Shown: one piece after another, positions 1-64,000 of the stretch
How positions within the stretch are numbered: position 1 is the stretch's first letter
How the letters are laid out: every line of letters starts with the position of its first letter
Source of the DNA: Lutibacter profundi
Lineage (GTDB): Bacteria > Bacteroidota > Bacteroidia > Flavobacteriales > Flavobacteriaceae
NCBI RefSeq assembly: GCF_001543325.1
Contig: NZ_CP013355.1
Span: 2,076,001 to 2,140,000 of the forward strand
Reading direction: 5' to 3'
DNA: 64,000 nt
Position numbers and translations under genes: made by a program
Notes under the pieces: model-generated
What the model was told of the DNA's origin: nothing
What the model saw: only the letters and a program-made list of their open reading frames with translations
Database searches by the model: none

Positions 1-6
1 TAGTAA

Positions 7-246
7 GTAAAGGAGGAAATCCAACATGAATATATGATGACCCATTATGTTACTCCTATCTCTCAGGCAATACGCAGATTGGATAATAATTCTTATCCTA
101 TTGAATACTATTATGGTTTTGGTTGGTCAGGATTAGAGAGATATGGAATTCTAAATAATTTACTAACCGTACAAGAACAGGAATATAATGAAAGTCTAAA
201 AAACAATGTGAATATAAACTCTACTTATGGCTCTAACTGCAATTAA
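7..246 (+). pseudogene. C-terminal remnant of an HExxH metallopeptidase-like lipoprotein (paralogue of the gene at 1156-3024)
   Basis: The reading frame is open from base 7 but preceded directly by two stops (TAG TAA at 1-6), so upstream sequence cannot join it without a frameshift. The translated tail matches the end of the complete paralogue: IQHEYMMTHYV against FQHEFMGQYV, then a GFGWSGL / GFGGL stretch, and both end in Cys-Asn. The alignment begins before the first ATG (34), so this is the end of a longer gene and not a 70-residue protein. The metal-binding HExxH would lie upstream of the window. The last 20 bases overlap the next gene. A sequencing error at the frameshift is the main alternative to decay. 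Confidence 0.6.
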
Positions 247-820
247 AATAAAAAGTATCCATCTATTTTTGTTTATAATGCTTAGTTCTTTATTTCTCTC
301 AAGTTGTGATTCTAATGAGGATAAAGATATTGAAGATATTGTTTCTTTACTTATAAAAAAAAGTATAGAAGATGATATGCTTTATAAGAATGATTCTTTG
401 ATGATTAAAGAAAATCTCTTTATTAACGGTAAATTTATTGTCGCAGTACATAATGAAATGACTCCTATTTTGAATAATTTTGGGCTTAGAAAACACCAAA
501 ATGAATTTAAAGAAACATTCCAAAAGTTACAATCCTTAAAACAAAGTAAAAAAATTAATTTTCAAATTGATAATTCTTTAAAAGATGTATTGATTACTGA
601 TTTTACACCTGAATTAAGGGAAGATTTTAGTAAAGGAAAGATTTATAAATCTTATCATATGGTTAACTCATTTTCTAGAGTTGCAATTGTTAATAACAAG
701 GCATTAGCAACTTACTCTATATCTTATTCTCCTTTAGATGGAATATCATACCTAGTCTATTTGAAGAAAGAAAATGGAACGTGGTACATTTTCGATCGCC
801 AATTATTATCTATTTCTTAA
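227..820 (+). CDS. Small lipoprotein overlapping the metallopeptidase-like remnant
   Basis: A 197-residue protein with a Sec/SPII signal: a hydrophobic run (residues ~11-24) followed by LSSC, with lipid-modified Cys at 27. The mature part is charged and has no family I recognise; its C-terminal half (strand-rich, ending in a YLVYLKKENGTWYIFD pattern) resembles NTF2-like or lumazine-binding-like folds, which is a guess. The start at 227 lies inside the end of the preceding reading frame, a 20-base overlap implying translational coupling. The same arrangement recurs at 2993 with an unrelated partner, suggesting that each metallopeptidase-like gene carries a dedicated exported partner, perhaps an inhibitor or immunity protein (inference). 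Confidence 0.75.
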   Translation: MALTAIKIKSIHLFLFIMLSSLFLSSCDSNEDKDIEDIVSLLIKKSIEDDMLYKNDSLMIKENLFINGKFIVAVHNEMTPILNNFGLRKHQNEFKETFQKLQSLKQSKKINFQIDNSLKDVLITDFTPELREDFSKGKIYKSYHMVNSFSRVAIVNNKALATYSISYSPLDGISYLVYLKKENGTWYIFDRQLLSIS

Positions 821-908
821 ACTTAATTAAAAATAATGAAAAGTCTTGGCAGAATTTCGTTAAGGTTTTTCTTTATCAGAGTATAAATATATCTTAGTAG
901 AAATACAA

Positions 909-1031
909 ACCACAACCACATATATAAAAAACAGCAGAAAAGTGTCATACCAAAACCTGATGCTTTTCTGTTACCTTTATACACTAAACGAAAATAGTAA
1001 TATTTAACCCGCTACTTTTTATATACACACC
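909..1031. repeat. Copy 1 of a ~125-bp direct repeat with nested inverted repeats
   Basis: The first 73 bases (909-981) are identical to 3712-3784, and similarity continues to about 1031. Inside is a hairpin CAGAAAAG (935-942) / CTTTTCTG (963-970) with a 20-base loop. The outer parts also pair imperfectly: ATATATAAAAAACAGCAG near the left end against the complement of CGCTACTTTTTATATACA near the right. Both copies lie just after an exported-partner gene, so the repeat could be a transcription end, a recombination site, or both. This stretch fills most of the 335-base gap between 820 and 1156. Confidence 0.85.
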
Positions 1032-1097
1032 GTTGTTTATACTTCGACAGAAACAAAAACAGAAAAATTGCATTACAACACTAACAAATAGTAAGCA

Positions 1098-1129
1098 TTT
1101 ACCCTACTTTTTTTACGGTTTTACCCTAC
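1098..1129 (+). promoter_or_regulatory. Two direct repeats TTTACCCTAC upstream of the HExxH lipoprotein gene
   Basis: TTTACCCTAC occurs at 1098-1107 and again at 1120-1129, 22 bp apart (about two helical turns, same face of DNA). This suggests a protein-binding site for a dimer. No clear TAnnTTTG box was found between here and the gene, so the promoter itself is not placed. Confidence 0.3.
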
Positions 1130-1155
1130 AACAAAATGAAATATTTTAAGTATTC

Positions 1156-3024
1156 TTGAAAATTAAAAATAAACACTTAAATTTAAACTTTTATGAAAAG
1201 AAAAGAAAAGAAAAGAAACAACAAACTTTTAAAAAGGTAATATTCCTACTTGGAATATCCCTACTGCTATGGAATTGTAACAAAGAAGTATCTATTGAAC
1301 CTCTTAACGGGGAATTAAATGTACTGGGCACAAAAATAGGGTATATTATAGGTAAAGATATACCTGAAATTATTAATGTGTTAACTGCTTATACAGGAAA
1401 AATATCTTCTAAAAAAGCTATTTATTCTAAAACCTTAAGTTATAAAAAAGCACGTATTGATATAGAATCAATATTGAAAGTCAAAGACTACAATAGCATT
1501 GTAAATTATACGTTTAATATAATAATAGATGATGCTCCTGAAAACGAATTTTATAACTTAGTAATAAATGAACAGCCTAACGGAGAATTAAAATTGCCTT
1601 ATGTAACTAAATACGTTGTGGATAACGATGCTTTGGCAAATTATTTGGCTAATAATAAAGATTTCCGTTATTTTAAAGGTAAAAATTATACAATGTCTTT
1701 TAATAGTTTCTTTGATAATTACGATACTTCAGGCAAATCATTAAGTGATTGTCCTCCAGATGAAACCACTATCAACAATACAAATACAGGGGGAAATGGT
1801 AATTTTAATGATATTCCAAGTGATAACTTTATACAAGTAGATGCTTCTAATTTTAATTATTCAACAAGTGTAATTCAAGGGCAAAGTTTTGAAGTATTTC
1901 TAAATAGTTTTAATACAACTACACTAGAAACAACTTCGTATTCAGCAATAATAATGAATACTGCGATACCTATAACAACTACTGCTCAACCCATTAACCC
2001 TATCACAGTTAACACAAATCTAGGTATTGTTACTAACTCTGGACCTGTTGTTATAGGAATGTCTATAACAACTGTTGACAATTCCTTAAATAGTGGTGTA
2101 AATAGCGGTTGTTATATGACAATTGTAACATACTATAGTGATGGTACCTCTACTACTTCTCAAACAGATATAGGTTGTATGTATGCTCCAATACTAACTA
2201 AACCTGCTTTTTCATCAAAAACAACTACTTGCCCTGACCCTGCAGAAGGGGAAATAGGTGTAATTATTAGAGCTTGTGAATACCCCTATGTTAAAGATGC
2301 TCAAGGAAATTGTGTAGCTCCTGACAAAATTATTAATAACCTAACAAACTCTTGTGCAAAAGATATTTTCATGGAGCTTGAAAATGGTATTTTTACAACT
2401 CACCCTTTAAAACCAGAAATAATTATTTCAAATAATAATACTCTTGAACTAAATTTTTCTGAAACTATTTTAAAACTTTTTAATGATAGTAGTTCTACAC
2501 ATTTAATAATTGGAAACGATGATATTGGAAATGCCAATGCTCATACAGTTGGAACTACAATAACTTTAAATAATTCTTATATTGAAACTGCAACTCAATT
2601 ATCTATTGCAAGAACTATTATTCACGAATCTGTGCACGCATATTTAAATGGTGTTTATTTTAGTTATACGGATTTTGAAAATAAATCCTTACAAGAAAAA
2701 ATGAGACAATATGCTGCTGATAATGGATATACTGATTATAGTAAATTTCAACATGAATTTATGGGACAGTATGTGAATGCTATGGCATATTCTTTGTACG
2801 AATGGGATAAGGATTATGGAACTGGAGGTAACTTAGGCTGGAACTATTATTATTCTATGGGGTTTGGAGGTTTATTTCAAACTTATTCCAATGGTATAAT
2901 TGCTAGTGAAACAGATTCATTTAAAAGCCTAATTCCAGACTCAATTGAGAGACAAAAAATTGCAAATATTATATTTAATGAATTAAAAAACAATGATGAT
3001 GCAAAAGGTAAAAAGTGTAATTAA
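1156..3024 (+). CDS. HExxH metallopeptidase-like lipoprotein with out-of-frame ATG (candidate phase-variable gene)
   Basis: The open frame runs from a TTG at 1156 and encodes up to 622 residues. The only sensibly placed ATG (1193) is out of frame and stops after 15 codons. Removing one AAAAG unit (or adding two) at 1196-1215 joins that ATG to this frame and gives a textbook lipoprotein signal: Lys/Arg-rich start, hydrophobic run, then LLLWNC. The middle is rich in Thr/Asn/Ser. The C-terminal third carries IIHESVHAYL with HESVH at residues 490-494 (TTG numbering) and a second FQHEFM (His 533) as a plausible third ligand, typical of a zinc-metallopeptidase fold. The end overlaps the next gene by 32 bases. 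Substrate unknown; a cell-surface protease or polymorphic toxin are both possible. As assembled, the gene is either off or uses the weak TTG start. Confidence 0.75.
   Translation: MKIKNKHLNLNFYEKKRKEKKQQTFKKVIFLLGISLLLWNCNKEVSIEPLNGELNVLGTKIGYIIGKDIPEIINVLTAYTGKISSKKAIYSKTLSYKKARIDIESILKVKDYNSIVNYTFNIIIDDAPENEFYNLVINEQPNGELKLPYVTKYVVDNDALANYLANNKDFRYFKGKNYTMSFNSFFDNYDTSGKSLSDCPPDETTINNTNTGGNGNFNDIPSDNFIQVDASNFNYSTSVIQGQSFEVFLNSFNTTTLETTSYSAIIMNTAIPITTTAQPINPITVNTNLGIVTNSGPVVIGMSITTVDNSLNSGVNSGCYMTIVTYYSDGTSTTSQTDIGCMYAPILTKPAFSSKTTTCPDPAEGEIGVIIRACEYPYVKDAQGNCVAPDKIINNLTNSCAKDIFMELENGIFTTHPLKPEIIISNNNTLELNFSETILKLFNDSSSTHLIIGNDDIGNANAHTVGTTITLNNSYIETATQLSIARTIIHESVHAYLNGVYFSYTDFENKSLQEKMRQYAADNGYTDYSKFQHEFMGQYVNAMAYSLYEWDKDYGTGGNLGWNYYYSMGFGGLFQTYSNGIIASETDSFKSLIPDSIERQKIANIIFNELKNNDDAKGKKCN
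1193..1218 (+). repeat. AAAAG pentanucleotide tract (4 units) directly after an ATG
   Basis: ATG at 1193-1195 is followed by four exact AAAAG units (1196-1215) and a partial AAA. Each five-base gain or loss changes the frame. With the present four units the ATG frame ends at a TAA after 15 codons; with three or six units it enters the metallopeptidase-like frame with an ideal signal peptide. Slipped-strand mispairing at such tracts is a known route to phase variation of surface proteins; four units is short for a highly mutable tract. Confidence 0.8.
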
Positions 3025-3694
3025 GAAAAGTTTATTTATTTTAATTATCCTAAGCAATAGTTTAATTGTCTTTTCTCAAGATAAAATAAAAGGTAAATAC
3101 TCTGTTGTAGATGAAACAGGATACTTTTTTACAAATTATTATTTTTCTGAAAAAGGAACTTTTATATATAGTTCTGGAGGTGATTTAGGAGTTTCTAATT
3201 ACGGCAAAGGGCATTATTTTATAAAAAAGGATAGTTTATTTTTAAATTATGACTTAACTGAACTGAAAGAAAACAGTTATCATAGAACAAAAGAATATTA
3301 TAATTCTAAAGATTCTATTCAAATTAAACTAAATATATATAATTTTAGTAAAAAACCATTACATAAAATTCAGGTTTGGTCTTTTCCAAATTATAAATCC
3401 GAAGAATTAGATACTAATGGAGTAGCTTTATTTAAGTTTAAAAAAGAAAAACGTAAAGATAAGTTAGAAATACATTTAGATGGTGAATATTATGCAAAAC
3501 ATGTTATTAATTTAAATTATAACATAAATTATGAAATAGATGTTTTTATGAGTAAGACTGATAATTATGGTTTTGGACATTCAAAAGCTTATAAAAATGA
3601 TGTTAAAAAATATAAAATTATTGAATTTAATAAAGAGTCTATTAAACTTGAAGATAAAAATGGGATAGTAATTTGGAGAAAAGAAAATGACTGA
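2993..3694 (+). CDS. Small exported protein overlapping the HExxH lipoprotein gene
   Basis: A 233-residue protein with a Sec signal peptide (KKSLFILIILSNSLIVFSQ, cleavage near residue 29). The mature part begins with KGKYSVVDETGYFF and is strand-rich with alternating aromatic residues; I recognise no family. Three in-frame ATGs in a row (2993, 2996, 2999) make the exact start uncertain. It overlaps the upstream gene by 32 bases in another frame, so translation is probably coupled. It is not similar to the partner at 227-820, although both sit in the same position relative to paralogous upstream genes. Confidence 0.75.
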   Translation: MMMQKVKSVIKKSLFILIILSNSLIVFSQDKIKGKYSVVDETGYFFTNYYFSEKGTFIYSSGGDLGVSNYGKGHYFIKKDSLFLNYDLTELKENSYHRTKEYYNSKDSIQIKLNIYNFSKKPLHKIQVWSFPNYKSEELDTNGVALFKFKKEKRKDKLEIHLDGEYYAKHVINLNYNINYEIDVFMSKTDNYGFGHSKAYKNDVKKYKIIEFNKESIKLEDKNGIVIWRKEND

Positions 3695-3711
3695 TAACAA
3701 TTAATACAAAA

Positions 3712-3837
3712 ACCACAACCACATATATAAAAAACAGCAGAAAAGTGTCATACCAAAACCTGATGCTTTTCTGTTACCTTTATAAACTAGACGAAAAAAT
3801 CACAAAGAATTAACCTGCTACTTTTTATATTCACACC
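3712..3837. repeat. Copy 2 of the ~125-bp direct repeat with nested inverted repeats
   Basis: Bases 3712-3784 are identical to 909-981, and the right part (GCTACTTTTTATAT then CACACC) is also shared. The two copies bracket a ~2.8-kb unit holding the metallopeptidase-like gene and its partner, so homologous recombination between them could delete or duplicate that unit. Confidence 0.85.
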
Positions 3838-3880
3838 AATAGTTAAAAGAAATAGCTGTTTTATAAGGTAAAAAAAGGGG

Positions 3881-4675
3881 TTAGGTTACTTTTAATCTTC
3901 TAATTAGTATTGAAAGTATTTTTGGAAAGAAACGTTTAGTGTAAACAGCTAATTTTTCTTTAAAACCGCCAATAATAATTTCTTGTTTTTCTTTTTGAAC
4001 AGCTTTTAGTAGTTGTTTTACAAATAGAGAACTACTCATACCGTTTTCTGTTAAAGCATTCATTTTATTTTGTGGGATCCCTTTTCCTGTTAAAGCATTG
4101 ATAGAGATATTTGTTTGTATAAAACCAGGACAAACCAATATTATTTTAATATTGTTTTTATAAACTTCAGCACGTAAACTATCAAAAAATCCGTGTAATG
4201 CATGTTTTGAAGCTGCATAAGAAGAACGCATAGGTGTTCCTATTTTTCCTACTACACTTGAGGTAATTACAAAATAGCCGCTATTTTTTTGAATAAAATG
4301 GGGTAATAATGCTTTTGTTAGCGCAATAGTTCCAAAATAATTAATATCCATAATACGTTTGTCAACCTCAATTAAAGTATCTTTTACCAAAGAGCGTTGA
4401 CCAATTCCTCCATTGTTAAATAAAATATCAATACCACCAAATAGCAATAGAGCTTCATTAACTTTAGACGTTAAACTTTTATAATTTTCTAAATCAAGCG
4501 GTAGAATTTTAACGTTTAACGTATTTTCACATGCGTTTTTTACGTTATTAAGCTCAATTTCATTTCTTGAAGACAAAATAAGTTGTACATTTTGTTTCGA
4601 GAGTTCTAGTGCTAAAGATTTTCCAATTCCTGATGAAGCACCAGTAATCCAAATAATTTTATTGGTAAAATTCAT
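3881..4675 (-). CDS. Short-chain dehydrogenase/reductase (SDR)
   Basis: A 264-residue classical SDR. The Rossmann cofactor motif TGASSGIG is at residues 11-18, the NNGG structural motif at 87-90, the catalytic Ser near 139, and YxxxK as Tyr153/Lys157. SSRN at 35-38 after the second strand suggests NADP(H) preference. The C-terminal tail has a basic stretch (KRFFPKILSILIRRLK) that may associate with membrane, as in DHRS7-like oxidoreductases. The substrate cannot be read from sequence. It is divergent from the TlpA-like gene with only 65 bases between the starts. Confidence 0.9.
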   Translation of the reverse strand: MNFTNKIIWITGASSGIGKSLALELSKQNVQLILSSRNEIELNNVKNACENTLNVKILPLDLENYKSLTSKVNEALLLFGGIDILFNNGGIGQRSLVKDTLIEVDKRIMDINYFGTIALTKALLPHFIQKNSGYFVITSSVVGKIGTPMRSSYAASKHALHGFFDSLRAEVYKNNIKIILVCPGFIQTNISINALTGKGIPQNKMNALTENGMSSSLFVKQLLKAVQKEKQEIIIGGFKEKLAVYTKRFFPKILSILIRRLKVT

Positions 4676-4703
4676 AAGTTGTGGTTTAAAAACTAAAAAT
4701 AGT

Positions 4704-4711
4704 TACTTTTG
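4704..4711 (+). promoter_or_regulatory. Bacteroidota -7 box TACTTTTG for the TlpA-like gene
   Basis: TACTTTTG fits TAnnTTTG exactly. TTG at 4679-4681 lies 22 bases upstream, slightly longer than the usual ~19. The implied transcript start near 4718 lies after the possible GTG start at 4714, which favours the ATG at 4741 as the true start. Confidence 0.5.
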
Positions 4712-4740
4712 GTGTGATTATTGAAAAAATTATAAAAAAC

Positions 4741-6087
4741 ATGATGTTAAAAAAACTATTATTTACAATTGTATTATTTTCTTACACAATCCAAAGTCAA
4801 ACTTATGTAAAAGGAACTTTAGATCCAGCACAAAATTATAGTTGGGTAGTTTTATATCAATTAAAGGGAGCAAAACAATTATATGTAAAAAATGCCACCA
4901 TTTCTAATGGTAAATTTTCAATTGAATTTCCCTCAAATGCTTCTGAAGGAATATATCGTTTATTATACAGTCAGCAAAATAATGGTTTTATTGATTTTAT
5001 TTATAATAATAAAAGTGTTGAATTAAAATTCAATCCCAAAAACCCAGTGGAAACACTGAATTTTTTAACTTCAGAAGAAAATAAAATATATCAGAACTAT
5101 CAAAAAGAGTCAACTAAAAATAAACGAAAGTTAGATTCAATTCAACTATCATTTTTTAATACTAACAATGAAACTCAAAGAGAAAAGCTAAAAAATTTAT
5201 ACACTAAAACGTATAAAATTTACAATGAAAAGCAAAAATATTTTGAAACATTAACAGTAGGAAAGCTCTCAAATCATTTTATAAAATCAAGTTTTAAATA
5301 CTATGTTCCACATATAATTCAAACGCCACAAGAATATTTAAATAGTGAAAAACAGCATTATTTCGATTTTGTGAATTTTAAAGATAAGGAGCTTTTAAAT
5401 TCAATTTTTTTGAGTGAAAAGGTAACAGATTACGTTTTTTATTTAAATGGATCAGATGATATAGAAGTGCAAAATAAATTATATAGGAATGCCATAAATG
5501 AGGTATTTAAAAAGATAGGAGACAATTTATTATTAAAAAAGGAACTCTTAATTACTTTAATGTATAATTTTTCACAACTTGAAAATGTTGTTTTAATTGA
5601 TTACTTAATAAATAATTTTTACAATAAATTACCTGAAGAGCTTAAAGATGAAACTACAATAAATCAAATTCAAGATAAAGTAAAACTGGCTGTTGGTAAA
5701 AAAGCTCCAGATTTTTCTTTTGAAAAAAACGGAAAAAAAATTTCACTCTCTGAATTAAATAGTGCAGCAAATTATATCCTTGTTTTTTGGAGTACAGGAT
5801 GTTCACATTGTTTAAATGAAATGCCTAAACTATATGATTATACAAAAAATAAAACGAATATTCATGTAGTAGCTTTTGCCATGGAAAACGATGATATAGA
5901 TTTTAACAAGTACAATTCTATATTTACAGCATGGACCAATATTTTAGGGTTAAAAAAATGGCAAAACCCAATTGCACGAGAATACCAAATTACTTCTACA
6001 CCAACGTATTTTATTTTAGATAAGGATAAAAAAATTATTGCAAAACCAGAACATTTTGAAGATGTAAAAGCCTTTTTTGAAAAATAA
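4741..6087 (+). CDS. TlpA-like thiol-disulfide oxidoreductase with DUF4369-type N-terminus
   Basis: A 448-residue exported protein; the start is placed at ATG 4741 (a GTG at 4714 is possible but precedes the likely transcript start). The signal peptide runs to about IQSQ. The N-terminal half is a strand-rich domain of the DUF4369 type, the middle is helical and charged, and the C-terminal ~130 residues form a thioredoxin fold beginning VGKKAPDFSF. The active site is CSHC at residues 354-357 (WSTGCSHC), and cis-Pro is in STPTYF. In Bacteroidota such proteins reduce or exchange disulfides of periplasmic or outer-membrane partners. No neighbouring partner is evident. Confidence 0.85.
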   Translation: MMLKKLLFTIVLFSYTIQSQTYVKGTLDPAQNYSWVVLYQLKGAKQLYVKNATISNGKFSIEFPSNASEGIYRLLYSQQNNGFIDFIYNNKSVELKFNPKNPVETLNFLTSEENKIYQNYQKESTKNKRKLDSIQLSFFNTNNETQREKLKNLYTKTYKIYNEKQKYFETLTVGKLSNHFIKSSFKYYVPHIIQTPQEYLNSEKQHYFDFVNFKDKELLNSIFLSEKVTDYVFYLNGSDDIEVQNKLYRNAINEVFKKIGDNLLLKKELLITLMYNFSQLENVVLIDYLINNFYNKLPEELKDETTINQIQDKVKLAVGKKAPDFSFEKNGKKISLSELNSAANYILVFWSTGCSHCLNEMPKLYDYTKNKTNIHVVAFAMENDDIDFNKYNSIFTAWTNILGLKKWQNPIAREYQITSTPTYFILDKDKKIIAKPEHFEDVKAFFEK

Positions 6088-6190
6088 AAAATATTTTATC
6101 CGTTGTAAATAGTTACACTAAATTAGTGATATTTTGTTAGTTGTATCATAAAATATATTGTTTACACTAAAAGAAGTTCCTTATTTTTTA

Positions 6191-6198
6191 TATATTTG
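6191..6198 (+). promoter_or_regulatory. Bacteroidota -7 box TATATTTG before the DUF1800/DUF1501 pair
   Basis: TATATTTG is an exact TAnnTTTG match 76 bases upstream of the DUF1800 start. No TTG at the ideal -33 spacing was seen, so confidence is moderate. Confidence 0.4.
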
Positions 6199-6273
6199 AA
6201 AATGAGAAATCTTTATTTAGGAAGGTTTTAAAAAGAGATTAGTCCCCAACGTACCCAAAAATAACGAATTAAT

Positions 6274-7710
6274 ATGTCTTGTAATTCAGGTAGTATACAT
6301 GAGTTTGTACCAACCCCTTCAAATTTGTGGAATAAAAAACACGTACAGCATTTTTATAGACGTGTAGGTTTTGGAGCATACACAAATGAAATAGAGCAAG
6401 CATTAGCATTAACGCCTTCAAATTTTGTTGAGAACACAATAAATAAAGCGGTAAACTTACCTTTAGAAACACCTCCTTCATGGTTTGAAATGGTTGAAAG
6501 TGATTACACAAATATTGATGAGCAAATGCAAGAGCAGCATAAGGAATTGTATTTAACTTGGGAAAAAGACATGTTAAATAATCCTCTTAGAGGTAGGTTT
6601 ACGCTGTTTTGGAGCAACCACTTTGTTACACGTTTAGAAGATTATTGGTGCTCATCTTGGATGTATAATTATTACAGTATTCTTCAACAATATGCTTTTG
6701 GAAACTTTAAAGAGTTTGTTAAAGCAATTGGCTTATCACCAGCAATGCTAATATTTTTAAATGGCTATCAAAATTCAGCAACAGAACCAAATGAAAATTA
6801 TGCGCGGGAATTATATGAGTTGTTTACCTTAGGTGTTAACAACGGATATACTCAAAGTGATATTGTTGAAACGGCTAAAGCTCTAACAGGATATACGGCT
6901 ATTAATGAATATTGTGCACCTATTAGTTTTGATATAAACGATTTTGATAATTCTTCAAAAACTATTTTTGGAAAAACAGGAGATTGGGGATATAATGATG
7001 TTATAAATATTCTTTTTGAAGAAAGAGGTTATGAAGTAGCAACATTTATTTGTGAAAAATTATACAAATATTTTGTATCACCCGAGGTAGATTCAGCAAT
7101 TGTATCTGAGTTGGCAGCTACATTTATTGCCAATGATTTTGAATTAGCACCTGTTTATAAGCAATTATTTAAAAGTGAACATTTTTTTGATAACAATGCT
7201 ATTGGCATTGTAATAAAAAGTCCTTTTGACGTATTTAATATTTATTTTAGAGAAACTGGTTTTACCACCAACCCAGAACTGCTTTTAAACGTTATTTGGC
7301 TTACAAGTGAGATAGGACAAACATTATTTGAACCTATTGATGTAGCAGGTTGGCAAGGGAATCATGATTGGATAAACTCCAGTACGTTGGTTGGCAGATG
7401 GAATGCCTTTGAATATTATTTATGGTGGATTTGGGAAAATCACAATGAAAGTTTAAGAGATTTTGCAGTTAATTTAGCTGGAGAATCTAACGACCCTTTA
7501 GTTATTACTAAAATTATTATAGATCACTTACTTCCAAACGGTTTACAAACAGCAACGGATTATGGTATTGCAACAGCAGTTTTTAAAGATCAAGTTCCTC
7601 AAAATTATTTTGAAAATGGCACGTGGAATTTACAATGGGATACCGTGCCTTATCAGGTAATTGTTTTATTACTTTATATTGTTAGATTGCCTGAATTTCA
7701 ACTAAAATAG
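6274..7710 (+). CDS. DUF1800 family protein
   Basis: A 478-residue protein with hallmarks of the DUF1800 family: WNKKHVQHFYRRVGFGA near the start, the LTLFWSNHF-like stretch (RFTLFWSNHFVT), ENYARELYELFTLGVNNGYTQSDI, and the late DVAGWQGNHDWI motif. It has no clear signal peptide. DUF1800 genes are nearly always followed by a DUF1501 gene, as here (6-base gap), forming a two-gene operon. The biochemical role is unknown; the pair is usually thought to act in the envelope or in secretion. Confidence 0.9.
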   Translation: MSCNSGSIHEFVPTPSNLWNKKHVQHFYRRVGFGAYTNEIEQALALTPSNFVENTINKAVNLPLETPPSWFEMVESDYTNIDEQMQEQHKELYLTWEKDMLNNPLRGRFTLFWSNHFVTRLEDYWCSSWMYNYYSILQQYAFGNFKEFVKAIGLSPAMLIFLNGYQNSATEPNENYARELYELFTLGVNNGYTQSDIVETAKALTGYTAINEYCAPISFDINDFDNSSKTIFGKTGDWGYNDVINILFEERGYEVATFICEKLYKYFVSPEVDSAIVSELAATFIANDFELAPVYKQLFKSEHFFDNNAIGIVIKSPFDVFNIYFRETGFTTNPELLLNVIWLTSEIGQTLFEPIDVAGWQGNHDWINSSTLVGRWNAFEYYLWWIWENHNESLRDFAVNLAGESNDPLVITKIIIDHLLPNGLQTATDYGIATAVFKDQVPQNYFENGTWNLQWDTVPYQVIVLLLYIVRLPEFQLK

Positions 7711-7716
7711 TAAGCT

Positions 7717-9321
7717 ATGAGAAGTAATAATTTACATACTAATTTTGATAAAAACCATGATAAAGAACATGCAGTTTGGAATCGTCGTTCATTTTTACAA
7801 GCTCTTGGTTTAGTTGGAGCAGGATCTATAATGTTAGGGAAAATACCCGTATCAGCATCAACAATTACTCCTTTAAGTAAAGCTTTAACGGCTTCTGAAA
7901 ATGATAAAATTTTAATTATAGCAAGGCTAAAAGGAGGAAATGATGGCTTAAATACAGTAATACCATATTATGATTATGATACTTATGCAAATTTGAGACC
8001 AACCATAAGAATTAAACAAAATGATTCTTTTGCGCTTTCCAACGATTTTAAAATGCCTAATTATATGGATTCGTTACAAAATTTTTGGGAAGATGGAAAA
8101 ATGAAGGTTGTACATGGCGTTGGGTATTCTAATCAAAGTTTATCTCATTTTAGTTCTGCAGATATTTGGTCTTCAGCAGGAAATAAAGGTGACAATTTAC
8201 AAACAGGTGTTTTTGGGCGTTATCATGAAGATTTGTATCCAGATTATTTATTAAATCCACCTACAAGTCCTCCTGCAATACAAATAGGAAGTTTAAGTAA
8301 TTTAATGTTTGTTGGTGATGAGGCAGGTTATGCCTTTTCAGTTGCAAATATTGATCAATTAGCTCAAATTGCCGAAAAAGGAACAGCATTTGATGTACAA
8401 AACTTACCTTCTTGTGATTATGGAAGTCAATTAGGTTTTATGAGAAATGTTAACAATTCAACGTTTAACTATGCGAGTGTAATTAACGAAGCGTATATAG
8501 ATGCAAGTAATGATGTTTCTTATGAAAAAAATAATATCTCTAAACAATTTGCCTTAATTGCACGATTGATAAAAGGGAATTTAGGAACTAAAATATATAT
8601 GGTTACGCTAGATGGTTTTGATACACATGCAGATCAACCAAATAAGCATGAAAAATTGATGGGTAATTTTACAAAAGCAATTTCTAATTTTTATGCAGAT
8701 TTAGCAACTCAAAGTAAAGATAGTGATGTTTTAACAATGACCATTTCTGAATTTGGACGTAGATCAAAAGAAAATGCTTCAAATGGTACAGACCACGGAG
8801 CAGCATCTACAATGTTATTGTTTGGTGAAGGGCTTAACGGAAATGGTTTTGTAGGAAATCACCCAGATTTAAATAAGTTGAATAGCAATGGAAATATGGA
8901 TTTCACTACAGATTTTAGAGATGTATATGCAACCATTTTAGAAAAGTGGTTGTGCATAGATAGTTCAATTGTAGATACTGTTTTATTAAACAATTATAAC
9001 AGAGCTAATTTAGGATTGAGATGTTCTTCTGTAATAGATGATGGTACTGATATTTCTGATGTAAGTTTTAAACATTATCCCATTTATGGTAATGAAACTG
9101 TTTATGTAGAGTTTGTTTTATCCACAGCTATGGAGGTAGAAGTTCAACTTGTAAATATTTTAGGTCAAAACATTGGAGTAATTCACAAAGAGAGGTATTT
9201 AAAAGGTACGCACCGCGTTAATTTAAACCCACAAGCTAGAAGATATACACCAGGACATTATATTTACAGAATATTTGCAGAAGGAAAATCGTATAGCAAG
9301 TCAATTGTTCTCGTTAAATAA
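7717..9321 (+). CDS. DUF1501 family protein with Tat-like signal and T9SS sorting domain
   Basis: A 534-residue protein. The N-terminus has a twin-arginine-like signal (WNRRSFLQALGLVGAGS, residues ~21-37). The body is the DUF1501 fold, related to alkaline-phosphatase/sulfatase-like enzymes, with ARLKGGNDGLNT, LDGFDTHADQ and TISEFGRRSKENASNGTDHGAAS. The last ~75 residues (from about 460) look like a type IX secretion C-terminal domain: strand pairs with VQLVNILGQ and a terminal YSKSIVLVK. This implies final location at the cell surface. It is the partner of the upstream DUF1800 gene. Confidence 0.9.
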   Translation: MRSNNLHTNFDKNHDKEHAVWNRRSFLQALGLVGAGSIMLGKIPVSASTITPLSKALTASENDKILIIARLKGGNDGLNTVIPYYDYDTYANLRPTIRIKQNDSFALSNDFKMPNYMDSLQNFWEDGKMKVVHGVGYSNQSLSHFSSADIWSSAGNKGDNLQTGVFGRYHEDLYPDYLLNPPTSPPAIQIGSLSNLMFVGDEAGYAFSVANIDQLAQIAEKGTAFDVQNLPSCDYGSQLGFMRNVNNSTFNYASVINEAYIDASNDVSYEKNNISKQFALIARLIKGNLGTKIYMVTLDGFDTHADQPNKHEKLMGNFTKAISNFYADLATQSKDSDVLTMTISEFGRRSKENASNGTDHGAASTMLLFGEGLNGNGFVGNHPDLNKLNSNGNMDFTTDFRDVYATILEKWLCIDSSIVDTVLLNNYNRANLGLRCSSVIDDGTDISDVSFKHYPIYGNETVYVEFVLSTAMEVEVQLVNILGQNIGVIHKERYLKGTHRVNLNPQARRYTPGHYIYRIFAEGKSYSKSIVLVK

Positions 9322-9338
9322 CGAGCGTAATTTAACTA

Positions 9339-9698
9339 CTAAAAATGTAAAAAAGCATCTTCTAAATGTTCAATATCAAAATTATTTTTATTTTTTAAAA
9401 TAGATATAATATCAAATCGAACTTCAATATTTAAATCTTTTGAAATAACATATTCATTTACTGCTTCAACTAACAACTTTATTTTTTTTTGATTTACAAA
9501 ATCTTGCGGATTTCCAAAATAATCTGACGATCGGGTTTTTACTTCCACAATAGCTAAAACAGCATCTTTTTGAGCAATAATATCCACTTCAGCTTTTTTA
9601 AATCGCCAATTACGATCTAAAATTTTATAATTGTTTTTTTGTAAAAACTGAACAGCTAATTCTTCTCCTTTTTTACCTAATTCATTGTGTTTAGCCAT
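9339..9698 (-). CDS. YraN/UPF0102 family nuclease-like protein
   Basis: A 119-residue protein of normal length for UPF0102. It has GKKGEELAVQFLQKNNYKILDRNWR at the start and the restriction-endonuclease-like core E-x(n)-VDIIAQKD...IVEVKTRSS, where Asp and the Glu-x-Lys pair are the expected catalytic residues. The molecular role is unclear; relatives are linked to DNA recombination or repair. It converges with the DUF1501 gene, with 17 bases between the ends. Confidence 0.92.
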   Translation of the reverse strand: MAKHNELGKKGEELAVQFLQKNNYKILDRNWRFKKAEVDIIAQKDAVLAIVEVKTRSSDYFGNPQDFVNQKKIKLLVEAVNEYVISKDLNIEVRFDIISILKNKNNFDIEHLEDAFLHF

Positions 9699-9723
9699 TT
9701 TTATTTTAAATTAATGAAAAGAG

Positions 9724-10725
9724 TTATTTAACAAATTTTATAAAAGCATGTTTTTTACCTACTTTCATTTCTATCTCTCTCCCTAAAAAAATAGCACGAT
9801 TATCTTTGTCATGCCCAGCAGGAAAATCAAATACTATTGGGAAATCAAATTCTTTGGTAGCTTCTAAAATAATTTCTTCAACAGTTTGCCCAAAAGGAGT
9901 GGAATTGTCTTTAAGATTAGTCATTCCTCCTACAATTATTCCGTTACAATTTTTAAAATACCCGCTTCGTTTTAAAGCATAAACCATCCTATCAATATTA
10001 TATAAGTATTCGCCAACATCTTCAATAAAAAGTATTTTTCCTTTCGTATTAATTGAAGATACAGAGCCAAGTAAACTTTGCAAAATAGATAAATTACCTC
10101 CAACTAATTGCCCTTTTGCTGTGCCTAGTTTGTTATAGGGTGAAGAAGTAATTTTATAATTTAAATTTTTTCCAAATAATGCTTTTTTAAACGTTTTTAT
10201 GGTTTTAAGTCTATCTTTTTTTCTGACTTTCATATTTATAGGCATCATAGCGTGTAAAGTTTCATAACCTAAATTATGTATGTGACTGTGCAAAACAGTT
10301 ATATCAGAATAGCCAATAATCCATTTAGGATTTTTTTTAAATTTGGTAAAGTTAAGTCCATCAATTATCCGAACAGTTCCATATCCACCTCTTCCACACC
10401 AAATTGCTTTTACAGCTTTATGGTCTAAAGCACTTTGAAAATCTTCTGTACGTTCGGCATCTGTTCCTGAAAAATGAAAATTACTTCCAAAAAGATGTTT
10501 TCCTAAAATTGCGTGTAATCCCCAACCTTCAACAAGTTCAATGGCTTTTTCAATAGGTTCTTTATCACTTAAAATTCCTGCGGGAGCAACAATAGCTATG
10601 GTATCTCCTGCTTTTAAATAAGCAGGTTTTATAAGTGTGGTATTTTGCGCGTTTATATTGAAGTTGAATAATAAACTACAGAACAATGAAATAGGTAACA
10701 GTTTTAAGGTTGAAATTTTTAGCAT
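9724..10725 (-). CDS. LD-carboxypeptidase (peptidase family S66)
   Basis: A 333-residue exported protein with a signal peptide ending near NINAQ. The S66 motifs are present: AGDTIAIVAPAG, IWCGRGGYGTVRIIDGL, the nucleophile Ser140 in GYSDITVLH, the Glu in LFIEDVGEYLYNIDRM, and the His in AGHDKDN near the C-terminus. These enzymes remove the terminal D-Ala from tetrapeptides during peptidoglycan recycling. A signal peptide implies a periplasmic enzyme, unlike the cytosolic E. coli LdcA. It is divergent from metG. Confidence 0.9.
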   Translation of the reverse strand: MLKISTLKLLPISLFCSLLFNFNINAQNTTLIKPAYLKAGDTIAIVAPAGILSDKEPIEKAIELVEGWGLHAILGKHLFGSNFHFSGTDAERTEDFQSALDHKAVKAIWCGRGGYGTVRIIDGLNFTKFKKNPKWIIGYSDITVLHSHIHNLGYETLHAMMPINMKVRKKDRLKTIKTFKKALFGKNLNYKITSSPYNKLGTAKGQLVGGNLSILQSLLGSVSSINTKGKILFIEDVGEYLYNIDRMVYALKRSGYFKNCNGIIVGGMTNLKDNSTPFGQTVEEIILEATKEFDFPIVFDFPAGHDKDNRAIFLGREIEMKVGKKHAFIKFVK

Positions 10726-10837
10726 AAATACTCTTTTTGTAAAAATACTATAATTATATAGAAAGCCAAATTAATACAAGAGATAGAAATTAGGTGTAAT
10801 TCAGCGCTTAACAAATCTAAAAATCAACATTAATTCC

Positions 10838-10845
10838 TATTTTTG
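10838..10845 (+). promoter_or_regulatory. Bacteroidota -7 box TATTTTTG before metG
   Basis: TATTTTTG matches TAnnTTTG and ends 21 bases before the metG ATG. No well-spaced -33 TTG was found. Confidence 0.4.
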
Positions 10846-10866
10846 TACTTTCTTAAATAAAAATGA

Positions 10867-12933
10867 ATGAGCAATTTTAAAAGATATACAATTACAGCAG
10901 CTTTACCTTACACAAACGGCCCAGTTCATATTGGGCATTTAGCGGGCGTTTATATTCCTGCCGATATCTACGCACGGTATTTGCGAGTTAAAGGAAATGA
11001 CGTAGCTTATATTTGCGGTTCAGATGAACATGGTGTTCCTATTACTATAAAAGCTAAGAAAGAAGGGGTTACACCACAAGACATTGTAGATAAGTACCAT
11101 GCTATTATTAAAAAATCATTTCATGATTTTGGTATCTCTTTTGATAACTATTCTCGAACAACGGCAGAGGTTCATCATAAAACGGCTTCCGATTTTTTTA
11201 AGAAATTATACAACGAAGGTAAATTTATTGAAGAATCATCAGAACAATTATTTGATGAAGAAGCAAATCAGTTTTTAGCTGATAGATTTGTTATAGGAAC
11301 TTGCCCTAAATGTGGAAATGAAGAAAGTTATGGCGATCAATGTGAGGCATGCGGAACAAGCCATAATGCAACAGATTTAATCAACCCAAAATCTGCAATT
11401 ACAGGAAACATACCAACCACCAAAGTTACGAAACACTGGTATTTACCCTTAAATGAATACGAAAAATGGTTACGCGAATGGATTGTTGAAGGTCATAAAA
11501 AAGATTGGAAAACCAATGTGTTAGGACAAGTAAAATCGTGGTTAGATGATGGATTAAAACCAAGAGCAGTAACACGAGATTTAGATTGGGGAATTCCTGT
11601 TCCGGTTGAAGGAGCTGAAGGGAAAGTGCTGTATGTTTGGTTTGACGCGCCTATTGGTTATATTTCATCTACTAAAGAATGGGCAGCTAGAGAAGGGAAA
11701 GACTGGGAATTGTACTGGAAAGATAAAAACACAAAATTAGTTCATTTTATAGGAAAAGATAATATTGTTTTTCACTGTATTATTTTCCCGGCAATGTTAA
11801 AAGCTGAAGGAAGTTTTATTTTACCTGAAAATGTTCCTGCAAATGAATTTTTAAATTTAGAAGGTGATAAAATATCTACTTCAAAAAATTGGGCAGTTTG
11901 GTTACACGAATATTTAGAAGATTTTCCAGACAAACAAGATGTATTGCGTTACGCTTTAACGGCAAATGCTCCTGAAACAAAAGATAACGATTTTACTTGG
12001 AAAGATTTTCAAGCAAGAAATAATAATGAGTTAGTTGCCATTTTTGGTAATTTTATCAATAGAGTGGTGGTATTAACCAATAAATATTTTGATGGCATTG
12101 TACCTCAACCAAATGAATTTGATGAGGTTGATATAAAAACCTTGGCTAAAATGAATCAATATCCAGTCATTATTGAAAATTCAATTGAACGCTACCGATT
12201 TAGAGAAGCCTCACAAGAGCTTTTAAACTTAGCTAGATTAGGAAATAAATATTTGGCTGATGAAGAACCTTGGAAACAAATAAAAACAAATCCAGAACGC
12301 GTAAAAAGCATATTGTATGTTGCTTTGCAAATTGCAACCAGCTTAGCTGTTGTTTGTGAACCGTTTTTGCCTTTTACTTCAAAAAAGTTAAAAGGAATTT
12401 TAAATGTCACATCAAGCGCAGTCGAGATGTCATGGGATTCAATTAAAACATCAAAAGAATTAATTGCTCCAAACCATAAAATTAACAAACCTGAATTATT
12501 ATTTGCAAAAATTGAAGATGCTGAAGTACAAACTCAACTAAATAAATTAGAAGCTACAAAACAAGCCAATGAAGCTTCAACTAAAATAGTAGAACCTCAA
12601 AAAGAGACTATTGAGTTTGATGATTTTACGAAGTTAGATATGCGAGTAGGAACTATTATTGAAGCGGTAAAAATACCAAAAACAAAAAAATTACTACAAT
12701 TAAAAGTAGATGTGGGTATTGATACAAGAACCATAGTTTCTGGTATTGCAGAAAGTTTTAAACCCGAAGATATTATTGGACAAAAAGTTACGGTTTTGGT
12801 TAATTTAGCACCTCGAAAATTGCGTGGTGTTGAAAGTCAGGGAATGCTATTAATGACTGATACCCCTGACGGGAAATTAGCATTTATTGAGCCTGAAAAT
12901 GATTCAGTAGCTAATGGTGAACAGGTGAGTTAA
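10867..12933 (+). CDS. metG: Methionyl-tRNA synthetase
   Basis: A 688-residue class I synthetase that charges tRNA-Met. The HIGH motif is HIGH (residues 21-24), the knuckle is CPKCG...CEACG (zinc-binding pairs), and the KMSKS loop reads KISTSK (335-340). The anticodon-binding helical domain follows, then a linker, then a C-terminal tRNA-binding OB domain ([32 protein letters not shown]) typical of dimeric MetRS. An ATG four bases upstream is out of frame. Unusually, a short GC-richer palindrome-like element (12404-12432) is embedded in frame in the linker before the OB domain. Confidence 0.98.
12404..12432. repeat. Short palindrome-like element inside metG
   Basis: The stretch around ATCAAGCGCAGTCGAGATGT is richer in GC than its surroundings and has inverted ends ACATC (12409-12413) and GATGT (12426-12430). 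It resembles the GAGCGCAGTCGAG-type dispersed elements common between genes in Flavobacteriaceae, and the TTCGACTTCGCTCAGCGA stretch at 38951-38968 of this window. Here it is translated ([10 protein letters not shown]) and keeps the frame. Confidence 0.55.
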
Positions 12934-12946
12934 AAATTTAAAATCT

Positions 12947-13021
12947 TTAGAGCCATGCTCAACTTGTTTCAGCATCTCATAGTGTAGAGTGAGACCCCTG
13001 AAATAAATTCAGGGTCACGAA
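12947..13021. repeat. Intergenic repeat-like element with hairpin between metG and tex
   Basis: The spacer holds a stretch with GCTCAACTTGTTTCAGCATCTCA, then a perfect hairpin CCCTGAA (12996-13002) / TTCAGGG (13008-13014) with a five-base loop. The layout looks like the mobile intergenic elements of flavobacteria; a worn partial match (AATTTGTTTCAGAATTTCAT) occurs near 39752. It may also stop transcription after metG. Confidence 0.5.
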
Positions 13022-13055
13022 TAATTGTTTAGCTATATTTAACAAATCACAATCC

Positions 13056-15182
13056 ATGCAATTACTAAACTACATAAAATCACAAACAAACCTTCCTGAA
13101 AATGGAATTAAAAATACTATTGAACTTCTAAATGAAGACTGTACCATTCCATTTATTTCAAGATACAGAAAAGAACGTACTGGAAATCTAGATGAAGTTC
13201 AACTAGGAGATATTGTTAAATATAAAACACAATTTGAAGAGTTAGCAAAGCGTAAAACCACTATTTTAAAGGCTTTAAAAGAGCAAGGTGTTTTAACCGA
13301 TGAATTACATCAAAAAATTGAAACAACTTCTAATTTAACAAGCTTAGAAGATATATATCTCCCTTACAAAAAAAAGCGTAAAACAAAAGCTGAAACAGCT
13401 CGTAAAAATGGTTTAGAGCCCTTGGCAAAAATGATTATGAGCCAGCGGGTTAATAATTTAGAATATACTGCTTCAAAGTACATTAATAATGAAATTAAAA
13501 ATAGAGATTTAGCTCTTGAAGGAGCTCGTTTTATAATAGCCGAATGGGTAAATGAACGCACAGATATTAGAAATATTATACGGTATCAATTAGAAAAATT
13601 TGCAACCTTAACTACAAAAGCTATTAAATTAAAAATAGCCGAAGAAAAAGCACAGAAATTTAGAGATTATTTTAACTGGACAGAACCCTTAAACCGTTGT
13701 CCTTCTCATCGTTTTTTAGCAATTTTGAGGGCAGAAAAAGAAGGTTTTATTCGGGTTAAAATAGAAATAGATAATGAAAAAGCTATAGATAAGATTGAAC
13801 AAAGAATAATTCGAATACATACTAATTGTTCCAAACAAATACAGTTAGCCATACAAGATGCGTATAAACGCTTATTGTTTCCTGCTTTATCAAATGAAAT
13901 ATTAACGAAAGCAAAACACAAAGCAGATGATAATGCTATTGAGGTTTTTGCTAAAAATTTAAAACAGTTATTGTTAGGAGCTCCTTTAGGAGAGAAAAAC
14001 ATTTTAGCCATAGACCCTGGATATAGAACAGGATGTAAATTGGTTTGCTTAAATTCACAAGGTGGATTTGAATATAATGAAACTATTTATCCGCATGCTC
14101 CTAAAAACGATTCTATAGGAGCTATGAAAAAAATAAATTCGTTGGTTGATGCTTATAAAATTGAGGCAATTGCTATTGGAAATGGCACAGCCTCCCGGGA
14201 AACAGAGCAATTAATACGGAAAATTAAATTTAAGAAAGATATTCAGGTTTTTGTGGTAAGTGAAGCAGGAGCATCCATTTATTCTGCTTCAAAAGTAGCT
14301 CGTGATGAATTTCCAAATTATGATGTTACGGTGAGAGGAGCAATTTCTATTGGAAGAAGATTGGCTGATCCGTTGGCTGAATTGGTTAAAATTGATGCTA
14401 AATCTATTGGCGTAGGTCAATATCAACACGATGTGGATCAAACTAAATTAAAAAAGTCATTAGATGTAGTTGTAGAAAGTTGCGTGAATACCGTAGGTGT
14501 AAATATTAATACTGCAAGTATTCCTTTGTTAAGTTATGTTTCGGGAATTGGATTCAAATTAGCTGAGAATATTGTGAATTATAGAAACCAACATGGCCCT
14601 TTTATTGCTAGAAATGAAATTAAAAAAGTGCCAAGATTGGGTAATAAAGCTTTTGAGCAGAGTGCCGGTTTTTTACGTATTAAAAATGCAAATAATCCAT
14701 TAGATAATTCTGCAGTGCACCCTGAAAGTTATAATGTAGTTTCAAAAATTGCCAAAGATAACAATACAAGTATTGAAGACTTAATAGGTAACAAACAACT
14801 ACTTCAAAATATTGAACTTAATAAATATTGTACTTCTACGATTGGGCTTCCTACTTTAATAGATCTTATAAAAGAGCTTGAAAAACCAGGTTTAGATCCA
14901 CGAGAAATGGCAAAGGCTTTTACTTTTAATCAAAACATTAGATCTATAAACGATTTGAGAGAGGGACAATTATTGCCCGGTATTGTAAACAATATTACCA
15001 ACTTTGGTTGCTTTGTTGATATTGGAATTAAAGAAAGTGGTTTAGTTCACGTTTCTAATTTAGCCAATAAATTTGTGAGTGATGTTAATGAAATTGTGAA
15101 TTTACATGAACAAGTAATTGTTAAAGTTTTAGAAGTAGATATTGTACGAAAACGAATACAATTATCGATGAATTTTAAATAG
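13056..15182 (+). CDS. tex: Tex family RNA-binding transcription accessory protein
   Basis: A 708-residue cytosolic protein with full Tex architecture: an N-terminal helical domain with LPFISRYRKE-like NCTIPFISRYRKERTG, the YqgF/RNase H-like domain starting LAIDPGYRTGCK, a helix-hairpin-helix region (ASIPLLSYVSGIGFKLAENIVNYR), and a C-terminal S1 RNA-binding domain (GQLLPGIVNNITNFGCFVDIGIKESGLVHVSNL). Tex influences transcription and RNA decay. Length is slightly under the ~770 residues of E. coli YhgF. Ends at a strong hairpin shared with the convergent gene. Confidence 0.95.
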   Translation: MQLLNYIKSQTNLPENGIKNTIELLNEDCTIPFISRYRKERTGNLDEVQLGDIVKYKTQFEELAKRKTTILKALKEQGVLTDELHQKIETTSNLTSLEDIYLPYKKKRKTKAETARKNGLEPLAKMIMSQRVNNLEYTASKYINNEIKNRDLALEGARFIIAEWVNERTDIRNIIRYQLEKFATLTTKAIKLKIAEEKAQKFRDYFNWTEPLNRCPSHRFLAILRAEKEGFIRVKIEIDNEKAIDKIEQRIIRIHTNCSKQIQLAIQDAYKRLLFPALSNEILTKAKHKADDNAIEVFAKNLKQLLLGAPLGEKNILAIDPGYRTGCKLVCLNSQGGFEYNETIYPHAPKNDSIGAMKKINSLVDAYKIEAIAIGNGTASRETEQLIRKIKFKKDIQVFVVSEAGASIYSASKVARDEFPNYDVTVRGAISIGRRLADPLAELVKIDAKSIGVGQYQHDVDQTKLKKSLDVVVESCVNTVGVNINTASIPLLSYVSGIGFKLAENIVNYRNQHGPFIARNEIKKVPRLGNKAFEQSAGFLRIKNANNPLDNSAVHPESYNVVSKIAKDNNTSIEDLIGNKQLLQNIELNKYCTSTIGLPTLIDLIKELEKPGLDPREMAKAFTFNQNIRSINDLREGQLLPGIVNNITNFGCFVDIGIKESGLVHVSNLANKFVSDVNEIVNLHEQVIVKVLEVDIVRKRIQLSMNFK

Positions 15183-15201
15183 GTATCTACTATAAATAAA
15201 A

Positions 15202-15235
15202 AAGAGTTACCCATTATTTATAATAGGTAACTCTT
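15202..15235. terminator. Bidirectional hairpin terminator between tex and the beta-barrel gene
   Basis: Perfect stem AAGAGTTACC (15202-15211) / GGTAACTCTT (15226-15235) with a 14-base AT-rich loop, placed between two converging genes. Confidence 0.8.
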
Positions 15236-15256
15236 AGTATTTCATTAACCTACAAG

Positions 15257-16084
15257 TTAAAATTTAAACCCAAGTTTAAAAGAAAATTGAGCAAAGAATG
15301 AAACTGTATTTGTATCGGCTTCAAGGTTATACAATCCTGGGCCTGGAGTTTTTACACTTATAGCATAGCTGTAAGAAACTGGTTTGATGTCAAAACCAAA
15401 GAATACATCTTTAGCTATATAATAATCAACACCAGCAATTGCTTGTATTCCAAAAGCTGTAATATCTACGTGACGAGCACCTAAATCTACTATATTTGCA
15501 TTTCCTTGGTTATCAACTGTTACCGTAGGATCGTATTGAGATCTTCTTGCATAGTCAAAAGGAAGAGCAAAGCCTAGATAAGGGAATAATCTATCGTTTT
15601 TAGTTTTAAATAACCACTGTCCACCAATAGAAACGCTTACATCAACTCTCTCATCAGCTACAACAGCATTATAAGCCGGAATTATTAAAACTCCGTTACC
15701 ATCAGTAACAGCTGGAATAGCTAATTGATAAGGTGTGTTTCGTAAGATAGCTCCTCCATTAAGTGTAATAGCAAAGTTGTCTTTAATATAGTATCTTCCT
15801 TCGGCTCCTACCATATTGGTAATGCTATTTGAGTTTGCATCAACATCGTTTGCATACGGTGCCGCTCCACTCACAGAGCTATAAGAAGAAGGTACAACTA
15901 AACCACCATTTAGATATGCTCCCCGTCCAAAAACCATTGCAGTTGTAAAGTCTCCTTTTTCAGGCGCATACTTCACAGTAACAACACTAGAATCAGCTTT
16001 ACATTTTGAATCTTTATTTTGCGCATTCATACCAACAGTTGTAAAAACTATCAATAAAACGCCTAAAATTATATATTTTTTCAT
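15257..16084 (-). CDS. Outer-membrane beta-barrel protein
   Basis: A 275-residue protein with a Sec signal (MKKYIILGVLLIVFTTVGMNAQ). The mature chain shows alternating hydrophobic/polar strands and ends in FFAQFSFKLGFKF, an aromatic-terminated last strand as expected of a porin-like barrel. AEGRYYIKDNFAITLNGG and VDYYIAKDVFFGFDIKP are typical of flavobacterial OmpW/OmpX-like barrels. The function is not inferable. It follows the Ala-rich lipoprotein gene on the same strand, 86 bases apart with a terminator-like hairpin between, so it may be expressed separately or by read-through. Confidence 0.8.
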   Translation of the reverse strand: MKKYIILGVLLIVFTTVGMNAQNKDSKCKADSSVVTVKYAPEKGDFTTAMVFGRGAYLNGGLVVPSSYSSVSGAAPYANDVDANSNSITNMVGAEGRYYIKDNFAITLNGGAILRNTPYQLAIPAVTDGNGVLIIPAYNAVVADERVDVSVSIGGQWLFKTKNDRLFPYLGFALPFDYARRSQYDPTVTVDNQGNANIVDLGARHVDITAFGIQAIAGVDYYIAKDVFFGFDIKPVSYSYAISVKTPGPGLYNLEADTNTVSFFAQFSFKLGFKF

Positions 16085-16121
16085 ATCGTTAATGTTCTTT
16101 AAGAGTTAAAATTAATTTTAT

Positions 16122-16150
16122 AAAGGGCTACACTATTAAGGTAGCCCTTT
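16122..16150 (-). terminator. Hairpin after the Ala-rich lipoprotein gene
   Basis: Perfect stem AAAGGGCTAC (16122-16131) / GTAGCCCTTT (16141-16150) with a nine-base loop, just past the stop of the minus-strand gene. The following run on the minus strand is A/T-rich but not a clean T tract, so it may only attenuate read-through into the beta-barrel gene. Confidence 0.7.
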
Positions 16151-16170
16151 ATGTTATTCTTAAAGAGATT

Positions 16171-18561
16171 TTAAGATGCTAATGCAGCTTGCATTAGAGC
16201 ATAATATTCGTCTGCTTGTGCTAATTGACTAGCATAAGTTGCCTCTAATGTATCTACAAGAGCTTGAAGGTATGTAATATACGCTTGAGCAGCAGCTTCA
16301 TCAACTTGTCCTTCAGCTAAAGCAGCTTGAGCATTAGCAAGACTGTTCATTGCAGTTGCAAGATCAGCTTGTAAGCTAGCTAATCCAGTAGCAAGGTCAG
16401 CTAAATTATCAGTATAAACGTTAACCATATTATTAGCTAACGCTTGCTCATTATCTAATGCAGTCCACTCAGCAGCAAGAGCATAGTACTCATTCCAAGC
16501 AGTAATAAGTTGCGCTTCAATATCAGCATCATTACTTGTAATATAACCAGTACTAGCAATATATGCATCGTATTCAGCTTGTAAACCATCAACAACAGCT
16601 TGATATGCATCAATTAAAGGCTGAATTTGAGAAATAGTTAATTCCCAGTCAGCGATATCAGCATTTGCAGCATCAATCCATCCTTGTAACATAGTAGGTG
16701 TATCTAAAGCAGCTAGAGCATTATTAGCAGTAGTTAAAGCATTATTAGCAGTAGTTAAAGCATTATCAGCAGTAGTTAAAGCATCGTCAGCAGCATCATA
16801 ATCTGCTTGAGCAGTAGCAAGAGCATCTTCAGCAGCAATAACTAAGGCAACCTGATTGTCATATAAATCTTTTTGTTCATTAAAAGTAACTAACGCAGCA
16901 GCTAACGCATCTCCAAATGTATCAACAGTAAGTTGAGCAGCATCTACCGCATCTTGAAGAGGTTGAATAGCATCTTGAGCAGCAGTTAAAGCAACTACAG
17001 CAGCGTCTAATCTATCAGCATTTGTTCCACCAGCAACATCATCTGTACCTACATCGTAATAATCTCCAGGAGCTAAAGCTCCAGCAGTAGCATCAGCTAA
17101 GAAAGCAGCATAAGTTCCATATGTACCTGTATGGTCAATACCAGTACCAGCAGTTAATGTCAAAGCATCTACTCCGTCATCTGTTGAGTTAACAACGTAA
17201 TAAGAGGCTGTTATCGTTGTAGCATCAGCATGCAACCCTAAAGCTTCGTTTACACCAGCTTCCCATACAAACCCACTAGGGTCTGCTTCAAAAACAGCTA
17301 ATTTAGCGTCGTAATCCGCTTGTGCAACATCCACTGCATCTACACCAGCTGCTAAATTAGCTTGAGCAGCAACCAAATCGGCATTAGCACCAGCAATACC
17401 AGCATCATAAAGAGCTTGTTCAGTAGCTAAATTTGCAATTGCAGTTTGGTAGCTAGCATCTAATAGTGCAAGAGCAGCGTTAAGATCATCAAGATTATTA
17501 GTTGCAGTAGTTAAAGCAGCATCAGCATCATCGAAAGTACTAACAGCATCGTTATACACTACTAATGCAGCGTCATAGTTAGCTTGAGCAGTGGCGACAG
17601 CATCTTCAGCAGCAGCTAAATCAGCAGGATAACTATCAATAGCATCTTGCCACATTAAAATATCAGCTTCAGCTAAAGCAATATCATCTAAGAAATCTTG
17701 CTTGTCAGCTTGAGCATCTTCTAAATCAGCTAAAGCATTTTCATATCTAGTAACAATTTCATCTCTACTTGCTTGTAAGTCAGCCAATGCAGTAATTTCA
17801 TTCATTTTTGCAGTAATTTCAGCATCTTTTGCTGCTAATAGTGCGTCAAGCTCAGCAACTCTATCTTCCCACATTGTTTTTTGAGCTTCAGGAGTAGAAG
17901 GATCTTGCATATACGCTTCTAAATCTGCAATAGCAGTTTCTAAAGCTGTGATGTTTGCTTGATTTGTAAACACTGTAGCTTCTAATTGTGCTAAAAAGTA
18001 TGTCCAAGACACATTTCCGTTTAACATTAACTGAGCAGTAGCTAAACTTGCTTCAGCAGTTAGTTTTTGAGACAATGTGTTGTTTGCATGTGTCATAGCT
18101 ATACTATACTTTGTAGCATATTCTGCAGCTAGTGTAACACCTGCAGCTTCTATTTGAGCCATAAGATCTATCATTTCAAGATCAAAATTAGCCTGTGAAA
18201 TAGCTAAAGCATTTTGTGCGTTAGCAACATTCAAATCAGTTTGAGCAGCAAGAGTTCTTAATTGTTGCTCACGTACAGCAGCATCATAAGCATCATCTGC
18301 TATAATTCCAGCAGTAATTGCATCAGCTTGAGCAGCTTGGGCAGTTGTGTAATCAGCTTGTGCTTGAGCGGCAGCAGCCTGCGCTGCTAACAAATTAGCT
18401 TCTGCATTTTGTACAGCAGTTTGCGCGGCCATTAAATCAGCTTGAGCTGAATAAATAGCTTCTACAAGTGGCGAGACTTCATTGTCAATACAAGATGTAA
18501 AGCTGGTACTAAATAAGGCAGTTATCATTAGAACTACCGTAAATCTTTTAATTTTTTTCAT
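16171..18561 (-). CDS. Very Ala-rich coiled-coil lipoprotein
   Basis: A 796-residue protein with a lipoprotein signal (MKKIKRFTVVLMITALFSTSFTSC, Cys near 24). The rest is dominated by Ala, Gln, Asp, Thr and Leu in heptad-like patterns (AQADLMAAQTAVQNAEANLLAAQAA), i.e. long helical coiled coil, interrupted by a short non-helical domain near residues 430-515 (FVWEAGVNEALGL ... DYYDVGTDDVAGG). The composition is far from that of its neighbours and raises local GC. It contains three tandem 21-bp units. Probably an outer-membrane-anchored fibre or spacer working with the next-door barrel; no known family was recognised. Confidence 0.8.
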   Translation of the reverse strand: MKKIKRFTVVLMITALFSTSFTSCIDNEVSPLVEAIYSAQADLMAAQTAVQNAEANLLAAQAAAAQAQADYTTAQAAQADAITAGIIADDAYDAAVREQQLRTLAAQTDLNVANAQNALAISQANFDLEMIDLMAQIEAAGVTLAAEYATKYSIAMTHANNTLSQKLTAEASLATAQLMLNGNVSWTYFLAQLEATVFTNQANITALETAIADLEAYMQDPSTPEAQKTMWEDRVAELDALLAAKDAEITAKMNEITALADLQASRDEIVTRYENALADLEDAQADKQDFLDDIALAEADILMWQDAIDSYPADLAAAEDAVATAQANYDAALVVYNDAVSTFDDADAALTTATNNLDDLNAALALLDASYQTAIANLATEQALYDAGIAGANADLVAAQANLAAGVDAVDVAQADYDAKLAVFEADPSGFVWEAGVNEALGLHADATTITASYYVVNSTDDGVDALTLTAGTGIDHTGTYGTYAAFLADATAGALAPGDYYDVGTDDVAGGTNADRLDAAVVALTAAQDAIQPLQDAVDAAQLTVDTFGDALAAALVTFNEQKDLYDNQVALVIAAEDALATAQADYDAADDALTTADNALTTANNALTTANNALAALDTPTMLQGWIDAANADIADWELTISQIQPLIDAYQAVVDGLQAEYDAYIASTGYITSNDADIEAQLITAWNEYYALAAEWTALDNEQALANNMVNVYTDNLADLATGLASLQADLATAMNSLANAQAALAEGQVDEAAAQAYITYLQALVDTLEATYASQLAQADEYYALMQAALAS
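16721..16783 (-). repeat. Three 21-bp tandem repeats in the Ala-rich lipoprotein gene
   Basis: Units at 16721-16741, 16742-16762 and 16763-16783 differ by one base in the third. They encode heptads of the type ALTTANN, so each gain or loss adds a whole heptad without breaking the coiled coil. Confidence 0.8.
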
Positions 18562-18633
18562 TTCGTAACTTTTTAATTAATATTCTTTAAAATCTAAATA
18601 GGTTAATAAACTTGTGTTATCACAATTAGTTAA

Positions 18634-18663
18634 CAAAACTACATATTTTTTTTAATAATGCAA
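18634..18663 (-). promoter_or_regulatory. Bacteroidota promoter for the Ala-rich lipoprotein gene
   Basis: On the minus strand TTG (18663-18661), 19 bases, then TAGTTTTG (18641-18634): an ideal TTG-N19-TAnnTTTG. The transcript would start about 65 bases upstream of the ATG at 18561. Confidence 0.7.
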
Positions 18664-18895
18664 TAATGGATTTACAAAAACTAGTTCTTTTTTGGAATAT
18701 TTAATTATCGTAGATTATCAAATATAGCATAAACAACTAATAAACAAGATGTTAACTATTATTGTGTTTATGGTTTAGTTATCAAGCAACTACAATTTAA
18801 TTCAAATTCAATGGATTAAACCCATATATATCTATGTTTTGTTTAAAAATACAAGAGTATTTAAAGCTAATTTTCCTTTTCAAGGATGTAGAATA

Positions 18896-19227
18896 ACTCG
18901 TTGGACATTCTAAATAATGTTATTTTTTATATTGTTGATGTTTCTTTTAATGATAAACTTATTTAAATACTGAATGGTTGTGAGTGCTGAAATTCTAGAT
19001 ATTATTCTAGTCTTAAATTCTCGAAAATACTTTGCGTAATTGCGTCTTATCATAAATTAATCACATAACTTAGAGAACTAGGTTTCTGTATTTTTTTTAT
19101 TAGAAATGTGGAGTTGTCTTTTAGGGTTATTTTTAGCATCTTCCATTTCTATAAATTCAGAAGTTAGTCTTAAACTAATTAATTCTAAATTACTCATCTT
19201 AGGTTGCTGTATTTGATAGGCTAGAAG
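18896..19227 (-). mobile_element. Decayed IS982-type element, cut by the intact copy
   Basis: Minus-strand translation of 19227-18910 aligns with the intact transposase next door: an N-terminal part (PKMSNLELISLRLTSEFIEMED against PRLKDIELIAMNLTAEYMSID) joined directly to the C-terminal part (MIRRNYAKYFREFKTRI against MIRRNYAKSFQGFKTRI, ending NINNIKNNII). About 165 internal residues are missing and two stops interrupt it (TAG 19080-19078, TAA 19059-19057). The outer end AACTCGTTGGACATT at 18895-18909 matches the intact element's terminal repeat. Between 18562 and 18895 I see only the lipoprotein promoter and no gene. Confidence 0.8.
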
Positions 19228-20208
19228 ACCCGTTGTGTATTATAAATTACATAAAAAAAGTTGTTCATTGGCCTGTTAAAGTCGTGTATTTATTTGAATA
19301 TTAAACAATTAAATATATGAACAACTTTAAAGCAAATTACAATAAAATTTTAGAAGTACTAAAGTCAATTACAGAAAAAGAACAATTTTTAAAACAAAAA
19401 AGAAAACCAAGACTTAAAGATATAGAATTAATTGCTATGAATTTAACAGCAGAATACATGAGTATTGATAGTGAATGTCAGTTGTTTAAAGAGATTTCTA
19501 TTGATTTGAAAAATAAGATTGAACGTTCTGTTTATAATAGGAGAAAGCGAAAACTATTTTTTGCCATAGCGTTTATTAGAAATGAACTATCAAATAAATT
19601 TAATGAATTTGAAAATTATTTTGTGGTAGATAGCATGCCTTTAGAGGTGGTTAAATTGGCTAGAAGTAGTAGCAGTAAAATTTGCAAAGAAGAATTTTAT
19701 AGTTCTCCAAATAGAGGTTTTTGTGCAAGCCAAAACATGCACTACTATGGGTACAAAATACATGCGGTTAGTTCTATTGAGGGTGTTTTTAAAAGTTTTG
19801 ATATAAGCAAAGCTTCAGTTCACGATATTCATTATTTAAAAGATATTAAAAATCAATTTAATGAGTGTGTGATTTTGGGAGATAAAAGATATTTAAGTGC
19901 TGATTATCAATTAGATTTATTTGAAAGTAAGCAAATAAAACTGGAAGTTCCAATGCGGAAAAATCAACAGAATTATAAAAAACAAACATTTATTTTTAGA
20001 AAGAAAAGAAAGCGAATAGAAACTTTGTTTTCACAACTTTTCGACCAATTTATGATTCGCAGAAATTATGCTAAATCTTTTCAAGGTTTTAAAACAAGAA
20101 TACTATCAAAATTAACATCATTAACAATCATTCAGTTTATTAATAAGTTTGTTTTTGATAGAAATATAAATAATATAAAAATTAGCATTATTTAAATGCA
20201 CAACGGGT
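19228..20208 (+). mobile_element. IS982-family insertion sequence, 981 bp
   Basis: Terminal inverted repeats ACCCGTTGTGTAT (from 19228) and its complement ending at 20208 (ATGCACAACGGGT) bound one transposase gene. No target-site duplication is visible: the left flank ends CTAGAAG and the right begins TGATATTG. The left end abuts a decayed relative in opposite orientation, and the right end interrupts a DUF3179 gene, so flanking DNA was probably lost after insertion. Confidence 0.85.
19317..20195 (+). CDS. IS982-family transposase
   Basis: A 292-residue DDE transposase of normal length and apparently intact. The catalytic triad is Asp105 (YFVVDSMPLE), Asp189 (VILGDKRYLSAD) and Glu235 (RKRIETLFSQ), in the DDE_Tnp_1-type context. 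The basic N-terminus (KQKRKPRLKDIELIAM) includes the DNA-binding part. It ends 13 bases before the right terminal repeat's outer boundary. The element could still be mobile. Confidence 0.88.
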   Translation: MNNFKANYNKILEVLKSITEKEQFLKQKRKPRLKDIELIAMNLTAEYMSIDSECQLFKEISIDLKNKIERSVYNRRKRKLFFAIAFIRNELSNKFNEFENYFVVDSMPLEVVKLARSSSSKICKEEFYSSPNRGFCASQNMHYYGYKIHAVSSIEGVFKSFDISKASVHDIHYLKDIKNQFNECVILGDKRYLSADYQLDLFESKQIKLEVPMRKNQQNYKKQTFIFRKKRKRIETLFSQLFDQFMIRRNYAKSFQGFKTRILSKLTSLTIIQFINKFVFDRNINNIKISII

Positions 20209-20942
20209 TGATATTGATAAATGTGTATGGTTGGTAATTCGTTTTTGGTGATATTTTCTAAAACTCCATAAACTACTTCATTACTTTCGATTGTTGTTTT
20301 GGGTGAAGTTTTAGAACTTTTACCACTTTGAATACTTGTGTTAGTAAATACGTAAGCATTTGGAAAATTAGTTCTTACCGTTAACCAAGTTGTTTCAACC
20401 AAATTAATAGTTTCAAGCATTTTATTTTGGTATTTACCTTTAATACTTTTTAATAAAAATTGAGACCAATAGGTATCGGTTTTTTGATCAATAGCTACTA
20501 AATTTTCTTTATATAAATACCCAGAAGATCTTAAAATAAAGGAATCTTCTGTGTTAAAATCTCGTTTAAAGAGGATACTACTTTCAGTAATTGGACAATA
20601 AGTTAATGAAAATGCTATTCCGTTTTTATCATCATTTATAATTTCATAGGTGCTAATATAGCGATAGGGATATGCCCAAACTTCACCATTTTTAAAACTA
20701 ATTAAGGCCACTTTACTTGGGTCAGAAATAAATTCAACATCTTTTGCTAATGTATAGCTAGGGTTTAATGCTAAAGGGAAAGGGCTATTAGAGCCTGTAA
20801 TTTCAGAGGTAGGAACTATCCAATTAAATGCAGTATTATTAGCTTCTAAATCTACCAAGGTAGTTTCATTTGAATTAGAGTTGCAAGAGCTATAAAGAAA
20901 CAAGCTACACGTAATAATAAATAGTTTTTTCATTGGTTGCAT
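20121..20942 (-). pseudogene. DUF3179 lipoprotein gene truncated by the insertion sequence
   Basis: Reads from ATG 20942 (or 20933, MKKLF) with a lipoprotein signal ending SSC. DUF3179 features are present: the GEVWAYPYRYISTYEIIND stretch and LTYCPITESSILF. Real gene sequence ends at 20209, where the insertion-sequence repeat begins; the last ~29 residues are read from the element. About 244 residues remain of a protein usually around 350 or more. The missing C-terminal part is not found on the other side of the element. Confidence 0.8.
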
Positions 20943-21027
20943 TGTGTTTCAGCGTTTGCTAAGTAGACGAATTTGTTTTTGCTTTCTTACAAAATAATTT
21001 GAGGGTTTCTTTTAAAAAAGCAAAAAA

Positions 21028-21056
21028 AAAAGACTGCCTTTTCAGAACAGTCTTTT
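21028..21056 (-). terminator. Rho-independent terminator after ssb
   Basis: Stem AAAAGACTG / CAGTCTTTT with an 11-base loop; on the minus strand it is followed by a run of ten T. Lies 24 bases past the ssb stop. Confidence 0.85.
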
Positions 21057-21079
21057 CCTTTTCATAACAATCTCCCCTA

Positions 21080-21418
21080 CTATTGTTTGTTGCCAAGCAT
21101 CAATAATTCATTTATAACAACTTCAGTAATATATTTTTTAGCGCCATCTTTATCTTCATAACTTCTTGAAGTTAGTTTGCCTTCAATGGCAATTTCATTT
21201 CCTTTTTCAAGATATTTTTCTACAATTTCTGCGGTTTTATTCCAAGCAATTAGATTGTGCCATTCAGTATTTGTGATTTTTTCTCCTTCTGTATTTTTAT
21301 AACTTTCATTTGTTGCCAGTGAAAATTTAGCTAACTTTTTCCCTGAATCTAAGGTGATAATTTCGGGGTTGTTTCCTAGGTTTCCAATTAACTGCACTTT
21401 GTTTCTTAACGTACTCAT
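21080..21418 (-). CDS. ssb: Single-stranded DNA-binding protein, short form
   Basis: A 112-residue OB-fold protein: MSTLRNKVQLIGNLGNNPEI, then KLAKFSLATNESYKNTEGE, TEWHNLIAWNKTAEIVEKYLEKGNEIAIEGKLTSRSYEDKDG. It stops right after the OB domain (LLMLGNKQ) and lacks the flexible linker and acidic DDIPF-type tip that recruits partner proteins in long SSBs. Bacteroidota often encode several SSBs, so this may be the accessory one. Confidence 0.95.
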   Translation of the reverse strand: MSTLRNKVQLIGNLGNNPEIITLDSGKKLAKFSLATNESYKNTEGEKITNTEWHNLIAWNKTAEIVEKYLEKGNEIAIEGKLTSRSYEDKDGAKKYITEVVINELLMLGNKQ

Positions 21419-21521
21419 AAGATAAGGTATTAAATTACGTTGAATTTCATTTGTTCAATCCAACAGTGCAAATATTAGAAAGCCTTTCAATATTATTCGG
21501 TTGTTATATAATTACTTTCGA

Positions 21522-21567
21522 ATGTAAACGGATGTAAACGTTTGTATGTGTTTTTTTTATACCTTTG
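21522..21567 (+). promoter_or_regulatory. Promoter region between ssb and the NUMOD4/HNH gene with repeated ATGTAAACG
   Basis: ATGTAAACG occurs at 21522-21530 and 21532-21540, the second running into a near-palindrome GTAAACGTTTGTA. Downstream is a -7 box TACCTTTG (21560-21567) for the plus-strand gene. The repeats are candidate operator half-sites; no regulator was identified. Confidence 0.4.
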
Positions 21568-21598
21568 AAGTCTATACTACTAAATAAAATGTTAGATT

Positions 21599-22150
21599 AT
21601 GATAATTGATTTCAAAAATGAAATTTGGAAATCATATACACAAGAGCATTGGAGTGATGATGACGAATATATGATTTCAAATTATGGGAGGGTTAAGAAG
21701 AAGAAAGTTTACAACAGTGATTGGAGATTATCTCCCACTTCACTGGTGACTGGATATAAATCTTTTGGGATCAAGAAAAAGGGAAACTTAAAATCTTCAT
21801 CAGCTTATGTACATAGGTTGGTGGCAATTTTATTTTTAGAAAGAAAAGAGGACCAAAAATTTGTAATTCATTTAGACTTTGACAAAACAAATAATGTAGC
21901 TTCAAATTTAAAATGGACGAATAGAGTTGAACTTAATGAGCACAACAAAAAAAATCCAGTTCATAAAAAAAGATTAGGACGAAGAACCTACTCTAAATTG
22001 ACAGAAGGAAGAGTTCGAATAATAAAGAAGAAAATATTAGATCCAAATAGGAGAACAAGAATGCGCTTAATTGCCAAACAATTTGGAATTTCTGAAATGC
22101 AGTTGTATAGAATTAAATCTGGCGAAAACTGGGGAAGTGTAAAAGTGTAA
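21599..22150 (+). CDS. NUMOD4/HNH-like protein with C-terminal helix-turn-helix
   Basis: A 183-residue protein. Residues 5-35 fit NUMOD4 (EIWKSYTQEHWSDDDEYMISNYGRVK). Next is an HNH-like core: YVHRLVAILFL, VIHLDFDKTNNVASNLKWTNRVELNEH, where the usual VNHIDGNK has Ile for Asn but keeps His. A C-terminal HTH (RLIAKQFGISEMQLYRIKSGENW) replaces the NUMOD1 region. It could be a homing-type endonuclease or a domesticated DNA-binding protein; the changed motif makes activity uncertain. No intron or phage context is seen. Confidence 0.75.
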   Translation: MIIDFKNEIWKSYTQEHWSDDDEYMISNYGRVKKKKVYNSDWRLSPTSLVTGYKSFGIKKKGNLKSSSAYVHRLVAILFLERKEDQKFVIHLDFDKTNNVASNLKWTNRVELNEHNKKNPVHKKRLGRRTYSKLTEGRVRIIKKKILDPNRRTRMRLIAKQFGISEMQLYRIKSGENWGSVKV

Positions 22151-22195
22151 CAACTATTTTTTTAAAAAGAATAATTGAAAAAGATAAAAATTGCT

Positions 22196-22543
22196 ATGAA
22201 AAAAAATTGCTTAGAATGTGGAGAACCATTAATTGGACGAATTGATAAAAAATTCTGTTCAGATTATTGTAGAAATTCATTCAATAATAAAATTAACAAG
22301 GAGAGCAAAAACCTTATACGAAACACAAACAATAGATTGCGTAAAAATCATCATTTACTCACGAAGTTAAATGTAACAGGTAAAACAAAAGTTACTAGAA
22401 GAAAATTGTTAGATGGTAATTTTGATTTTAATTTTTTCACATCAATATATACTACAAAAACAGGAAATACGTATTACTACATTTACGACCAAGGTTACTT
22501 AGCTTTAGAAAACGATTATTATTTATTGATAAGAAAAGAATAA
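22196..22543 (+). CDS. Small zinc-ribbon protein (DUF2116-like)
   Basis: A 115-residue protein if started at ATG 22196; a TTG at 22175 would add seven residues. It begins with a four-Cys zinc ribbon, CLECGEPLIGRIDKKFCSDYC, a pattern shared with DUF2116 proteins. The rest is basic and then hydrophobic/aromatic (TTKTGNTYYYIYDQGYLAL). Its role is unknown; DNA or RNA binding is plausible. It sits 45 bases after the HNH-like gene on the same strand, so the two may be cotranscribed. Confidence 0.75.
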   Translation: MKKNCLECGEPLIGRIDKKFCSDYCRNSFNNKINKESKNLIRNTNNRLRKNHHLLTKLNVTGKTKVTRRKLLDGNFDFNFFTSIYTTKTGNTYYYIYDQGYLALENDYYLLIRKE

Positions 22544-22630
22544 TTGTGTATTTCATCATTGCCTTTTGTTTAGCAAATTATAAAAATATTTAAATTTGTT
22601 AAAAGGAAAAGAATACAAACGCAACGTAGT

Positions 22631-22663
22631 GAAGCAATCTGTTACTTTTTATACAGATTACTT
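22631..22663. terminator. Hairpin in a repeat-like spacer between convergent genes
   Basis: GAAGCAATCTGT (22631-22642) pairs with ACAGATTACTTC (22652-22663) with one mismatch and a nine-base loop. The sequence TAGTGAAGCAATCT ... ATTACTTCGTCG resembles dispersed intergenic elements of this family and could end transcription from both sides. Confidence 0.6.
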
Positions 22664-22731
22664 CGTCGTAAAGAACTCCTCGTAATAACGTTTTGCTATT
22701 GAGAATGTAGTAAAACACTTTTAAACGAAGG

Positions 22732-24147
22732 TTAAAACTTGTTTTCTACTTCAGCAGCTTCCAACATTAAATAATGTAAGTCGGTATTTTTTATAAAAGG
22801 TGTTAATAAATCACTTCCAGGGCCAAACATTGCTAATTCAACATAATCAGCAGAATGTTGCATGCTAATCCAACCAATTGAATTATGTTGTTTTTGAATT
22901 TCAGCAAGTACTTTGAAAGGCAAATGTCGTGCATTGTATACGCCATTTTCAGATTTTAAATTGTTGTAGTAGCTTAAAATTAATTTAGCTTCATTATCAG
23001 TTGTAGCAAAATTATTAGCATATTCTATTCGTTCTTTAACCTGTGAAATGGAAGTTTCTTTACTAAAACCATTTAAAATCCATTCATTTGTATGTTTGTA
23101 GTTTTGAATTGAATCAAAATTAACGTTGGCTTTTTTGCCATAAATTAGTCCGGGATTTGCATTTCCGTGATCTGTAGTTATTATTACTAAAGTTTCTTCG
23201 TCTTTTTCAGCAAAATCAATAGCTACCTTTAAAGCTTCATCATGAGCTACTTGATCGTACAATAAACCAGCAATATCATTTCCATGTGCTGCCCAATCAA
23301 CTTTTCCAGCTTCAACTTGTAGTACAAAGCCTTCTGCATTATCTTTCATTCTGTCAATAGCTTTCTGAGTCATTTCACCCAAAGTTGGAATTTTATCGCT
23401 AAGTTCTTTATTATTGTCTCTATCTTTTGTGTAAGGAAGACCGTTATTGTAAAAAACACCCAAAATAGGTTTGGTTATATCAGCAGCTAACATTTCATTT
23501 CTTGTTTTTACAACTTGATAACCAGCATGGGTAAACTTCTGATACATATCAACTTTATCTTTTCTGTAGTTTGAAGAAAAGTAATTATTTCCACCGCCCA
23601 TCATAATATCAAAACTTTGCTCTAAATATTTTTCAGCAATTTTTTCTTGAGAATTACGAGATTTACTGTTTACGCAAAATCCGGCAGGTGTTGCATGCGT
23701 TATAGGCACAGTTGTAACACAACCAGCCATTTTACCAGCTTTTTTAAATTTTTGCCAAAGAGGTAAATGTTCTTCACCATTAGCACTAACATTTATTCCT
23801 CCATTTGGTATTCTAACACCACCACCCCAAGATGAACTAGCAGCAGCAGAATCGGTCACCAAAGACGTGGCAGATGCCATATCCATTAACCCTCTATTTA
23901 CTTTATTTTCTTTATATAATTGGAGCCAGTTACTACCAATCCCTGTTTTTCTTGACAAGTATAAATCAGCCATATTAAGAGTTCCAATACTCATACCATC
24001 ACTAATAACAATTATAATATTTTTGGCCTTTTTATGTTTTTTTACAGTATCAAAATCAGTTGGAGCAGCTACAATATCAAAGGGGTTTAATAGTGAAGTT
24101 CCAAGAGCAAATAAGGACCCGTTTCTAAAAAAATTTCTTCTATCCAT
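22732..24147 (-). CDS. Alkaline phosphatase (PhoA superfamily)
   Basis: A 471-residue exported enzyme that hydrolyses phosphate monoesters in the periplasm. The N-terminus MDRRNFFRNGSLFALGTSLL is Tat-like. Catalytic features: metal ligand Asp50 in VISDGMSIG, nucleophile Ser100 in VTDSAAASS, ITHATPAGF, QVEAGKVDWAAHGND, ITTDHGNANPG, and the last His in MQHSADYVELAMFGPGS. No Pho-box-like site was identified. Confidence 0.93.
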   Translation of the reverse strand: MDRRNFFRNGSLFALGTSLLNPFDIVAAPTDFDTVKKHKKAKNIIIVISDGMSIGTLNMADLYLSRKTGIGSNWLQLYKENKVNRGLMDMASATSLVTDSAAASSSWGGGVRIPNGGINVSANGEEHLPLWQKFKKAGKMAGCVTTVPITHATPAGFCVNSKSRNSQEKIAEKYLEQSFDIMMGGGNNYFSSNYRKDKVDMYQKFTHAGYQVVKTRNEMLAADITKPILGVFYNNGLPYTKDRDNNKELSDKIPTLGEMTQKAIDRMKDNAEGFVLQVEAGKVDWAAHGNDIAGLLYDQVAHDEALKVAIDFAEKDEETLVIITTDHGNANPGLIYGKKANVNFDSIQNYKHTNEWILNGFSKETSISQVKERIEYANNFATTDNEAKLILSYYNNLKSENGVYNARHLPFKVLAEIQKQHNSIGWISMQHSADYVELAMFGPGSDLLTPFIKNTDLHYLMLEAAEVENKF

Positions 24148-24172
24148 GTTGGGTTTTATAAAAAGTATTTTT

Positions 24173-24180
24173 CAAAGGTA
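24173..24180 (-). promoter_or_regulatory. -7 box TACCTTTG before the alkaline phosphatase
   Basis: Minus-strand TACCTTTG (24180-24173) matches TAnnTTTG, 25 bases upstream of the ATG at 24147. No well-spaced TTG. Confidence 0.35.
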
Positions 24181-24303
24181 AAAGAATTAGGAAATAACCT
24201 TGTATTATTTATTGCTTTGTAGGTACATTTAATGAAACGTTAACATTTTATTTTAATTAAACTAAAAAATAAATTAATTTTAGGCATTTCAATTTTTTAA
24301 AAT

Positions 24304-26619
24304 ATGATTTCAAAAAAATACTACCAAGTTATTTCACTTTTAATTATAGTAGCTACAGTTTATTATAGCTTTTACGCATTAATGCCTTCGGGAAATATTG
24401 TGGAAACACCCGCAAAAACAGAGTTTTCAACTTCAAATGCATTAAAACATTTAAAAGAAATTACAAAAAAACCACATTTTACGGGTTCTACCGCTCATGA
24501 GTTTGTGGTAAATTATATTGAAACAGAATTAAAAAAACTAGGGCTAGAGGTTGAAATTCAAGAGCAAATGGCTGTTAATGAAAAATGGAGAGCTGCCGCC
24601 AACACTAAAAATATTATTGCTAGAATTAAAGGTGCTGAAAAAGGAAAAGCACTATTATTACTTTCGCATTATGATGCTAACCCACATTCATCTTTGGGAG
24701 CTAGCGATGCCGGAAGCGGGGTAGTTACTATTTTAGAAGGTATTCGTGCATTTTTGGCAAGTAAAAAACAACCAAAAAATGATATTATTATTTGTATTAC
24801 AGATGCTGAAGAATTAGGATTGCTAGGAGCAAATGCCTTTGTAAACCACCATCCTTGGGCAAAAAATGTAGGTTTAGTGCTAAACTTTGAAGCTCGTGGA
24901 AGTGGAGGTCCAAGTTATATGTTGTTAGAGACAAATGGTGGAAATAAAAAATTAATTGAAGCATTTAGCAATGCTAAAACGCCTTATCCTGTAGCCAACT
25001 CACTAATGTACAGTATCTACAAAATGTTGCCTAACGATACAGATTTAACTGTTTTTAGAGAAGATGGAGATATAAGCGGCTTTAATTTTGCCTTTATTGG
25101 TGATCATTTTGATTACCATACTGCTCAAGATTCCTACGAGCGTTTAGATTTAAACACTTTAAATCATCAAGCTTCATATTTAATGCCTTTACTTAATTTT
25201 TTCGCATATAATTCTGTTGAAAACTTCAATTCAAATGTTGATTATGTGTATTTTAATGTTCCTTATTTTGGATTAATTTTTTATCCATTTTCATTTGTAA
25301 CACCGCTTTTTATAGGTAGCGTTATTTTATTTATATTCCTTGTTTTTATAGGTATTTCAAAAAAAGTATTCACGCTGTCGGGTATTTTTAAAGGCTTTAT
25401 CCCTTTTACTATATCATTAGTAATTTCAGTACTTTTTGCAATTTATGGTTGGAAATTATTATTGGTAATACACCCTCAATACAATGATATTTTACATGGG
25501 TTTACCTATAATGGTTATTATTATATAGCGGTTTTTGTTTCGTTTACACTAGCTATTTGTTTTTGGTTTTATAAAGGGTTTTTTAAAAAAAGAAGCATAC
25601 AAGATTTAATAATTGCTCCATTATTTGTGTGGCTTTTAATCAATGGAGCTGTTGCTTTTTATTTAAAGGGAGCAGGTTTTTTTATCTTGCCAGTACTAAT
25701 TTTATTGGTCATATTAGGTGTTTTAATTTTTAATAAAAAACAGTCTAAAACAATACTGTTTTTTACGGTATTATCAATTCCAATACTTCTAATTTTTTCA
25801 CCGTTGATAAAAATGTTTCCAGTAGGATTAGGGTTGAAAATGCTTGTAATTAGCACCTTTTTTACCGTACTATTATTTGGGGTTTTAATTCCTGTTTTTC
25901 AACAATATAAAAAGCCTAAAAACCTAGCTAACTTATTTTTATTAGTTGGCGTTATGGCATTAATATCAGCTACTGTTTTTTCAAGCTATAGCATAGATAG
26001 AAAGCAACCAAATAGTATTTTATATGTTTTAGATGTAAATAAAAATGAAGCCTATTGGGCAAGTTACAATTCTAAAGTAGATAAATTTACCAAACAATTT
26101 TTAGGAGAACATCCAATAAAAGGAAGTTATGATAAAAACACTACAGCAAGTAAATACAAAACAGGAATTCAATGGTACACAAAAACAGCAATTAAAAATT
26201 TGAAGAAACCTATAATTTCAATAGTTTTAGATACTATAATTGGTAGTGATAGAAAAGTTGGTTTAAGTATTTTATCAAATAGAAATGCAAACAAAGTTGA
26301 AATAATAACAAAAACGCCTATAAAATTCAAATCGTTCAAAGTAAATAATGAATCTTTGAAAAAAAATCTAAAAGAAAAGTATGTTTTTGAAATTACACAA
26401 GGTACCCTAATGAGTTACTATAGAACGAATAAAGATGAAATAATTAAGTTAGAATTTGTAGTTGATAGGTTTCAAAAATTTAATATTGATGTATTAGAAG
26501 CGAAATATGATTTGTTTACAAATTCAGAATTTAAAATAATACCTCGTTCAGAAATAATGATGCCAATGCCTTTTGTTTTGAATGATGCTACAGTTATTAA
26601 AACCAACCTAACTTTTTAA
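24304..26619 (+). CDS. M28 family metallopeptidase with membrane domain
   Basis: A 771-residue protein anchored by an N-terminal transmembrane segment. The M28 domain (residues ~40-310) has the two-zinc set: His in LLSHYDANPHSS, Asp in GASDAGSG, Glu pair in ITDAEELGLLG, Glu in LNFEARGSGG, and His in DYHTAQDSYERLD. After it come about eight hydrophobic segments (~320-560) and a soluble C-terminal domain. This resembles Fxna/ERMP1-type membrane aminopeptidases. It is followed two bases later by the DUF2891 gene, a likely operon. Confidence 0.9.
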   Translation: MISKKYYQVISLLIIVATVYYSFYALMPSGNIVETPAKTEFSTSNALKHLKEITKKPHFTGSTAHEFVVNYIETELKKLGLEVEIQEQMAVNEKWRAAANTKNIIARIKGAEKGKALLLLSHYDANPHSSLGASDAGSGVVTILEGIRAFLASKKQPKNDIIICITDAEELGLLGANAFVNHHPWAKNVGLVLNFEARGSGGPSYMLLETNGGNKKLIEAFSNAKTPYPVANSLMYSIYKMLPNDTDLTVFREDGDISGFNFAFIGDHFDYHTAQDSYERLDLNTLNHQASYLMPLLNFFAYNSVENFNSNVDYVYFNVPYFGLIFYPFSFVTPLFIGSVILFIFLVFIGISKKVFTLSGIFKGFIPFTISLVISVLFAIYGWKLLLVIHPQYNDILHGFTYNGYYYIAVFVSFTLAICFWFYKGFFKKRSIQDLIIAPLFVWLLINGAVAFYLKGAGFFILPVLILLVILGVLIFNKKQSKTILFFTVLSIPILLIFSPLIKMFPVGLGLKMLVISTFFTVLLFGVLIPVFQQYKKPKNLANLFLLVGVMALISATVFSSYSIDRKQPNSILYVLDVNKNEAYWASYNSKVDKFTKQFLGEHPIKGSYDKNTTASKYKTGIQWYTKTAIKNLKKPIISIVLDTIIGSDRKVGLSILSNRNANKVEIITKTPIKFKSFKVNNESLKKNLKEKYVFEITQGTLMSYYRTNKDEIIKLEFVVDRFQKFNIDVLEAKYDLFTNSEFKIIPRSEIMMPMPFVLNDATVIKTNLTF

Positions 26620-26621
26620 AA

Positions 26622-27728
26622 ATGAAGAAATTTATCACCCTAATTGTTACTATTAATTTTATAGTTGCTTGCAAACAAAATACTCCAGTTAAAATAGTGG
26701 CTAAAAAAAGTACAGAAATTAGTTATTCAAAACCAGAATTAAATGAAAAAAGTGCCAATTATTTATATCATTTCGCCTTTGATTGTATTGATCAGGAATA
26801 CCCAAATAAATTGGGGCAAGTTTTGGGAGATGCAACGTATTTAAAAGAACCTTCAGAATTACACCCCGCTTTTTATGGATGTTTTGATTGGCACTCTTCA
26901 GTGCATGGACATTGGACTTTACTTAACATTATAAAGGAATTACCAAATTTTAAGCAACGAGATATTATTTTACAAAAACTACAAAAAAGCATTACTAAAG
27001 AAAACATTTTAAAAGAAGTACAATTTTTTGATGATAATTACAATAAAAATTTTGAAAGAACTTATGGTTGGGCCTGGCTTTTGAAAGTTGCTGAAACGTT
27101 GAAAGATTGGAATACAGAAGAAGCAAAAGAGATGTATGAAAATTTAAAACCTTTAGTAAATCTTGTTGAAGAAAAATATATAGCGTTTTTACCAAAATTA
27201 AAGTACCCTATAAGAGTAGGAGAACATCCTAATACCGCTTTTGGAATGTCATTTGCATTAGATTATGCTAAAAAATATTCGCCAAAATTAGAAAAAATAA
27301 TTATTGAGAAAGCAACAGCCTATTATATGAATGATAAAGGATGTCCAATTAACTGGGAACCAGGCGGATTTGATTTTTTATCTCCTTGTTTACAAGAAGC
27401 CTCATTAATGTTGAAAGTTTTACCCATTGAAGATTATATTGTTTGGCTTGACGCTTTTTTGCCAAATTTCAGAAATAATCCTTCACAGTATTTAAGAGTG
27501 GCTCAAGTAACTGATAGATCAGACGGTAAATTAGCACATTTAGATGGATTAAATTTTAGTAGAGCTTGGTGTTTATATGAAATGGGGTTTGTTTTAAAAA
27601 ATAAAAAAATGATAAATTTGGCCAATAAGCACTTTAGTTATAGTTATAATAAAATGGATTCAGGTGAGTATGCAGGTGCTCATTGGTTAGCTTCTTTTGC
27701 CTTATATGCTGTACTTAAAAGTAATTAA
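26622..27728 (+). CDS. DUF2891 family lipoprotein
   Basis: A 368-residue protein with a lipoprotein signal (MKKFITLIVTINFIVAC). DUF2891 motifs include ELHPAFYGCFDWHSSVHGHWTL, RTYGWAWLLK, GEHPNTAFGMSFALDYA and INWEPGGFDFLSPCLQEA. The fold is an alpha/alpha toroid, consistent with a glycan-active enzyme, but the activity is not established. Its end overlaps the convergent pyruvate kinase end by four bases. Confidence 0.92.
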   Translation: MKKFITLIVTINFIVACKQNTPVKIVAKKSTEISYSKPELNEKSANYLYHFAFDCIDQEYPNKLGQVLGDATYLKEPSELHPAFYGCFDWHSSVHGHWTLLNIIKELPNFKQRDIILQKLQKSITKENILKEVQFFDDNYNKNFERTYGWAWLLKVAETLKDWNTEEAKEMYENLKPLVNLVEEKYIAFLPKLKYPIRVGEHPNTAFGMSFALDYAKKYSPKLEKIIIEKATAYYMNDKGCPINWEPGGFDFLSPCLQEASLMLKVLPIEDYIVWLDAFLPNFRNNPSQYLRVAQVTDRSDGKLAHLDGLNFSRAWCLYEMGFVLKNKKMINLANKHFSYSYNKMDSGEYAGAHWLASFALYAVLKSN

Positions 27729-29161
27729 TCTTTTTTAAATTGAGTAATACGCAACGTGTTTGCCATACCTCTTTCCTTAACAGGCATAGATGTAATATTA
27801 ATAGCAAAATCACCTTCATTCAAATAACCTCTTTGATTGGCAATGGTATTAATGTCTTTAATTGTTTGATCCGTACTTACAAATTTATCATAATAAATAC
27901 CTTTTACGCCCCATAATAAATTTAACATTGCTAATATTCTTCTATTTGATGAAAACACCAAAATATTAGATGTTGGCCTCCAAGAAGAAATGTGAAATGC
28001 CGTGTAACCAGAGTCTGTTAATGTTGTAATTACTTCAGCATTAATTGAAGTTGCCATAAGTGCGGCTTGATGACAAATTGTTTTTGAAATAAACCGTTCA
28101 TTAACACATTGTACATATTCATCAGGTATTGAAATTAATGGAGAATTTTCAACATTTTCAATAATTCTACGCATTTGCTTAATTACAGCAATAGGAAATT
28201 CGCCAACAGATGTTTCTCCTGAAAGCATTACGGCATCGGCACCATCCATTATTGAATTTGCAACATCATTAACTTCAGCTCTTGTTGGAACTTGATTATC
28301 AATCATAGTTTCCATCATTTGTGTAGCAATAATAACAGGTATATTTGCTTTCTTAGCTTTTAATACCAATCTTTTTTGAATAAGAGGCACTTGTTCCATA
28401 GGTACTTCAACACCTAAATCTCCACGGGCTACCATTAAAGCGTCACAATAAGCGGTAAGCTTATTAATATTTGCAACTGCCTCAGGTTTTTCAATTTTAG
28501 CAATTACAGGAATTTTATATGGAGAATTTTCTTTTATTAATGTATTCAATTCAATTAAATCTTCAGGTGTTCTAACAAAGGATAAAGCAATCCAATCTAC
28601 TTCCATTTTAATTGCAAATAAAGCATCTTCAATGTCTTTTTCGGTTAAAGCAGGCAATGATATTTTTGTATTAGGAAGATTTACGCCTTTTTTAGATTTT
28701 AATTTACCGCCACGTAAAACTTTTGTGGTTACTTTTGTGTCTCGATCAGTTGCCGTAACTTCAAACAATAATTTACCATCATCAACCAAAATATGTTCAC
28801 CAACCTTTACATCTTTCGGGAAGTTTTGATAGGTCATATAAGCTTCTTCAGAAGTGCCTTCACATTTTTTTGTAGTGAATGTAAATGTATCTCCTTCTTT
28901 TAATTTCACTTTCTCCCCCATAACTCCAACGCGTAATTTTGGACCTTGTAAATCGGCTAAAATGGCGACATGAAAATTAAGACGTTTATTAATATCTCTA
29001 ATTATTTTAATTTTTTCTTTAACATCTTCATAATCGGCATGTGAAAAATTTACTCTAAATACATTTACACCAGCTTCTATCATTTTTTTAATAATTTCTT
29101 TGGTGCTGCAAGCGGGTCCAAGAGTTGCTACAATTTTTGTGCGTTTTCTATTTTTTAACAT
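27725..29161 (-). CDS. pyk: Pyruvate kinase
   Basis: A 478-residue glycolytic enzyme making pyruvate and ATP from PEP and ADP. It starts RTKIVATLGPACSTKE, with the active-site region VNFSHADYE, VIAKIEKPEAVANI (Lys of the signature), MVARGDLGVEVP, ATQMMETMID and MLSGETSVGEFP. The length is that of the standard enzyme. It is the last gene of the acpP-fabF-rnc-IPExxxVDY-pyk run on the minus strand, two bases after its neighbour. Confidence 0.97.
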   Translation of the reverse strand: MLKNRKRTKIVATLGPACSTKEIIKKMIEAGVNVFRVNFSHADYEDVKEKIKIIRDINKRLNFHVAILADLQGPKLRVGVMGEKVKLKEGDTFTFTTKKCEGTSEEAYMTYQNFPKDVKVGEHILVDDGKLLFEVTATDRDTKVTTKVLRGGKLKSKKGVNLPNTKISLPALTEKDIEDALFAIKMEVDWIALSFVRTPEDLIELNTLIKENSPYKIPVIAKIEKPEAVANINKLTAYCDALMVARGDLGVEVPMEQVPLIQKRLVLKAKKANIPVIIATQMMETMIDNQVPTRAEVNDVANSIMDGADAVMLSGETSVGEFPIAVIKQMRRIIENVENSPLISIPDEYVQCVNERFISKTICHQAALMATSINAEVITTLTDSGYTAFHISSWRPTSNILVFSSNRRILAMLNLLWGVKGIYYDKFVSTDQTIKDINTIANQRGYLNEGDFAINITSMPVKERGMANTLRITQFKKD

Positions 29162-29163
29162 AA

Positions 29164-29619
29164 TTAGAATATTAGGTGATTTTTAGATTTTAGTGTATTA
29201 GGGTCTATGGCGTATGCAGTAATTATTTGATTAATATTATTTAATTTGTCAACCAATTTTTTAACAAAATTTGATTGATTACATCCTTTAATTTTTAGAA
29301 AGTAATCTATTTTCTTTTTTTCGGGTATTAAATAAGAAATTGTACTATAATCACCTTCAAATAATCCTTCATTTTTAGTTTTAACTACTTGTATGTATTT
29401 ATTATTTATTAAATAATAACTCATAAAATTATTTTCATCATTAAATTCAAATAAAGGAAATTGAGCATCGGAATTTTTAAAATCTAAATGATGTTTATAG
29501 TGAATTAGCTTAGTTTCTAAATGTTTATTTAATAGATATGCCAATCTGTAATCTTCTTCAGTTGAATGAATTCCAATTAGTAAATAATCGTCCTCTAAAT
29601 CAAGTGTTAATAATTGCAT
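29164..29619 (-). CDS. IPExxxVDY family protein
   Basis: A 151-residue protein carrying the family signature as IPEKKKIDYFLKIKG near residues 95-110. This family is found almost only in Bacteroidota and sits between rnc and pyk as here; its role is unknown. There is no signal peptide, so it is probably cytosolic. Confidence 0.9.
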   Translation of the reverse strand: MQLLTLDLEDDYLLIGIHSTEEDYRLAYLLNKHLETKLIHYKHHLDFKNSDAQFPLFEFNDENNFMSYYLINNKYIQVVKTKNEGLFEGDYSTISYLIPEKKKIDYFLKIKGCNQSNFVKKLVDKLNNINQIITAYAIDPNTLKSKNHLIF

Positions 29620-29705
29620 ACAAAAATTGTATAATTGGTTTGGTAAAAATACTATTGTTTAATAACAGTAACTAATAATTTTGCGAAATCGTATTCGCAT
29701 CTGGT

Positions 29706-30446
29706 TTATGGGTTCGAAATTTCGTTTTGGAATGCAAAATAAGCTCTTTTTGAAGCAATTTCTTCAGCTTTTTTCTTCGAAGTTGCTCTGCCTTTAGCAA
29801 TTACTTTACCATTTAAAATTAGTTTAACACTAAAATGTTTTATTGAATCATTACCCGTATCTTCATAAACATCGTATAAAAAAGTTGTTTTTTGTTTTTG
29901 ACACCATTCAATAAATAAACTTTTATAGCTGGTTATTTTACCTTCTAATTTTGGTACATCAACATAAGGTGCAATAACCCTTTTATAGATAAACTTTTCA
30001 CAATAGTTATACCCTTTATCTAAATATATGGCTCCAACCAAAGCTTCAAAAACATTTCCATGTATATTATCTCCAAATTTTGATCTTGAAATATTACTTC
30101 TAACAAAATGTAATAAGCCTAAATCTCTACCAAGTTCATTTAAATGCTCTCTACTTACAATTTTAGAACGCATTTGAGTTAAATAACCTTCGTCTCCCGT
30201 AGGAACTTCTTGAAATAAATGTGCAGCAATTATAGCACTTAACATAGCATCTCCTAAAAACTCTAATCGCTCATAGTTAATTGTTAAGCCAGTTTCTTTA
30301 TCTATTTCCTTTATAGATCTATGAATGAAAGCTTTTTGATAATACTGTAATTTTTTTGGAGTAAAGCCTAATAATCTTTTTAGCTCAATATAAAAAATCT
30401 CCTCTTTTTTTGAGCGAGGTTTTATTATTTTACGAATGAAGTTCAT
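29706..30446 (-). CDS. rnc: Ribonuclease III
   Basis: A 246-residue endonuclease that cleaves double-stranded RNA. The RNase III signature NYERLEFLGDAML is at residues 57-69, a second catalytic cluster is in GNVFEALVGAIYLDKG, and the C-terminal dsRNA-binding domain has SYKSLFIEWCQKQ and KGRATSKKKAEEIASKRA. Transcribed behind fabF with a 12-base gap. Confidence 0.96.
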   Translation of the reverse strand: MNFIRKIIKPRSKKEEIFYIELKRLLGFTPKKLQYYQKAFIHRSIKEIDKETGLTINYERLEFLGDAMLSAIIAAHLFQEVPTGDEGYLTQMRSKIVSREHLNELGRDLGLLHFVRSNISRSKFGDNIHGNVFEALVGAIYLDKGYNYCEKFIYKRVIAPYVDVPKLEGKITSYKSLFIEWCQKQKTTFLYDVYEDTGNDSIKHFSVKLILNGKVIAKGRATSKKKAEEIASKRAYFAFQNEISNP

Positions 30447-30458
30447 TCAAATTTGTTA

Positions 30459-31709
30459 TTAATCAAGTTTTTTAAGAAGTACACAAGCATTGTGCCCTCC
30501 AAATCCAAAGGTATTACTCATTGCAACTTTTACATTTCGTTTTTGAGCTTTGTTAAATGTAAAGTTTAATTTACTGTCAATTTGATCATCATCAGTAAAA
30601 TGATTTATTGTAGGAGGTACAATACCATATTTCATTGCTAATATAGAAGCAATAGCTTCAATGGCTCCAGCAGCACCTAATAAGTGTCCGGTCATTGACT
30701 TGGTTGAGTTTAGATTAAGCTTGTATGCGTGTTCTCCAAACACTTCTAAAATTGCTTTAGATTCAGCAATGTCTCCTAATGGTGTTGCGGTACCATGCAT
30801 GTTTATAGCATCTACATCCTCAGGTTTTAAACCAGCATCTTTTAAACAGTTTTTCATCACTAATTTAGCTCCTAATCCTTCGGGATGTGGTGCAGTAATG
30901 TGATAAGCATCAGCTGATAATCCTCCTCCAGCTACTTCAGCATAAATTTTTGCACCTCTTGCTTTGGCGTGTTCATATTCTTCAAGAATTAGTGTGCCTG
31001 CTCCTTCACCAGAGACAAAGCCATCTCTGTCTTTATCAAAGGGTCTTGATGCAGTTGCTGGATCATCGTTTCTTGTAGAAAGTGCTTGTAGCGCATTAAA
31101 TCCACCCATTCCTGCAATGGTTATAGTAGCTTCAGAACCTCCAGACACCATGATATCTGCATATCCTAATCGGATATAATTTAAAGCATCAATAATTGAA
31201 TTTGAAGAAGATGCACATGCTGATACTGTTGCAAAGTTTGGTCCTCTAAACCCATATTTAATGGAAATTTGACCCGGTGCAATATCAGCAATCATTTTTG
31301 GAATAAAGAAAGGATTAAATCTAGGAGTTCCATCACCAGCAGAAAAATTTAAAACTTCATTTTGAAAAGTTTCTAAACCGCCAATTCCTGCTCCCCAAAT
31401 AACGCCAACCCTATCTTTGTCAATTTTTTCTAAATCTAATTGTGAATCGTTAATGGCTTCTTCAGTAGCTACCATAGCATACTGCGTAAATCTATCCATT
31501 TTACGAGCTTCTTTTCGGTTCATAAAATTTGTAACCTCAAAGTTTTTTAATTCACAGGCAAAACGAGTTTTGAACTTGGTAGCATCAAAGTGTGTAATTG
31601 GAGCAGCCCCGCTAACACCATTAACAAGGCCGTTCCAATATTGTTCAATGTTATTCCCTATTGGTGTTAAAGCACCAAGTCCAGTTACTACTACTCGTCT
31701 TATTTCCAT
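30459..31709 (-). CDS. fabF: Beta-ketoacyl-ACP synthase II
   Basis: A 416-residue condensing enzyme of type II fatty acid synthesis. The catalytic triad is Cys165 in VSACASSSN, His in NMHGTATPLGD and His in MTGHLLGAAGA. It begins RRVVVTGLGALTPIGNN and ends with the family signature GFGGHNACVLLKK. It lies seven bases after acpP, its acyl carrier. Confidence 0.97.
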   Translation of the reverse strand: MEIRRVVVTGLGALTPIGNNIEQYWNGLVNGVSGAAPITHFDATKFKTRFACELKNFEVTNFMNRKEARKMDRFTQYAMVATEEAINDSQLDLEKIDKDRVGVIWGAGIGGLETFQNEVLNFSAGDGTPRFNPFFIPKMIADIAPGQISIKYGFRGPNFATVSACASSSNSIIDALNYIRLGYADIMVSGGSEATITIAGMGGFNALQALSTRNDDPATASRPFDKDRDGFVSGEGAGTLILEEYEHAKARGAKIYAEVAGGGLSADAYHITAPHPEGLGAKLVMKNCLKDAGLKPEDVDAINMHGTATPLGDIAESKAILEVFGEHAYKLNLNSTKSMTGHLLGAAGAIEAIASILAMKYGIVPPTINHFTDDDQIDSKLNFTFNKAQKRNVKVAMSNTFGFGGHNACVLLKKLD

Positions 31710-31716
31710 ATAAGAA

Positions 31717-31953
31717 TTACTTTTTAGCTTCTTCTATATAGCTAATTGCTTGACCAACAGTTCCAATATTCTCTGCTTGATCATCCGGAATTTGAATATC
31801 AAATTCTTTTTCGAATTCCATAATTAACTCAACAGTATCAAGTGAATCTGCTCCTAAATCGTTAGTGAAGCTTGCTTCTGTTGTTACTTCATTTTCGTCA
31901 ACGCCTAATTTATCTACGATAATGGCTTTAACTCTTGATGCAATGTCTGACAT
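31717..31953 (-). CDS. acpP: Acyl carrier protein
   Basis: A 78-residue acidic protein. The phosphopantetheine attachment site is Ser37 in [16 protein letters not shown]. Normal length and first gene of the lipid/RNA operon running to pyk. Confidence 0.98.
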
Positions 31954-31982
31954 AATTTTTATTTTTTAATTTAATTACTGGG

Positions 31983-31990
31983 CAAAAATA
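31983..31990 (-). promoter_or_regulatory. -7 box TATTTTTG before acpP
   Basis: Minus-strand TATTTTTG (31990-31983), 29 bases upstream of the acpP ATG, fits TAnnTTTG; no clear -33 TTG. Confidence 0.4.
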
Positions 31991-32134
31991 TAAAACTTTA
32001 TTGAAATGAAAATATTTTACTTCATAAAAGATAATTAATGTTTTCTAAAAATATAGAAAGTTTTTTTATTTAACCAGTAAAAGTTGTTATATATTTATTT
32101 TATTTGTGTAAAACATAAATTAATTCTTAAATAA

Positions 32135-32707
32135 ATGAAGCGTATTGCAATACTGGCTTCTGGCACAGGTACAAATGCTGAGAATATCATAAAATATTTT
32201 AAAAACAACAGTTTAATTTCTGTTGTTCAAGTACTATCTAACAATAAAGAAGCTGATGTTTTAAAAAAAGCAAAACGCTTAGGTATACCAAGTAGATATT
32301 TTGATAAAAATTCTCTATTTAACACGAATGAAATACTCACTATTTTAAAAGAGCAAGCAGATTATATAATTTTAGCTGGGTTTTTATGGAAAATACCGCT
32401 TAAAATTATTGAGCTATTTCCTAATAAGATACTAAATATTCATCCGGCACTATTGCCAAAATATGGAGGAAAGGGAATGTATGGTATGCATGTACACAAT
32501 GCTGTTGTAGAAAATAGAGAAAAAGAAACAGGAATAACTATTCACTTTGTGAATGAAAATTATGACGAAGGAGCTATTATTTTCCAAAAAAGTGTTGAAG
32601 TTTTAGTTTGTGATACCGCTGAAGATGTTGCCAAAAAAATACATGTTTTAGAGCAAGAAAATTTTCCAAAAATTATTGAAAAAGTTATTTTAGAAAATGA
32701 AAAATAA
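32135..32707 (+). CDS. purN: Phosphoribosylglycinamide formyltransferase
   Basis: A 190-residue GAR transformylase of purine synthesis using 10-formyl-THF. It has KRIAILASGTGTNAENII for phosphate binding and the catalytic Asn/His in ILNIHPALLPKYGGKGMYG, with the Asp in VNENYDEGAIIFQ. Divergent from acpP. Its end overlaps rnhA by 11 bases. Confidence 0.97.
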   Translation: MKRIAILASGTGTNAENIIKYFKNNSLISVVQVLSNNKEADVLKKAKRLGIPSRYFDKNSLFNTNEILTILKEQADYIILAGFLWKIPLKIIELFPNKILNIHPALLPKYGGKGMYGMHVHNAVVENREKETGITIHFVNENYDEGAIIFQKSVEVLVCDTAEDVAKKIHVLEQENFPKIIEKVILENEK

Positions 32708-33182
32708 AAATCAAGTACATATTTATACGGATGGTGCTTGCAGTGGAAACCCAGGACCCGGAGGTTACGGTATTGTTATGGAGTGGGTAGGAAAGCCTTA
32801 TAAAAAAGAATTTTCTGAAGGATATAAGAAAACAACCAATAATCGTATGGAATTGTTGGCAGTAATTGTTGCTTTAGAAAAAATAAAAACAACAGATGTT
32901 GAAATCACGGTATTTTCAGATTCTAAATACGTTGTTGATGCTGTTGAAAAAAAATGGCTCTTAGGGTGGCAAAAAAAAAGATTTAAGGATGTTAAAAATC
33001 CAGATTTATGGAAGCGTTTTTTAAAAATTTACAATCCAAGAAACACTAAATTTATTTGGATAAAAGGACATAATAATCACCCCCAAAATGAACGGTGTGA
33101 TGTGTTAGCTGTTCAAGCTTCAAAAAAAGAAAACTTATTAGAAGACACAGGTTATATTAAAAAGGAAGATTTACTTTTTTAA
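32697..33182 (+). CDS. rnhA: Ribonuclease HI
   Basis: A 161-residue enzyme that degrades RNA in RNA-DNA hybrids. Catalytic residues: Asp12 in YTDGACSGNPGPGG, Glu52 in NNRMELLAV, Asp75 in FSDSKYVVDAV, and the His and Asp in GHNNHPQNERCDVLA. The start overlaps the end of purN, indicating coupling. Confidence 0.97.
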   Translation: MKNKNQVHIYTDGACSGNPGPGGYGIVMEWVGKPYKKEFSEGYKKTTNNRMELLAVIVALEKIKTTDVEITVFSDSKYVVDAVEKKWLLGWQKKRFKDVKNPDLWKRFLKIYNPRNTKFIWIKGHNNHPQNERCDVLAVQASKKENLLEDTGYIKKEDLLF

Positions 33183-33202
33183 AAAAGAATTTATTTTTCC
33201 AA

Positions 33203-34417
33203 TTAAGAAAGCATTGTTTTAGCCTTAATAATTGCTTCATACAATAAATCAATTTCCTCAAAAGTGTTGTAAAAAGCAAAGGAAGCTCTAACGGTTCCAG
33301 GAATTTTATAAAAGTCCATAATAGGTTGTGCACAATGGTGGCCAGTTCTAACAGCAATTCCCAATTTGTCAATAATTACTCCTATATCATACGGGTGAAT
33401 TCCTTCAATATTAAATGAAATAACAGCCGTTTTTGTTTTTGAAGTACCATAAATTTTTAGTCCTTCTATTTGAAGTAATTTTTTTGTAGCGTATTGAAGC
33501 AACTCATCTTCATAAGCTGCAATGTTATCGAAACCTAAATTATTTATATAGTCAATGGCGGTTCCAAATGCAATTACACCTGCGATATTTGGTGTTCCTG
33601 CTTCAAATTTATAAGGTAAATCTGCGTAAGTTGTTTTTTCAAAAGTAACTTGTTTAATCATTTCACCTCCACCTTGGTATGGCGGTAATTTATGAAGCCA
33701 TTTCTCTTTCCCGTACAATATTCCAACACCTGTAGGGCCACACATTTTATGTGCCGAAGCAACATAGAAATCAACATCCAACGCCTGAACATCTGTTTTA
33801 ATATGGGCAGAACTTTGTGCTCCATCAATTAAAACTGCAGCACCAATATGATGTGCTTTATCAATAATTTTTTTAATAGGATTTATAGTTCCCAAAGCAT
33901 TTGAAACGTGATTTACAAATACTAGTTTTGTTTTTTCAGAGAGTAATTTTTCATAGATATCTAGCTGTAATTCTCCTTCTTCATTCATAGGAATTACTTT
34001 TAAAATTGCACCCGTTCGTTCGCATAACATTTGCCAAGGAACTATGTTTGAATGGTGCTCTAAGGCTGAGACTATAATTTCATCTCCTTTCTTTAATAAT
34101 GAAGTAAAACCAGTAGCAACAATATTTATACTGTGTGTTGTTCCTGCGGTTAAAATAATTTCATAGTTTTTTTTAGCATTAAAATGTTTTTGCAGTTTAA
34201 CACGTGCTTCTTCAAAGGCATTTGTTGCTTTTTGACTAAGTGTGTGCACTCCTCTATGAATATTTGCGTTAAAAGTAGTGTAATAGTTAACAATACTATC
34301 AATTACAATTTGTGGTTTTTGGCTTGTAGCGGCATTATCAAAATATACCAATGGTTTACCATTCACTTTTTGTTTTAGTATGGGAAACTCAGTTCTAATT
34401 TTTTGGATATCTATCAT
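33203..34417 (-). CDS. sufS: SufS-type cysteine desulfurase
   Basis: A 404-residue PLP enzyme that releases sulfur from cysteine for Fe-S cluster assembly. The PLP lysine is Lys224 in SAHKMCGPTG, the active Cys is 362 in RTGHHCAQP (group II, SufS-like), with LEHHSNIVPWQ upstream. It is about 19 kb from the sufDCBA cluster at 53.4-57.4 kb, so it is encoded separately here. It converges with rnhA. Confidence 0.96.
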   Translation of the reverse strand: MIDIQKIRTEFPILKQKVNGKPLVYFDNAATSQKPQIVIDSIVNYYTTFNANIHRGVHTLSQKATNAFEEARVKLQKHFNAKKNYEIILTAGTTHSINIVATGFTSLLKKGDEIIVSALEHHSNIVPWQMLCERTGAILKVIPMNEEGELQLDIYEKLLSEKTKLVFVNHVSNALGTINPIKKIIDKAHHIGAAVLIDGAQSSAHIKTDVQALDVDFYVASAHKMCGPTGVGILYGKEKWLHKLPPYQGGGEMIKQVTFEKTTYADLPYKFEAGTPNIAGVIAFGTAIDYINNLGFDNIAAYEDELLQYATKKLLQIEGLKIYGTSKTKTAVISFNIEGIHPYDIGVIIDKLGIAVRTGHHCAQPIMDFYKIPGTVRASFAFYNTFEEIDLLYEAIIKAKTMLS

Positions 34418-34511
34418 TTTCTTTTTTTAGAATCATTCTAAATGCGAAATTACAAAATAAGAGTTTGTTTAAGAACAATAAAGGGTAATATTAATATAAG
34501 GGGGTGTATAT

Positions 34512-34823
34512 TTAAAATATTTTTGTTAAAGCTCCAATAAGTCTTTCAAACGGATAACCCGTTGGTCCCAAGTTAAAAAGTGTTTTTTTTAAATTAAATT
34601 TTGAAGCATGAAGCCTGTTGTGTTTTTTTAGAATAGGAAAAGCATTACTATAAATTTCTTTTGTAGTAATTCCGTTGTATAACTTTGTTTTTAGACAATT
34701 AATAACGTTATCTATTTCTTTTATAGAAGCACCGTTTGTTTGTAAAGATTCTCTTAGTTTTTGAAAAGAAAAAGGCTCAAGTTCACCAGAAGCTTTTTTA
34801 ATATTTATAACGTTATTATTCAC
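34512..34823 (-). CDS. ATP-cone domain protein, probably truncated
   Basis: A 103-residue protein. Residues ~4-95 form an ATP-cone nucleotide-binding domain (IKKASGELEPFSFQKLRESLQTNGAS ... GITTKEIYSNAF). In Bacteroidota, proteins that start this way usually go on after LGPTGYPFERLIGAL with an Mrr-type restriction-endonuclease-like domain; here the protein stops after LTKIF and no continuation is seen in the next 90 bases. It therefore looks like the N-terminal remnant of an ATP-cone nuclease. It is eight bases after the phospholipase-like gene. Confidence 0.7.
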   Translation of the reverse strand: MNNNVINIKKASGELEPFSFQKLRESLQTNGASIKEIDNVINCLKTKLYNGITTKEIYSNAFPILKKHNRLHASKFNLKKTLFNLGPTGYPFERLIGALTKIF

Positions 34824-34831
34824 ATTTTTTT

Positions 34832-35737
34832 TTAAAACCTTAAAATTTCAGTCATTAATCCAAAACGTATTACATCTAATTTGTTTTGGAAATAAATATT
34901 GTAATAATCCATACCGTGATAAAATTGAACAAAGAATCCAATATCTTCTAAAAACGTTGGATGATAGTAAAAAGTTAGACTAACATTTAACCTGTCTAAA
35001 TTAAAAGTATCCCAATTGTTAATAGCATCAAACATCCAAGTAGTTTCTACTTTTAGAGAAATATTAGGCCTTTTATCTGATTTTAAATCAGATATAGGGA
35101 GTTTAAATGCAGAAAATGTATTGTGCCATCTAAACCCACTATATTTTCCGTGTAATTCACTTAGCATCCAACTTTTTGGGTGCATTTCAATAGAGCTTTT
35201 AAAAAATTTAATAGCATTGTGAGCCTCACTAAAAGAGGTTTGAATAAAACCAAGCTCAAAATAATTGGTCGCAAAATTTCCAGATAATAAGTTAATGGTG
35301 CCATCTTCATTGTAAAAATCATTATTTTGACCGTTAGAGTGGTGTGCAATTCTTCCAAAAAGAGTGGTGTGATTTGCCAATGTTTTATCACCTACTAAAT
35401 AATAAAATGTAATTTGAGGGATGTAACTTGGTGTTCTTACAGGGTAAGAATTTTCATTGTACATTCTTATAATAATTTGTGAAGTTAAAACCCCCATTAA
35501 CCTAGCGTCTTTTCGTTCCCTAATTATAAAACTAGGACTAATATTAGCTTCAAACATTAGCGGTGCTATGTTTCCAATATCAGAAGGAAATGTTACATAA
35601 CTATCACTTTGGTTTACCAAAGCTATTTTTGTGAGATCTAATCCTAAATTTAGGGTATCTCCTTTTAGATGTTGCGAATAAGTAATGTTAGTGAAAATAA
35701 GGAATATTAATAGTAAATTGTAATAATACTTATTCAT
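34832..35737 (-). CDS. Outer-membrane phospholipase-A-like beta-barrel protein
   Basis: A 301-residue exported protein (signal peptide to TYSQ). The mature chain has barrel-like strands and ends in FGLMTEILRF. The motif RIAHHSNGQNNDF at about residues 130-142 resembles the His-x-Ser-Asn-Gly active-site motif of PldA, which removes misplaced phospholipids from the outer leaflet. The full catalytic arrangement cannot be confirmed by eye, so the assignment is tentative. It lies in the exporter operon, 20 bases after the DUF2141 gene. Confidence 0.55.
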   Translation of the reverse strand: MNKYYYNLLLIFLIFTNITYSQHLKGDTLNLGLDLTKIALVNQSDSYVTFPSDIGNIAPLMFEANISPSFIIRERKDARLMGVLTSQIIIRMYNENSYPVRTPSYIPQITFYYLVGDKTLANHTTLFGRIAHHSNGQNNDFYNEDGTINLLSGNFATNYFELGFIQTSFSEAHNAIKFFKSSIEMHPKSWMLSELHGKYSGFRWHNTFSAFKLPISDLKSDKRPNISLKVETTWMFDAINNWDTFNLDRLNVSLTFYYHPTFLEDIGFFVQFYHGMDYYNIYFQNKLDVIRFGLMTEILRF

Positions 35738-35757
35738 AGTTTATGAGGGTTTAGGTG

Positions 35758-36210
35758 TTAGAAATAAATGACTTTAATTTCTTTTACGGTATCGCTATTT
35801 AATAAAAAACTTGCTTTTGAGAATTTAGGTCTATTTCTTATACCAATAGATTTGTAATTTGAAAAACCAATACCTTCCTTTGGAAGTATAAATTCCTTAT
35901 CAATTTTGCCGTTTTCATTTTCATCATGGAGTATGTTAATAGCGTATTTCCCCTCGGGTAAATTAGTAAAAACTACTGTTGAAGAATCTTTTGTAATAGG
36001 TACAACTTTCTTTTTATAGTATCTTTTATATTTCTCATCGGGGATAGAACCATCTTTATTATAAATAGCAAATTGAACAACTCCTATGGTGTTTCTTAAG
36101 TGTTTTACTTTAATAGTTAACGAGTACGTATTTATAGTGTTTTTTTCACCAAATGAAGTAAGCGATAAAAACCCCACCAACACCATTATTTTTTTAATTA
36201 TTTGTTCCAT
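35758..36210 (-). CDS. DUF2141 family exported protein
   Basis: A 150-residue protein with a hydrophobic N-terminus. The DUF2141 pattern is clear: TIKVKHLRNTIGVVQFAIYNKDGSIP, TVVFTNLPEGKYAINILHDENENGKID, and EGIGFSN. A beta-sandwich periplasmic protein of unknown function. Overlaps the upstream membrane-protein gene by 13 bases. Confidence 0.88.
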   Translation of the reverse strand: MEQIIKKIMVLVGFLSLTSFGEKNTINTYSLTIKVKHLRNTIGVVQFAIYNKDGSIPDEKYKRYYKKKVVPITKDSSTVVFTNLPEGKYAINILHDENENGKIDKEFILPKEGIGFSNYKSIGIRNRPKFSKASFLLNSDTVKEIKVIYF

Positions 36211-36587
36211 TTTATAGTTGTTAAGTATGCAAAAAAGGTAAAAACAAGAGTTATAGTAAATCTAAAAATTAGTGCTCCAATTGTTTTAGTTTCGTACAAT
36301 CCACCAGTGTTTATGTGAATAATAAACCCAATAGCTGCCACAACAAGCAAAGTCAGAGAAATACCTAGTAGTTTAACTGTCCAGTTTTTAATAGTTATAA
36401 ATCCATATGCAGCAAACAAATAAAGAATGCTGCTAATAAAATTTGCCCAAACCACCATTAATACATAATTTCCTTCTTTGGCTCTAATCCCAAACCAATC
36501 AAAAATAATAGAACTACTTAAAAAGAGTGTTAATAATGCAAAAGCTGTTAGAGCAATTGCTATAAGGTATTTTAGTGTTTTTTTCAT
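36198..36587 (-). CDS. Four-helix inner-membrane protein of unknown function
   Basis: A 129-residue protein with four hydrophobic segments (about 7-30, 43-65, 69-92 and 103-124). No family recognised. It lies 12 bases after the ABC permease and overlaps the DUF2141 gene, so it belongs to the exporter transcript. Confidence 0.75.
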   Translation of the reverse strand: MKKTLKYLIAIALTAFALLTLFLSSSIIFDWFGIRAKEGNYVLMVVWANFISSILYLFAAYGFITIKNWTVKLLGISLTLLVVAAIGFIIHINTGGLYETKTIGALIFRFTITLVFTFFAYLTTIKWNK

Positions 36588-36599
36588 TTGTGTAATTTT

Positions 36600-37721
36600 T
36601 TAAGTTGTTTTTTTATAACTCCAAACGGCCAATCCATTCATAATAATTGCGTAGACAATTGTTTTTATAAATAAAGGAGCAATATCTGTAAATGAGGATC
36701 CCTTGAGCATTACCATTCGTATGATTTCCACAAAATATTTTATAGGGTTAAATTCAGTTAAATATTGTGCCCATTGAGGCATACTTTCTATAGGAGTGAA
36801 TAATCCACTCATTAAAATAAATATGACGACAAAAAACCAAGCAATAAACATGGCTTGTTGTTGAGTATCTGTAAAATTGGATATAAATAAACCAATACCT
36901 AAAATTACTAAGATATATACAGAAGTATAAGTGTAAAGCAATAGAATGCTACCTACAATAGGGATATTAAATAATAATTTAGCAATAATTAAACCTATGG
37001 TTAAAAGTAGTAATCCTAATACCCAAAACGGAAATAATTTTCCAATAATAAATTGATATTTTTTAACAGGGGTTACATTAATTTGTTCTAAAGTTCCAAT
37101 TTCTTTTTCTCGAACAATATTCATTCCCGATAAAAAAAGCGTAATCATAGTAACTAATAAAACTAAAATACCTGGCACCATAAACGTTTTATAGTTAAGT
37201 GTTTTGTTGTACCAAAATGAAGGAATGCTTACAATACTTTTAGGCAAATACTGTTTATTATTAGGTTGTAATAAATTTGCAGAAACGTTTTTATTAAAAT
37301 TTTGAATAATCTGATTTATATATACATTTTCAACTCCAGCAGCGGCACCATCAATAGCATTAATAATTACAGCTAAACTTGTTTTTTTGTCTTTTAACAA
37401 ATCTCGTTCAAAGTATTGAGGAATTTCTAAAATAACATCTACATTTCCCTTTAGCATTTCTGAAGATGCAATTTTTTCAGAAGAGAAGCTATCAACAATA
37501 TTAAAATATGTTGAGGCTTTAAATTTATCAATAAGTTCCCTCGAAAACGAAGAGTGATCATAATCAACAAATGAAAATTTAATATTTTTTATTTCAAATG
37601 TTGCTGCATTTGAAAGAATAATTAATTGTATTAAAGGCAATACAAAAATTAAGGGAAGCATTGCTTTATTTCTAAAGATTTGCTTAAATTCTTTTTGAAT
37701 GATATACAGTATTATCTTCAT
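36600..37721 (-). CDS. ABC-2 type exporter permease (YbhR-like)
   Basis: A 373-residue permease with the ABC-2 layout: one N-terminal transmembrane segment (KAMLPLIFVLPLIQLIILSN), a large periplasmic domain, then five segments. The motif NIVREKEIGTLEQINVTPVK precedes segment 3, and GLFTPIESMPQWAQYLTEFNPIKYF is the family hallmark. It overlaps its partner permease by one base; the two probably form a heterodimer like YbhS/YbhR. Confidence 0.92.
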   Translation of the reverse strand: MKIILYIIQKEFKQIFRNKAMLPLIFVLPLIQLIILSNAATFEIKNIKFSFVDYDHSSFSRELIDKFKASTYFNIVDSFSSEKIASSEMLKGNVDVILEIPQYFERDLLKDKKTSLAVIINAIDGAAAGVENVYINQIIQNFNKNVSANLLQPNNKQYLPKSIVSIPSFWYNKTLNYKTFMVPGILVLLVTMITLFLSGMNIVREKEIGTLEQINVTPVKKYQFIIGKLFPFWVLGLLLLTIGLIIAKLLFNIPIVGSILLLYTYTSVYILVILGIGLFISNFTDTQQQAMFIAWFFVVIFILMSGLFTPIESMPQWAQYLTEFNPIKYFVEIIRMVMLKGSSFTDIAPLFIKTIVYAIIMNGLAVWSYKKTT

Positions 37722-38827
37722 TATTCTAGTCTAATTTTATACTTTTTAATACTCAAAACAATAAAAAACACAGTCATTGCAACCAAAATTAAAGTTTCTT
37801 TCCAAACAAGTATTAACCCAACACCTTTTAGCATAATTCCCTTTAAAATAACAATAAACCATTTTGCGGGTATAATGTGACTTATAATTTGTAAAGGAAC
37901 TGGCATGCTAGTTATTGGGAAAATAAAGCCAGATAATAAGATTACAGGAAGCATTAGTCCCATTAAAGAAATCATCATTGCAGTTTGTTGCGTATCAGAA
38001 ATAGTTGAAATTAAAATTCCAAGTGATAGTGCGTTTATAATAAATAAAATACTTTCAAATCCAAGTAAAAATAAATTCCCTTCAATAGGCATTTTAAATA
38101 TAAAAATACTTAGTAAAATAATAACAATAGCATTAATAATAGAAAGAAATATATACGGGAATACTTTTCCAATAATTACTTGAAATGGTTTTATAGGTGA
38201 AACTAATAAAATTTCCATAGTTCCCATTTCTTTTTCACGGGTTATTGAAATAGAAGTCATCATTGCAGAAACAAGCATCAAAATAATGGTCATTACTCCA
38301 GGAACAAACATAAAAACACTTTTTAATTCAGGATTATACACCATACGAGATTCTGGGGCAATTTGATAGGGTATTTTTATTTCTTTGTTAATTTGTTGCT
38401 GATATTTTTGAAGAATTGAACTTACATAATTAGTAACGGTATTTGCTGTGTTTGGATCGGTAGCATCTGTAATTATTTGAACCGTTGCTAACTTATTTTT
38501 GGTTAGTTTTTTACTAAAATCTTTTTCGAAAACTAATACGGCTTTAACTTTTCCCTTTTTAAAAACCGATTCAATTTCAGCTTCATTGGATATAAATTGT
38601 TGATTGCTAAAGTATTTTGAAGCACTTATTTTATTAATAATTTCTTGAGTTGTAGCACCCTTTGATTTGTCTAAAATGGCAATATTTACATTGTTAATTT
38701 CATTCGTAATGGCAAAACCAAAAAGCATTACTTGTGCAATGGGCATTCCAAAAAGAATAAATAATGAACGCTTATCTCTAAAAATGTGATAAAATTCTTT
38801 TTTTATAAATCCTATAAATCGTTTCAT
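37721..38827 (-). CDS. ABC-2 type exporter permease (YbhS-like)
   Basis: A 368-residue permease, paralogous to the next gene: RDKRSLFILFGMPIAQVMLFG, SITREKEMGTMEILLVSPIK, SGFIFPITSMPVPLQIISHIIPAKWF. The frame stays open to 38896, but the extra residues would be translated from an intergenic palindromic repeat, so the start is placed at ATG 38827 (MKRFIGFIKKEFYHIFRD). Confidence 0.92.
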   Translation of the reverse strand: MKRFIGFIKKEFYHIFRDKRSLFILFGMPIAQVMLFGFAITNEINNVNIAILDKSKGATTQEIINKISASKYFSNQQFISNEAEIESVFKKGKVKAVLVFEKDFSKKLTKNKLATVQIITDATDPNTANTVTNYVSSILQKYQQQINKEIKIPYQIAPESRMVYNPELKSVFMFVPGVMTIILMLVSAMMTSISITREKEMGTMEILLVSPIKPFQVIIGKVFPYIFLSIINAIVIILLSIFIFKMPIEGNLFLLGFESILFIINALSLGILISTISDTQQTAMMISLMGLMLPVILLSGFIFPITSMPVPLQIISHIIPAKWFIVILKGIMLKGVGLILVWKETLILVAMTVFFIVLSIKKYKIRLE

Positions 38828-38840
38828 ATTTTTTTTGTTG

Positions 38841-38970
38841 TCATCACTAGGAATGAAATGACGAGGTAATCTCATTTTTAAGCTAGAGATTGCCACACTT
38901 CACTTTGTTACGTTTGCAATGAGATTTTAGTATTCATTTTTAATTTTCATTTCGACTTCGCTCAGCGACT
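38841..38970. repeat. Intergenic palindromic repeats inside the exporter operon
   Basis: Two elements in a 167-base spacer. The first has AATCTC (38868-38873) / GAGATT (38886-38891) within TGACGAGGTAATCTC ... GAGATTGCCACACTT, the pattern of dispersed flavobacterial intergenic repeats. The second is TTCGACTTCGCTCAGCGA (38951-38968). Both are GC-richer than the surroundings. No promoter box stood out, so downstream permeases probably rely on read-through. Confidence 0.6.
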
Positions 38971-38994
38971 ATTTTTTTAATTTTACAATATCAA

Positions 38995-39723
38995 TTATCC
39001 TCTAGCTAATTTTAAAAATACATCATTCATATTTTTTACTTTAAACAGTTCTTTTAATTTTTTTGGAGTATCCAATGCTTCAATTTTGCCATTAACCATA
39101 ATAGAAACTCTATCGCAGTATTCAGCCTCATCCATATAGTGTGTAGTTACAAAAACGGTAGTTCCATTGTGTGCTGTTTTATAAATCATTTCCCAAAATT
39201 GACGTCGAGTAATTGGGTCAACACCTCCGGTAGGTTCATCTAAAAATATAACTTTAGGATTGTGAAGTAGTGCTACAGAGAACGCTATTTTTTGTTTCCA
39301 CCCCAAAGGTAAAGACCCAACTAGTTCATTAGCAACATTCTGTAGGTTTAGTTCGTCAATTAGTGCTTTGGATTTCTCTTTAATTTTAACTTTTGACAAT
39401 CCATATATTCCTCCAAAAAAAGTAATATTTTCTTTTACAGTTAAATCGTCATACAATGCAAATTTTTGACTCATATACCCTATGTTTTTTTTGATATCTT
39501 CAGGGTGCGTATACACGTCAAAATTAGCTACAGATGCTTCTCCTGATGTTGGTTTTGAAATACCAATAAGCATTTTCATTGCTGTTGTTTTTCCAGCACC
39601 GTTTGCACCTAAAAAACCAAATATTTCACCTTGTTTTACTTCAAAAGAAATTTTATCTACTGCAGTAAAGTCACCAAATTTTTTGGTGAGCTCTTTAACC
39701 TGTATTACATTTTTTTCTTTCAT
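38995..39723 (-). CDS. ABC transporter ATPase (second half of a YbhF-like pair)
   Basis: A 242-residue ATPase: Walker A GANGAGKTT, Q-loop MSQKFALYDDL, Walker B VIFLDEPTGGVDP, switch VTTHYMDEA. The signature reads LPLGWKQKIA in place of LSGGQ, which is normal for this half of YbhF-type pumps. E. coli YbhF fuses two such ATPases in one chain; here they are two genes. Confidence 0.93.
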   Translation of the reverse strand: MKEKNVIQVKELTKKFGDFTAVDKISFEVKQGEIFGFLGANGAGKTTAMKMLIGISKPTSGEASVANFDVYTHPEDIKKNIGYMSQKFALYDDLTVKENITFFGGIYGLSKVKIKEKSKALIDELNLQNVANELVGSLPLGWKQKIAFSVALLHNPKVIFLDEPTGGVDPITRRQFWEMIYKTAHNGTTVFVTTHYMDEAEYCDRVSIMVNGKIEALDTPKKLKELFKVKNMNDVFLKLARG

Positions 39724-39859
39724 TTTTTCTTTGATATAAAATCCATCCTTCTAAATTTGTTTCAGAATTTCATGATATTGATTTTAAATGATTACCCTAC
39801 TTTATTTCAACTTTGCCCAATAATTGGCTGCCAAGTAGAGGTTAAATTAACCCCCTATT

Positions 39860-40762
39860 TTATCTAGCTAATTCCATAAATGTATCTTCTATAGTAGCTT
39901 CTGTTGGCTTTATAACAATATTTTTTAAACCTTTATTTTCTAAATAGTTGTATAAATCTTTTGGATTGAAATTTGAACGTTCATCGGTATAATGCACAAA
40001 CTCACCAAAAGGATATACGCTATGATTATGCGGATATTTATTTAGGCTTTCTATCAGTTTGTACATATTATCGGTTTTTACATTAAAAATATTTTTCGGA
40101 TAGTGTTTTACAATTTCTTCAGGAGTATCAATTTGTAAAATTTTCCCATCCTGAATCAGTGCAATCCTATCACACAATGCGGCTTCATCCATGTAAGGTG
40201 TTGAAACTAAAATTGTAATACCTTTTTGTTGTAAACGTTTTAGCATTTCCCAAAATTCTTTACGTGAAACAGGATCAACACCAGTTGTTGGTTCATCTAA
40301 AAACAACACTTTTGGTTTGTGAATTAGCGCACAGCTCAAAGCTAATTTTTGCTTCATTCCTCCAGATAAATCGCCCGCTCTTCTGTTTTTAAAAGGTTCA
40401 ATTTGAATGTATATATCCTTAATTAAATCGTAGTTTTCTTCAATTGTAGTTCCAAAAATAGTAGCAAAAAACTCTAAGTTTTCTTCAACGGTTAAATCTT
40501 GATATAATGAAAATCTTCCAGGCATATAGCCAACATTGTCTCTAATATTTTTATATTTTTTAATAACATCAAAATTTGCAACGGTTGCTGTACCTTCATC
40601 AGCAATAAGAAGTGTTGTTAAAATTCTAAAAATAGTTGTTTTTCCAGCGCCATCAGGACCTATAAGTCCAAATAACTCACCTTCTTTCACTTCAAAAGAA
40701 ATGTCTTTTACAGCGGTTACACCTTTAAAAGATTTACTAATATGTTGTAGAGAAATACTCAT
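39860..40762 (-). CDS. ABC transporter ATPase (first half of a YbhF-like pair)
   Basis: A 300-residue ATPase: Walker A GPDGAGKTT, Q-loop MPGRFSLYQDL, signature LSGGMKQKLALS, Walker B VLFLDEPTTGVDP and STPYMDEA at the H-loop, where Pro replaces the usual His, so this site may be catalytically weak. An extra C-terminal ~70 residues form a regulatory domain. It is separated from the second ATPase by a 136-base spacer with no gene. Confidence 0.93.
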   Translation of the reverse strand: MSISLQHISKSFKGVTAVKDISFEVKEGELFGLIGPDGAGKTTIFRILTTLLIADEGTATVANFDVIKKYKNIRDNVGYMPGRFSLYQDLTVEENLEFFATIFGTTIEENYDLIKDIYIQIEPFKNRRAGDLSGGMKQKLALSCALIHKPKVLFLDEPTTGVDPVSRKEFWEMLKRLQQKGITILVSTPYMDEAALCDRIALIQDGKILQIDTPEEIVKHYPKNIFNVKTDNMYKLIESLNKYPHNHSVYPFGEFVHYTDERSNFNPKDLYNYLENKGLKNIVIKPTEATIEDTFMELAR

Positions 40763-40792
40763 TGTATCAAAACTTAACGATGGTGGTTACAT

Positions 40793-41260
40793 TTATTTAA
40801 AATACGTTGAATACTCAGCTAAATGTTTGTTTAACTCGTTATACGTTTTTTTACATTTAAGAATATCTTTTGATGCCAATCCTTCAAAATAATCTTTCAT
40901 TGGCACAAGGTAATTGTGTAGCTGATTATGCGATTCTCCTTCCATAGTACACGCTGTTATAATAGTGCCAAATTCTTTTTCGAGACTACTTTTTAATTGG
41001 GTATAAGCTTCCGAATTTTCTTTTTTAGAGAAATTATCCATCAGTTTTTTCATGTTAGCAATACCTTGAGTTGTTTCTATATTTGCCATCCAAGGGTTTC
41101 CATTGTTTAGTTGAATAGAATTTTCACTACTACTGTGTTGCTGTTCTTCAGTTTGCTCTATTTTTTTAGAATCGGCTTCCTTTTTTTCAGACTTGTTTCC
41201 ACAAGAAATAGTTGTAATTGTAATTAATAGAACAAGTGTTGTTTTGATAATTTTTTTCAT
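40793..41260 (-). CDS. Small helical lipoprotein in the exporter operon
   Basis: A 155-residue lipoprotein (signal ending TISC, Cys 20), then a charged Glu/Lys/Ser linker to about 47 and a helical domain. ACTMEGESHNQLHNYLVPM places Cys, Met and two His in one helix-loop and recalls DUF3347-like four-helix proteins, so metal binding is conceivable. It lies between the HlyD and ATPase genes and may be an accessory to the pump. Confidence 0.7.
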   Translation of the reverse strand: MKKIIKTTLVLLITITTISCGNKSEKKEADSKKIEQTEEQQHSSSENSIQLNNGNPWMANIETTQGIANMKKLMDNFSKKENSEAYTQLKSSLEKEFGTIITACTMEGESHNQLHNYLVPMKDYFEGLASKDILKCKKTYNELNKHLAEYSTYFK

Positions 41261-41276
41261 GTTATATGTTTGTTAG

Positions 41277-42176
41277 TTATTGATTATTTGTTGTAATCCA
41301 CATTTCTGCGGGCATACCAATTTTTAAACTTCCGTCATTTTTTACAGTTACTTTTACGGCATAAACAAGGTTTACACGTTCTTCTTTAGTTTGAATTATT
41401 TTAGGGGTAAATTCAGCTTCAGAAGCTATCCAAGTAATTATTCCATCGTAATTTTTCATGGTTTCACCAGCATCAATTTTAACAGTTACGTTTTGTCCAA
41501 TTTTAATTGAAGCTAATTGAGTTTCACTCACATACACTCGAAGTTCCATAGTGCTTAAATCAGCAATTTTATATAGTGGTTTTCCAAAAGATGTTATTTC
41601 GTAAGGTTCGGCATATTTTACTAATACAGTTCCGTTTACTGGATTTGTAATAACGCTTTTTTGTAGTTGATCTTCAAGTTGTTTAACTTGAGCATTGATA
41701 CTTTTGATTTCATTTATAATAGGTGCATTTTGAGTTTTAACACTTTGTATTTGTTGGTTGATAATATTAATTTGTCCGTTAATATCATCCAATTGTTTTT
41801 GTGTTCCAGCATTGCTATTTAATAAATTTTCAATTCTATTTTTAGATATTTCAGCTGTTTTAAGTTGAGCTTCTAAGACATTTATTTGTGATAATACATT
41901 TCTAGATTTTGAGTTTATCCCTCGTTTAGATGCTACTAACTGCTCTTTTTTTAATGCTAGTTGTATTGTGTCAATTAAACCTACAACAGTTCCTTTTTGA
42001 ATTGTTTGCCCTTCTTCAATAGAGAATAGTAATAATTTCCCATTACTTTCTGCTGAAACTACAGTTTCTGTGGCTTCAAAATTTCCGTAACCGTCTGCTT
42101 TATTGTTACTGTCATTGCAAGAAATTAAAGTACTTGCAATAACCAACGACCCTAGTATAGTTTTAATAATTTTCAT
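41277..42176 (-). CDS. HlyD/RND-type membrane fusion protein (YbhG-like)
   Basis: A 299-residue periplasmic adaptor with a lipoprotein signal (STLISC). It has the half-lipoyl motif (ESNGKLLLFSIEEGQTIQKGTVVGLID), a long coiled-coil hairpin (~75-160), the second lipoyl half (VITNPVNGTVLVKYAEPYE) and a beta-barrel domain (LRVYVSETQLASIKIGQNVTVKID). It links the inner-membrane pump to the TolC channel encoded next to it. Confidence 0.93.
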   Translation of the reverse strand: MKIIKTILGSLVIASTLISCNDSNNKADGYGNFEATETVVSAESNGKLLLFSIEEGQTIQKGTVVGLIDTIQLALKKEQLVASKRGINSKSRNVLSQINVLEAQLKTAEISKNRIENLLNSNAGTQKQLDDINGQINIINQQIQSVKTQNAPIINEIKSINAQVKQLEDQLQKSVITNPVNGTVLVKYAEPYEITSFGKPLYKIADLSTMELRVYVSETQLASIKIGQNVTVKIDAGETMKNYDGIITWIASEAEFTPKIIQTKEERVNLVYAVKVTVKNDGSLKIGMPAEMWITTNNQ

Positions 42177-42186
42177 GTGTATGAAT

Positions 42187-43443
42187 TTAGTTTCCTTTAG
42201 TTGTTTTATAATTTGTTTTTGCTAATAATAATTCAATTTTATGTGTGCTTAAATTATTTTCAGCTTCGTATAAATTAGTGAGTTCAGTAATATAAGCTGA
42301 AGATGTGATAACTCCATTTTTTAATTGAGACTCGGCAGATTTTAATATTTTTTTTCTGAGTTCAATAATGGTTTTATCAGACTCAATAAACGTGGTAATT
42401 TTAGCTATTTCAGTTTGTTGTTGGTCTAATTCAATATTGGTGTTTAGTGTAAATATTTCTTGCTGATTGTTTATAATTTCTTTAGTTATTTTTAAAGATT
42501 TTTGCTCTTTTTTTCGAGCACTCCAATCAAAAATATTCCAGTTAAGTTTTAGGCCTACCACATAATAGGTTTGAAATGCATTATCTAACATATTTAAACC
42601 TGGATTTCCATAACCCCCTGTAGCAAACCCCATTAATTTTGGAGCATTTTTCTTTGCTATAAGTTGTTCAGAAGCGTTAATTTGCTCTTTTTGTAATTGA
42701 AACAAATCCAATTCTGGTCTTTTAATTTCAGTATCAACACTTGGTAAAATTGTAGGATTTTCAAGAGATACATTTAGAGAAATATCTTCATCAATTAAAG
42801 AAGAGAGTGTTTTTATCAAACTAATTTTATTTTGGTCAATTTCTGTATATTGTTGTTCAATTTTTAGCAGCTCGGCTTCTAAAACTTTATCGGATGTTGG
42901 TAGTAAAACACCAAATTTTATACCGGCTTTCACTTCTTTTAATTTTGATACGAGTTGCTTTTTTTTAGCATTTAGCAAAGCCCTTTTTTCTTGTAATAAA
43001 ATGATAGAGAAATAGAGTTGATTTACTTCTTTTTTAAGTTGGTATAAATTAACTTCAATATTTTTTTGCTGTGCTTTTAATGCAACTTCTTTCACTTTTG
43101 TTGAAGCATTAATAAGTCCACCATCATACACCAATTGATTCACAGAGATGGTTGCTTTGTATTGATCTTTGTTAGGAGAAGCTATTGTAACACCAGGGAT
43201 GGCTATTGGTAATTCTATAACGTCAGATTGATAAGTAGCTTGTGCATCAAAATCTAATTTAGGCAATTTCCCAGTTTTAATAATTTCTTTGTCTAACGTG
43301 TTTTGTCTTGCAAACATTTCATATTGTTTTGCAAGAGGGTAATTTTTATTTACTAAAGAATAACACTCGTTTAAACTCAGTTTTTCTTGGCCAAAAGAAT
43401 TGAGAGTTATACATAGAATTATAAATGTGCTTAATTTTTTCAT
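42187..43443 (-). CDS. TolC family outer-membrane efflux channel
   Basis: A 418-residue exported protein (signal to NSFGQ) with two OEP repeats of long helices: LSLNECYSLVNKNYPLAKQYEM, TISVNQLVYDGGLINASTKVKE, then YVVGLKLNWNIFDWSARKKEQKSLK. It starts one base after the regulator's stop and 10 bases before the adaptor gene, clearly one operon. Confidence 0.93.
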   Translation of the reverse strand: MKKLSTFIILCITLNSFGQEKLSLNECYSLVNKNYPLAKQYEMFARQNTLDKEIIKTGKLPKLDFDAQATYQSDVIELPIAIPGVTIASPNKDQYKATISVNQLVYDGGLINASTKVKEVALKAQQKNIEVNLYQLKKEVNQLYFSIILLQEKRALLNAKKKQLVSKLKEVKAGIKFGVLLPTSDKVLEAELLKIEQQYTEIDQNKISLIKTLSSLIDEDISLNVSLENPTILPSVDTEIKRPELDLFQLQKEQINASEQLIAKKNAPKLMGFATGGYGNPGLNMLDNAFQTYYVVGLKLNWNIFDWSARKKEQKSLKITKEIINNQQEIFTLNTNIELDQQQTEIAKITTFIESDKTIIELRKKILKSAESQLKNGVITSSAYITELTNLYEAENNLSTHKIELLLAKTNYKTTKGN

Positions 43444-44061
43444 TTATGTAATTTTTATTGAATTTATAATAAAGTCTGCTACTTCTGTTTTACGTTCTGT
43501 CATTAGTTTTTTATAGGCTTTATCATCTACATTTATAAAGCCTTTTAATAGTGGAGCCCCTATAAAAGGGAATATATTTAGAGCCAAAATATTAATAAAT
43601 AATTGCTCAGCTTTAATGGGTCTAATAATACCTTCGGCAACTTTATCATTCACTTGTTTCTTAAATTTTTCAATATTTGGAAAATGTTTTTCCGCTAGGA
43701 GTTTTTGTATAAATTCTGGACTTCTATTTAATTCTTGAATAATAAAATTTGGCAGATATGGGTGCTTAATTACAAATGAAATATAGTTATTACTAAAGCT
43801 TCTAATTTTTTCACAAATTGACAAATCAGAATTTATAATCTCATTCAATTGGGGAGCAAGCATAGAAAATGCTTTTTTAAAAACAGCCTCAAAAAGCAAT
43901 TGCTTACTGCGGTAATAATAATGTAGCATTGCTTTGTTTATTCCTGCCTCATCAGCAATTTCCTGCATACGAGCACCTTCCATACCTTTATGCTGAAAAA
44001 CACGTTTTGCAGCATTTAAAATTTCAACCTCTGTAGTGTTATTTTTTACCTTATTTGTCAT
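43444..44061 (-). CDS. TetR family transcriptional regulator
   Basis: A 205-residue repressor. N-terminal HTH: EILNAAKRVFQHKGMEGARMQEIADEAGINKAMLHYYYRSKQLLFEAVF. The C-terminal domain for ligand sensing and dimerisation is divergent. It is the first gene of the exporter operon, and a perfect inverted repeat lies at its own transcript start, so autoregulation of the whole operon is likely. Confidence 0.94.
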   Translation of the reverse strand: MTNKVKNNTTEVEILNAAKRVFQHKGMEGARMQEIADEAGINKAMLHYYYRSKQLLFEAVFKKAFSMLAPQLNEIINSDLSICEKIRSFSNNYISFVIKHPYLPNFIIQELNRSPEFIQKLLAEKHFPNIEKFKKQVNDKVAEGIIRPIKAEQLFINILALNIFPFIGAPLLKGFINVDDKAYKKLMTERKTEVADFIINSIKIT

Positions 44062-44077
44062 ATATCAACTAAATAGT

Positions 44078-44093
44078 TTAACCAAACGGTTAA
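44078..44093. promoter_or_regulatory. Probable TetR operator
   Basis: TTAACC (44078-44083) and GGTTAA (44088-44093) form a perfect inverted repeat around AAAC. It lies just downstream of the regulator's -7 box and 17 bases before its ATG, a position where a bound repressor would block transcription. Confidence 0.65.
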
Positions 44094-44123
44094 CAAAAGT
44101 AATATCTTTTTTTGAACTGACAA
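44094..44123 (-). promoter_or_regulatory. Bacteroidota promoter for the TetR/exporter operon
   Basis: Minus strand TTG (44123-44121), 19 bases, TACTTTTG (44101-44094): an ideal match directly abutting the operator. Confidence 0.7.
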
Positions 44124-44140
44124 AATAATTGTTACTTTTG
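44112..44140 (+). promoter_or_regulatory. Bacteroidota promoter for the serine hydrolase gene
   Basis: TTG (44112-44114), 18 bases, TACTTTTG (44133-44140), 24 bases before the ATG at 44165. It overlaps the divergent exporter promoter, so the two transcripts may compete or share regulation. Confidence 0.65.
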
Positions 44141-44164
44141 CTTTCTGTTACAAAATAAACTACA

Positions 44165-45514
44165 ATGAAAAAAATTCTTAAAGGCTTGCTATTAATAGGG
44201 TTGCTAGCTATTGGTTATGTTGCTTATACCTATTACAATAAATTAGATATTATAACAGGTTATGCATCTAAAAATGAAGCTTCTGTAATTTTTTTAGCAC
44301 ATAGAACTCCAGTTTCTGCAGAAAATGAAGATAATAACTTTTCGCCAATTAAGTTAGCAAAAACCACTGTTAATAGCCTAGAAAAATCTGTGACAGCAAC
44401 CGTTTTTGGCTTAAAAAAAAGAACGGCTGTTTTTAGAGAAGGTTTAGGAGCCGTTTTAATGATTGATGGCGTAAAAGACAGTTTAAAATATGAGATTCCA
44501 AAGCGGGATTTTAAGTTTAAAAATTTGCCGTATCCTTATGGAGATAATCCTCAAAAAGACACTATTTTTTCTACGGTTAATTATAGAAGTTTAGACAAAG
44601 CAGTTAAAGGTGCTTTTGATAAGAGCGGTGAATACATAAAAAAAACAAGAGCAGTCTTAGTTATTTATAAAGATCAAATTATTGCAGAAAAATATAGCGA
44701 AGGTTTTGATAAAAACACACCAATTTTAGGCTGGTCTATGACCAAAAGTATTACTAGCGCAGTACTAGGAGTATTAGAAAAACAAGGTAAAATATCAGTA
44801 GATCAAACAAATTTATTCTCAGAATGGGAGCAAGATAAACGCTCAAAAATAACGTTGAATAATTTATTGCACATGAACAGCGGTTTAGAATGGGATGAAG
44901 ATTATAATAATATATCTGATGTTACAAAAATGTTGTTTTTAGATAAAGACATGTCTAGAATGCAATTGCATAAGCCATTAGTTGGAGAGCCAAACAATAG
45001 TTGGAATTATTCATCAGGAACTACCAATTTATTGTCGGGTTTTATTCGTAATCAGTTTAAAACACATCAAGAATATTTAGATTTTTGGTATACAGCGCTA
45101 ATTGATAAAATTGGAATGCATTCTATGCTAATTGAAACCGATTTAGCAGGTAATTATGTAGGGTCATCATATGGTTGGGCAACACCAAGAGATTGGGTAA
45201 AATTTGGATTGTTATACCTGCACAAAGGCAATTGGAACGGAGAACAAATTCTCAATGAATCTTGGGTAAACTACACGGCAACACCTACAAACGGTTCAAA
45301 TGGCCAATATGGCGCTCACTTTTGGTTAAATGCAGGAGGAGTTTACCCAAATGCACCCAAAGATTTATTTTCGTGTAATGGGTATCAAGGTCAACATGTT
45401 TTTATTATTCCATCCAACGATTTGGTTATTGTTAGAATGGGCTTAACAGAAGCTCCTGAATTTGATTTTGATACTTTTTTAAAGGATATTTTGGCTTCTA
45501 TTAAAAGTAACTAA
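44165..45514 (+). CDS. Beta-lactamase-fold serine hydrolase (class C type)
   Basis: A 449-residue protein with an N-terminal transmembrane or signal segment (LKGLLLIGLLAIGYVAYTYY). The SxxK nucleophile motif is SMTK (191-194), the Tyr motif is in WNYSSGTTN, and the third motif is in YGAHFWLNAGG. These proteins include esterases, peptidases and DD-carboxypeptidase-like enzymes; resistance to beta-lactams should not be assumed. Divergent from the TetR gene. Confidence 0.9.
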   Translation: MKKILKGLLLIGLLAIGYVAYTYYNKLDIITGYASKNEASVIFLAHRTPVSAENEDNNFSPIKLAKTTVNSLEKSVTATVFGLKKRTAVFREGLGAVLMIDGVKDSLKYEIPKRDFKFKNLPYPYGDNPQKDTIFSTVNYRSLDKAVKGAFDKSGEYIKKTRAVLVIYKDQIIAEKYSEGFDKNTPILGWSMTKSITSAVLGVLEKQGKISVDQTNLFSEWEQDKRSKITLNNLLHMNSGLEWDEDYNNISDVTKMLFLDKDMSRMQLHKPLVGEPNNSWNYSSGTTNLLSGFIRNQFKTHQEYLDFWYTALIDKIGMHSMLIETDLAGNYVGSSYGWATPRDWVKFGLLYLHKGNWNGEQILNESWVNYTATPTNGSNGQYGAHFWLNAGGVYPNAPKDLFSCNGYQGQHVFIIPSNDLVIVRMGLTEAPEFDFDTFLKDILASIKSN

Positions 45515-45558
45515 TATTTCTTTTTTAGATGTTTACACTTAACATCCTTTGAATAGGT

Positions 45559-45588
45559 TGCGTAAAATTAAATACATAATTTTACGCA
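45559..45588. terminator. Strong hairpin downstream of the serine hydrolase gene
   Basis: Perfect 12-bp stem TGCGTAAAATTA / TAATTTTACGCA with a six-base loop, 45 bases after the stop. It lacks a T run, so it may be a terminator, a message-stabilising hairpin or a protein site. A second inverted repeat, TTAACTAGAAA (45735-45745) / TTTCTAGGTTAA (45759-45770), follows with one bulge. Apart from these, 45515-45803 holds nothing recognisable. Confidence 0.5.
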
Positions 45589-45803
45589 CGTATGAAAGAA
45601 TAAAATCAATATTGTAAAAAACAATAATTTAATGTGGTGATATTCAAAAACTTACACAAATATTTAAAACTATGTTAAAATATAGATTTATTATTTGATG
45701 ATAAATATATATTTTAGCATTCCCTCAAGTATAATTAACTAGAAATTACCCCCTTCAGTTTCTAGGTTAATGTATATATGTTTTAAGTAAAAAATACAAT
45801 CCG

Positions 45804-46729
45804 TTGAATCTATACCAAATAAATAAGGTTAAATATTATTTTAATTTTATTAGCCCAATAAGTAACAATAAAAAAGACATTACGATTGCTGTATTGTTTG
45901 AGTTTGTTTTTATATTTCTCTTTGTGTTTATTTTAAAGCCTTATGTAATTCAAAATCTTTCTGTAATATCAACAATAGAAGTGTCATTTATTTCGGCCTT
46001 TATTTTTAGTTTTTTTTCTTGGGTTTATTTTATAAATACAAATAATATTGATTTAAAAAAATGGACTTATAAAAAAGATATTATTAGGTATTTAAAGGTG
46101 CTAAGTTTTACGGCAATAATTTTTATGTGTTATGTCTATTACGCATTACATTTTGTATACATTTCGGAAATTACAGTTGATGTAGATAATTTTTTAATTA
46201 TTGGTTTTTTGTATGTTTTTTTTATTGGTATGTTTTTTTATTTTTTTGCAAAGTTTATGGATTATCTTAAATTTTCAAAGAATCTAACGTTAGATTTATT
46301 AACGAAAGAACTAGAAATTGTTGAGCAACCTTCACTTATTTTCTATGGGAAAAATAAAAATGAATTTATTAAAACTAAAGTTAGTAATATTTTATACATA
46401 CAAACAATAGGACACTATATTAATTTTTTTTAGTTTCTAAAAATGATGGAGAAGTTGAAGTTAAAATAATACGAAATAGCTTTAATAATATTAGTGATAA
46501 GTTGAAACAACATAGTAATTTATTTAAATGTCATAGATCTTTTATTGTGAATTTAAATAAAGTAATTAAAATAGAAGGTAATTCGCAATAAGCAACTTTA
46601 AAATTAAACAATAACAAGGTAGAAATAATACCCATATCAAGAGTAAACTATAAATACCTTAAAAGAAAGAATGCATTTGGTGAAATTAACTATGCAATTC
46701 AAGAAAAAAAACAGTTAGAATTGGTATAA
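45804..46729 (+). pseudogene. Broken membrane-bound LytTR transcription factor gene
   Basis: The first part encodes ~200 residues with four hydrophobic segments, then the start of a LytTR DNA-binding domain (FIKTKVSNILYIQTIGHYINFF) and a stop at 46431 in a run of eight T. One extra T restores NFFLVSKNDGEVEVK and carries on through HSNLFKCHRSFIVNLNKVIKIEG, the LytTR core. A second lesion, TAA after GNSQ near 46588, interrupts the C-terminal strand. The start is uncertain (TTG at 45804). The T-run change could be a read error, but the second stop argues for real decay. Confidence 0.75.
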
Positions 46730-46776
46730 ATAACCAAGCGAGGTATTTTCGTAAATTAAAAAATTCAATTTTATAT

Positions 46777-47709
46777 ATGGATACAATTATCAAAGTAAAT
46801 TCTATTGAACAGATACATGAGATGTTAAATTTAGATAAACCAGAGCATCATCTAATTACGGTAATTAATGTTTCCGATTTAGAAATACCACAAGAAATGG
46901 TAGGTGTAAAAATTGTAACACACATGTATTGTATTGCTTTAAAAGATGAGCATTGTGGTCTCGAATATGGTAGGAGTAGTTACGATTTTTCAAATGGAGT
47001 GTTACTTTTTACAGCACCTCATCAGGCTTTTTCTGCTACAAAACCCTTGACTAAAAATGAAGGAGAAGGATGGCTACTTTTTATTCATCCAGATTTTTTC
47101 AAAAAATCATTTTTAGAGAAAAAGATAAGTCAGTATAATTTCTTCGAATACCAAGCTAATGAGGCACTACATCTTTCCAAATCAGAAATAAATTCACTCA
47201 ATTTTGTAATTTCAAACATTCGAGAAGAATATATTCAAAAGGTTGATTGCCAAAGCCAAAGCATCATTATTTCAAATTTAGAATTACTTCTTAACTATTC
47301 GCTTCGTTTTTATGAACGGCAATTTATTGGGAGAAGCATTGATAATCAAGATATTGTAGCTAGGTTTGAGATTATTTTAAAGACCTTTCTAGATGAAAAG
47401 TTATTATCTAAAAACGGAATTCCAGATATTTATTATTTTGCAGAAAAAGTTAATCTATCCCCTAACTATTTTAGTGATTTGGTTCTAAGAGTAACTGGAA
47501 TTCCAGCCAAAACACACATCAATAATCTAGTACTAAGAAAAGCCAAAGAAATGCTATTAGGTAGTAATAAGTCAGTAAGTGAAATCGCCTATTCATTAGG
47601 TTTTAATTACCCACATTATTTCTCGCGCTTTTTTAAATTAAAAACAGATATTACACCTAGTAATTACCGAAAGATAAACAATTATATACCTGTTATGCAT
47701 GTCATATAA
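46777..47709 (+). CDS. AraC family transcriptional regulator
   Basis: A 310-residue regulator. N-terminal ~190 residues are a cupin-like sensing region (CGLEYGRSSYDFSNGVLLFTAPHQAFSA). The C-terminal ~100 have the double HTH: FAEKVNLSPNYFSDLVLRVTG and SVSEIAYSLGFNYPHYFSRFFKLKTDITPSNYRK. It is complete. Target unknown; the downstream surface-protein genes are candidates by position only. Confidence 0.92.
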   Translation: MDTIIKVNSIEQIHEMLNLDKPEHHLITVINVSDLEIPQEMVGVKIVTHMYCIALKDEHCGLEYGRSSYDFSNGVLLFTAPHQAFSATKPLTKNEGEGWLLFIHPDFFKKSFLEKKISQYNFFEYQANEALHLSKSEINSLNFVISNIREEYIQKVDCQSQSIIISNLELLLNYSLRFYERQFIGRSIDNQDIVARFEIILKTFLDEKLLSKNGIPDIYYFAEKVNLSPNYFSDLVLRVTGIPAKTHINNLVLRKAKEMLLGSNKSVSEIAYSLGFNYPHYFSRFFKLKTDITPSNYRKINNYIPVMHVI

Positions 47710-48084
47710 AATTTAAAGGAATATTGTTTTCTAATTTTCCAATATTAAAAAATATTGAATAATTTAGGTTTAGGTATCTGTCCTTTTTAATATATGAAAT
47801 ATTTGGATACTTAAGTGTGAAAATTAGCCTGCACAAACATATAAGAATTAGTTAATTCTATAAAAAAATATTTAATCTAAAGAATTCCTTGAGGCTCTGC
47901 CTAGGGGGTAGTTCATTAAGTAGTCTTTCGGTAAAAAGTGTTAGTTATTCTAATTTTTGTGTTACTATCAAAATAAATTTAGTATTAGGTTTGCTGTTTA
48001 TTTGTAATAATGCTTATTTTATGTATCATAGTTTACCGTTTAAGTGAGTAAGTATTAATTTATATCTTTTTAAATCAATGCAAT
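47710..48084. other. 375-base spacer without a gene
   Basis: I see a perfect short inverted repeat AGAATTA-GT-TAATTCT (47844-47859) and a GC-richer patch GAGGCTCTGCCTAGGGGG (47891-47908) containing AGGC-TCT-GCCT. No TAnnTTTG box is convincingly placed before the gene at 48085, so its promoter is not identified. Confidence 0.5.
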
Positions 48085-48603
48085 ATGCAACAAAGATTAC
48101 TTTTTAGTATACTACTCTTTATAGTTACATTTCAATTTACGATAGCCCAAAGTACACAGAGCGATTATTTGGTGCGTTCCATCACAGGAGTTTCGGGTTC
48201 ATCAGTAACTAGTACTCAAAATAATAAAATATTTATCGTTCAACAAAGTGTAGGACAGGCTAGTGTAATAGGTACTTTTAATACTACTAAATATGTCGTA
48301 CGTCAGGGATTTATACAACCTCATATACTTTCTAAAATTATTAACAATAACATTTCTTTAGATTTAGAAGCTAGCTTTTATCCAAATCCGTTTGTAGAAA
48401 GTGTTACTCTAGCATTTGTAGAAAAAATTGAAGGGAAAGTTGAAGTTGCTGTTTTTGATATGCTAGGAAGGTTAGTGTTTTTAAATAGTTATACCGCAGA
48501 ACAAAATTTAAAAGTGCAATTTCACAACCTCTCAGTGGCCGATTATATTCTAAAAGTAACCGCCAATAATAAGCAATTCGTTAAAAATATTATAAAAAAG
48601 TAA
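48085..48603 (+). CDS. Small T9SS-secreted protein
   Basis: A 172-residue protein: signal peptide to FTIAQ, a short middle ending in YVVRQGFIQP, then a type A T9SS sorting domain (SFYPNPFVESVTLAFVEKIEGKVEVAVFDMLGRLVF ... YILKVTANNKQFVKNIIKK). Cargo part is only ~70 residues. Followed by an outer-membrane barrel and a repeat protein in the same direction. Confidence 0.88.
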   Translation: MQQRLLFSILLFIVTFQFTIAQSTQSDYLVRSITGVSGSSVTSTQNNKIFIVQQSVGQASVIGTFNTTKYVVRQGFIQPHILSKIINNNISLDLEASFYPNPFVESVTLAFVEKIEGKVEVAVFDMLGRLVFLNSYTAEQNLKVQFHNLSVADYILKVTANNKQFVKNIIKK

Positions 48604-48671
48604 ACCTCAGTTAAAGGATACTAAAAATATATATAAAAATTACAACCAAACACTAACTCAATTATTTACCG

Positions 48672-49310
48672 ATGAAAAAAATTACTTTATTACTATTAGT
48701 ACTAGTAGCAACAAGCGCATTTGCACAACAAATTTACATTGAAGGTGGAAAAACGCTAGCATCTTTTGACTATAAAAACTCACAAGGAGATCGTATTGAC
48801 AATTTACAGGCAACACCACACAGCTTTATGACTGTAGGATACAGAGATCAACTTTTTATAAAAAACCTAAATATATCTTTAGGAACAAGTTACGCTGGCT
48901 ATGGAGCCATTGGGAGTGATGATGCGGTTGGTAATTATATGGAGTGGGATGTTAATTATTTAGAGTTTAATATAGGGTTAGACTATAAATTGTTTAAAAT
49001 TAAGAAGGCTCAGTTTTATATAAAAGGAACAGCTTCTATGGCATTTTTTGTTCAAGGAACACAAACTATTAACTATAAGGTAATTGATTTGAAGAGTCAG
49101 GATGATTTTGATAAAACTGTATTTGATTTTAGAGCAGGGTTTGGTTTTTTACACCCTATATCCGAAAATTTAGGTTTCTACGTACAATATATGCGCGGAA
49201 AAAGTTTAAAATTAAAAGAGGGAACGGCAGTTACTAATGATCAGGAAGAATTAAGATATGTGAGTGATAATATAAGCTTTGGTTTATTGATTAACATATC
49301 CAAAAAATAA
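48672..49310 (+). CDS. Outer-membrane beta-barrel protein
   Basis: A 212-residue protein with a signal (MKKITLLLLVLVATSAFAQQ) and ~8 amphipathic strands (MTVGYRDQLFI, LEFNIGLDYKLF, QFYIKGTASMAFFV, FRAGFGFLHPI, LGFYVQYMRG), closing with NISFGLLINISKK. Function unknown. Sits 68 bases after the T9SS cargo gene and 48 before the repeat protein gene. Confidence 0.83.
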   Translation: MKKITLLLLVLVATSAFAQQIYIEGGKTLASFDYKNSQGDRIDNLQATPHSFMTVGYRDQLFIKNLNISLGTSYAGYGAIGSDDAVGNYMEWDVNYLEFNIGLDYKLFKIKKAQFYIKGTASMAFFVQGTQTINYKVIDLKSQDDFDKTVFDFRAGFGFLHPISENLGFYVQYMRGKSLKLKEGTAVTNDQEELRYVSDNISFGLLINISKK

Positions 49311-49358
49311 CTAGCAACAGTTCAATTAAAAAATACATTAAAAAAACAACAACCAATT

Positions 49359-51128
49359 ATGAAAAAATCAGTACTATTATTAATATTCATGCTTACCATA
49401 TTTCAAGGGGTTTCACAAACTAAAGGAATTAGTTATCAAGCTGTTATTTTAAACCCAGAAGCACAGGAAATACCAGGGGTAAATGTACAAGGTAATATAT
49501 TATCCAACACTACCGTTGGAATCCAATTTACCATTATAGATGCTTCAGGAAATGAAGAGTACCAAGAAAGTCATACTACAAGTACAGATAAGTATGGGAT
49601 GCTAAACTTATTAATAGGAACAGGGAATCCTACGAGTAGTACTAATTTCTCAGAAATAGTTTGGGATGGAACATCCAAGAAATTAAAAGTTGCTATTGAT
49701 TTTTCAGGAGGTAGTAATTATTCACTTTTAAGTGAGCAAAACCTTACTTATATGCCACAACCTCCAACAGAACAAGTATCAATTGCAATTGAAACCAATA
49801 CAGAGGCAATAATTAACGAAATAATAAGAGCGACTGGAGCAGAAGAGCTTAACACTACAGATTTAGCAGCAGAAGTATTAAGGGCAACAACAGCGGAAGG
49901 CGTAATCCAATCAGATGTAGATGCAAATCAAACAGCAAGTGAATTAGCAGATGCAACACTAACTACAGATTTAGCAGCAGAAGTGTTAAGAGCAACAACA
50001 GCGGAAGGCGTAATTCAATCAGATGTAGATGCAAATCAAACAGCAAGTGAATTAGCAGATGCAACACTAACTACAGATTTAGCAGCAGAAGTGTTAAGAG
50101 CAACAACAGCGGAAGGCGTAATTCAATCAGATGTAGATGCAAATCAAACAGCAAGTGAATTAGCAGATGCAACACTAACTACAGATTTAGCAGCAGAAGT
50201 GTTAAGAGCAACAACAGCGGAAGGCGTAATTCAATCAGATGTAGATGCAAATCAAACAGCAAGTGAATTAGCAGATGCAACACTAACTACAGATTTAGCA
50301 GCAGAAGTGTTAAGAGCAACAACAGCGGAAGGCGTAATTCAATCAGATGTAGATGCAAATCAAACAGCAAGTGAATTAGCAGATGCAACACTAACTACAG
50401 ATTTAGCAGCAGAAGTATTGAGAGCAACAACAGCAGAAGGTGTAATCCAATCAGATGTAGATGCAAATCAAACAGCAAGTGAATTAGCAGATGCAACACT
50501 AACTACAGATTTAGCAGCAGAAGTATTGAGAGCAACAACAGCAGAAGGTGTTAATGCCACTGCAATTTCGACACTGCAAACAGAACAAATAACTCAAAAT
50601 ACTGCTATTGCTGCTAATACCGCTACAATTGGTGAAATAAAGCAAACTATTGCTTTATCTATGCCTAGTGGCTGGGTAAAGCTAGATGGTGCAGCTATTT
50701 CTAGTTTAACTAGCACACAGCAAACTGAAGCAGCAAATCTTGGTTTATTTGGAAACTTGCCAAATGCAACAAATGCCTATTTAAGCCAAAACGGTAGTAC
50801 TTTAGGAAGTGTAAGTGGTAGTAATTCTAAAACCATTGCTCAAAATAACCTCCCTAATGTTACCCTTTCAGGTACAACAAATTCCGCAGGAAATCATAGC
50901 CATTATATTTATGGAAATACAAGTGATAACCTTTCATCTGCAGGAGGTAATAGTGATTATGTGCTTTCAAATACTGATGGAGCTGGAGCTGGAGAGTATA
51001 CAGCTGCTTCAGGAACTCATACACATACTCTAACAACAGTATCTATTAATGGAGGTGTTACACAACAAGCTATGGATATTACACCAACAACGCTAAGTGT
51101 GAATACCTATATTTATTTAGGACAGTAA
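49359..51128 (+). CDS. Secreted fibre-like protein with 36-residue tandem repeats
   Basis: A 589-residue protein: signal peptide to GVSQ, an N-terminal domain common in Bacteroidota surface proteins (KGISYQAVILNPEAQEIPG ... LSEQNLTYMPQPP, to ~140), then six full 36-residue repeats (residues 166-381; TTDLAAEVLRATTAEG...) and a partial seventh, a short coiled coil, and a C-terminal region like phage tail collar/fibre tips (MPSGWVKLDGAAI, SGSNSKTIAQNNLPNVTLSGTTNSAGNHSH, HTHTL). It probably forms a trimeric stalk and tip on the cell surface (inference). Confidence 0.85.
   Translation: MKKSVLLLIFMLTIFQGVSQTKGISYQAVILNPEAQEIPGVNVQGNILSNTTVGIQFTIIDASGNEEYQESHTTSTDKYGMLNLLIGTGNPTSSTNFSEIVWDGTSKKLKVAIDFSGGSNYSLLSEQNLTYMPQPPTEQVSIAIETNTEAIINEIIRATGAEELNTTDLAAEVLRATTAEGVIQSDVDANQTASELADATLTTDLAAEVLRATTAEGVIQSDVDANQTASELADATLTTDLAAEVLRATTAEGVIQSDVDANQTASELADATLTTDLAAEVLRATTAEGVIQSDVDANQTASELADATLTTDLAAEVLRATTAEGVIQSDVDANQTASELADATLTTDLAAEVLRATTAEGVIQSDVDANQTASELADATLTTDLAAEVLRATTAEGVNATAISTLQTEQITQNTAIAANTATIGEIKQTIALSMPSGWVKLDGAAISSLTSTQQTEAANLGLFGNLPNATNAYLSQNGSTLGSVSGSNSKTIAQNNLPNVTLSGTTNSAGNHSHYIYGNTSDNLSSAGGNSDYVLSNTDGAGAGEYTAASGTHTHTLTTVSINGGVTQQAMDITPTTLSVNTYIYLGQ
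49854..50550 (+). repeat. 108-bp tandem repeats (six full, one partial)
   Basis: Units begin at 49854, 49962, 50070, 50178, 50286, 50394 and 50502, each with ACTACAGATTTAGCAGCAGA. Units 2 to 5 look identical base for base; the first and the last two carry a few silent changes. The period of 36 codons keeps frame, so copy number can change by recombination without breaking the gene. Confidence 0.95.
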
Positions 51129-51276
51129 CTTGTTTTAATAATTTTGTTGGCCTTAGTTTTGGTAGTAAAACCCTCCTGTATTTTGAGTGCAAAACTTTAA
51201 TATTACGAAAAAATCTATAAATTGATGAATTAATTAAGAATATTGGAAAGGCTTTTATACTTTAACATTATTAATA

Positions 51277-51440
51277 TATCACTTAATTTGGGTTGTGAAA
51301 TATCGCTATCAAGTTTTGAAAGGTGATATTCAATTTTGATGTATAGAATTATTAATACAAATTTGTGAAGTAGAAAGAGTTGAAATTCTAAAAGGTGTGA
51401 TAAGCTTAGACCATATGCATATTGAGTATGCTCACAAAAC
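51277..51440 (+). pseudogene. Remnant of an IS200/IS605-family TnpA transposase
   Basis: Translation gives YHLIWVVKYRYQVLKGDIQF, a TGA stop (51337-51339), then ELLIQICEVERVEILKGVISLDHMHIEYAH. This matches the TnpA start (HLIWVTKYRYPVL) and the HUH metal-binding motif in DHMH. The C-terminal half with the catalytic Tyr is missing, and OmpA-related sequence follows directly. 51129-51276 holds nothing else recognisable. Confidence 0.75.
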
Positions 51441-51443
51441 TAG

Positions 51444-52087
51444 CCAGTTGTTAGAGAAAAATTTTCACAAGCCTTATTACCAGGGAGTTTAGTATCTCTT
51501 TATAGTAAAAATGGTGAAAAGATTGAAAGTATGATTACAGATAAGTATGCATCTTTTAGTTTTAAGATTGATTGTGAAACAGCATATAAAATTGTAGGAA
51601 CTAAAGAAAATTTCGATCAAGATAGTGAAGAGTTCAAATCATCAAATGAGAAGGGTTTAGAGTTAATTTTAGGATTAACATTGGCTCCTAGCGAGTTTGT
51701 TAAAATTAGGGGGCAATTAATGGTGAATATTAAGCCAATTTATTTTGATTTAGATAAGTCAGAAATAAGAAATGATGCGGCAATAGAACTTGAAAAAGTG
51801 GTAAAAATAATGCAAAATATCCAGAGCTTAAGATTGATTTAGGTTCACATACAGATAGTAGAGCGCCTGACACTTACAATTATAAACTATCAGAAAAAAG
51901 AGCTAAATCAACTATAAATTGGATTGTTGAAAAAGGGATTGAACCTTCGAGAATTACAGGTAAAGGATACGGTGAAACAAAACTTGTAAATAAATGCTCT
52001 AATGGCGTACGCTGCACAGAGGCAGAACACCAGTTAAATAGAAGGACTGAATTTATTATTGTAAATCCAGAAGCTATTAAACAATAA
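51444..52087 (+). pseudogene. Truncated and frameshifted OmpA-family gene
   Basis: No start: the frame opens after a TAG inside the transposase remnant and reads a carboxypeptidase-regulatory-like domain (ALLPGSLVSLYSKNGEKIESMITDKYASFSFKIDC), then an OmpA domain (INIKPIYFDLDKSEIRNDAA). A one-base loss in CAAAA at 51813-51817 shifts the frame; the other frame continues YPELKIDLGSHTDSR to EAIKQ and stops at 52087. The OmpA part closely resembles the intact gene that follows. Confidence 0.85.
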
Positions 52088-52274
52088 TTAGTATTTTAAA
52101 AATAGGAATAAAAAATGTTACTTTTTAGTGGCATTTTTTGATTAATATAATATTAAGTACCTTGTACTCAGATTGTTTTATAAAAAATTTGTAAATTATT
52201 TTTTGTAAAATAAAGAAGACCTAAGAATTATTGTTTGTTAATGTAATTTTGTATAAAAAACAGATATAAAGTAT

Positions 52275-53408
52275 ATGTATATCTTTCATCTCAAAAATAG
52301 ATATAAAGTAAAATATTGTTTTTTGTTTTTCGTATCAGTATTATTCTTTTTATTTGGAGGAAATGTTATTGCTCAAAATTATGAATTGGTTACTGTAACA
52401 GGTGTTTTTTCTGGAAATGAAACGGATGATACGATGTTTAAAGCAACTTCACCTACAATTCCTACTTTAGCATATATTAGAGCTCAAAGAATAGCAGGCC
52501 CTCAAAGTGGTGTTTTTACTCAAAGTGGAGATAATATTAGGTATACTGCAATTTCAAAAATAGCTGGAATCCCAGGCAATTTAAGTAAAATTCGTTTTTC
52601 ATTCTTACAGTCAGATAAGAGGAGTTTAATTCCTCCAAATGATTTTAGATTCGTTATAAATGATATAGATGGACCAAACAATGAAGCATTGGCTACAAAT
52701 TGTAGTGCTAATGTTCGTTTTGTTGGCACAGCAAATCCCACAAATTTAAAAATAGACAATAATCCCCCAGATTTAAATGCTGTTGGAACAGCTGATGAAA
52801 ATGAAGGTTCTACTAGTAGAGTAATGTTTGAGTTTGATAATATTTCTATAGTTGAATTTGATAATTACGCAAATGATGGTTATTTAAAAGATTTTGATTT
52901 AGATGACGATTACCCTATTGCAACACCCTTGTTTGTAGAATGCTTAAATAGTTTTATTGACCATATTGATTTAGACAATCAAGAATATAGAAAAATTGAT
53001 TTTTCAATGGAGTTTAAAAATATCAATGGAAAGTTAATTATAAATACAAATCCAATATATTTTGATAGAGACAAATACAATATTAGAGAAGATGCTATAA
53101 CTGAATTGGGAAAAGTATTAAAAATTATGAATAAATACCCTAAAATAATTATTGAGTTACAATCACATACAGATTCAAGAGCTTCAGATACTTATAATAT
53201 GGAATTATCAGAAAATAGAGCTAAAGCATCTATTGATTGGATTATAAATAAAGGTATTGATTCAACTAGAATAATGGGAAAAGGATTTGGTGAAACAAAA
53301 TTAGTAAATAAGTGTTCAAATGGCGTTAAATGTAGCGAAACAGAACATCAATTAAATAGAAGAACAGAATTTATTGTTTTAAATCCTGAGGTTCTAAAAC
53401 AACTATAA
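52275..53408 (+). CDS. OmpA-family peptidoglycan-binding outer-membrane protein
   Basis: A 377-residue protein with a signal peptide (ending NVIAQ). The N-terminal ~230 residues are a strand-rich domain of no known family. The C-terminal ~120 form an OmpA domain: INTNPIYFDRDKYNIREDAITELGKVLKIMNKYP, LQSHTDSRASDTYN, LSENRAKASIDWII, RRTEFIVL, with Asp and Arg for diaminopimelate binding. The last ~90 residues nearly repeat those of the pseudogene upstream. A TAATTTTG box at 52244-52251 may be its promoter. Confidence 0.88.
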   Translation: MYIFHLKNRYKVKYCFLFFVSVLFFLFGGNVIAQNYELVTVTGVFSGNETDDTMFKATSPTIPTLAYIRAQRIAGPQSGVFTQSGDNIRYTAISKIAGIPGNLSKIRFSFLQSDKRSLIPPNDFRFVINDIDGPNNEALATNCSANVRFVGTANPTNLKIDNNPPDLNAVGTADENEGSTSRVMFEFDNISIVEFDNYANDGYLKDFDLDDDYPIATPLFVECLNSFIDHIDLDNQEYRKIDFSMEFKNINGKLIINTNPIYFDRDKYNIREDAITELGKVLKIMNKYPKIIIELQSHTDSRASDTYNMELSENRAKASIDWIINKGIDSTRIMGKGFGETKLVNKCSNGVKCSETEHQLNRRTEFIVLNPEVLKQL

Positions 53409-53417
53409 ATGTATTCT

Positions 53418-54740
53418 TTACAATTCAAACCCTAGGTTAACTCCTAAATTTTTGGCAATTAATTTGGTAATTCTAGATTTTAATTGTGGTATCTTAATTT
53501 TTTCTACCACATCATTTCCAAAAGCAAATAATAACAATGCTTTTGCCTCTTTTTTAGGAATTCCTCTAGATTGCAAGTAAAATAAAGCACTTTCATCTAA
53601 TTGCCCAATAGTACAACCATGTGAGCATTTTACATCATCAGCAAAAATTTCTAACTGAGGTTTAGCATTAATTGTTGCGCCATTATCAACTAATATATTG
53701 TTGTTTTGTTGAAATGCATTCGTTTTTTGTGCGGCTTGTTGTACAAGTACTTTTCCATTGAAAACACCAGTAGATTTATCGGCATAAATACCTTTGTACA
53801 ATTCATGACTCTCACAGTTTGGATATTTATGGTTTACCAATGTGTGATTATCAACATGTTGCTTGTTATTTAAAATTGAGATTCCGTTTAGGTTAGAAGT
53901 TATATATTCACCCTCGTGTTGAAATTCTAAATTATTCCGTATTAATTTTCCACCAAAAGAGTATGTATTAATTGTGGCAATACTTTGCCGTTTTTGAGAA
54001 ATAAAAGTATGATCAAATAAAGAAGAATTTGAGGTGTCATTCTGAATTTTATAATAATCTACAATGGCTCTTTTATGAGTAAAAATTTCAGTAACAACAT
54101 TAGTTAATGTTGTGTTTTTTGATAAATTTTGATGACGTTCAATAATTTGAACATGAGAGTTTTCACCTACAATAATTAAATTTCTTGGTTGAAGAATCAC
54201 TTCCTTTTCACTTCCTGTTGAAAAATTTATAATTTGAATTGGTTTTGGAACAATAGTATTTTTAGGAATATTAATAAAAGCACCTTCTTTTGTAAATGCG
54301 GTATTTAATTCAGATAAGCTATTATTATTTTTAGCAATGGTATTAAAATAATTATCAATTACCATTTTATATTTGGGTTTTGTTAATGCTGAAGATAAAA
54401 CACAAATATCGCATTCATCATGCGTGGTGGTAGATAAAAAAGAGCTAAACACCCCATCAATAAAAATTAATTTGTAAGATTCTATTTCATTAATTAAGTA
54501 TTCTTCTACATTTTTAAACCCAATAGATTTTTCAGTTGTAGGGAAAAGATTAAAATCATTTTTTAACAATGATTTCAGATTTGTATATTTCCATTCTTCA
54601 TCTTTTTTTGTAGGAAACCCTAAAACTTCAAAATTGTGAATTGCTTCTTTCCGAATAGTGTGTACGTTTGAATCTAAATCTAATCCTCCTTTATTTTCAA
54701 AGGCCAAAAAAGAAGAAACTAATTTTTCTTTTAACTCCAT
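53418..54740 (-). CDS. sufD: Fe-S cluster assembly protein SufD
   Basis: A 440-residue scaffold subunit with the beta-helix core of SufB/SufD: EDVDSHTLV-like HVDNHTLVNHKYPNCESHELYKGIYADKSTGVFNGKVLVQ, KTNAFQQNNNILVDN, and VKCSHGCTIGQLDESALFYLQSRGI. Last gene of the sufABCD run, seven bases after sufC. Confidence 0.96.
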   Translation of the reverse strand: MELKEKLVSSFLAFENKGGLDLDSNVHTIRKEAIHNFEVLGFPTKKDEEWKYTNLKSLLKNDFNLFPTTEKSIGFKNVEEYLINEIESYKLIFIDGVFSSFLSTTTHDECDICVLSSALTKPKYKMVIDNYFNTIAKNNNSLSELNTAFTKEGAFINIPKNTIVPKPIQIINFSTGSEKEVILQPRNLIIVGENSHVQIIERHQNLSKNTTLTNVVTEIFTHKRAIVDYYKIQNDTSNSSLFDHTFISQKRQSIATINTYSFGGKLIRNNLEFQHEGEYITSNLNGISILNNKQHVDNHTLVNHKYPNCESHELYKGIYADKSTGVFNGKVLVQQAAQKTNAFQQNNNILVDNGATINAKPQLEIFADDVKCSHGCTIGQLDESALFYLQSRGIPKKEAKALLLFAFGNDVVEKIKIPQLKSRITKLIAKNLGVNLGFEL

Positions 54741-54747
54741 AGTGCTA

Positions 54748-55485
54748 TTATTTTAACCAATCGTATCCTTTTTTTTCTAATTCAAGAGCCAATTCTTTTC
54801 CTCCTGACTTTACTATTTTCCCATTGTGTAAAACATGCACAAAATCTGGAACAACATAATCAAGTAATCGTTGGTAATGTGTTATTAGTAAAACAGCATT
54901 ATCTTTGTTCTTTAATTTATTTACTCCATTTGCTACCACTTTTAAAGCATCAATATCTAAACCAGAATCCGTTTCATCTAAAATTGCCAACTTTGGCTCT
55001 AACATAGCCATTTGAAATATTTCATTACGTTTTTTTTCACCACCTGAAAAGCCTTCATTTAAAGAACGTGATAAGAATTTACGATCTAATTCTAGCAAAT
55101 CTGCTTTTTCACGAATTAATTTCAGCATATTTTTTGCAGGTAATTCTTCCAATCCATTTGCTTTTCGAGTTTCATTAACAGCGGTTTTAATAAAGTTGGT
55201 AACGGTAACTCCCGGTATTTCAACAGGATATTGAAATGATAAAAATATACCTTTATGAGCTCTCTCTTCAGGCGCTAAATCAGCTAAGTCTAGGTTGTCT
55301 AATACAACAGAACCTTCTGTTACTTCAAACTCTTCTTTTCCAGCGATTACAGCTGATAGTGTGCTTTTTCCTGAACCATTAGGCCCCATAATAGCATGAA
55401 CTTCCCCAGCTTTTATTTCAAGATTTATTCCTTTTAAAATCTCTTTGTCATTAATACCTGCGTGTAAATTTTTTATTTGTAACAT
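54748..55485 (-). CDS. sufC: Fe-S cluster assembly ATPase SufC
   Basis: A 245-residue ABC-type ATPase of the SufBCD scaffold: Walker A GPNGSGKST (residues 34-42), SRSLNEGFSGGEKKRNEI signature, Walker B AILDETDSGLD. The frame is open to 55530, but MLQIKNLHAGI at ATG 55485 is the family's usual start. Confidence 0.97.
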   Translation of the reverse strand: MLQIKNLHAGINDKEILKGINLEIKAGEVHAIMGPNGSGKSTLSAVIAGKEEFEVTEGSVVLDNLDLADLAPEERAHKGIFLSFQYPVEIPGVTVTNFIKTAVNETRKANGLEELPAKNMLKLIREKADLLELDRKFLSRSLNEGFSGGEKKRNEIFQMAMLEPKLAILDETDSGLDIDALKVVANGVNKLKNKDNAVLLITHYQRLLDYVVPDFVHVLHNGKIVKSGGKELALELEKKGYDWLK

Positions 55486-55569
55486 TTTAATTTTTGTTGA
55501 TTTGTGTATTTGCTTAATATTTTTACACAATTAAACTTATAAACGATTAAATAGGTTAAATTTTAAATT

Positions 55570-57018
55570 TTAACCAACAGACCCTTCTAAACTTATTTCT
55601 AATAATTTTTGTGCTTCCACAGCAAATTCCATAGGTAATTTATTAAGCACATCTTTACCAAATCCATTCACAATTAATGCAATAGCTTTTTCAGTATTTA
55701 TACCTCGTTGATTGCAATAAAATAATTGATCTTCTCCAATTTTACTTGTGGTTGCCTCGTGTTCTATTTGTGCTGTGTTATTTTTACACTCTATGTAGGG
55801 GAAAGTATGTGCTCCACATAAATCTCCCATGAGTAAAGAATCACATTGTGAAAAATTCCTAGCATTGTTAGCTCTTGCTCCAACCTGTACTAATCCTCTA
55901 TATGAGTTTTGTGATTTTCCTGCTGAAATTCCTTTTGAAATAATGGTGCTTTTAGTATTATTTCCTAAGTGAATCATTTTTGTACCAGTATCGGCCTGCT
56001 GATAATTGTTGGTAACAGCAATAGAATAAAACTCACCTACTGAATTATCACCTTTTAAGATGCAGCTTGGATATTTCCAGGTAATTGCACTACCAGTTTC
56101 AACTTGTGTCCAAGAAATTTTAGCATTTTTTTCACATAAACCACGTTTAGTTACAAAATTGTAAACACCACCTTTTCCTTCAGCATCTCCAGGGTACCAG
56201 TTTTGTACAGTTGAGTATTTTATTTCTGCGTCATCCAATGCAATTAACTCAACAACAGCAGCATGCAATTGATTTTCATCACGTGCCGGCGCAGTACAAC
56301 CTTCCAAATAACTAACATAGCTTCCTTTATCTGCTACTAATAATGTACGTTCAAATTGACCAGTTCCACCTTCATTAATTCTAAAATAGGTCGATAATTC
56401 CATAGGGCAAGTAACACCTTTTGGAATATAACAAAAAGAGCCATCAGAAAATACAGCTGAATTTAATGCTGCATAAAAGTTATCAGTTTTAGGAACAATA
56501 GTCCCTAAATATTTTTTTACTAGTTCAGGGTGTTCTTGAATTGCTTCAGAAATAGGCATAAAAATAATACCCTTTTCATTCAGTGTTTTTTTAAAAGAGG
56601 TAGCAACAGAAACAGAATCTATAACAATATCAACAGCTACGTTTGATAAGCGTTTTTGCTCATCAATTGAAATTCCTAGTTTCTCAAATGTTTTTAATAA
56701 TTCAGGATCAACCTGATCTAAACTGTCTAATTTCGGTTTTTGAATAGGTGCTGAGTAGTAACTAATATCTTGAAATGAAGGTTTTTTATAAGTTACATTT
56801 GCCCAATCTGGCTCTTCCATTTCTTTCCAAATACGAAAAGCGTCTAAACGCCATTCAGTCATCCAACTAGGTTCATTTTTCTTTTTTGAAATTGCTATTA
56901 CAACATCTTCATTTAAACCTACCGGAAATTTATCTGCTTCAATATCAGTGTAAAAACCATATTCATATTCCTTGTTCTCAAGGTCTTTTTTTAAATCGTC
57001 TTCAGTAAATTTATTCAT
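55570..57018 (-). CDS. sufB: Fe-S cluster assembly protein SufB
   Basis: A 482-residue scaffold subunit: [99 protein letters not shown]. Standard length. Between sufA (23-base gap) and sufC. Confidence 0.97.
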
Positions 57019-57041
57019 TTCAATAATTTAAGAATTAAAAA

Positions 57042-57371
57042 TTATAATGAAAAACTCTCACCACATCCGCAGGTTCTTTGAGCATTAGGATTGTTAAACA
57101 CAAATCCAGTTCCATTTAGCCCACCAGAATATTCTAAAGTAGTACCAATTAAATATAAAAAGCTTTTTTTATCAACAATAATTTTTATAGAGTTGTCTTC
57201 AAAAACCTTATCATCTTCTTTTTTAGCTTTATCAAAAGTTAACGCGTATGAAAGCCCTGAACATCCTCCACTTTTAACACCAACTCTAACAAAATCTATA
57301 GCAGGATTAAAACCATCATCATTCATAAGCTCTAATACTTTCTTTTTTGCTATGTCTGAAACTTTTATCAT
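57042..57371 (-). CDS. sufA: A-type Fe-S carrier (SufA/IscA/HesB family)
   Basis: A 109-residue protein with the three conserved cysteines Cys37 (GGCSGLSY), Cys101 and Cys103 (CGCGESF) that bind the cluster during delivery to targets. First gene of the sufABCD transcript. Confidence 0.94.
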   Translation of the reverse strand: MIKVSDIAKKKVLELMNDDGFNPAIDFVRVGVKSGGCSGLSYALTFDKAKKEDDKVFEDNSIKIIVDKKSFLYLIGTTLEYSGGLNGTGFVFNNPNAQRTCGCGESFSL

Positions 57372-57405
57372 AGTATTCTTAATATAGATTAATTCTAAAT
57401 AAGTG

Positions 57406-57413
57406 CAAATATA
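57406..57413 (-). promoter_or_regulatory. -7 box TATATTTG before sufA
   Basis: Minus-strand TATATTTG (57413-57406), 34 bases upstream of the sufA ATG, exact TAnnTTTG; -33 element not evident. No other regulatory site seen. Confidence 0.45.
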
Positions 57414-57489
57414 AGTACAAATTATGGTTTTAAAAACCTTTTTGATATGAATAAATGGAATAGTGTTATAGATGTTACTTATAAACTTT

Positions 57490-57497
57490 TATCTTTG
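57490..57497 (+). promoter_or_regulatory. -7 box TATCTTTG immediately before thiL
   Basis: TATCTTTG ends four bases before ATG 57502. If this is the promoter, the transcript would start at or next to the ATG (leaderless or nearly so), which also excludes the ATG at 57472 as start. No -33 TTG at normal spacing. Confidence 0.4.
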
Positions 57498-57501
57498 CAA
57501 G

Positions 57502-58551
57502 ATGATTGAAGATAAAAACAAATCGCTTACAAGCATCTCAGAATTAGGAGAATTCGGATTGATAAATCACTTAACAAAGAACTTTAAAATTCAACATAAA
57601 TCTACCATAAAAGGCGTGGGTGATGATGCAGCTGTTTTAAATATAACAAAGAAACAAATTTTGGTTACTACAGATTTGTTGATTGAAGGTGTACACTTTG
57701 ATTTGAGTTATATGCCTTTAAAACATTTGGGTTATAAAGCGGTAATGGTAAATTTATCAGATGTATACGCAATGAATGGTGATGCAACTCAAATAACGGT
57801 ATCAATTGCTGTTTCAAATCGTTTTTCTTTAGAAGCTTTAGAAGAACTATACGAAGGCATTCATTTAGCTTGTAAATCATATGGAATAGATTTAGTAGGA
57901 GGAGACACAACATCTTCAACCAAAGGTTTGTTAATTAGCATTACAGCAATTGGAGAAGTTAAAAAAGAAGATGTAGTGTACAGAAATACGGCAAAAGAAA
58001 GTGATTTACTGGTTGTTACAGGTGATTTAGGAGCAGCATATTTAGGCTTGCAAGTTTTAGAACGTGAAAAACAAGTTTTTGAGGTAAATCCAAATTCACA
58101 ACCAGATTTAACAAATTACAGCTATTTAATTGAACGGCAATTAAAACCTGAAGCTCGAAAAGATATTGTAAAATTATTGAAAGATTTAGATGTAAAACCA
58201 ACGGCTATGATTGATATTTCTGACGGACTTTCTTCTGAAATTTTACACATTTGTACCCAATCTAAAGTTGGATGTGATTTGTATGAAGAAAAAATTCCTT
58301 TAGACCCTCAAGTAATTTCAACCTGTGAAGAATTTGATTTAAACAGTACAACCATAGCATTAAGTGGAGGTGAAGATTATGAATTGTTGTTTACTATTTC
58401 GCAAAAAGATTTCCTAAAAATAAAAGCAAATCCACACCTAACAGTTATTGGCCATATTACTGAAGAGAATATGGGTGTAAATTTAGTAACTAGAGCCAAT
58501 CAAAAAATAAAATTAACGGCGCAAGGTTGGAATGCTTTAAAAGGAGATTAA
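57502..58551 (+). CDS. thiL: Thiamine-monophosphate kinase
   Basis: A 349-residue AIR-synthase-fold kinase making thiamine diphosphate. Motifs: GVGDDAAVL, TTDLLIEGVHFDL, KAVMVNLSDVYAMNG, DLVGGDTTSS, VVTGDLGAAYLGLQVL, MIDISDGLSSEILH and ALSGGEDYELLFTI. The start is placed at ATG 57502 (MIEDKNKSLTS); ten upstream residues from 57472 are untypical. Confidence 0.95.
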   Translation: MIEDKNKSLTSISELGEFGLINHLTKNFKIQHKSTIKGVGDDAAVLNITKKQILVTTDLLIEGVHFDLSYMPLKHLGYKAVMVNLSDVYAMNGDATQITVSIAVSNRFSLEALEELYEGIHLACKSYGIDLVGGDTTSSTKGLLISITAIGEVKKEDVVYRNTAKESDLLVVTGDLGAAYLGLQVLEREKQVFEVNPNSQPDLTNYSYLIERQLKPEARKDIVKLLKDLDVKPTAMIDISDGLSSEILHICTQSKVGCDLYEEKIPLDPQVISTCEEFDLNSTTIALSGGEDYELLFTISQKDFLKIKANPHLTVIGHITEENMGVNLVTRANQKIKLTAQGWNALKGD

Positions 58552-59334
58552 TTAATAACACAAGTTCACAAAATTTTGTAATGCTTTGGTTACCTCTAAT
58601 TTATTTTCAATGTAGCTCATATGTCCATCAGGAAATTCAACTACGTTTACTTTAGTATTTTTAGTTTGTTTAATTAAACTTGCATACTCTAGTGCAGGAT
58701 CTTGTTTTCCAATAATTAGTTGAATTGGAAAGGTGTTAATTTTATAAATTGAAGTATAGTCTCTTCTTATTTTCATCCCTTCTAAAGAAGCTACAATTCC
58801 TTGAGGTAACATTTTTAAAGCCTCTTTGGTTATTTGTTGTATTTCTGAAGTAAAAATTTTGCTGTTTTTATTCGAAAAAAGGAATGGAATTGCAAGTTTT
58901 ACAAAGGTTTTGTGATTTTGTTTAACGGCTTTAATAGCTCTGTCTCTATTTATTTTTTTCTCTTCAGTATCTGGTAAAGCAGAAGAATTCATTAGGCAAA
59001 GTCCTTTTACACTTTTTGGATATAAATGTGTAAAAGCAAGAGACACATAACCACCCATACTATGCCCAATTAAAATATATTTTCTGAGGTGTAGGTGAGC
59101 TAAAACCGCTTTTACCATGTTAGCTTGGTCTTCCATGGTATGAATATAACCACGGTTTTCAGTTTTACCATGACCAAGTAAATCAACACAAATAACTCTA
59201 TATTGTTTTGAAAGATTATTGGCAATTTCTGTCCACATAGTACTATTTTCTAAAAAACCATGTAATAAAACAACAACCCTTCCTTTCCCTAAAGATGTAT
59301 AATGAACATTGATTTTTTTATAAAGGAAAAACAT
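58552..59334 (-). CDS. Alpha/beta hydrolase
   Basis: A 260-residue protein with the canonical fold: oxyanion LLHGFLENSTMW, DLLGHGKTE, nucleophile Ser92 in LIGHSMGGYVS, Asp in LIIGKQDPALE, His in FPDGHMSYIE. No signal peptide. The substrate is not inferable; related to the MhpC/BioH-type esterases. Convergent with thiL, no spacer. Confidence 0.92.
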   Translation of the reverse strand: MFFLYKKINVHYTSLGKGRVVVLLHGFLENSTMWTEIANNLSKQYRVICVDLLGHGKTENRGYIHTMEDQANMVKAVLAHLHLRKYILIGHSMGGYVSLAFTHLYPKSVKGLCLMNSSALPDTEEKKINRDRAIKAVKQNHKTFVKLAIPFLFSNKNSKIFTSEIQQITKEALKMLPQGIVASLEGMKIRRDYTSIYKINTFPIQLIIGKQDPALEYASLIKQTKNTKVNVVEFPDGHMSYIENKLEVTKALQNFVNLCY

Positions 59335-59352
59335 ATATTAAAATAGCATTTA

Positions 59353-60015
59353 TTATTGCCTATTTTTTAATCCTTTAATTGCTGAGAATGCCTTGTCAAC
59401 TACTTCATCTTCTACTAAAATTGTAAATTCGTTAGTTGTTGAAACTACTTCGTATAAGGCAATTCCTTCCCAGGCTAATCGTTTAAAAAACTGATAATAT
59501 AAACCTGCAATTTTTGTATTTTCTTTTGGCAAACCAATGGTTATAGCAGATAAGTGATCTTTAAAAGTGGTACAATTTTCATTTTTATAACTTTCTTCAA
59601 TTTGTTCTTTTAAAGAAGTAGTAATTAGTACATTACTTTCATGTACACCACGGGTAAAAGTATAAAATAAATGATTGTGTTTTTTTATAACTTCTAGCAT
59701 TTTTAGGTGGCTATGTATTAAAGTTGCGGAGTTTCTAAAAGTATAATCAGAAAGATTAGAGCGAACTGTAATATCTCCTAAATTTTGTAGTATTTTATTT
59801 AATTTAATTTTATTAGCCATTTCCTTTGGAGGACTGTACCTTCTCAATGCCATCATTATGGCTCCCGATTTTACAGGTTTTCGTAACATTTTAGAGATAG
59901 GTTCTTTAAGTTCTTCTGATAATGCGCTGTAATTTAAAATGTTACGATTTAAAGCATCTTCTAAAAAAGGTTGAGAAATTAATATTTCTTCAACACAAGT
60001 AGCTATAGTTTTCAT
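59353..60015 (-). CDS. ACT-domain protein divergent from aspartate kinase
   Basis: A 220-residue cytosolic protein. Residues 1-150 are helical with a basic region (LRKPVKSGAIMMALRRYSPPKEM) that resembles a winged-HTH-like regulator. The C-terminal ~65 residues match the last ACT repeat of aspartokinases: KIAGLYYQFFKRLAWEGIALYEVVSTTNEFTILVEDEVVDKAFSAIKGL. It is divergent from the aspartate kinase gene (101 bases between starts), so it could sense an amino acid and regulate that gene (inference). Confidence 0.75.
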   Translation of the reverse strand: MKTIATCVEEILISQPFLEDALNRNILNYSALSEELKEPISKMLRKPVKSGAIMMALRRYSPPKEMANKIKLNKILQNLGDITVRSNLSDYTFRNSATLIHSHLKMLEVIKKHNHLFYTFTRGVHESNVLITTSLKEQIEESYKNENCTTFKDHLSAITIGLPKENTKIAGLYYQFFKRLAWEGIALYEVVSTTNEFTILVEDEVVDKAFSAIKGLKNRQ

Positions 60016-60116
60016 TTTGTTAAATAGTTAACAGTTAGTGCAAAATTAGTTTATAATTTTCAAATAATAACATTAAGTTGAAAAATGATTCTAAATTTAC
60101 ACATTTAAAAGACATA

Positions 60117-61439
60117 ATGAAAGTTTTAAAATTTGGAGGAACATCGGTTGGTTCTTCAGAAAACATAAAGAGAGTAAAAAAAATAATCTCGAATGAGGGT
60201 AGTAAAATTATTGTGCTTTCTGCAATGTCAGGTACTACAAATACGTTAGTTGAAATTTCTGAGCAAATAAAAGATGGAAATATTTTAGAAGCAACTCAAA
60301 ATATTGACAAGTTATATGCAAAATACGTGCAAGTTTTAGACGAATTAATAGTTGAGGCTGATTTAAAGAAAGACACTACAAATTATATTAAAATAATTTT
60401 TAAATTTTTAAAAGAATGCACTTCTAAAAAATATTCCGAAGCATTATACAACAAAATTGTTTCACAAGGAGAATTGCTTTCAACGTATATTTTTACAAAA
60501 TATTTAACTCAAGAAGGTGTAAATGCAAGGTTATTGCCTGCGCTAGATTTTATGAGGATTGACAAGGCAAAAGACCCAGATGAATTTTATATTCAACAAA
60601 GTTTACAACGCGTAATTAAAGAAACATTACCCGTTGATATTTATATAACACAAGGCTTTATTTGCTTGGATGGTTATGGTAAAATAGCCAATTTACAGCG
60701 AGGAGGAAGTGATTATACAGCCACAATAATAGGAGCGGCAATTGGGGCTGAGGAAGTTCAAATTTGGACAGATATTGATGGGATGCATAATAACGACCCA
60801 AGATTTGTTGAAAATACACATGCCATTTCAAATTTATCGTTTGATGAGGCTGCTGAGTTGGCGTATTTTGGAGCTAAAATACTACATCCGCAAACGGTAA
60901 TGCCGGTGCGGAAAGCGAATATTCCAGTTCGTTTAAAAAATACGATGAATCCAGAATCTTATGGAACTTTAATTTCAAAGGACTTTAAGGGAGAGGGTAT
61001 TAAAGCTATTGCAGCAAAAGATAACATAACAGCTATTAAAATTAAATCGGCACGTATGTTGTTAGCTCATGGTTTTTTAAAAAAGGTATTTGAAATTTTT
61101 GAGAAATACGAAACGTCAATAGATATGATTACAACATCAGAAATAGCAGTTTCTTTAACTATTGATGATGAAAAAAACTTAAATTTAATTGTTGAAGAAT
61201 TGGAAAAATTTTCAATAGTTGAGGTTGATAATAACCAGAGTATTATTTGTTTGGTTGGACATTTAGTGGTGAGGCATCATGAAACACATAGGTTATTTAG
61301 GTTATTACAAGATATTTCTATTAGGATGATTTCTTATGGAGGAAGTAATAATAATATTTCACTTTTGGTAGCTACAAATGATAAAATACAAGCTTTAAAA
61401 CTCTTAAACACATATATTTTCGATTACGAAATTGCTTAA
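60117..61439 (+). CDS. lysC: Aspartate kinase
   Basis: A 440-residue monofunctional enzyme of the lysine/threonine/methionine pathway. Starts MKVLKFGGTSVGSSENI at ATG 60117 (a TTG at 60078 is in frame but untypical). Kinase motifs: KIIVLSAMSGTTNTL, VSQGELLSTYIF, GFICLDGYGKIANLQRGGSDYTA, IWTDIDGMHNNDPR, FGAKILHPQTV. C-terminal ACT repeats (SIDMITTSEIAVSLTIDDE, RMISYGGSNNNISLLV) give feedback control. Symbol could equally be thrA-type; no dehydrogenase domain follows. Confidence 0.94.
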   Translation: MKVLKFGGTSVGSSENIKRVKKIISNEGSKIIVLSAMSGTTNTLVEISEQIKDGNILEATQNIDKLYAKYVQVLDELIVEADLKKDTTNYIKIIFKFLKECTSKKYSEALYNKIVSQGELLSTYIFTKYLTQEGVNARLLPALDFMRIDKAKDPDEFYIQQSLQRVIKETLPVDIYITQGFICLDGYGKIANLQRGGSDYTATIIGAAIGAEEVQIWTDIDGMHNNDPRFVENTHAISNLSFDEAAELAYFGAKILHPQTVMPVRKANIPVRLKNTMNPESYGTLISKDFKGEGIKAIAAKDNITAIKIKSARMLLAHGFLKKVFEIFEKYETSIDMITTSEIAVSLTIDDEKNLNLIVEELEKFSIVEVDNNQSIICLVGHLVVRHHETHRLFRLLQDISIRMISYGGSNNNISLLVATNDKIQALKLLNTYIFDYEIA

Positions 61440-61470
61440 ATTACTATGAATTAAATTATTTGGTTAATAG

Positions 61471-61498
61471 AAAACTCGAAGTGTAAACTTCGAGTTTT
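61471..61498. terminator. Bidirectional terminator after aspartate kinase
   Basis: Perfect 12-bp stem AAAACTCGAAGT / ACTTCGAGTTTT with a four-base GTAA loop, followed by T on the plus strand and preceded by A, between convergent genes. Confidence 0.9.
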
Positions 61499-61508
61499 TG
61501 TTTATAAT

Positions 61509-62801
61509 TTAAGAGTTCATCAAATCTTCAATTTCTTCAATTTCAATTGGAATATTTTGCATTAAGTTAATTGGTTCTCCAGTTTTTTGAACTACAACAT
61601 CATCTTCTATTCTAATTCCCATATTTTCCTCAGGAATATAAATTCCAGGTTCAACAGTAAATACCATGTTTGCTTTCATAGGTAATTTAAGTTGACCGTA
61701 ATCATGTGTGTCTAATCCCATATGATGAGAAGTCCCGTGCATAAAGTATTTTTTATAAGCAGGCCAATTAGGGTCTTCATTTTGAATGTCAACTTTATCA
61801 ATTAATCCCAAGCCTAACAATTCAGCAGACATCAATTTTCCAACTTCCTTTTGATAGTCGGCCCATAAAACGCCAGGAGTAAGCATTTTAGTGGCTGCTT
61901 TTTTAACTCTTAAAACAGCATTATAAACTGCTTTTTGCCTATCAGAAAAACGACCATTTACTGGTATTGTACGTGTCATGTCACTTGAATAATTTGCGTA
62001 TTTTGCTCCTACATCAAGTAACAACATATCTCCATCTTTACACGCTTTGTTATTTTCAATATAATGTAAAATACAAGCGCTGTAACCTGAAGCAATGATA
62101 GGAGTGTATGCAAAACCATCAGAGCGATTTTTTAGAAACTCATGCATAAATTCAGCTTCAATTTCAAATTCCATAATTCCGGGTTTTACAAAAGGTAGAA
62201 TTCTTCTAAATCCTTTATTTGTAATATCACAAGCGTGTTGTATTATTTCAATTTCTTCAGGTTCTTTAACACCTCTAAGTTGTTGTAATATTTGATTGCT
62301 TTTTTCCCATTTATGCGCAGGGTATTTAGTTTTGCACATTTTAATAAATCTGTCTTCACGTGATTCCAACTCTTCAGCTTGGCGATAATGTTCATTGGTG
62401 TTAAAATAAATGGTATCTGCTTCGGTCATTAAATCATAAAAAACTTTATCAAATTCTGAAAGCCAATAAATAGTTTTAATTCCAGACACTTTAGCAGCTT
62501 CTTCTTTAGAATATTTGGCTCCGTACCAAATAGCAATATGTTCATTGGTTTCGGTTAAAAATAAAATTTCTCTATGTTTGGGGTCAATTGCATCAGGAAA
62601 AAGTAATAATATACTCTCTTCTTGGTCAGCTCCGCTTAAGTAAAAAATATCACGGTGTTGTTCAAATGGAAGTGTGCTATCAGCTCCAGTTGTAAAAATA
62701 TCGTTTGAATTAAAAACAGCAATTGATTTTGACTTCATTTGAGCAGTGAATTTTGCTCTGTTTTTTATAAAAAGTTGATTGTTAATAGGATTGTATTTCA
62801 T
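61509..62801 (-). CDS. pepP: Aminopeptidase P family protein (Xaa-Pro aminopeptidase)
   Basis: A 430-residue M24B peptidase removing N-terminal residues before proline. Metal ligands: two Asp in LLLDVGAKYANYSSDMTRTIPVNG, His in FMHGTSHHMGLDTHDYG, Glu in FTVEPGIYIPEENMGIRIEDDVVV. The N-terminal creatinase-like domain begins IKNRAKFTAQMKSKSIAVF. No signal peptide. Confidence 0.95.
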   Translation of the reverse strand: MKYNPINNQLFIKNRAKFTAQMKSKSIAVFNSNDIFTTGADSTLPFEQHRDIFYLSGADQEESILLLFPDAIDPKHREILFLTETNEHIAIWYGAKYSKEEAAKVSGIKTIYWLSEFDKVFYDLMTEADTIYFNTNEHYRQAEELESREDRFIKMCKTKYPAHKWEKSNQILQQLRGVKEPEEIEIIQHACDITNKGFRRILPFVKPGIMEFEIEAEFMHEFLKNRSDGFAYTPIIASGYSACILHYIENNKACKDGDMLLLDVGAKYANYSSDMTRTIPVNGRFSDRQKAVYNAVLRVKKAATKMLTPGVLWADYQKEVGKLMSAELLGLGLIDKVDIQNEDPNWPAYKKYFMHGTSHHMGLDTHDYGQLKLPMKANMVFTVEPGIYIPEENMGIRIEDDVVVQKTGEPINLMQNIPIEIEEIEDLMNS

Positions 62802-62948
62802 GTGTTTAAATTTTTAAAAAGAACGTATCTTGAAATAAGATGATAGGATTTTTTTTATCACAAATTTCATTATTCAAATTTCATAGTAAATAATTAACAA
62901 CAAAGTTATAAATTTGCCTCAAATCAAAATATAAAAACAATATTATTT

Positions 62949-63803
62949 ATGCGTAAGTTAATTGTATTTCTACTTTTAGTCTCTTTTTCAAAGTTAATGT
63001 TCTCACAAAATAAGCCAGCATACAAATTATACAATGCAAAAGGAAATAAAATTTCTTATAAAAGTATGATAAAAAAAATGGAGAAAGCAGATATTGTTTT
63101 ATTTGGAGAATACCATGATAACCCAATTGTACACTGGTTGCAATTAGAAGCAACGGTAGATTTAAGCAAAACAAGGAAACTTACACTAGGTGCTGAAATG
63201 TTTGAAGCAGATAATCAAATAGCTTTAAATGATTACCTAATAGATAGTATTAATCAAAAAGGATTAGATACAATGGCAAGGCTATGGAGAAATTATAAAA
63301 CAGACTATAAACCATTGGTTGATTTTGCGAAAGAAAATAAACTAGCCTTTATAGCAACAAATACACCGCGTAGATATGCAAGAAAGGTGTATATAAACGG
63401 ATTTGAAGTGCTAGATAGTATTACTGATAGTGAAAAATTATGGATTGCTCCTTTGCCTATTAAATATGATTCAACATTACCTGGCTATGTAAAATTTAAA
63501 GAAATGTTAGGAAATCATGCTACTGAAAACTCTCCGAAAGCGCAAGCTTTAAAAGATGCAACAATGGCCTATTTTATTCTTAAAAACAAAAAGGATAACA
63601 AATTATTTTTACATTATAATGGCTCGTATCACTCTGATGATTATGAAGGTATTAATTGGTATTTAAAATTACAAAATAAACATTTAAAAATTATTACGGT
63701 AAGTGTTGTTGAACAAGAGAATGTTAAAAAGTTAGATAATGAAAATAAATTAAAAGCAGATTTCATTATTGTTGTTCCTTCAACAATGACTAAAACTTAT
63801 TAA
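62949..63803 (+). CDS. ChaN family haem-binding-like protein
   Basis: A 284-residue exported protein (signal to LMFSQ). ChaN/Cofac_haem_bdg features: MEKADIVLFGEYHDNPIVHWLQLEAT, LTLGAEMFEADNQIALNDYL, RNYKTDYKPLVDFAKEN, FIATNTPRRYARKV, and the late LFLHYNGSYHSDDYEGINWYL. ChaN in Campylobacter binds haem and supports iron uptake. No iron regulator site was recognised. Confidence 0.88.
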   Translation: MRKLIVFLLLVSFSKLMFSQNKPAYKLYNAKGNKISYKSMIKKMEKADIVLFGEYHDNPIVHWLQLEATVDLSKTRKLTLGAEMFEADNQIALNDYLIDSINQKGLDTMARLWRNYKTDYKPLVDFAKENKLAFIATNTPRRYARKVYINGFEVLDSITDSEKLWIAPLPIKYDSTLPGYVKFKEMLGNHATENSPKAQALKDATMAYFILKNKKDNKLFLHYNGSYHSDDYEGINWYLKLQNKHLKIITVSVVEQENVKKLDNENKLKADFIIVVPSTMTKTY

Positions 63804-63895
63804 TAAATAATTTTAAAATAGTTTTTTACCTAAAACACTCTTAAATGTTAATTATTTATTAAATTCGAACTTACTATTAATTAAAAAAATATTGT

Positions 63896-64000
63896 TTGGC
63901 TAATCTCTTTCATGAAAACGAATCTGTTTTTAATGTTCTATTCGAAGCTGTATCTGAAGGTGTAGTAGTAGTTGATGAAAATCAAACAATTGTTGCAACA
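63896..64000 (+). CDS. N-terminus of a PAS-domain protein (probably sensor histidine kinase), cut by window end
   Basis: From a TTG at 63896 the frame reads ANLFHENESVFNVLFEAV then SEGVVVVDENQTIVAT, the start of a PAS sensor domain. No ATG lies between the in-frame stop at 63878 and this region, so TTG is the likely start. Such N-termini usually lead into a histidine kinase in this family; the rest is outside the window. Confidence 0.65.
   Translation, partial: MANLFHENESVFNVLFEAVSEGVVVVDENQTIVAT

Follow-up and report, generated by a model that had tools for sequence, protein, structure and literature searches.

The closest described counterpart to the locus reported here is found in the opa genes of Neisseria, in which a pentamer, (CTCTT)n, lies in the sequence for the leader peptide and switching takes place at a rate of about 1 in 1000 per cell per generation (PMC3745409). 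Two further systems resemble it in other respects. The SitA proteins of the myxobacteria are polymorphic lipoproteins with variable C-terminal domains and a linked downstream gene, and occur in several copies; that account makes no mention of phase variation (PMC5562445). Polymorphic toxins with lipobox N-terminal domains (APD1/APD2), and with Tox-MPTase3 among their toxin domains, combine variable C-termini with an N-terminus that is conserved following the signal and lipobox, and the part of their description covered here contains neither a repeat-gated start nor any mention of phase variation (PMC3482391). A literature search, with most subscription journals lying outside its coverage, returned no report of a repeat-gated toxin-like leader and nothing on phase variation in Lutibacter.

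Like opa, the AAAAG leader described here has a five-base unit and belongs to a multi-copy surface-protein family in which the number of units sets the frame of each copy. Unlike opa, it carries four AAAAG units directly after the ATG of a flavobacterial lipoprotein with a toxin-like body, and its switching is proposed from the sequence. By analogy, the AAAAG gate would work like the opa leader pentamer. The family shares with SitA its polymorphic lipoproteins, variable C-terminal domains, linked downstream gene and multiple copies, a likeness confined to architecture and leaving aside exchange of the TraA type. The tips seen here resemble metallopeptidases or DUF6973 and not tRNases. The conserved N-terminus and variable C-termini of the lipobox toxins are also seen here. 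However, the tip of the gene studied reached the cut-off of no Pfam family (its score against the SprT-like family PF10263 was 19.7 bits, below the gathering score of 25.6), whereas its paralogue 673262 does carry a Tox-MPTase3 tip (60.7 bits; cut-off 25).

The stretch of DNA analysed (the window; 64,000 bases, positions 2076001–2140000 of a one-contig genome of 2,966,978 bases) holds the third of three copies of this leader, designated A, B and C (Table 1). In copy C, ATG 1193 is followed at once by the four AAAAG units and then by AAACAACAAAC. Its frame reads MKRKEKKRNNKLLKR and stops after 15 codons, as had been reported in an earlier note made from the sequence alone; the same note had given the long frame (1156–3024) only a TTG start, and TTG 1156 was found to be its sole start upstream of the leader. 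In the long frame the leader reads KKVIFLLGISLLLWNC, a lipoprotein signal with the lipobox LLLWNC as previously described, and this frame lies one shift away from that of ATG 1193. That three or six units would bring ATG 1193 into the long frame is borne out by arithmetic. The unit of the tract is not divisible by three, and the tract is sited where the number of units alters the frame. The body of copy C is open in the leader frame for 595 codons and contains, at 2623–2637, the sequence HESVH, which agrees with the HExxH motif of zincin metallopeptidases; an HExxH had also been pointed out in the earlier note.

Table 1. Positions of the features of the copy C locus (window coordinates) and of the three leader copies (genome coordinates).
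Feature	Position	Strand	Remark
Motif TTACGGTTTTACC in shared upstream region	1113..1125	+	about 70 bases before ATG
TTG, only in-frame start of long frame upstream of leader at four units	1156..1158	+	
ATG, inherited start codon (supported)	1193..1195	+	aligned ATG in tract-free paralogues and relatives
(AAAAG)4 tract, proposed frame gate	1196..1215	+	copy A 5 units, copy B 4
Leader coding part: predicted signal and lipobox LLLWNC, long frame	1216..1288	+	73 bases identical in copies A, B and C
TAA ending ATG frame at four units	1238..1240	+	
Lipoprotein scaffold	1289..2307	+	9 of 43 protein matches end at query residue 387 or less
C-terminal tip with HESVH	2308..3024	+	21 of 43 matches begin at residue 320 or later
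Downstream gene overlapping end of tip; candidate immunity gene	2993..3694	+	
Copy A (genome)	2069069		5 AAAAG units
Copy B (genome)	2072264		4 AAAAG units
Copy C, in window (genome)	2077193		4 AAAAG units

It is proposed, with a probability of about 0.6, that the leader of a polymorphic-toxin-like surface lipoprotein is gated in its frame by the AAAAG tract. Ribosomes would initiate at ATG 1193. Multiples of three units would let them read the lipoprotein signal and make the full protein, whereas the four or five units of copies A, B and C would halt them after 14–15 codons. Shifts in unit number, most simply through slipped-strand mispairing, would then turn copies ON or OFF. The downstream candidate immunity gene, having its own start, could stay available with the lipoprotein off, and recombination could set the repeat-bearing leader with its upstream region on another body. 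It is well supported that the repeat number varies in nature and sets the frame. Switching by repeat number in living cells is inferred, as are slippage, reversibility, a silent OFF state, toxicity and immunity.

The array formed by the three copies spans 8124 bases, at and just before the left end of the window. Upstream of the ATG the three agree at every one of 52 bases, and beyond the tract at every one of 73; within this common stretch one AAAAG unit is the sole difference. Copies B and C are identical over 82 bases before the ATG, while copies A and B are identical over 168 bases after the tract; farther upstream, copy A diverges through substitutions and a 14-base insertion. Three near-identical copies could have been confused during assembly, in which case the unit numbers would be wrong. 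This is judged scarcely credible, since the genome is a single contig of 99.87% completeness, each copy has distinct outer flanks and the difference amounts to a whole five-base unit. Recombination among copies A, B and C could also account for the change in unit number. It should also be noted that copy B is interrupted by an insertion that carries a lipoprotein-like ORF of 275 amino acids (L007, about 6744–7717).

Of the 49 tandem-repeat rows recorded for the window, the AAAAG tract was the only one with 100% matches and at least three copies. In shuffled windows, three AAAAG units with at most one mismatch turn up 0.22 times on average; two overlapping matches are present in the real window, a count reached by 4 of 100 shuffled windows, so that an origin of the tract from base composition alone is unlikely but not impossible. 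An ATG followed by three AAAAG units occurs at 3 places in this genome, at none in the 37 other genomes of the genus and at none in the 396 other genomes of the family sample. The reversed control of this pattern gave three matches in 397 family-sample genomes.

As to which start codon is the inherited one, leader genes that lack the tract, both in this genome (650127, 673262, 637824 and 707012) and in others, start at the aligned ATG; ATG 1193 is supported as the inherited start by this alignment. Initiation at TTG 1156 would offer a different explanation: as the frame read from that codon is open at four units, copies B and C would produce a lipoprotein extended at its N-terminus, and the tract would set a weak or a strong state. 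A TTG is indeed found at the expected ATG position in three relatives (L125, L126 and G354:C61), which makes initiation at TTG conceivable in this family. However, the equivalent frame ends at codon 4 to 6 in all five tract-free relatives checked, which places TTG 1156 in sequence that is untranslated elsewhere, and the TTG frame is closed at five units in copy A. The open TTG frame at four units looks accidental, and a TTG start is considered improbable.

Ribosomal frameshifting before the stop was also considered, as it would restore the lipoprotein frame at four units through the run CTTTTAAAAAGG (1225–1236). The codons of the ATG frame at this point are CTT TTA AAA AGG TAA, and slippage by −1 here gives access to the long frame; T TTA AAA before the TAA is what we take to be a slippery-type site. 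However, the tract-free paralogues have a comparable TTTAAAAA run in frame, where slipping would do harm, which argues that the run is not kept as a frameshift signal. This explanation was judged very unlikely.

The window ORF matched 43 public proteins, among which P0043 is of particular relevance to the frame gate. This protein has an open frame of 514 amino acids and comes from a contig of 21,044 bases (jgi, ena). Its N-terminus, MKRKEKKQQPFKKVIFLLGISLLLWNCNKEEIGYLENSEAK, begins with MKRKEKKQQ, the reading expected from three AAAAG units, and its unit number, as read from the protein sequence, would be three. The body is of the A/B type with a DUF6973 tip. Outside this genome the leader was found in P0043 alone, in searches with the window ORF and with residues 1–180 of P0043, the latter matching 5 proteins; the shortened N-termini of P0011, P0017, P0041 and P0044 may conceal more repeat cases. 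Compared among relatives, the unit number differs (5, 4 and 4 in the array, three as read from P0043) and is not uniform, whereas uniformity among relatives would, by the earlier note, have spoken against a switch. The earlier note had seen in this locus the layout of contingency loci, and this is in part supported by the inherited ATG, the differing unit number of the leader copies and the open three-unit relative; the shortness of a tract of four units, which the note had itself pointed out, still stands against it. Judged by its sequence, the locus is built like a repeat contingency locus.

The closest scaffold relatives of copy C, P0002 and P0003, share the N-terminus MKKKQIKNYLKT, with CEKE after the lipobox. 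Their leader is repeat-free and differs from that of copy C, which is the leader of A, B and P0043. As copies B and C also diverge right after the lipobox region, a leader swap onto the body of C is suggested, in which the gated leader and its upstream region were probably moved onto that body by recombination; the reverse order of exchange is possible. Near-identical leaders with differing bodies are also found next to each other in G152 (L136 = G152:C33) and in G354 (L139 and L140), of another genus, in an array in which the divergence sets in just past the lipobox.

A conserved N-terminal part with exchangeable tips is apparent from the protein matches, as 21 of the 43 cover the tip only and 9 the leader or scaffold only. 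The family would be described from its sequences as polymorphic-toxin-like, with a common leader, an exchangeable scaffold and tip, and a recurring downstream gene. A homologue of this downstream gene (30% identity) overlaps the end of a related tip gene in G025, the one close tip that was checked for it, and another homologue lies near a different tip in L056. A PDB sequence search using the tip returned one chain (E 0.98), taken as chance; Foldseek gave no match at E ≤ 0.001. No match was obtained with PADLOC for 4 proteins at E ≤ 0.01, and NCBIfam gave two weak rows for 8 proteins, both far below cut-off.

To place the tract within the wider family, 49 leaders were assembled: the 38 genus genomes contributed 15 matches at E ≤ 1e-6, 299 family genomes, only 24 of which had any match, gave 33 further leaders, and the last was the leader of G011 (E 2.1e-6), which was added because its repeat was already known, weaker matches being left out. 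An in-frame ATG was present 66–96 bases before the Cys or the match end in 39 of the 49, one of which (L128) has a stop inside the leader. The ten without it are copies A, B and C, G011, G403, L113, L120, L125, L126 and G354:C61. Perfect tandem repeats of at least 20 bases were found in five leaders and represent three repeats, with units of 5, 11 and 22 bases; all five leaders lack an in-frame ATG, and no unit is divisible by three. The 11-base unit, in G011 (L056 4968–5040 = G011:C7), is present in about three perfect copies after an ATG whose frame stops, with the leader in another frame. No in-frame variant of this case was found, the open L056 frame as query leading to P0047, which is the same gene with its start called at the same internal Met. 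The 22-base unit is a tandem duplication inside the leader of G403 (L129, G403:C42), which has no in-frame start and no ATG nearby. From their sequences, the repeats of 5, 11 and 22 bases are considered to be three independent events. As a control, 225 distinct ORFs beginning with ATG and 100 or more amino acids long were drawn from the DNA retrieved for this study. One of them shows a repeat of this kind within the first 75 bases, its unit being 9 bases, a contrast that is overstated because genes broken by their own repeat cannot be in the control. A 15-base repeat of a 7-base unit near the start in G025, G021 and L131 is in frame, and these leaders were left out of the tally of gates.

The main rival to the frame gate is decay, whereby the toxin-like genes of the array are failing and the change in unit number is but one of several mutations that inactivate them. 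On this view the repeat came about in a lysine-coding stretch rich in A, and no population would use it as a switch. The bodies of four of the seven leader genes of this genome are broken (A, B, 637824 and 707012). Those of A and B are near-identical, with 5 mismatches in 388 bases, and in both the leader frame is lost after 86 codons; copy B is moreover split by its insertion. Plain lesions are also seen elsewhere in the family, namely the stops in L128 and in L113 (G335), in the latter as third codon, the ATG in another frame and without a long repeat in L120 (G377), and the TTG codons of L125, L126 and G354:C61. Four units, furthermore, are few for a fast contingency locus. However, the body of copy C is open throughout its 595 codons, an open three-unit relative exists in P0043, and the leader repeats arose, as it appears, three times independently, with no unit divisible by three. 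The frame gate is favoured on these grounds, and decay is held to be a possible but doubtful account. In the paralogue 637824 the frame is lost where seven A stand in a row (L050, about 1988–1996), either an ordinary lesion or a slippage-prone site of a second kind.

If the frame gate is correct, flavobacterial genes for toxin-like antagonism would be repeat-switched through a leader that is exchanged between bodies, and tip exchange and phase variation would provide two sources of diversity in one locus. Some lipoprotein genes that appear in assemblies as start-less or internally started would be switched off and not dead, and gene callers would pick a wrong start, a TTG or an internal ATG, for such genes. 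A broader suggestion can be put forward only tentatively: that the gated leader, recombining onto polymorphic-toxin bodies, forms a portable phase-variation cassette for interbacterial weapons in the Bacteroidota. Were this the case, single weapons could be silenced and re-armed by slippage while their immunity genes stay on, and gates of 5, 11 and 22 bases would have arisen repeatedly in one leader family.

In the region upstream of the leader, the sequence TTAYGGTTTTACC (the motif at 1113–1125) has 7 sites in the genome, five of which are upstream of leader genes of the family, with none for the reversed control; it is possibly a regulator site. Inverted repeats like it (TTACGG-5-CCGTAA) were also seen upstream of leaders in other genomes. 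An intergenic element of about 130 bases is repeated at the cassette borders (window 905–1031 and 3703–3837; L007 about 5970–6100). It contains a hairpin of 15 pairs at 933–972 (−16.7 kcal/mol), and none of 200 shuffles folds as well; Rfam gave no match for window 800–3900 at the gathering cut-off. Pieces resembling orphan tip ends were recognised by eye ahead of small lipoprotein genes (window 34–246; L007 about 5300–5400 and 8940–9060). Elsewhere in the window, tandem repeats with longer units are present at 16717–16793, where a 21-base unit occurs in 3.2–3.7 copies, and at 49854–50548, where a 108-base unit occurs in 6.4 copies with 98% matches.
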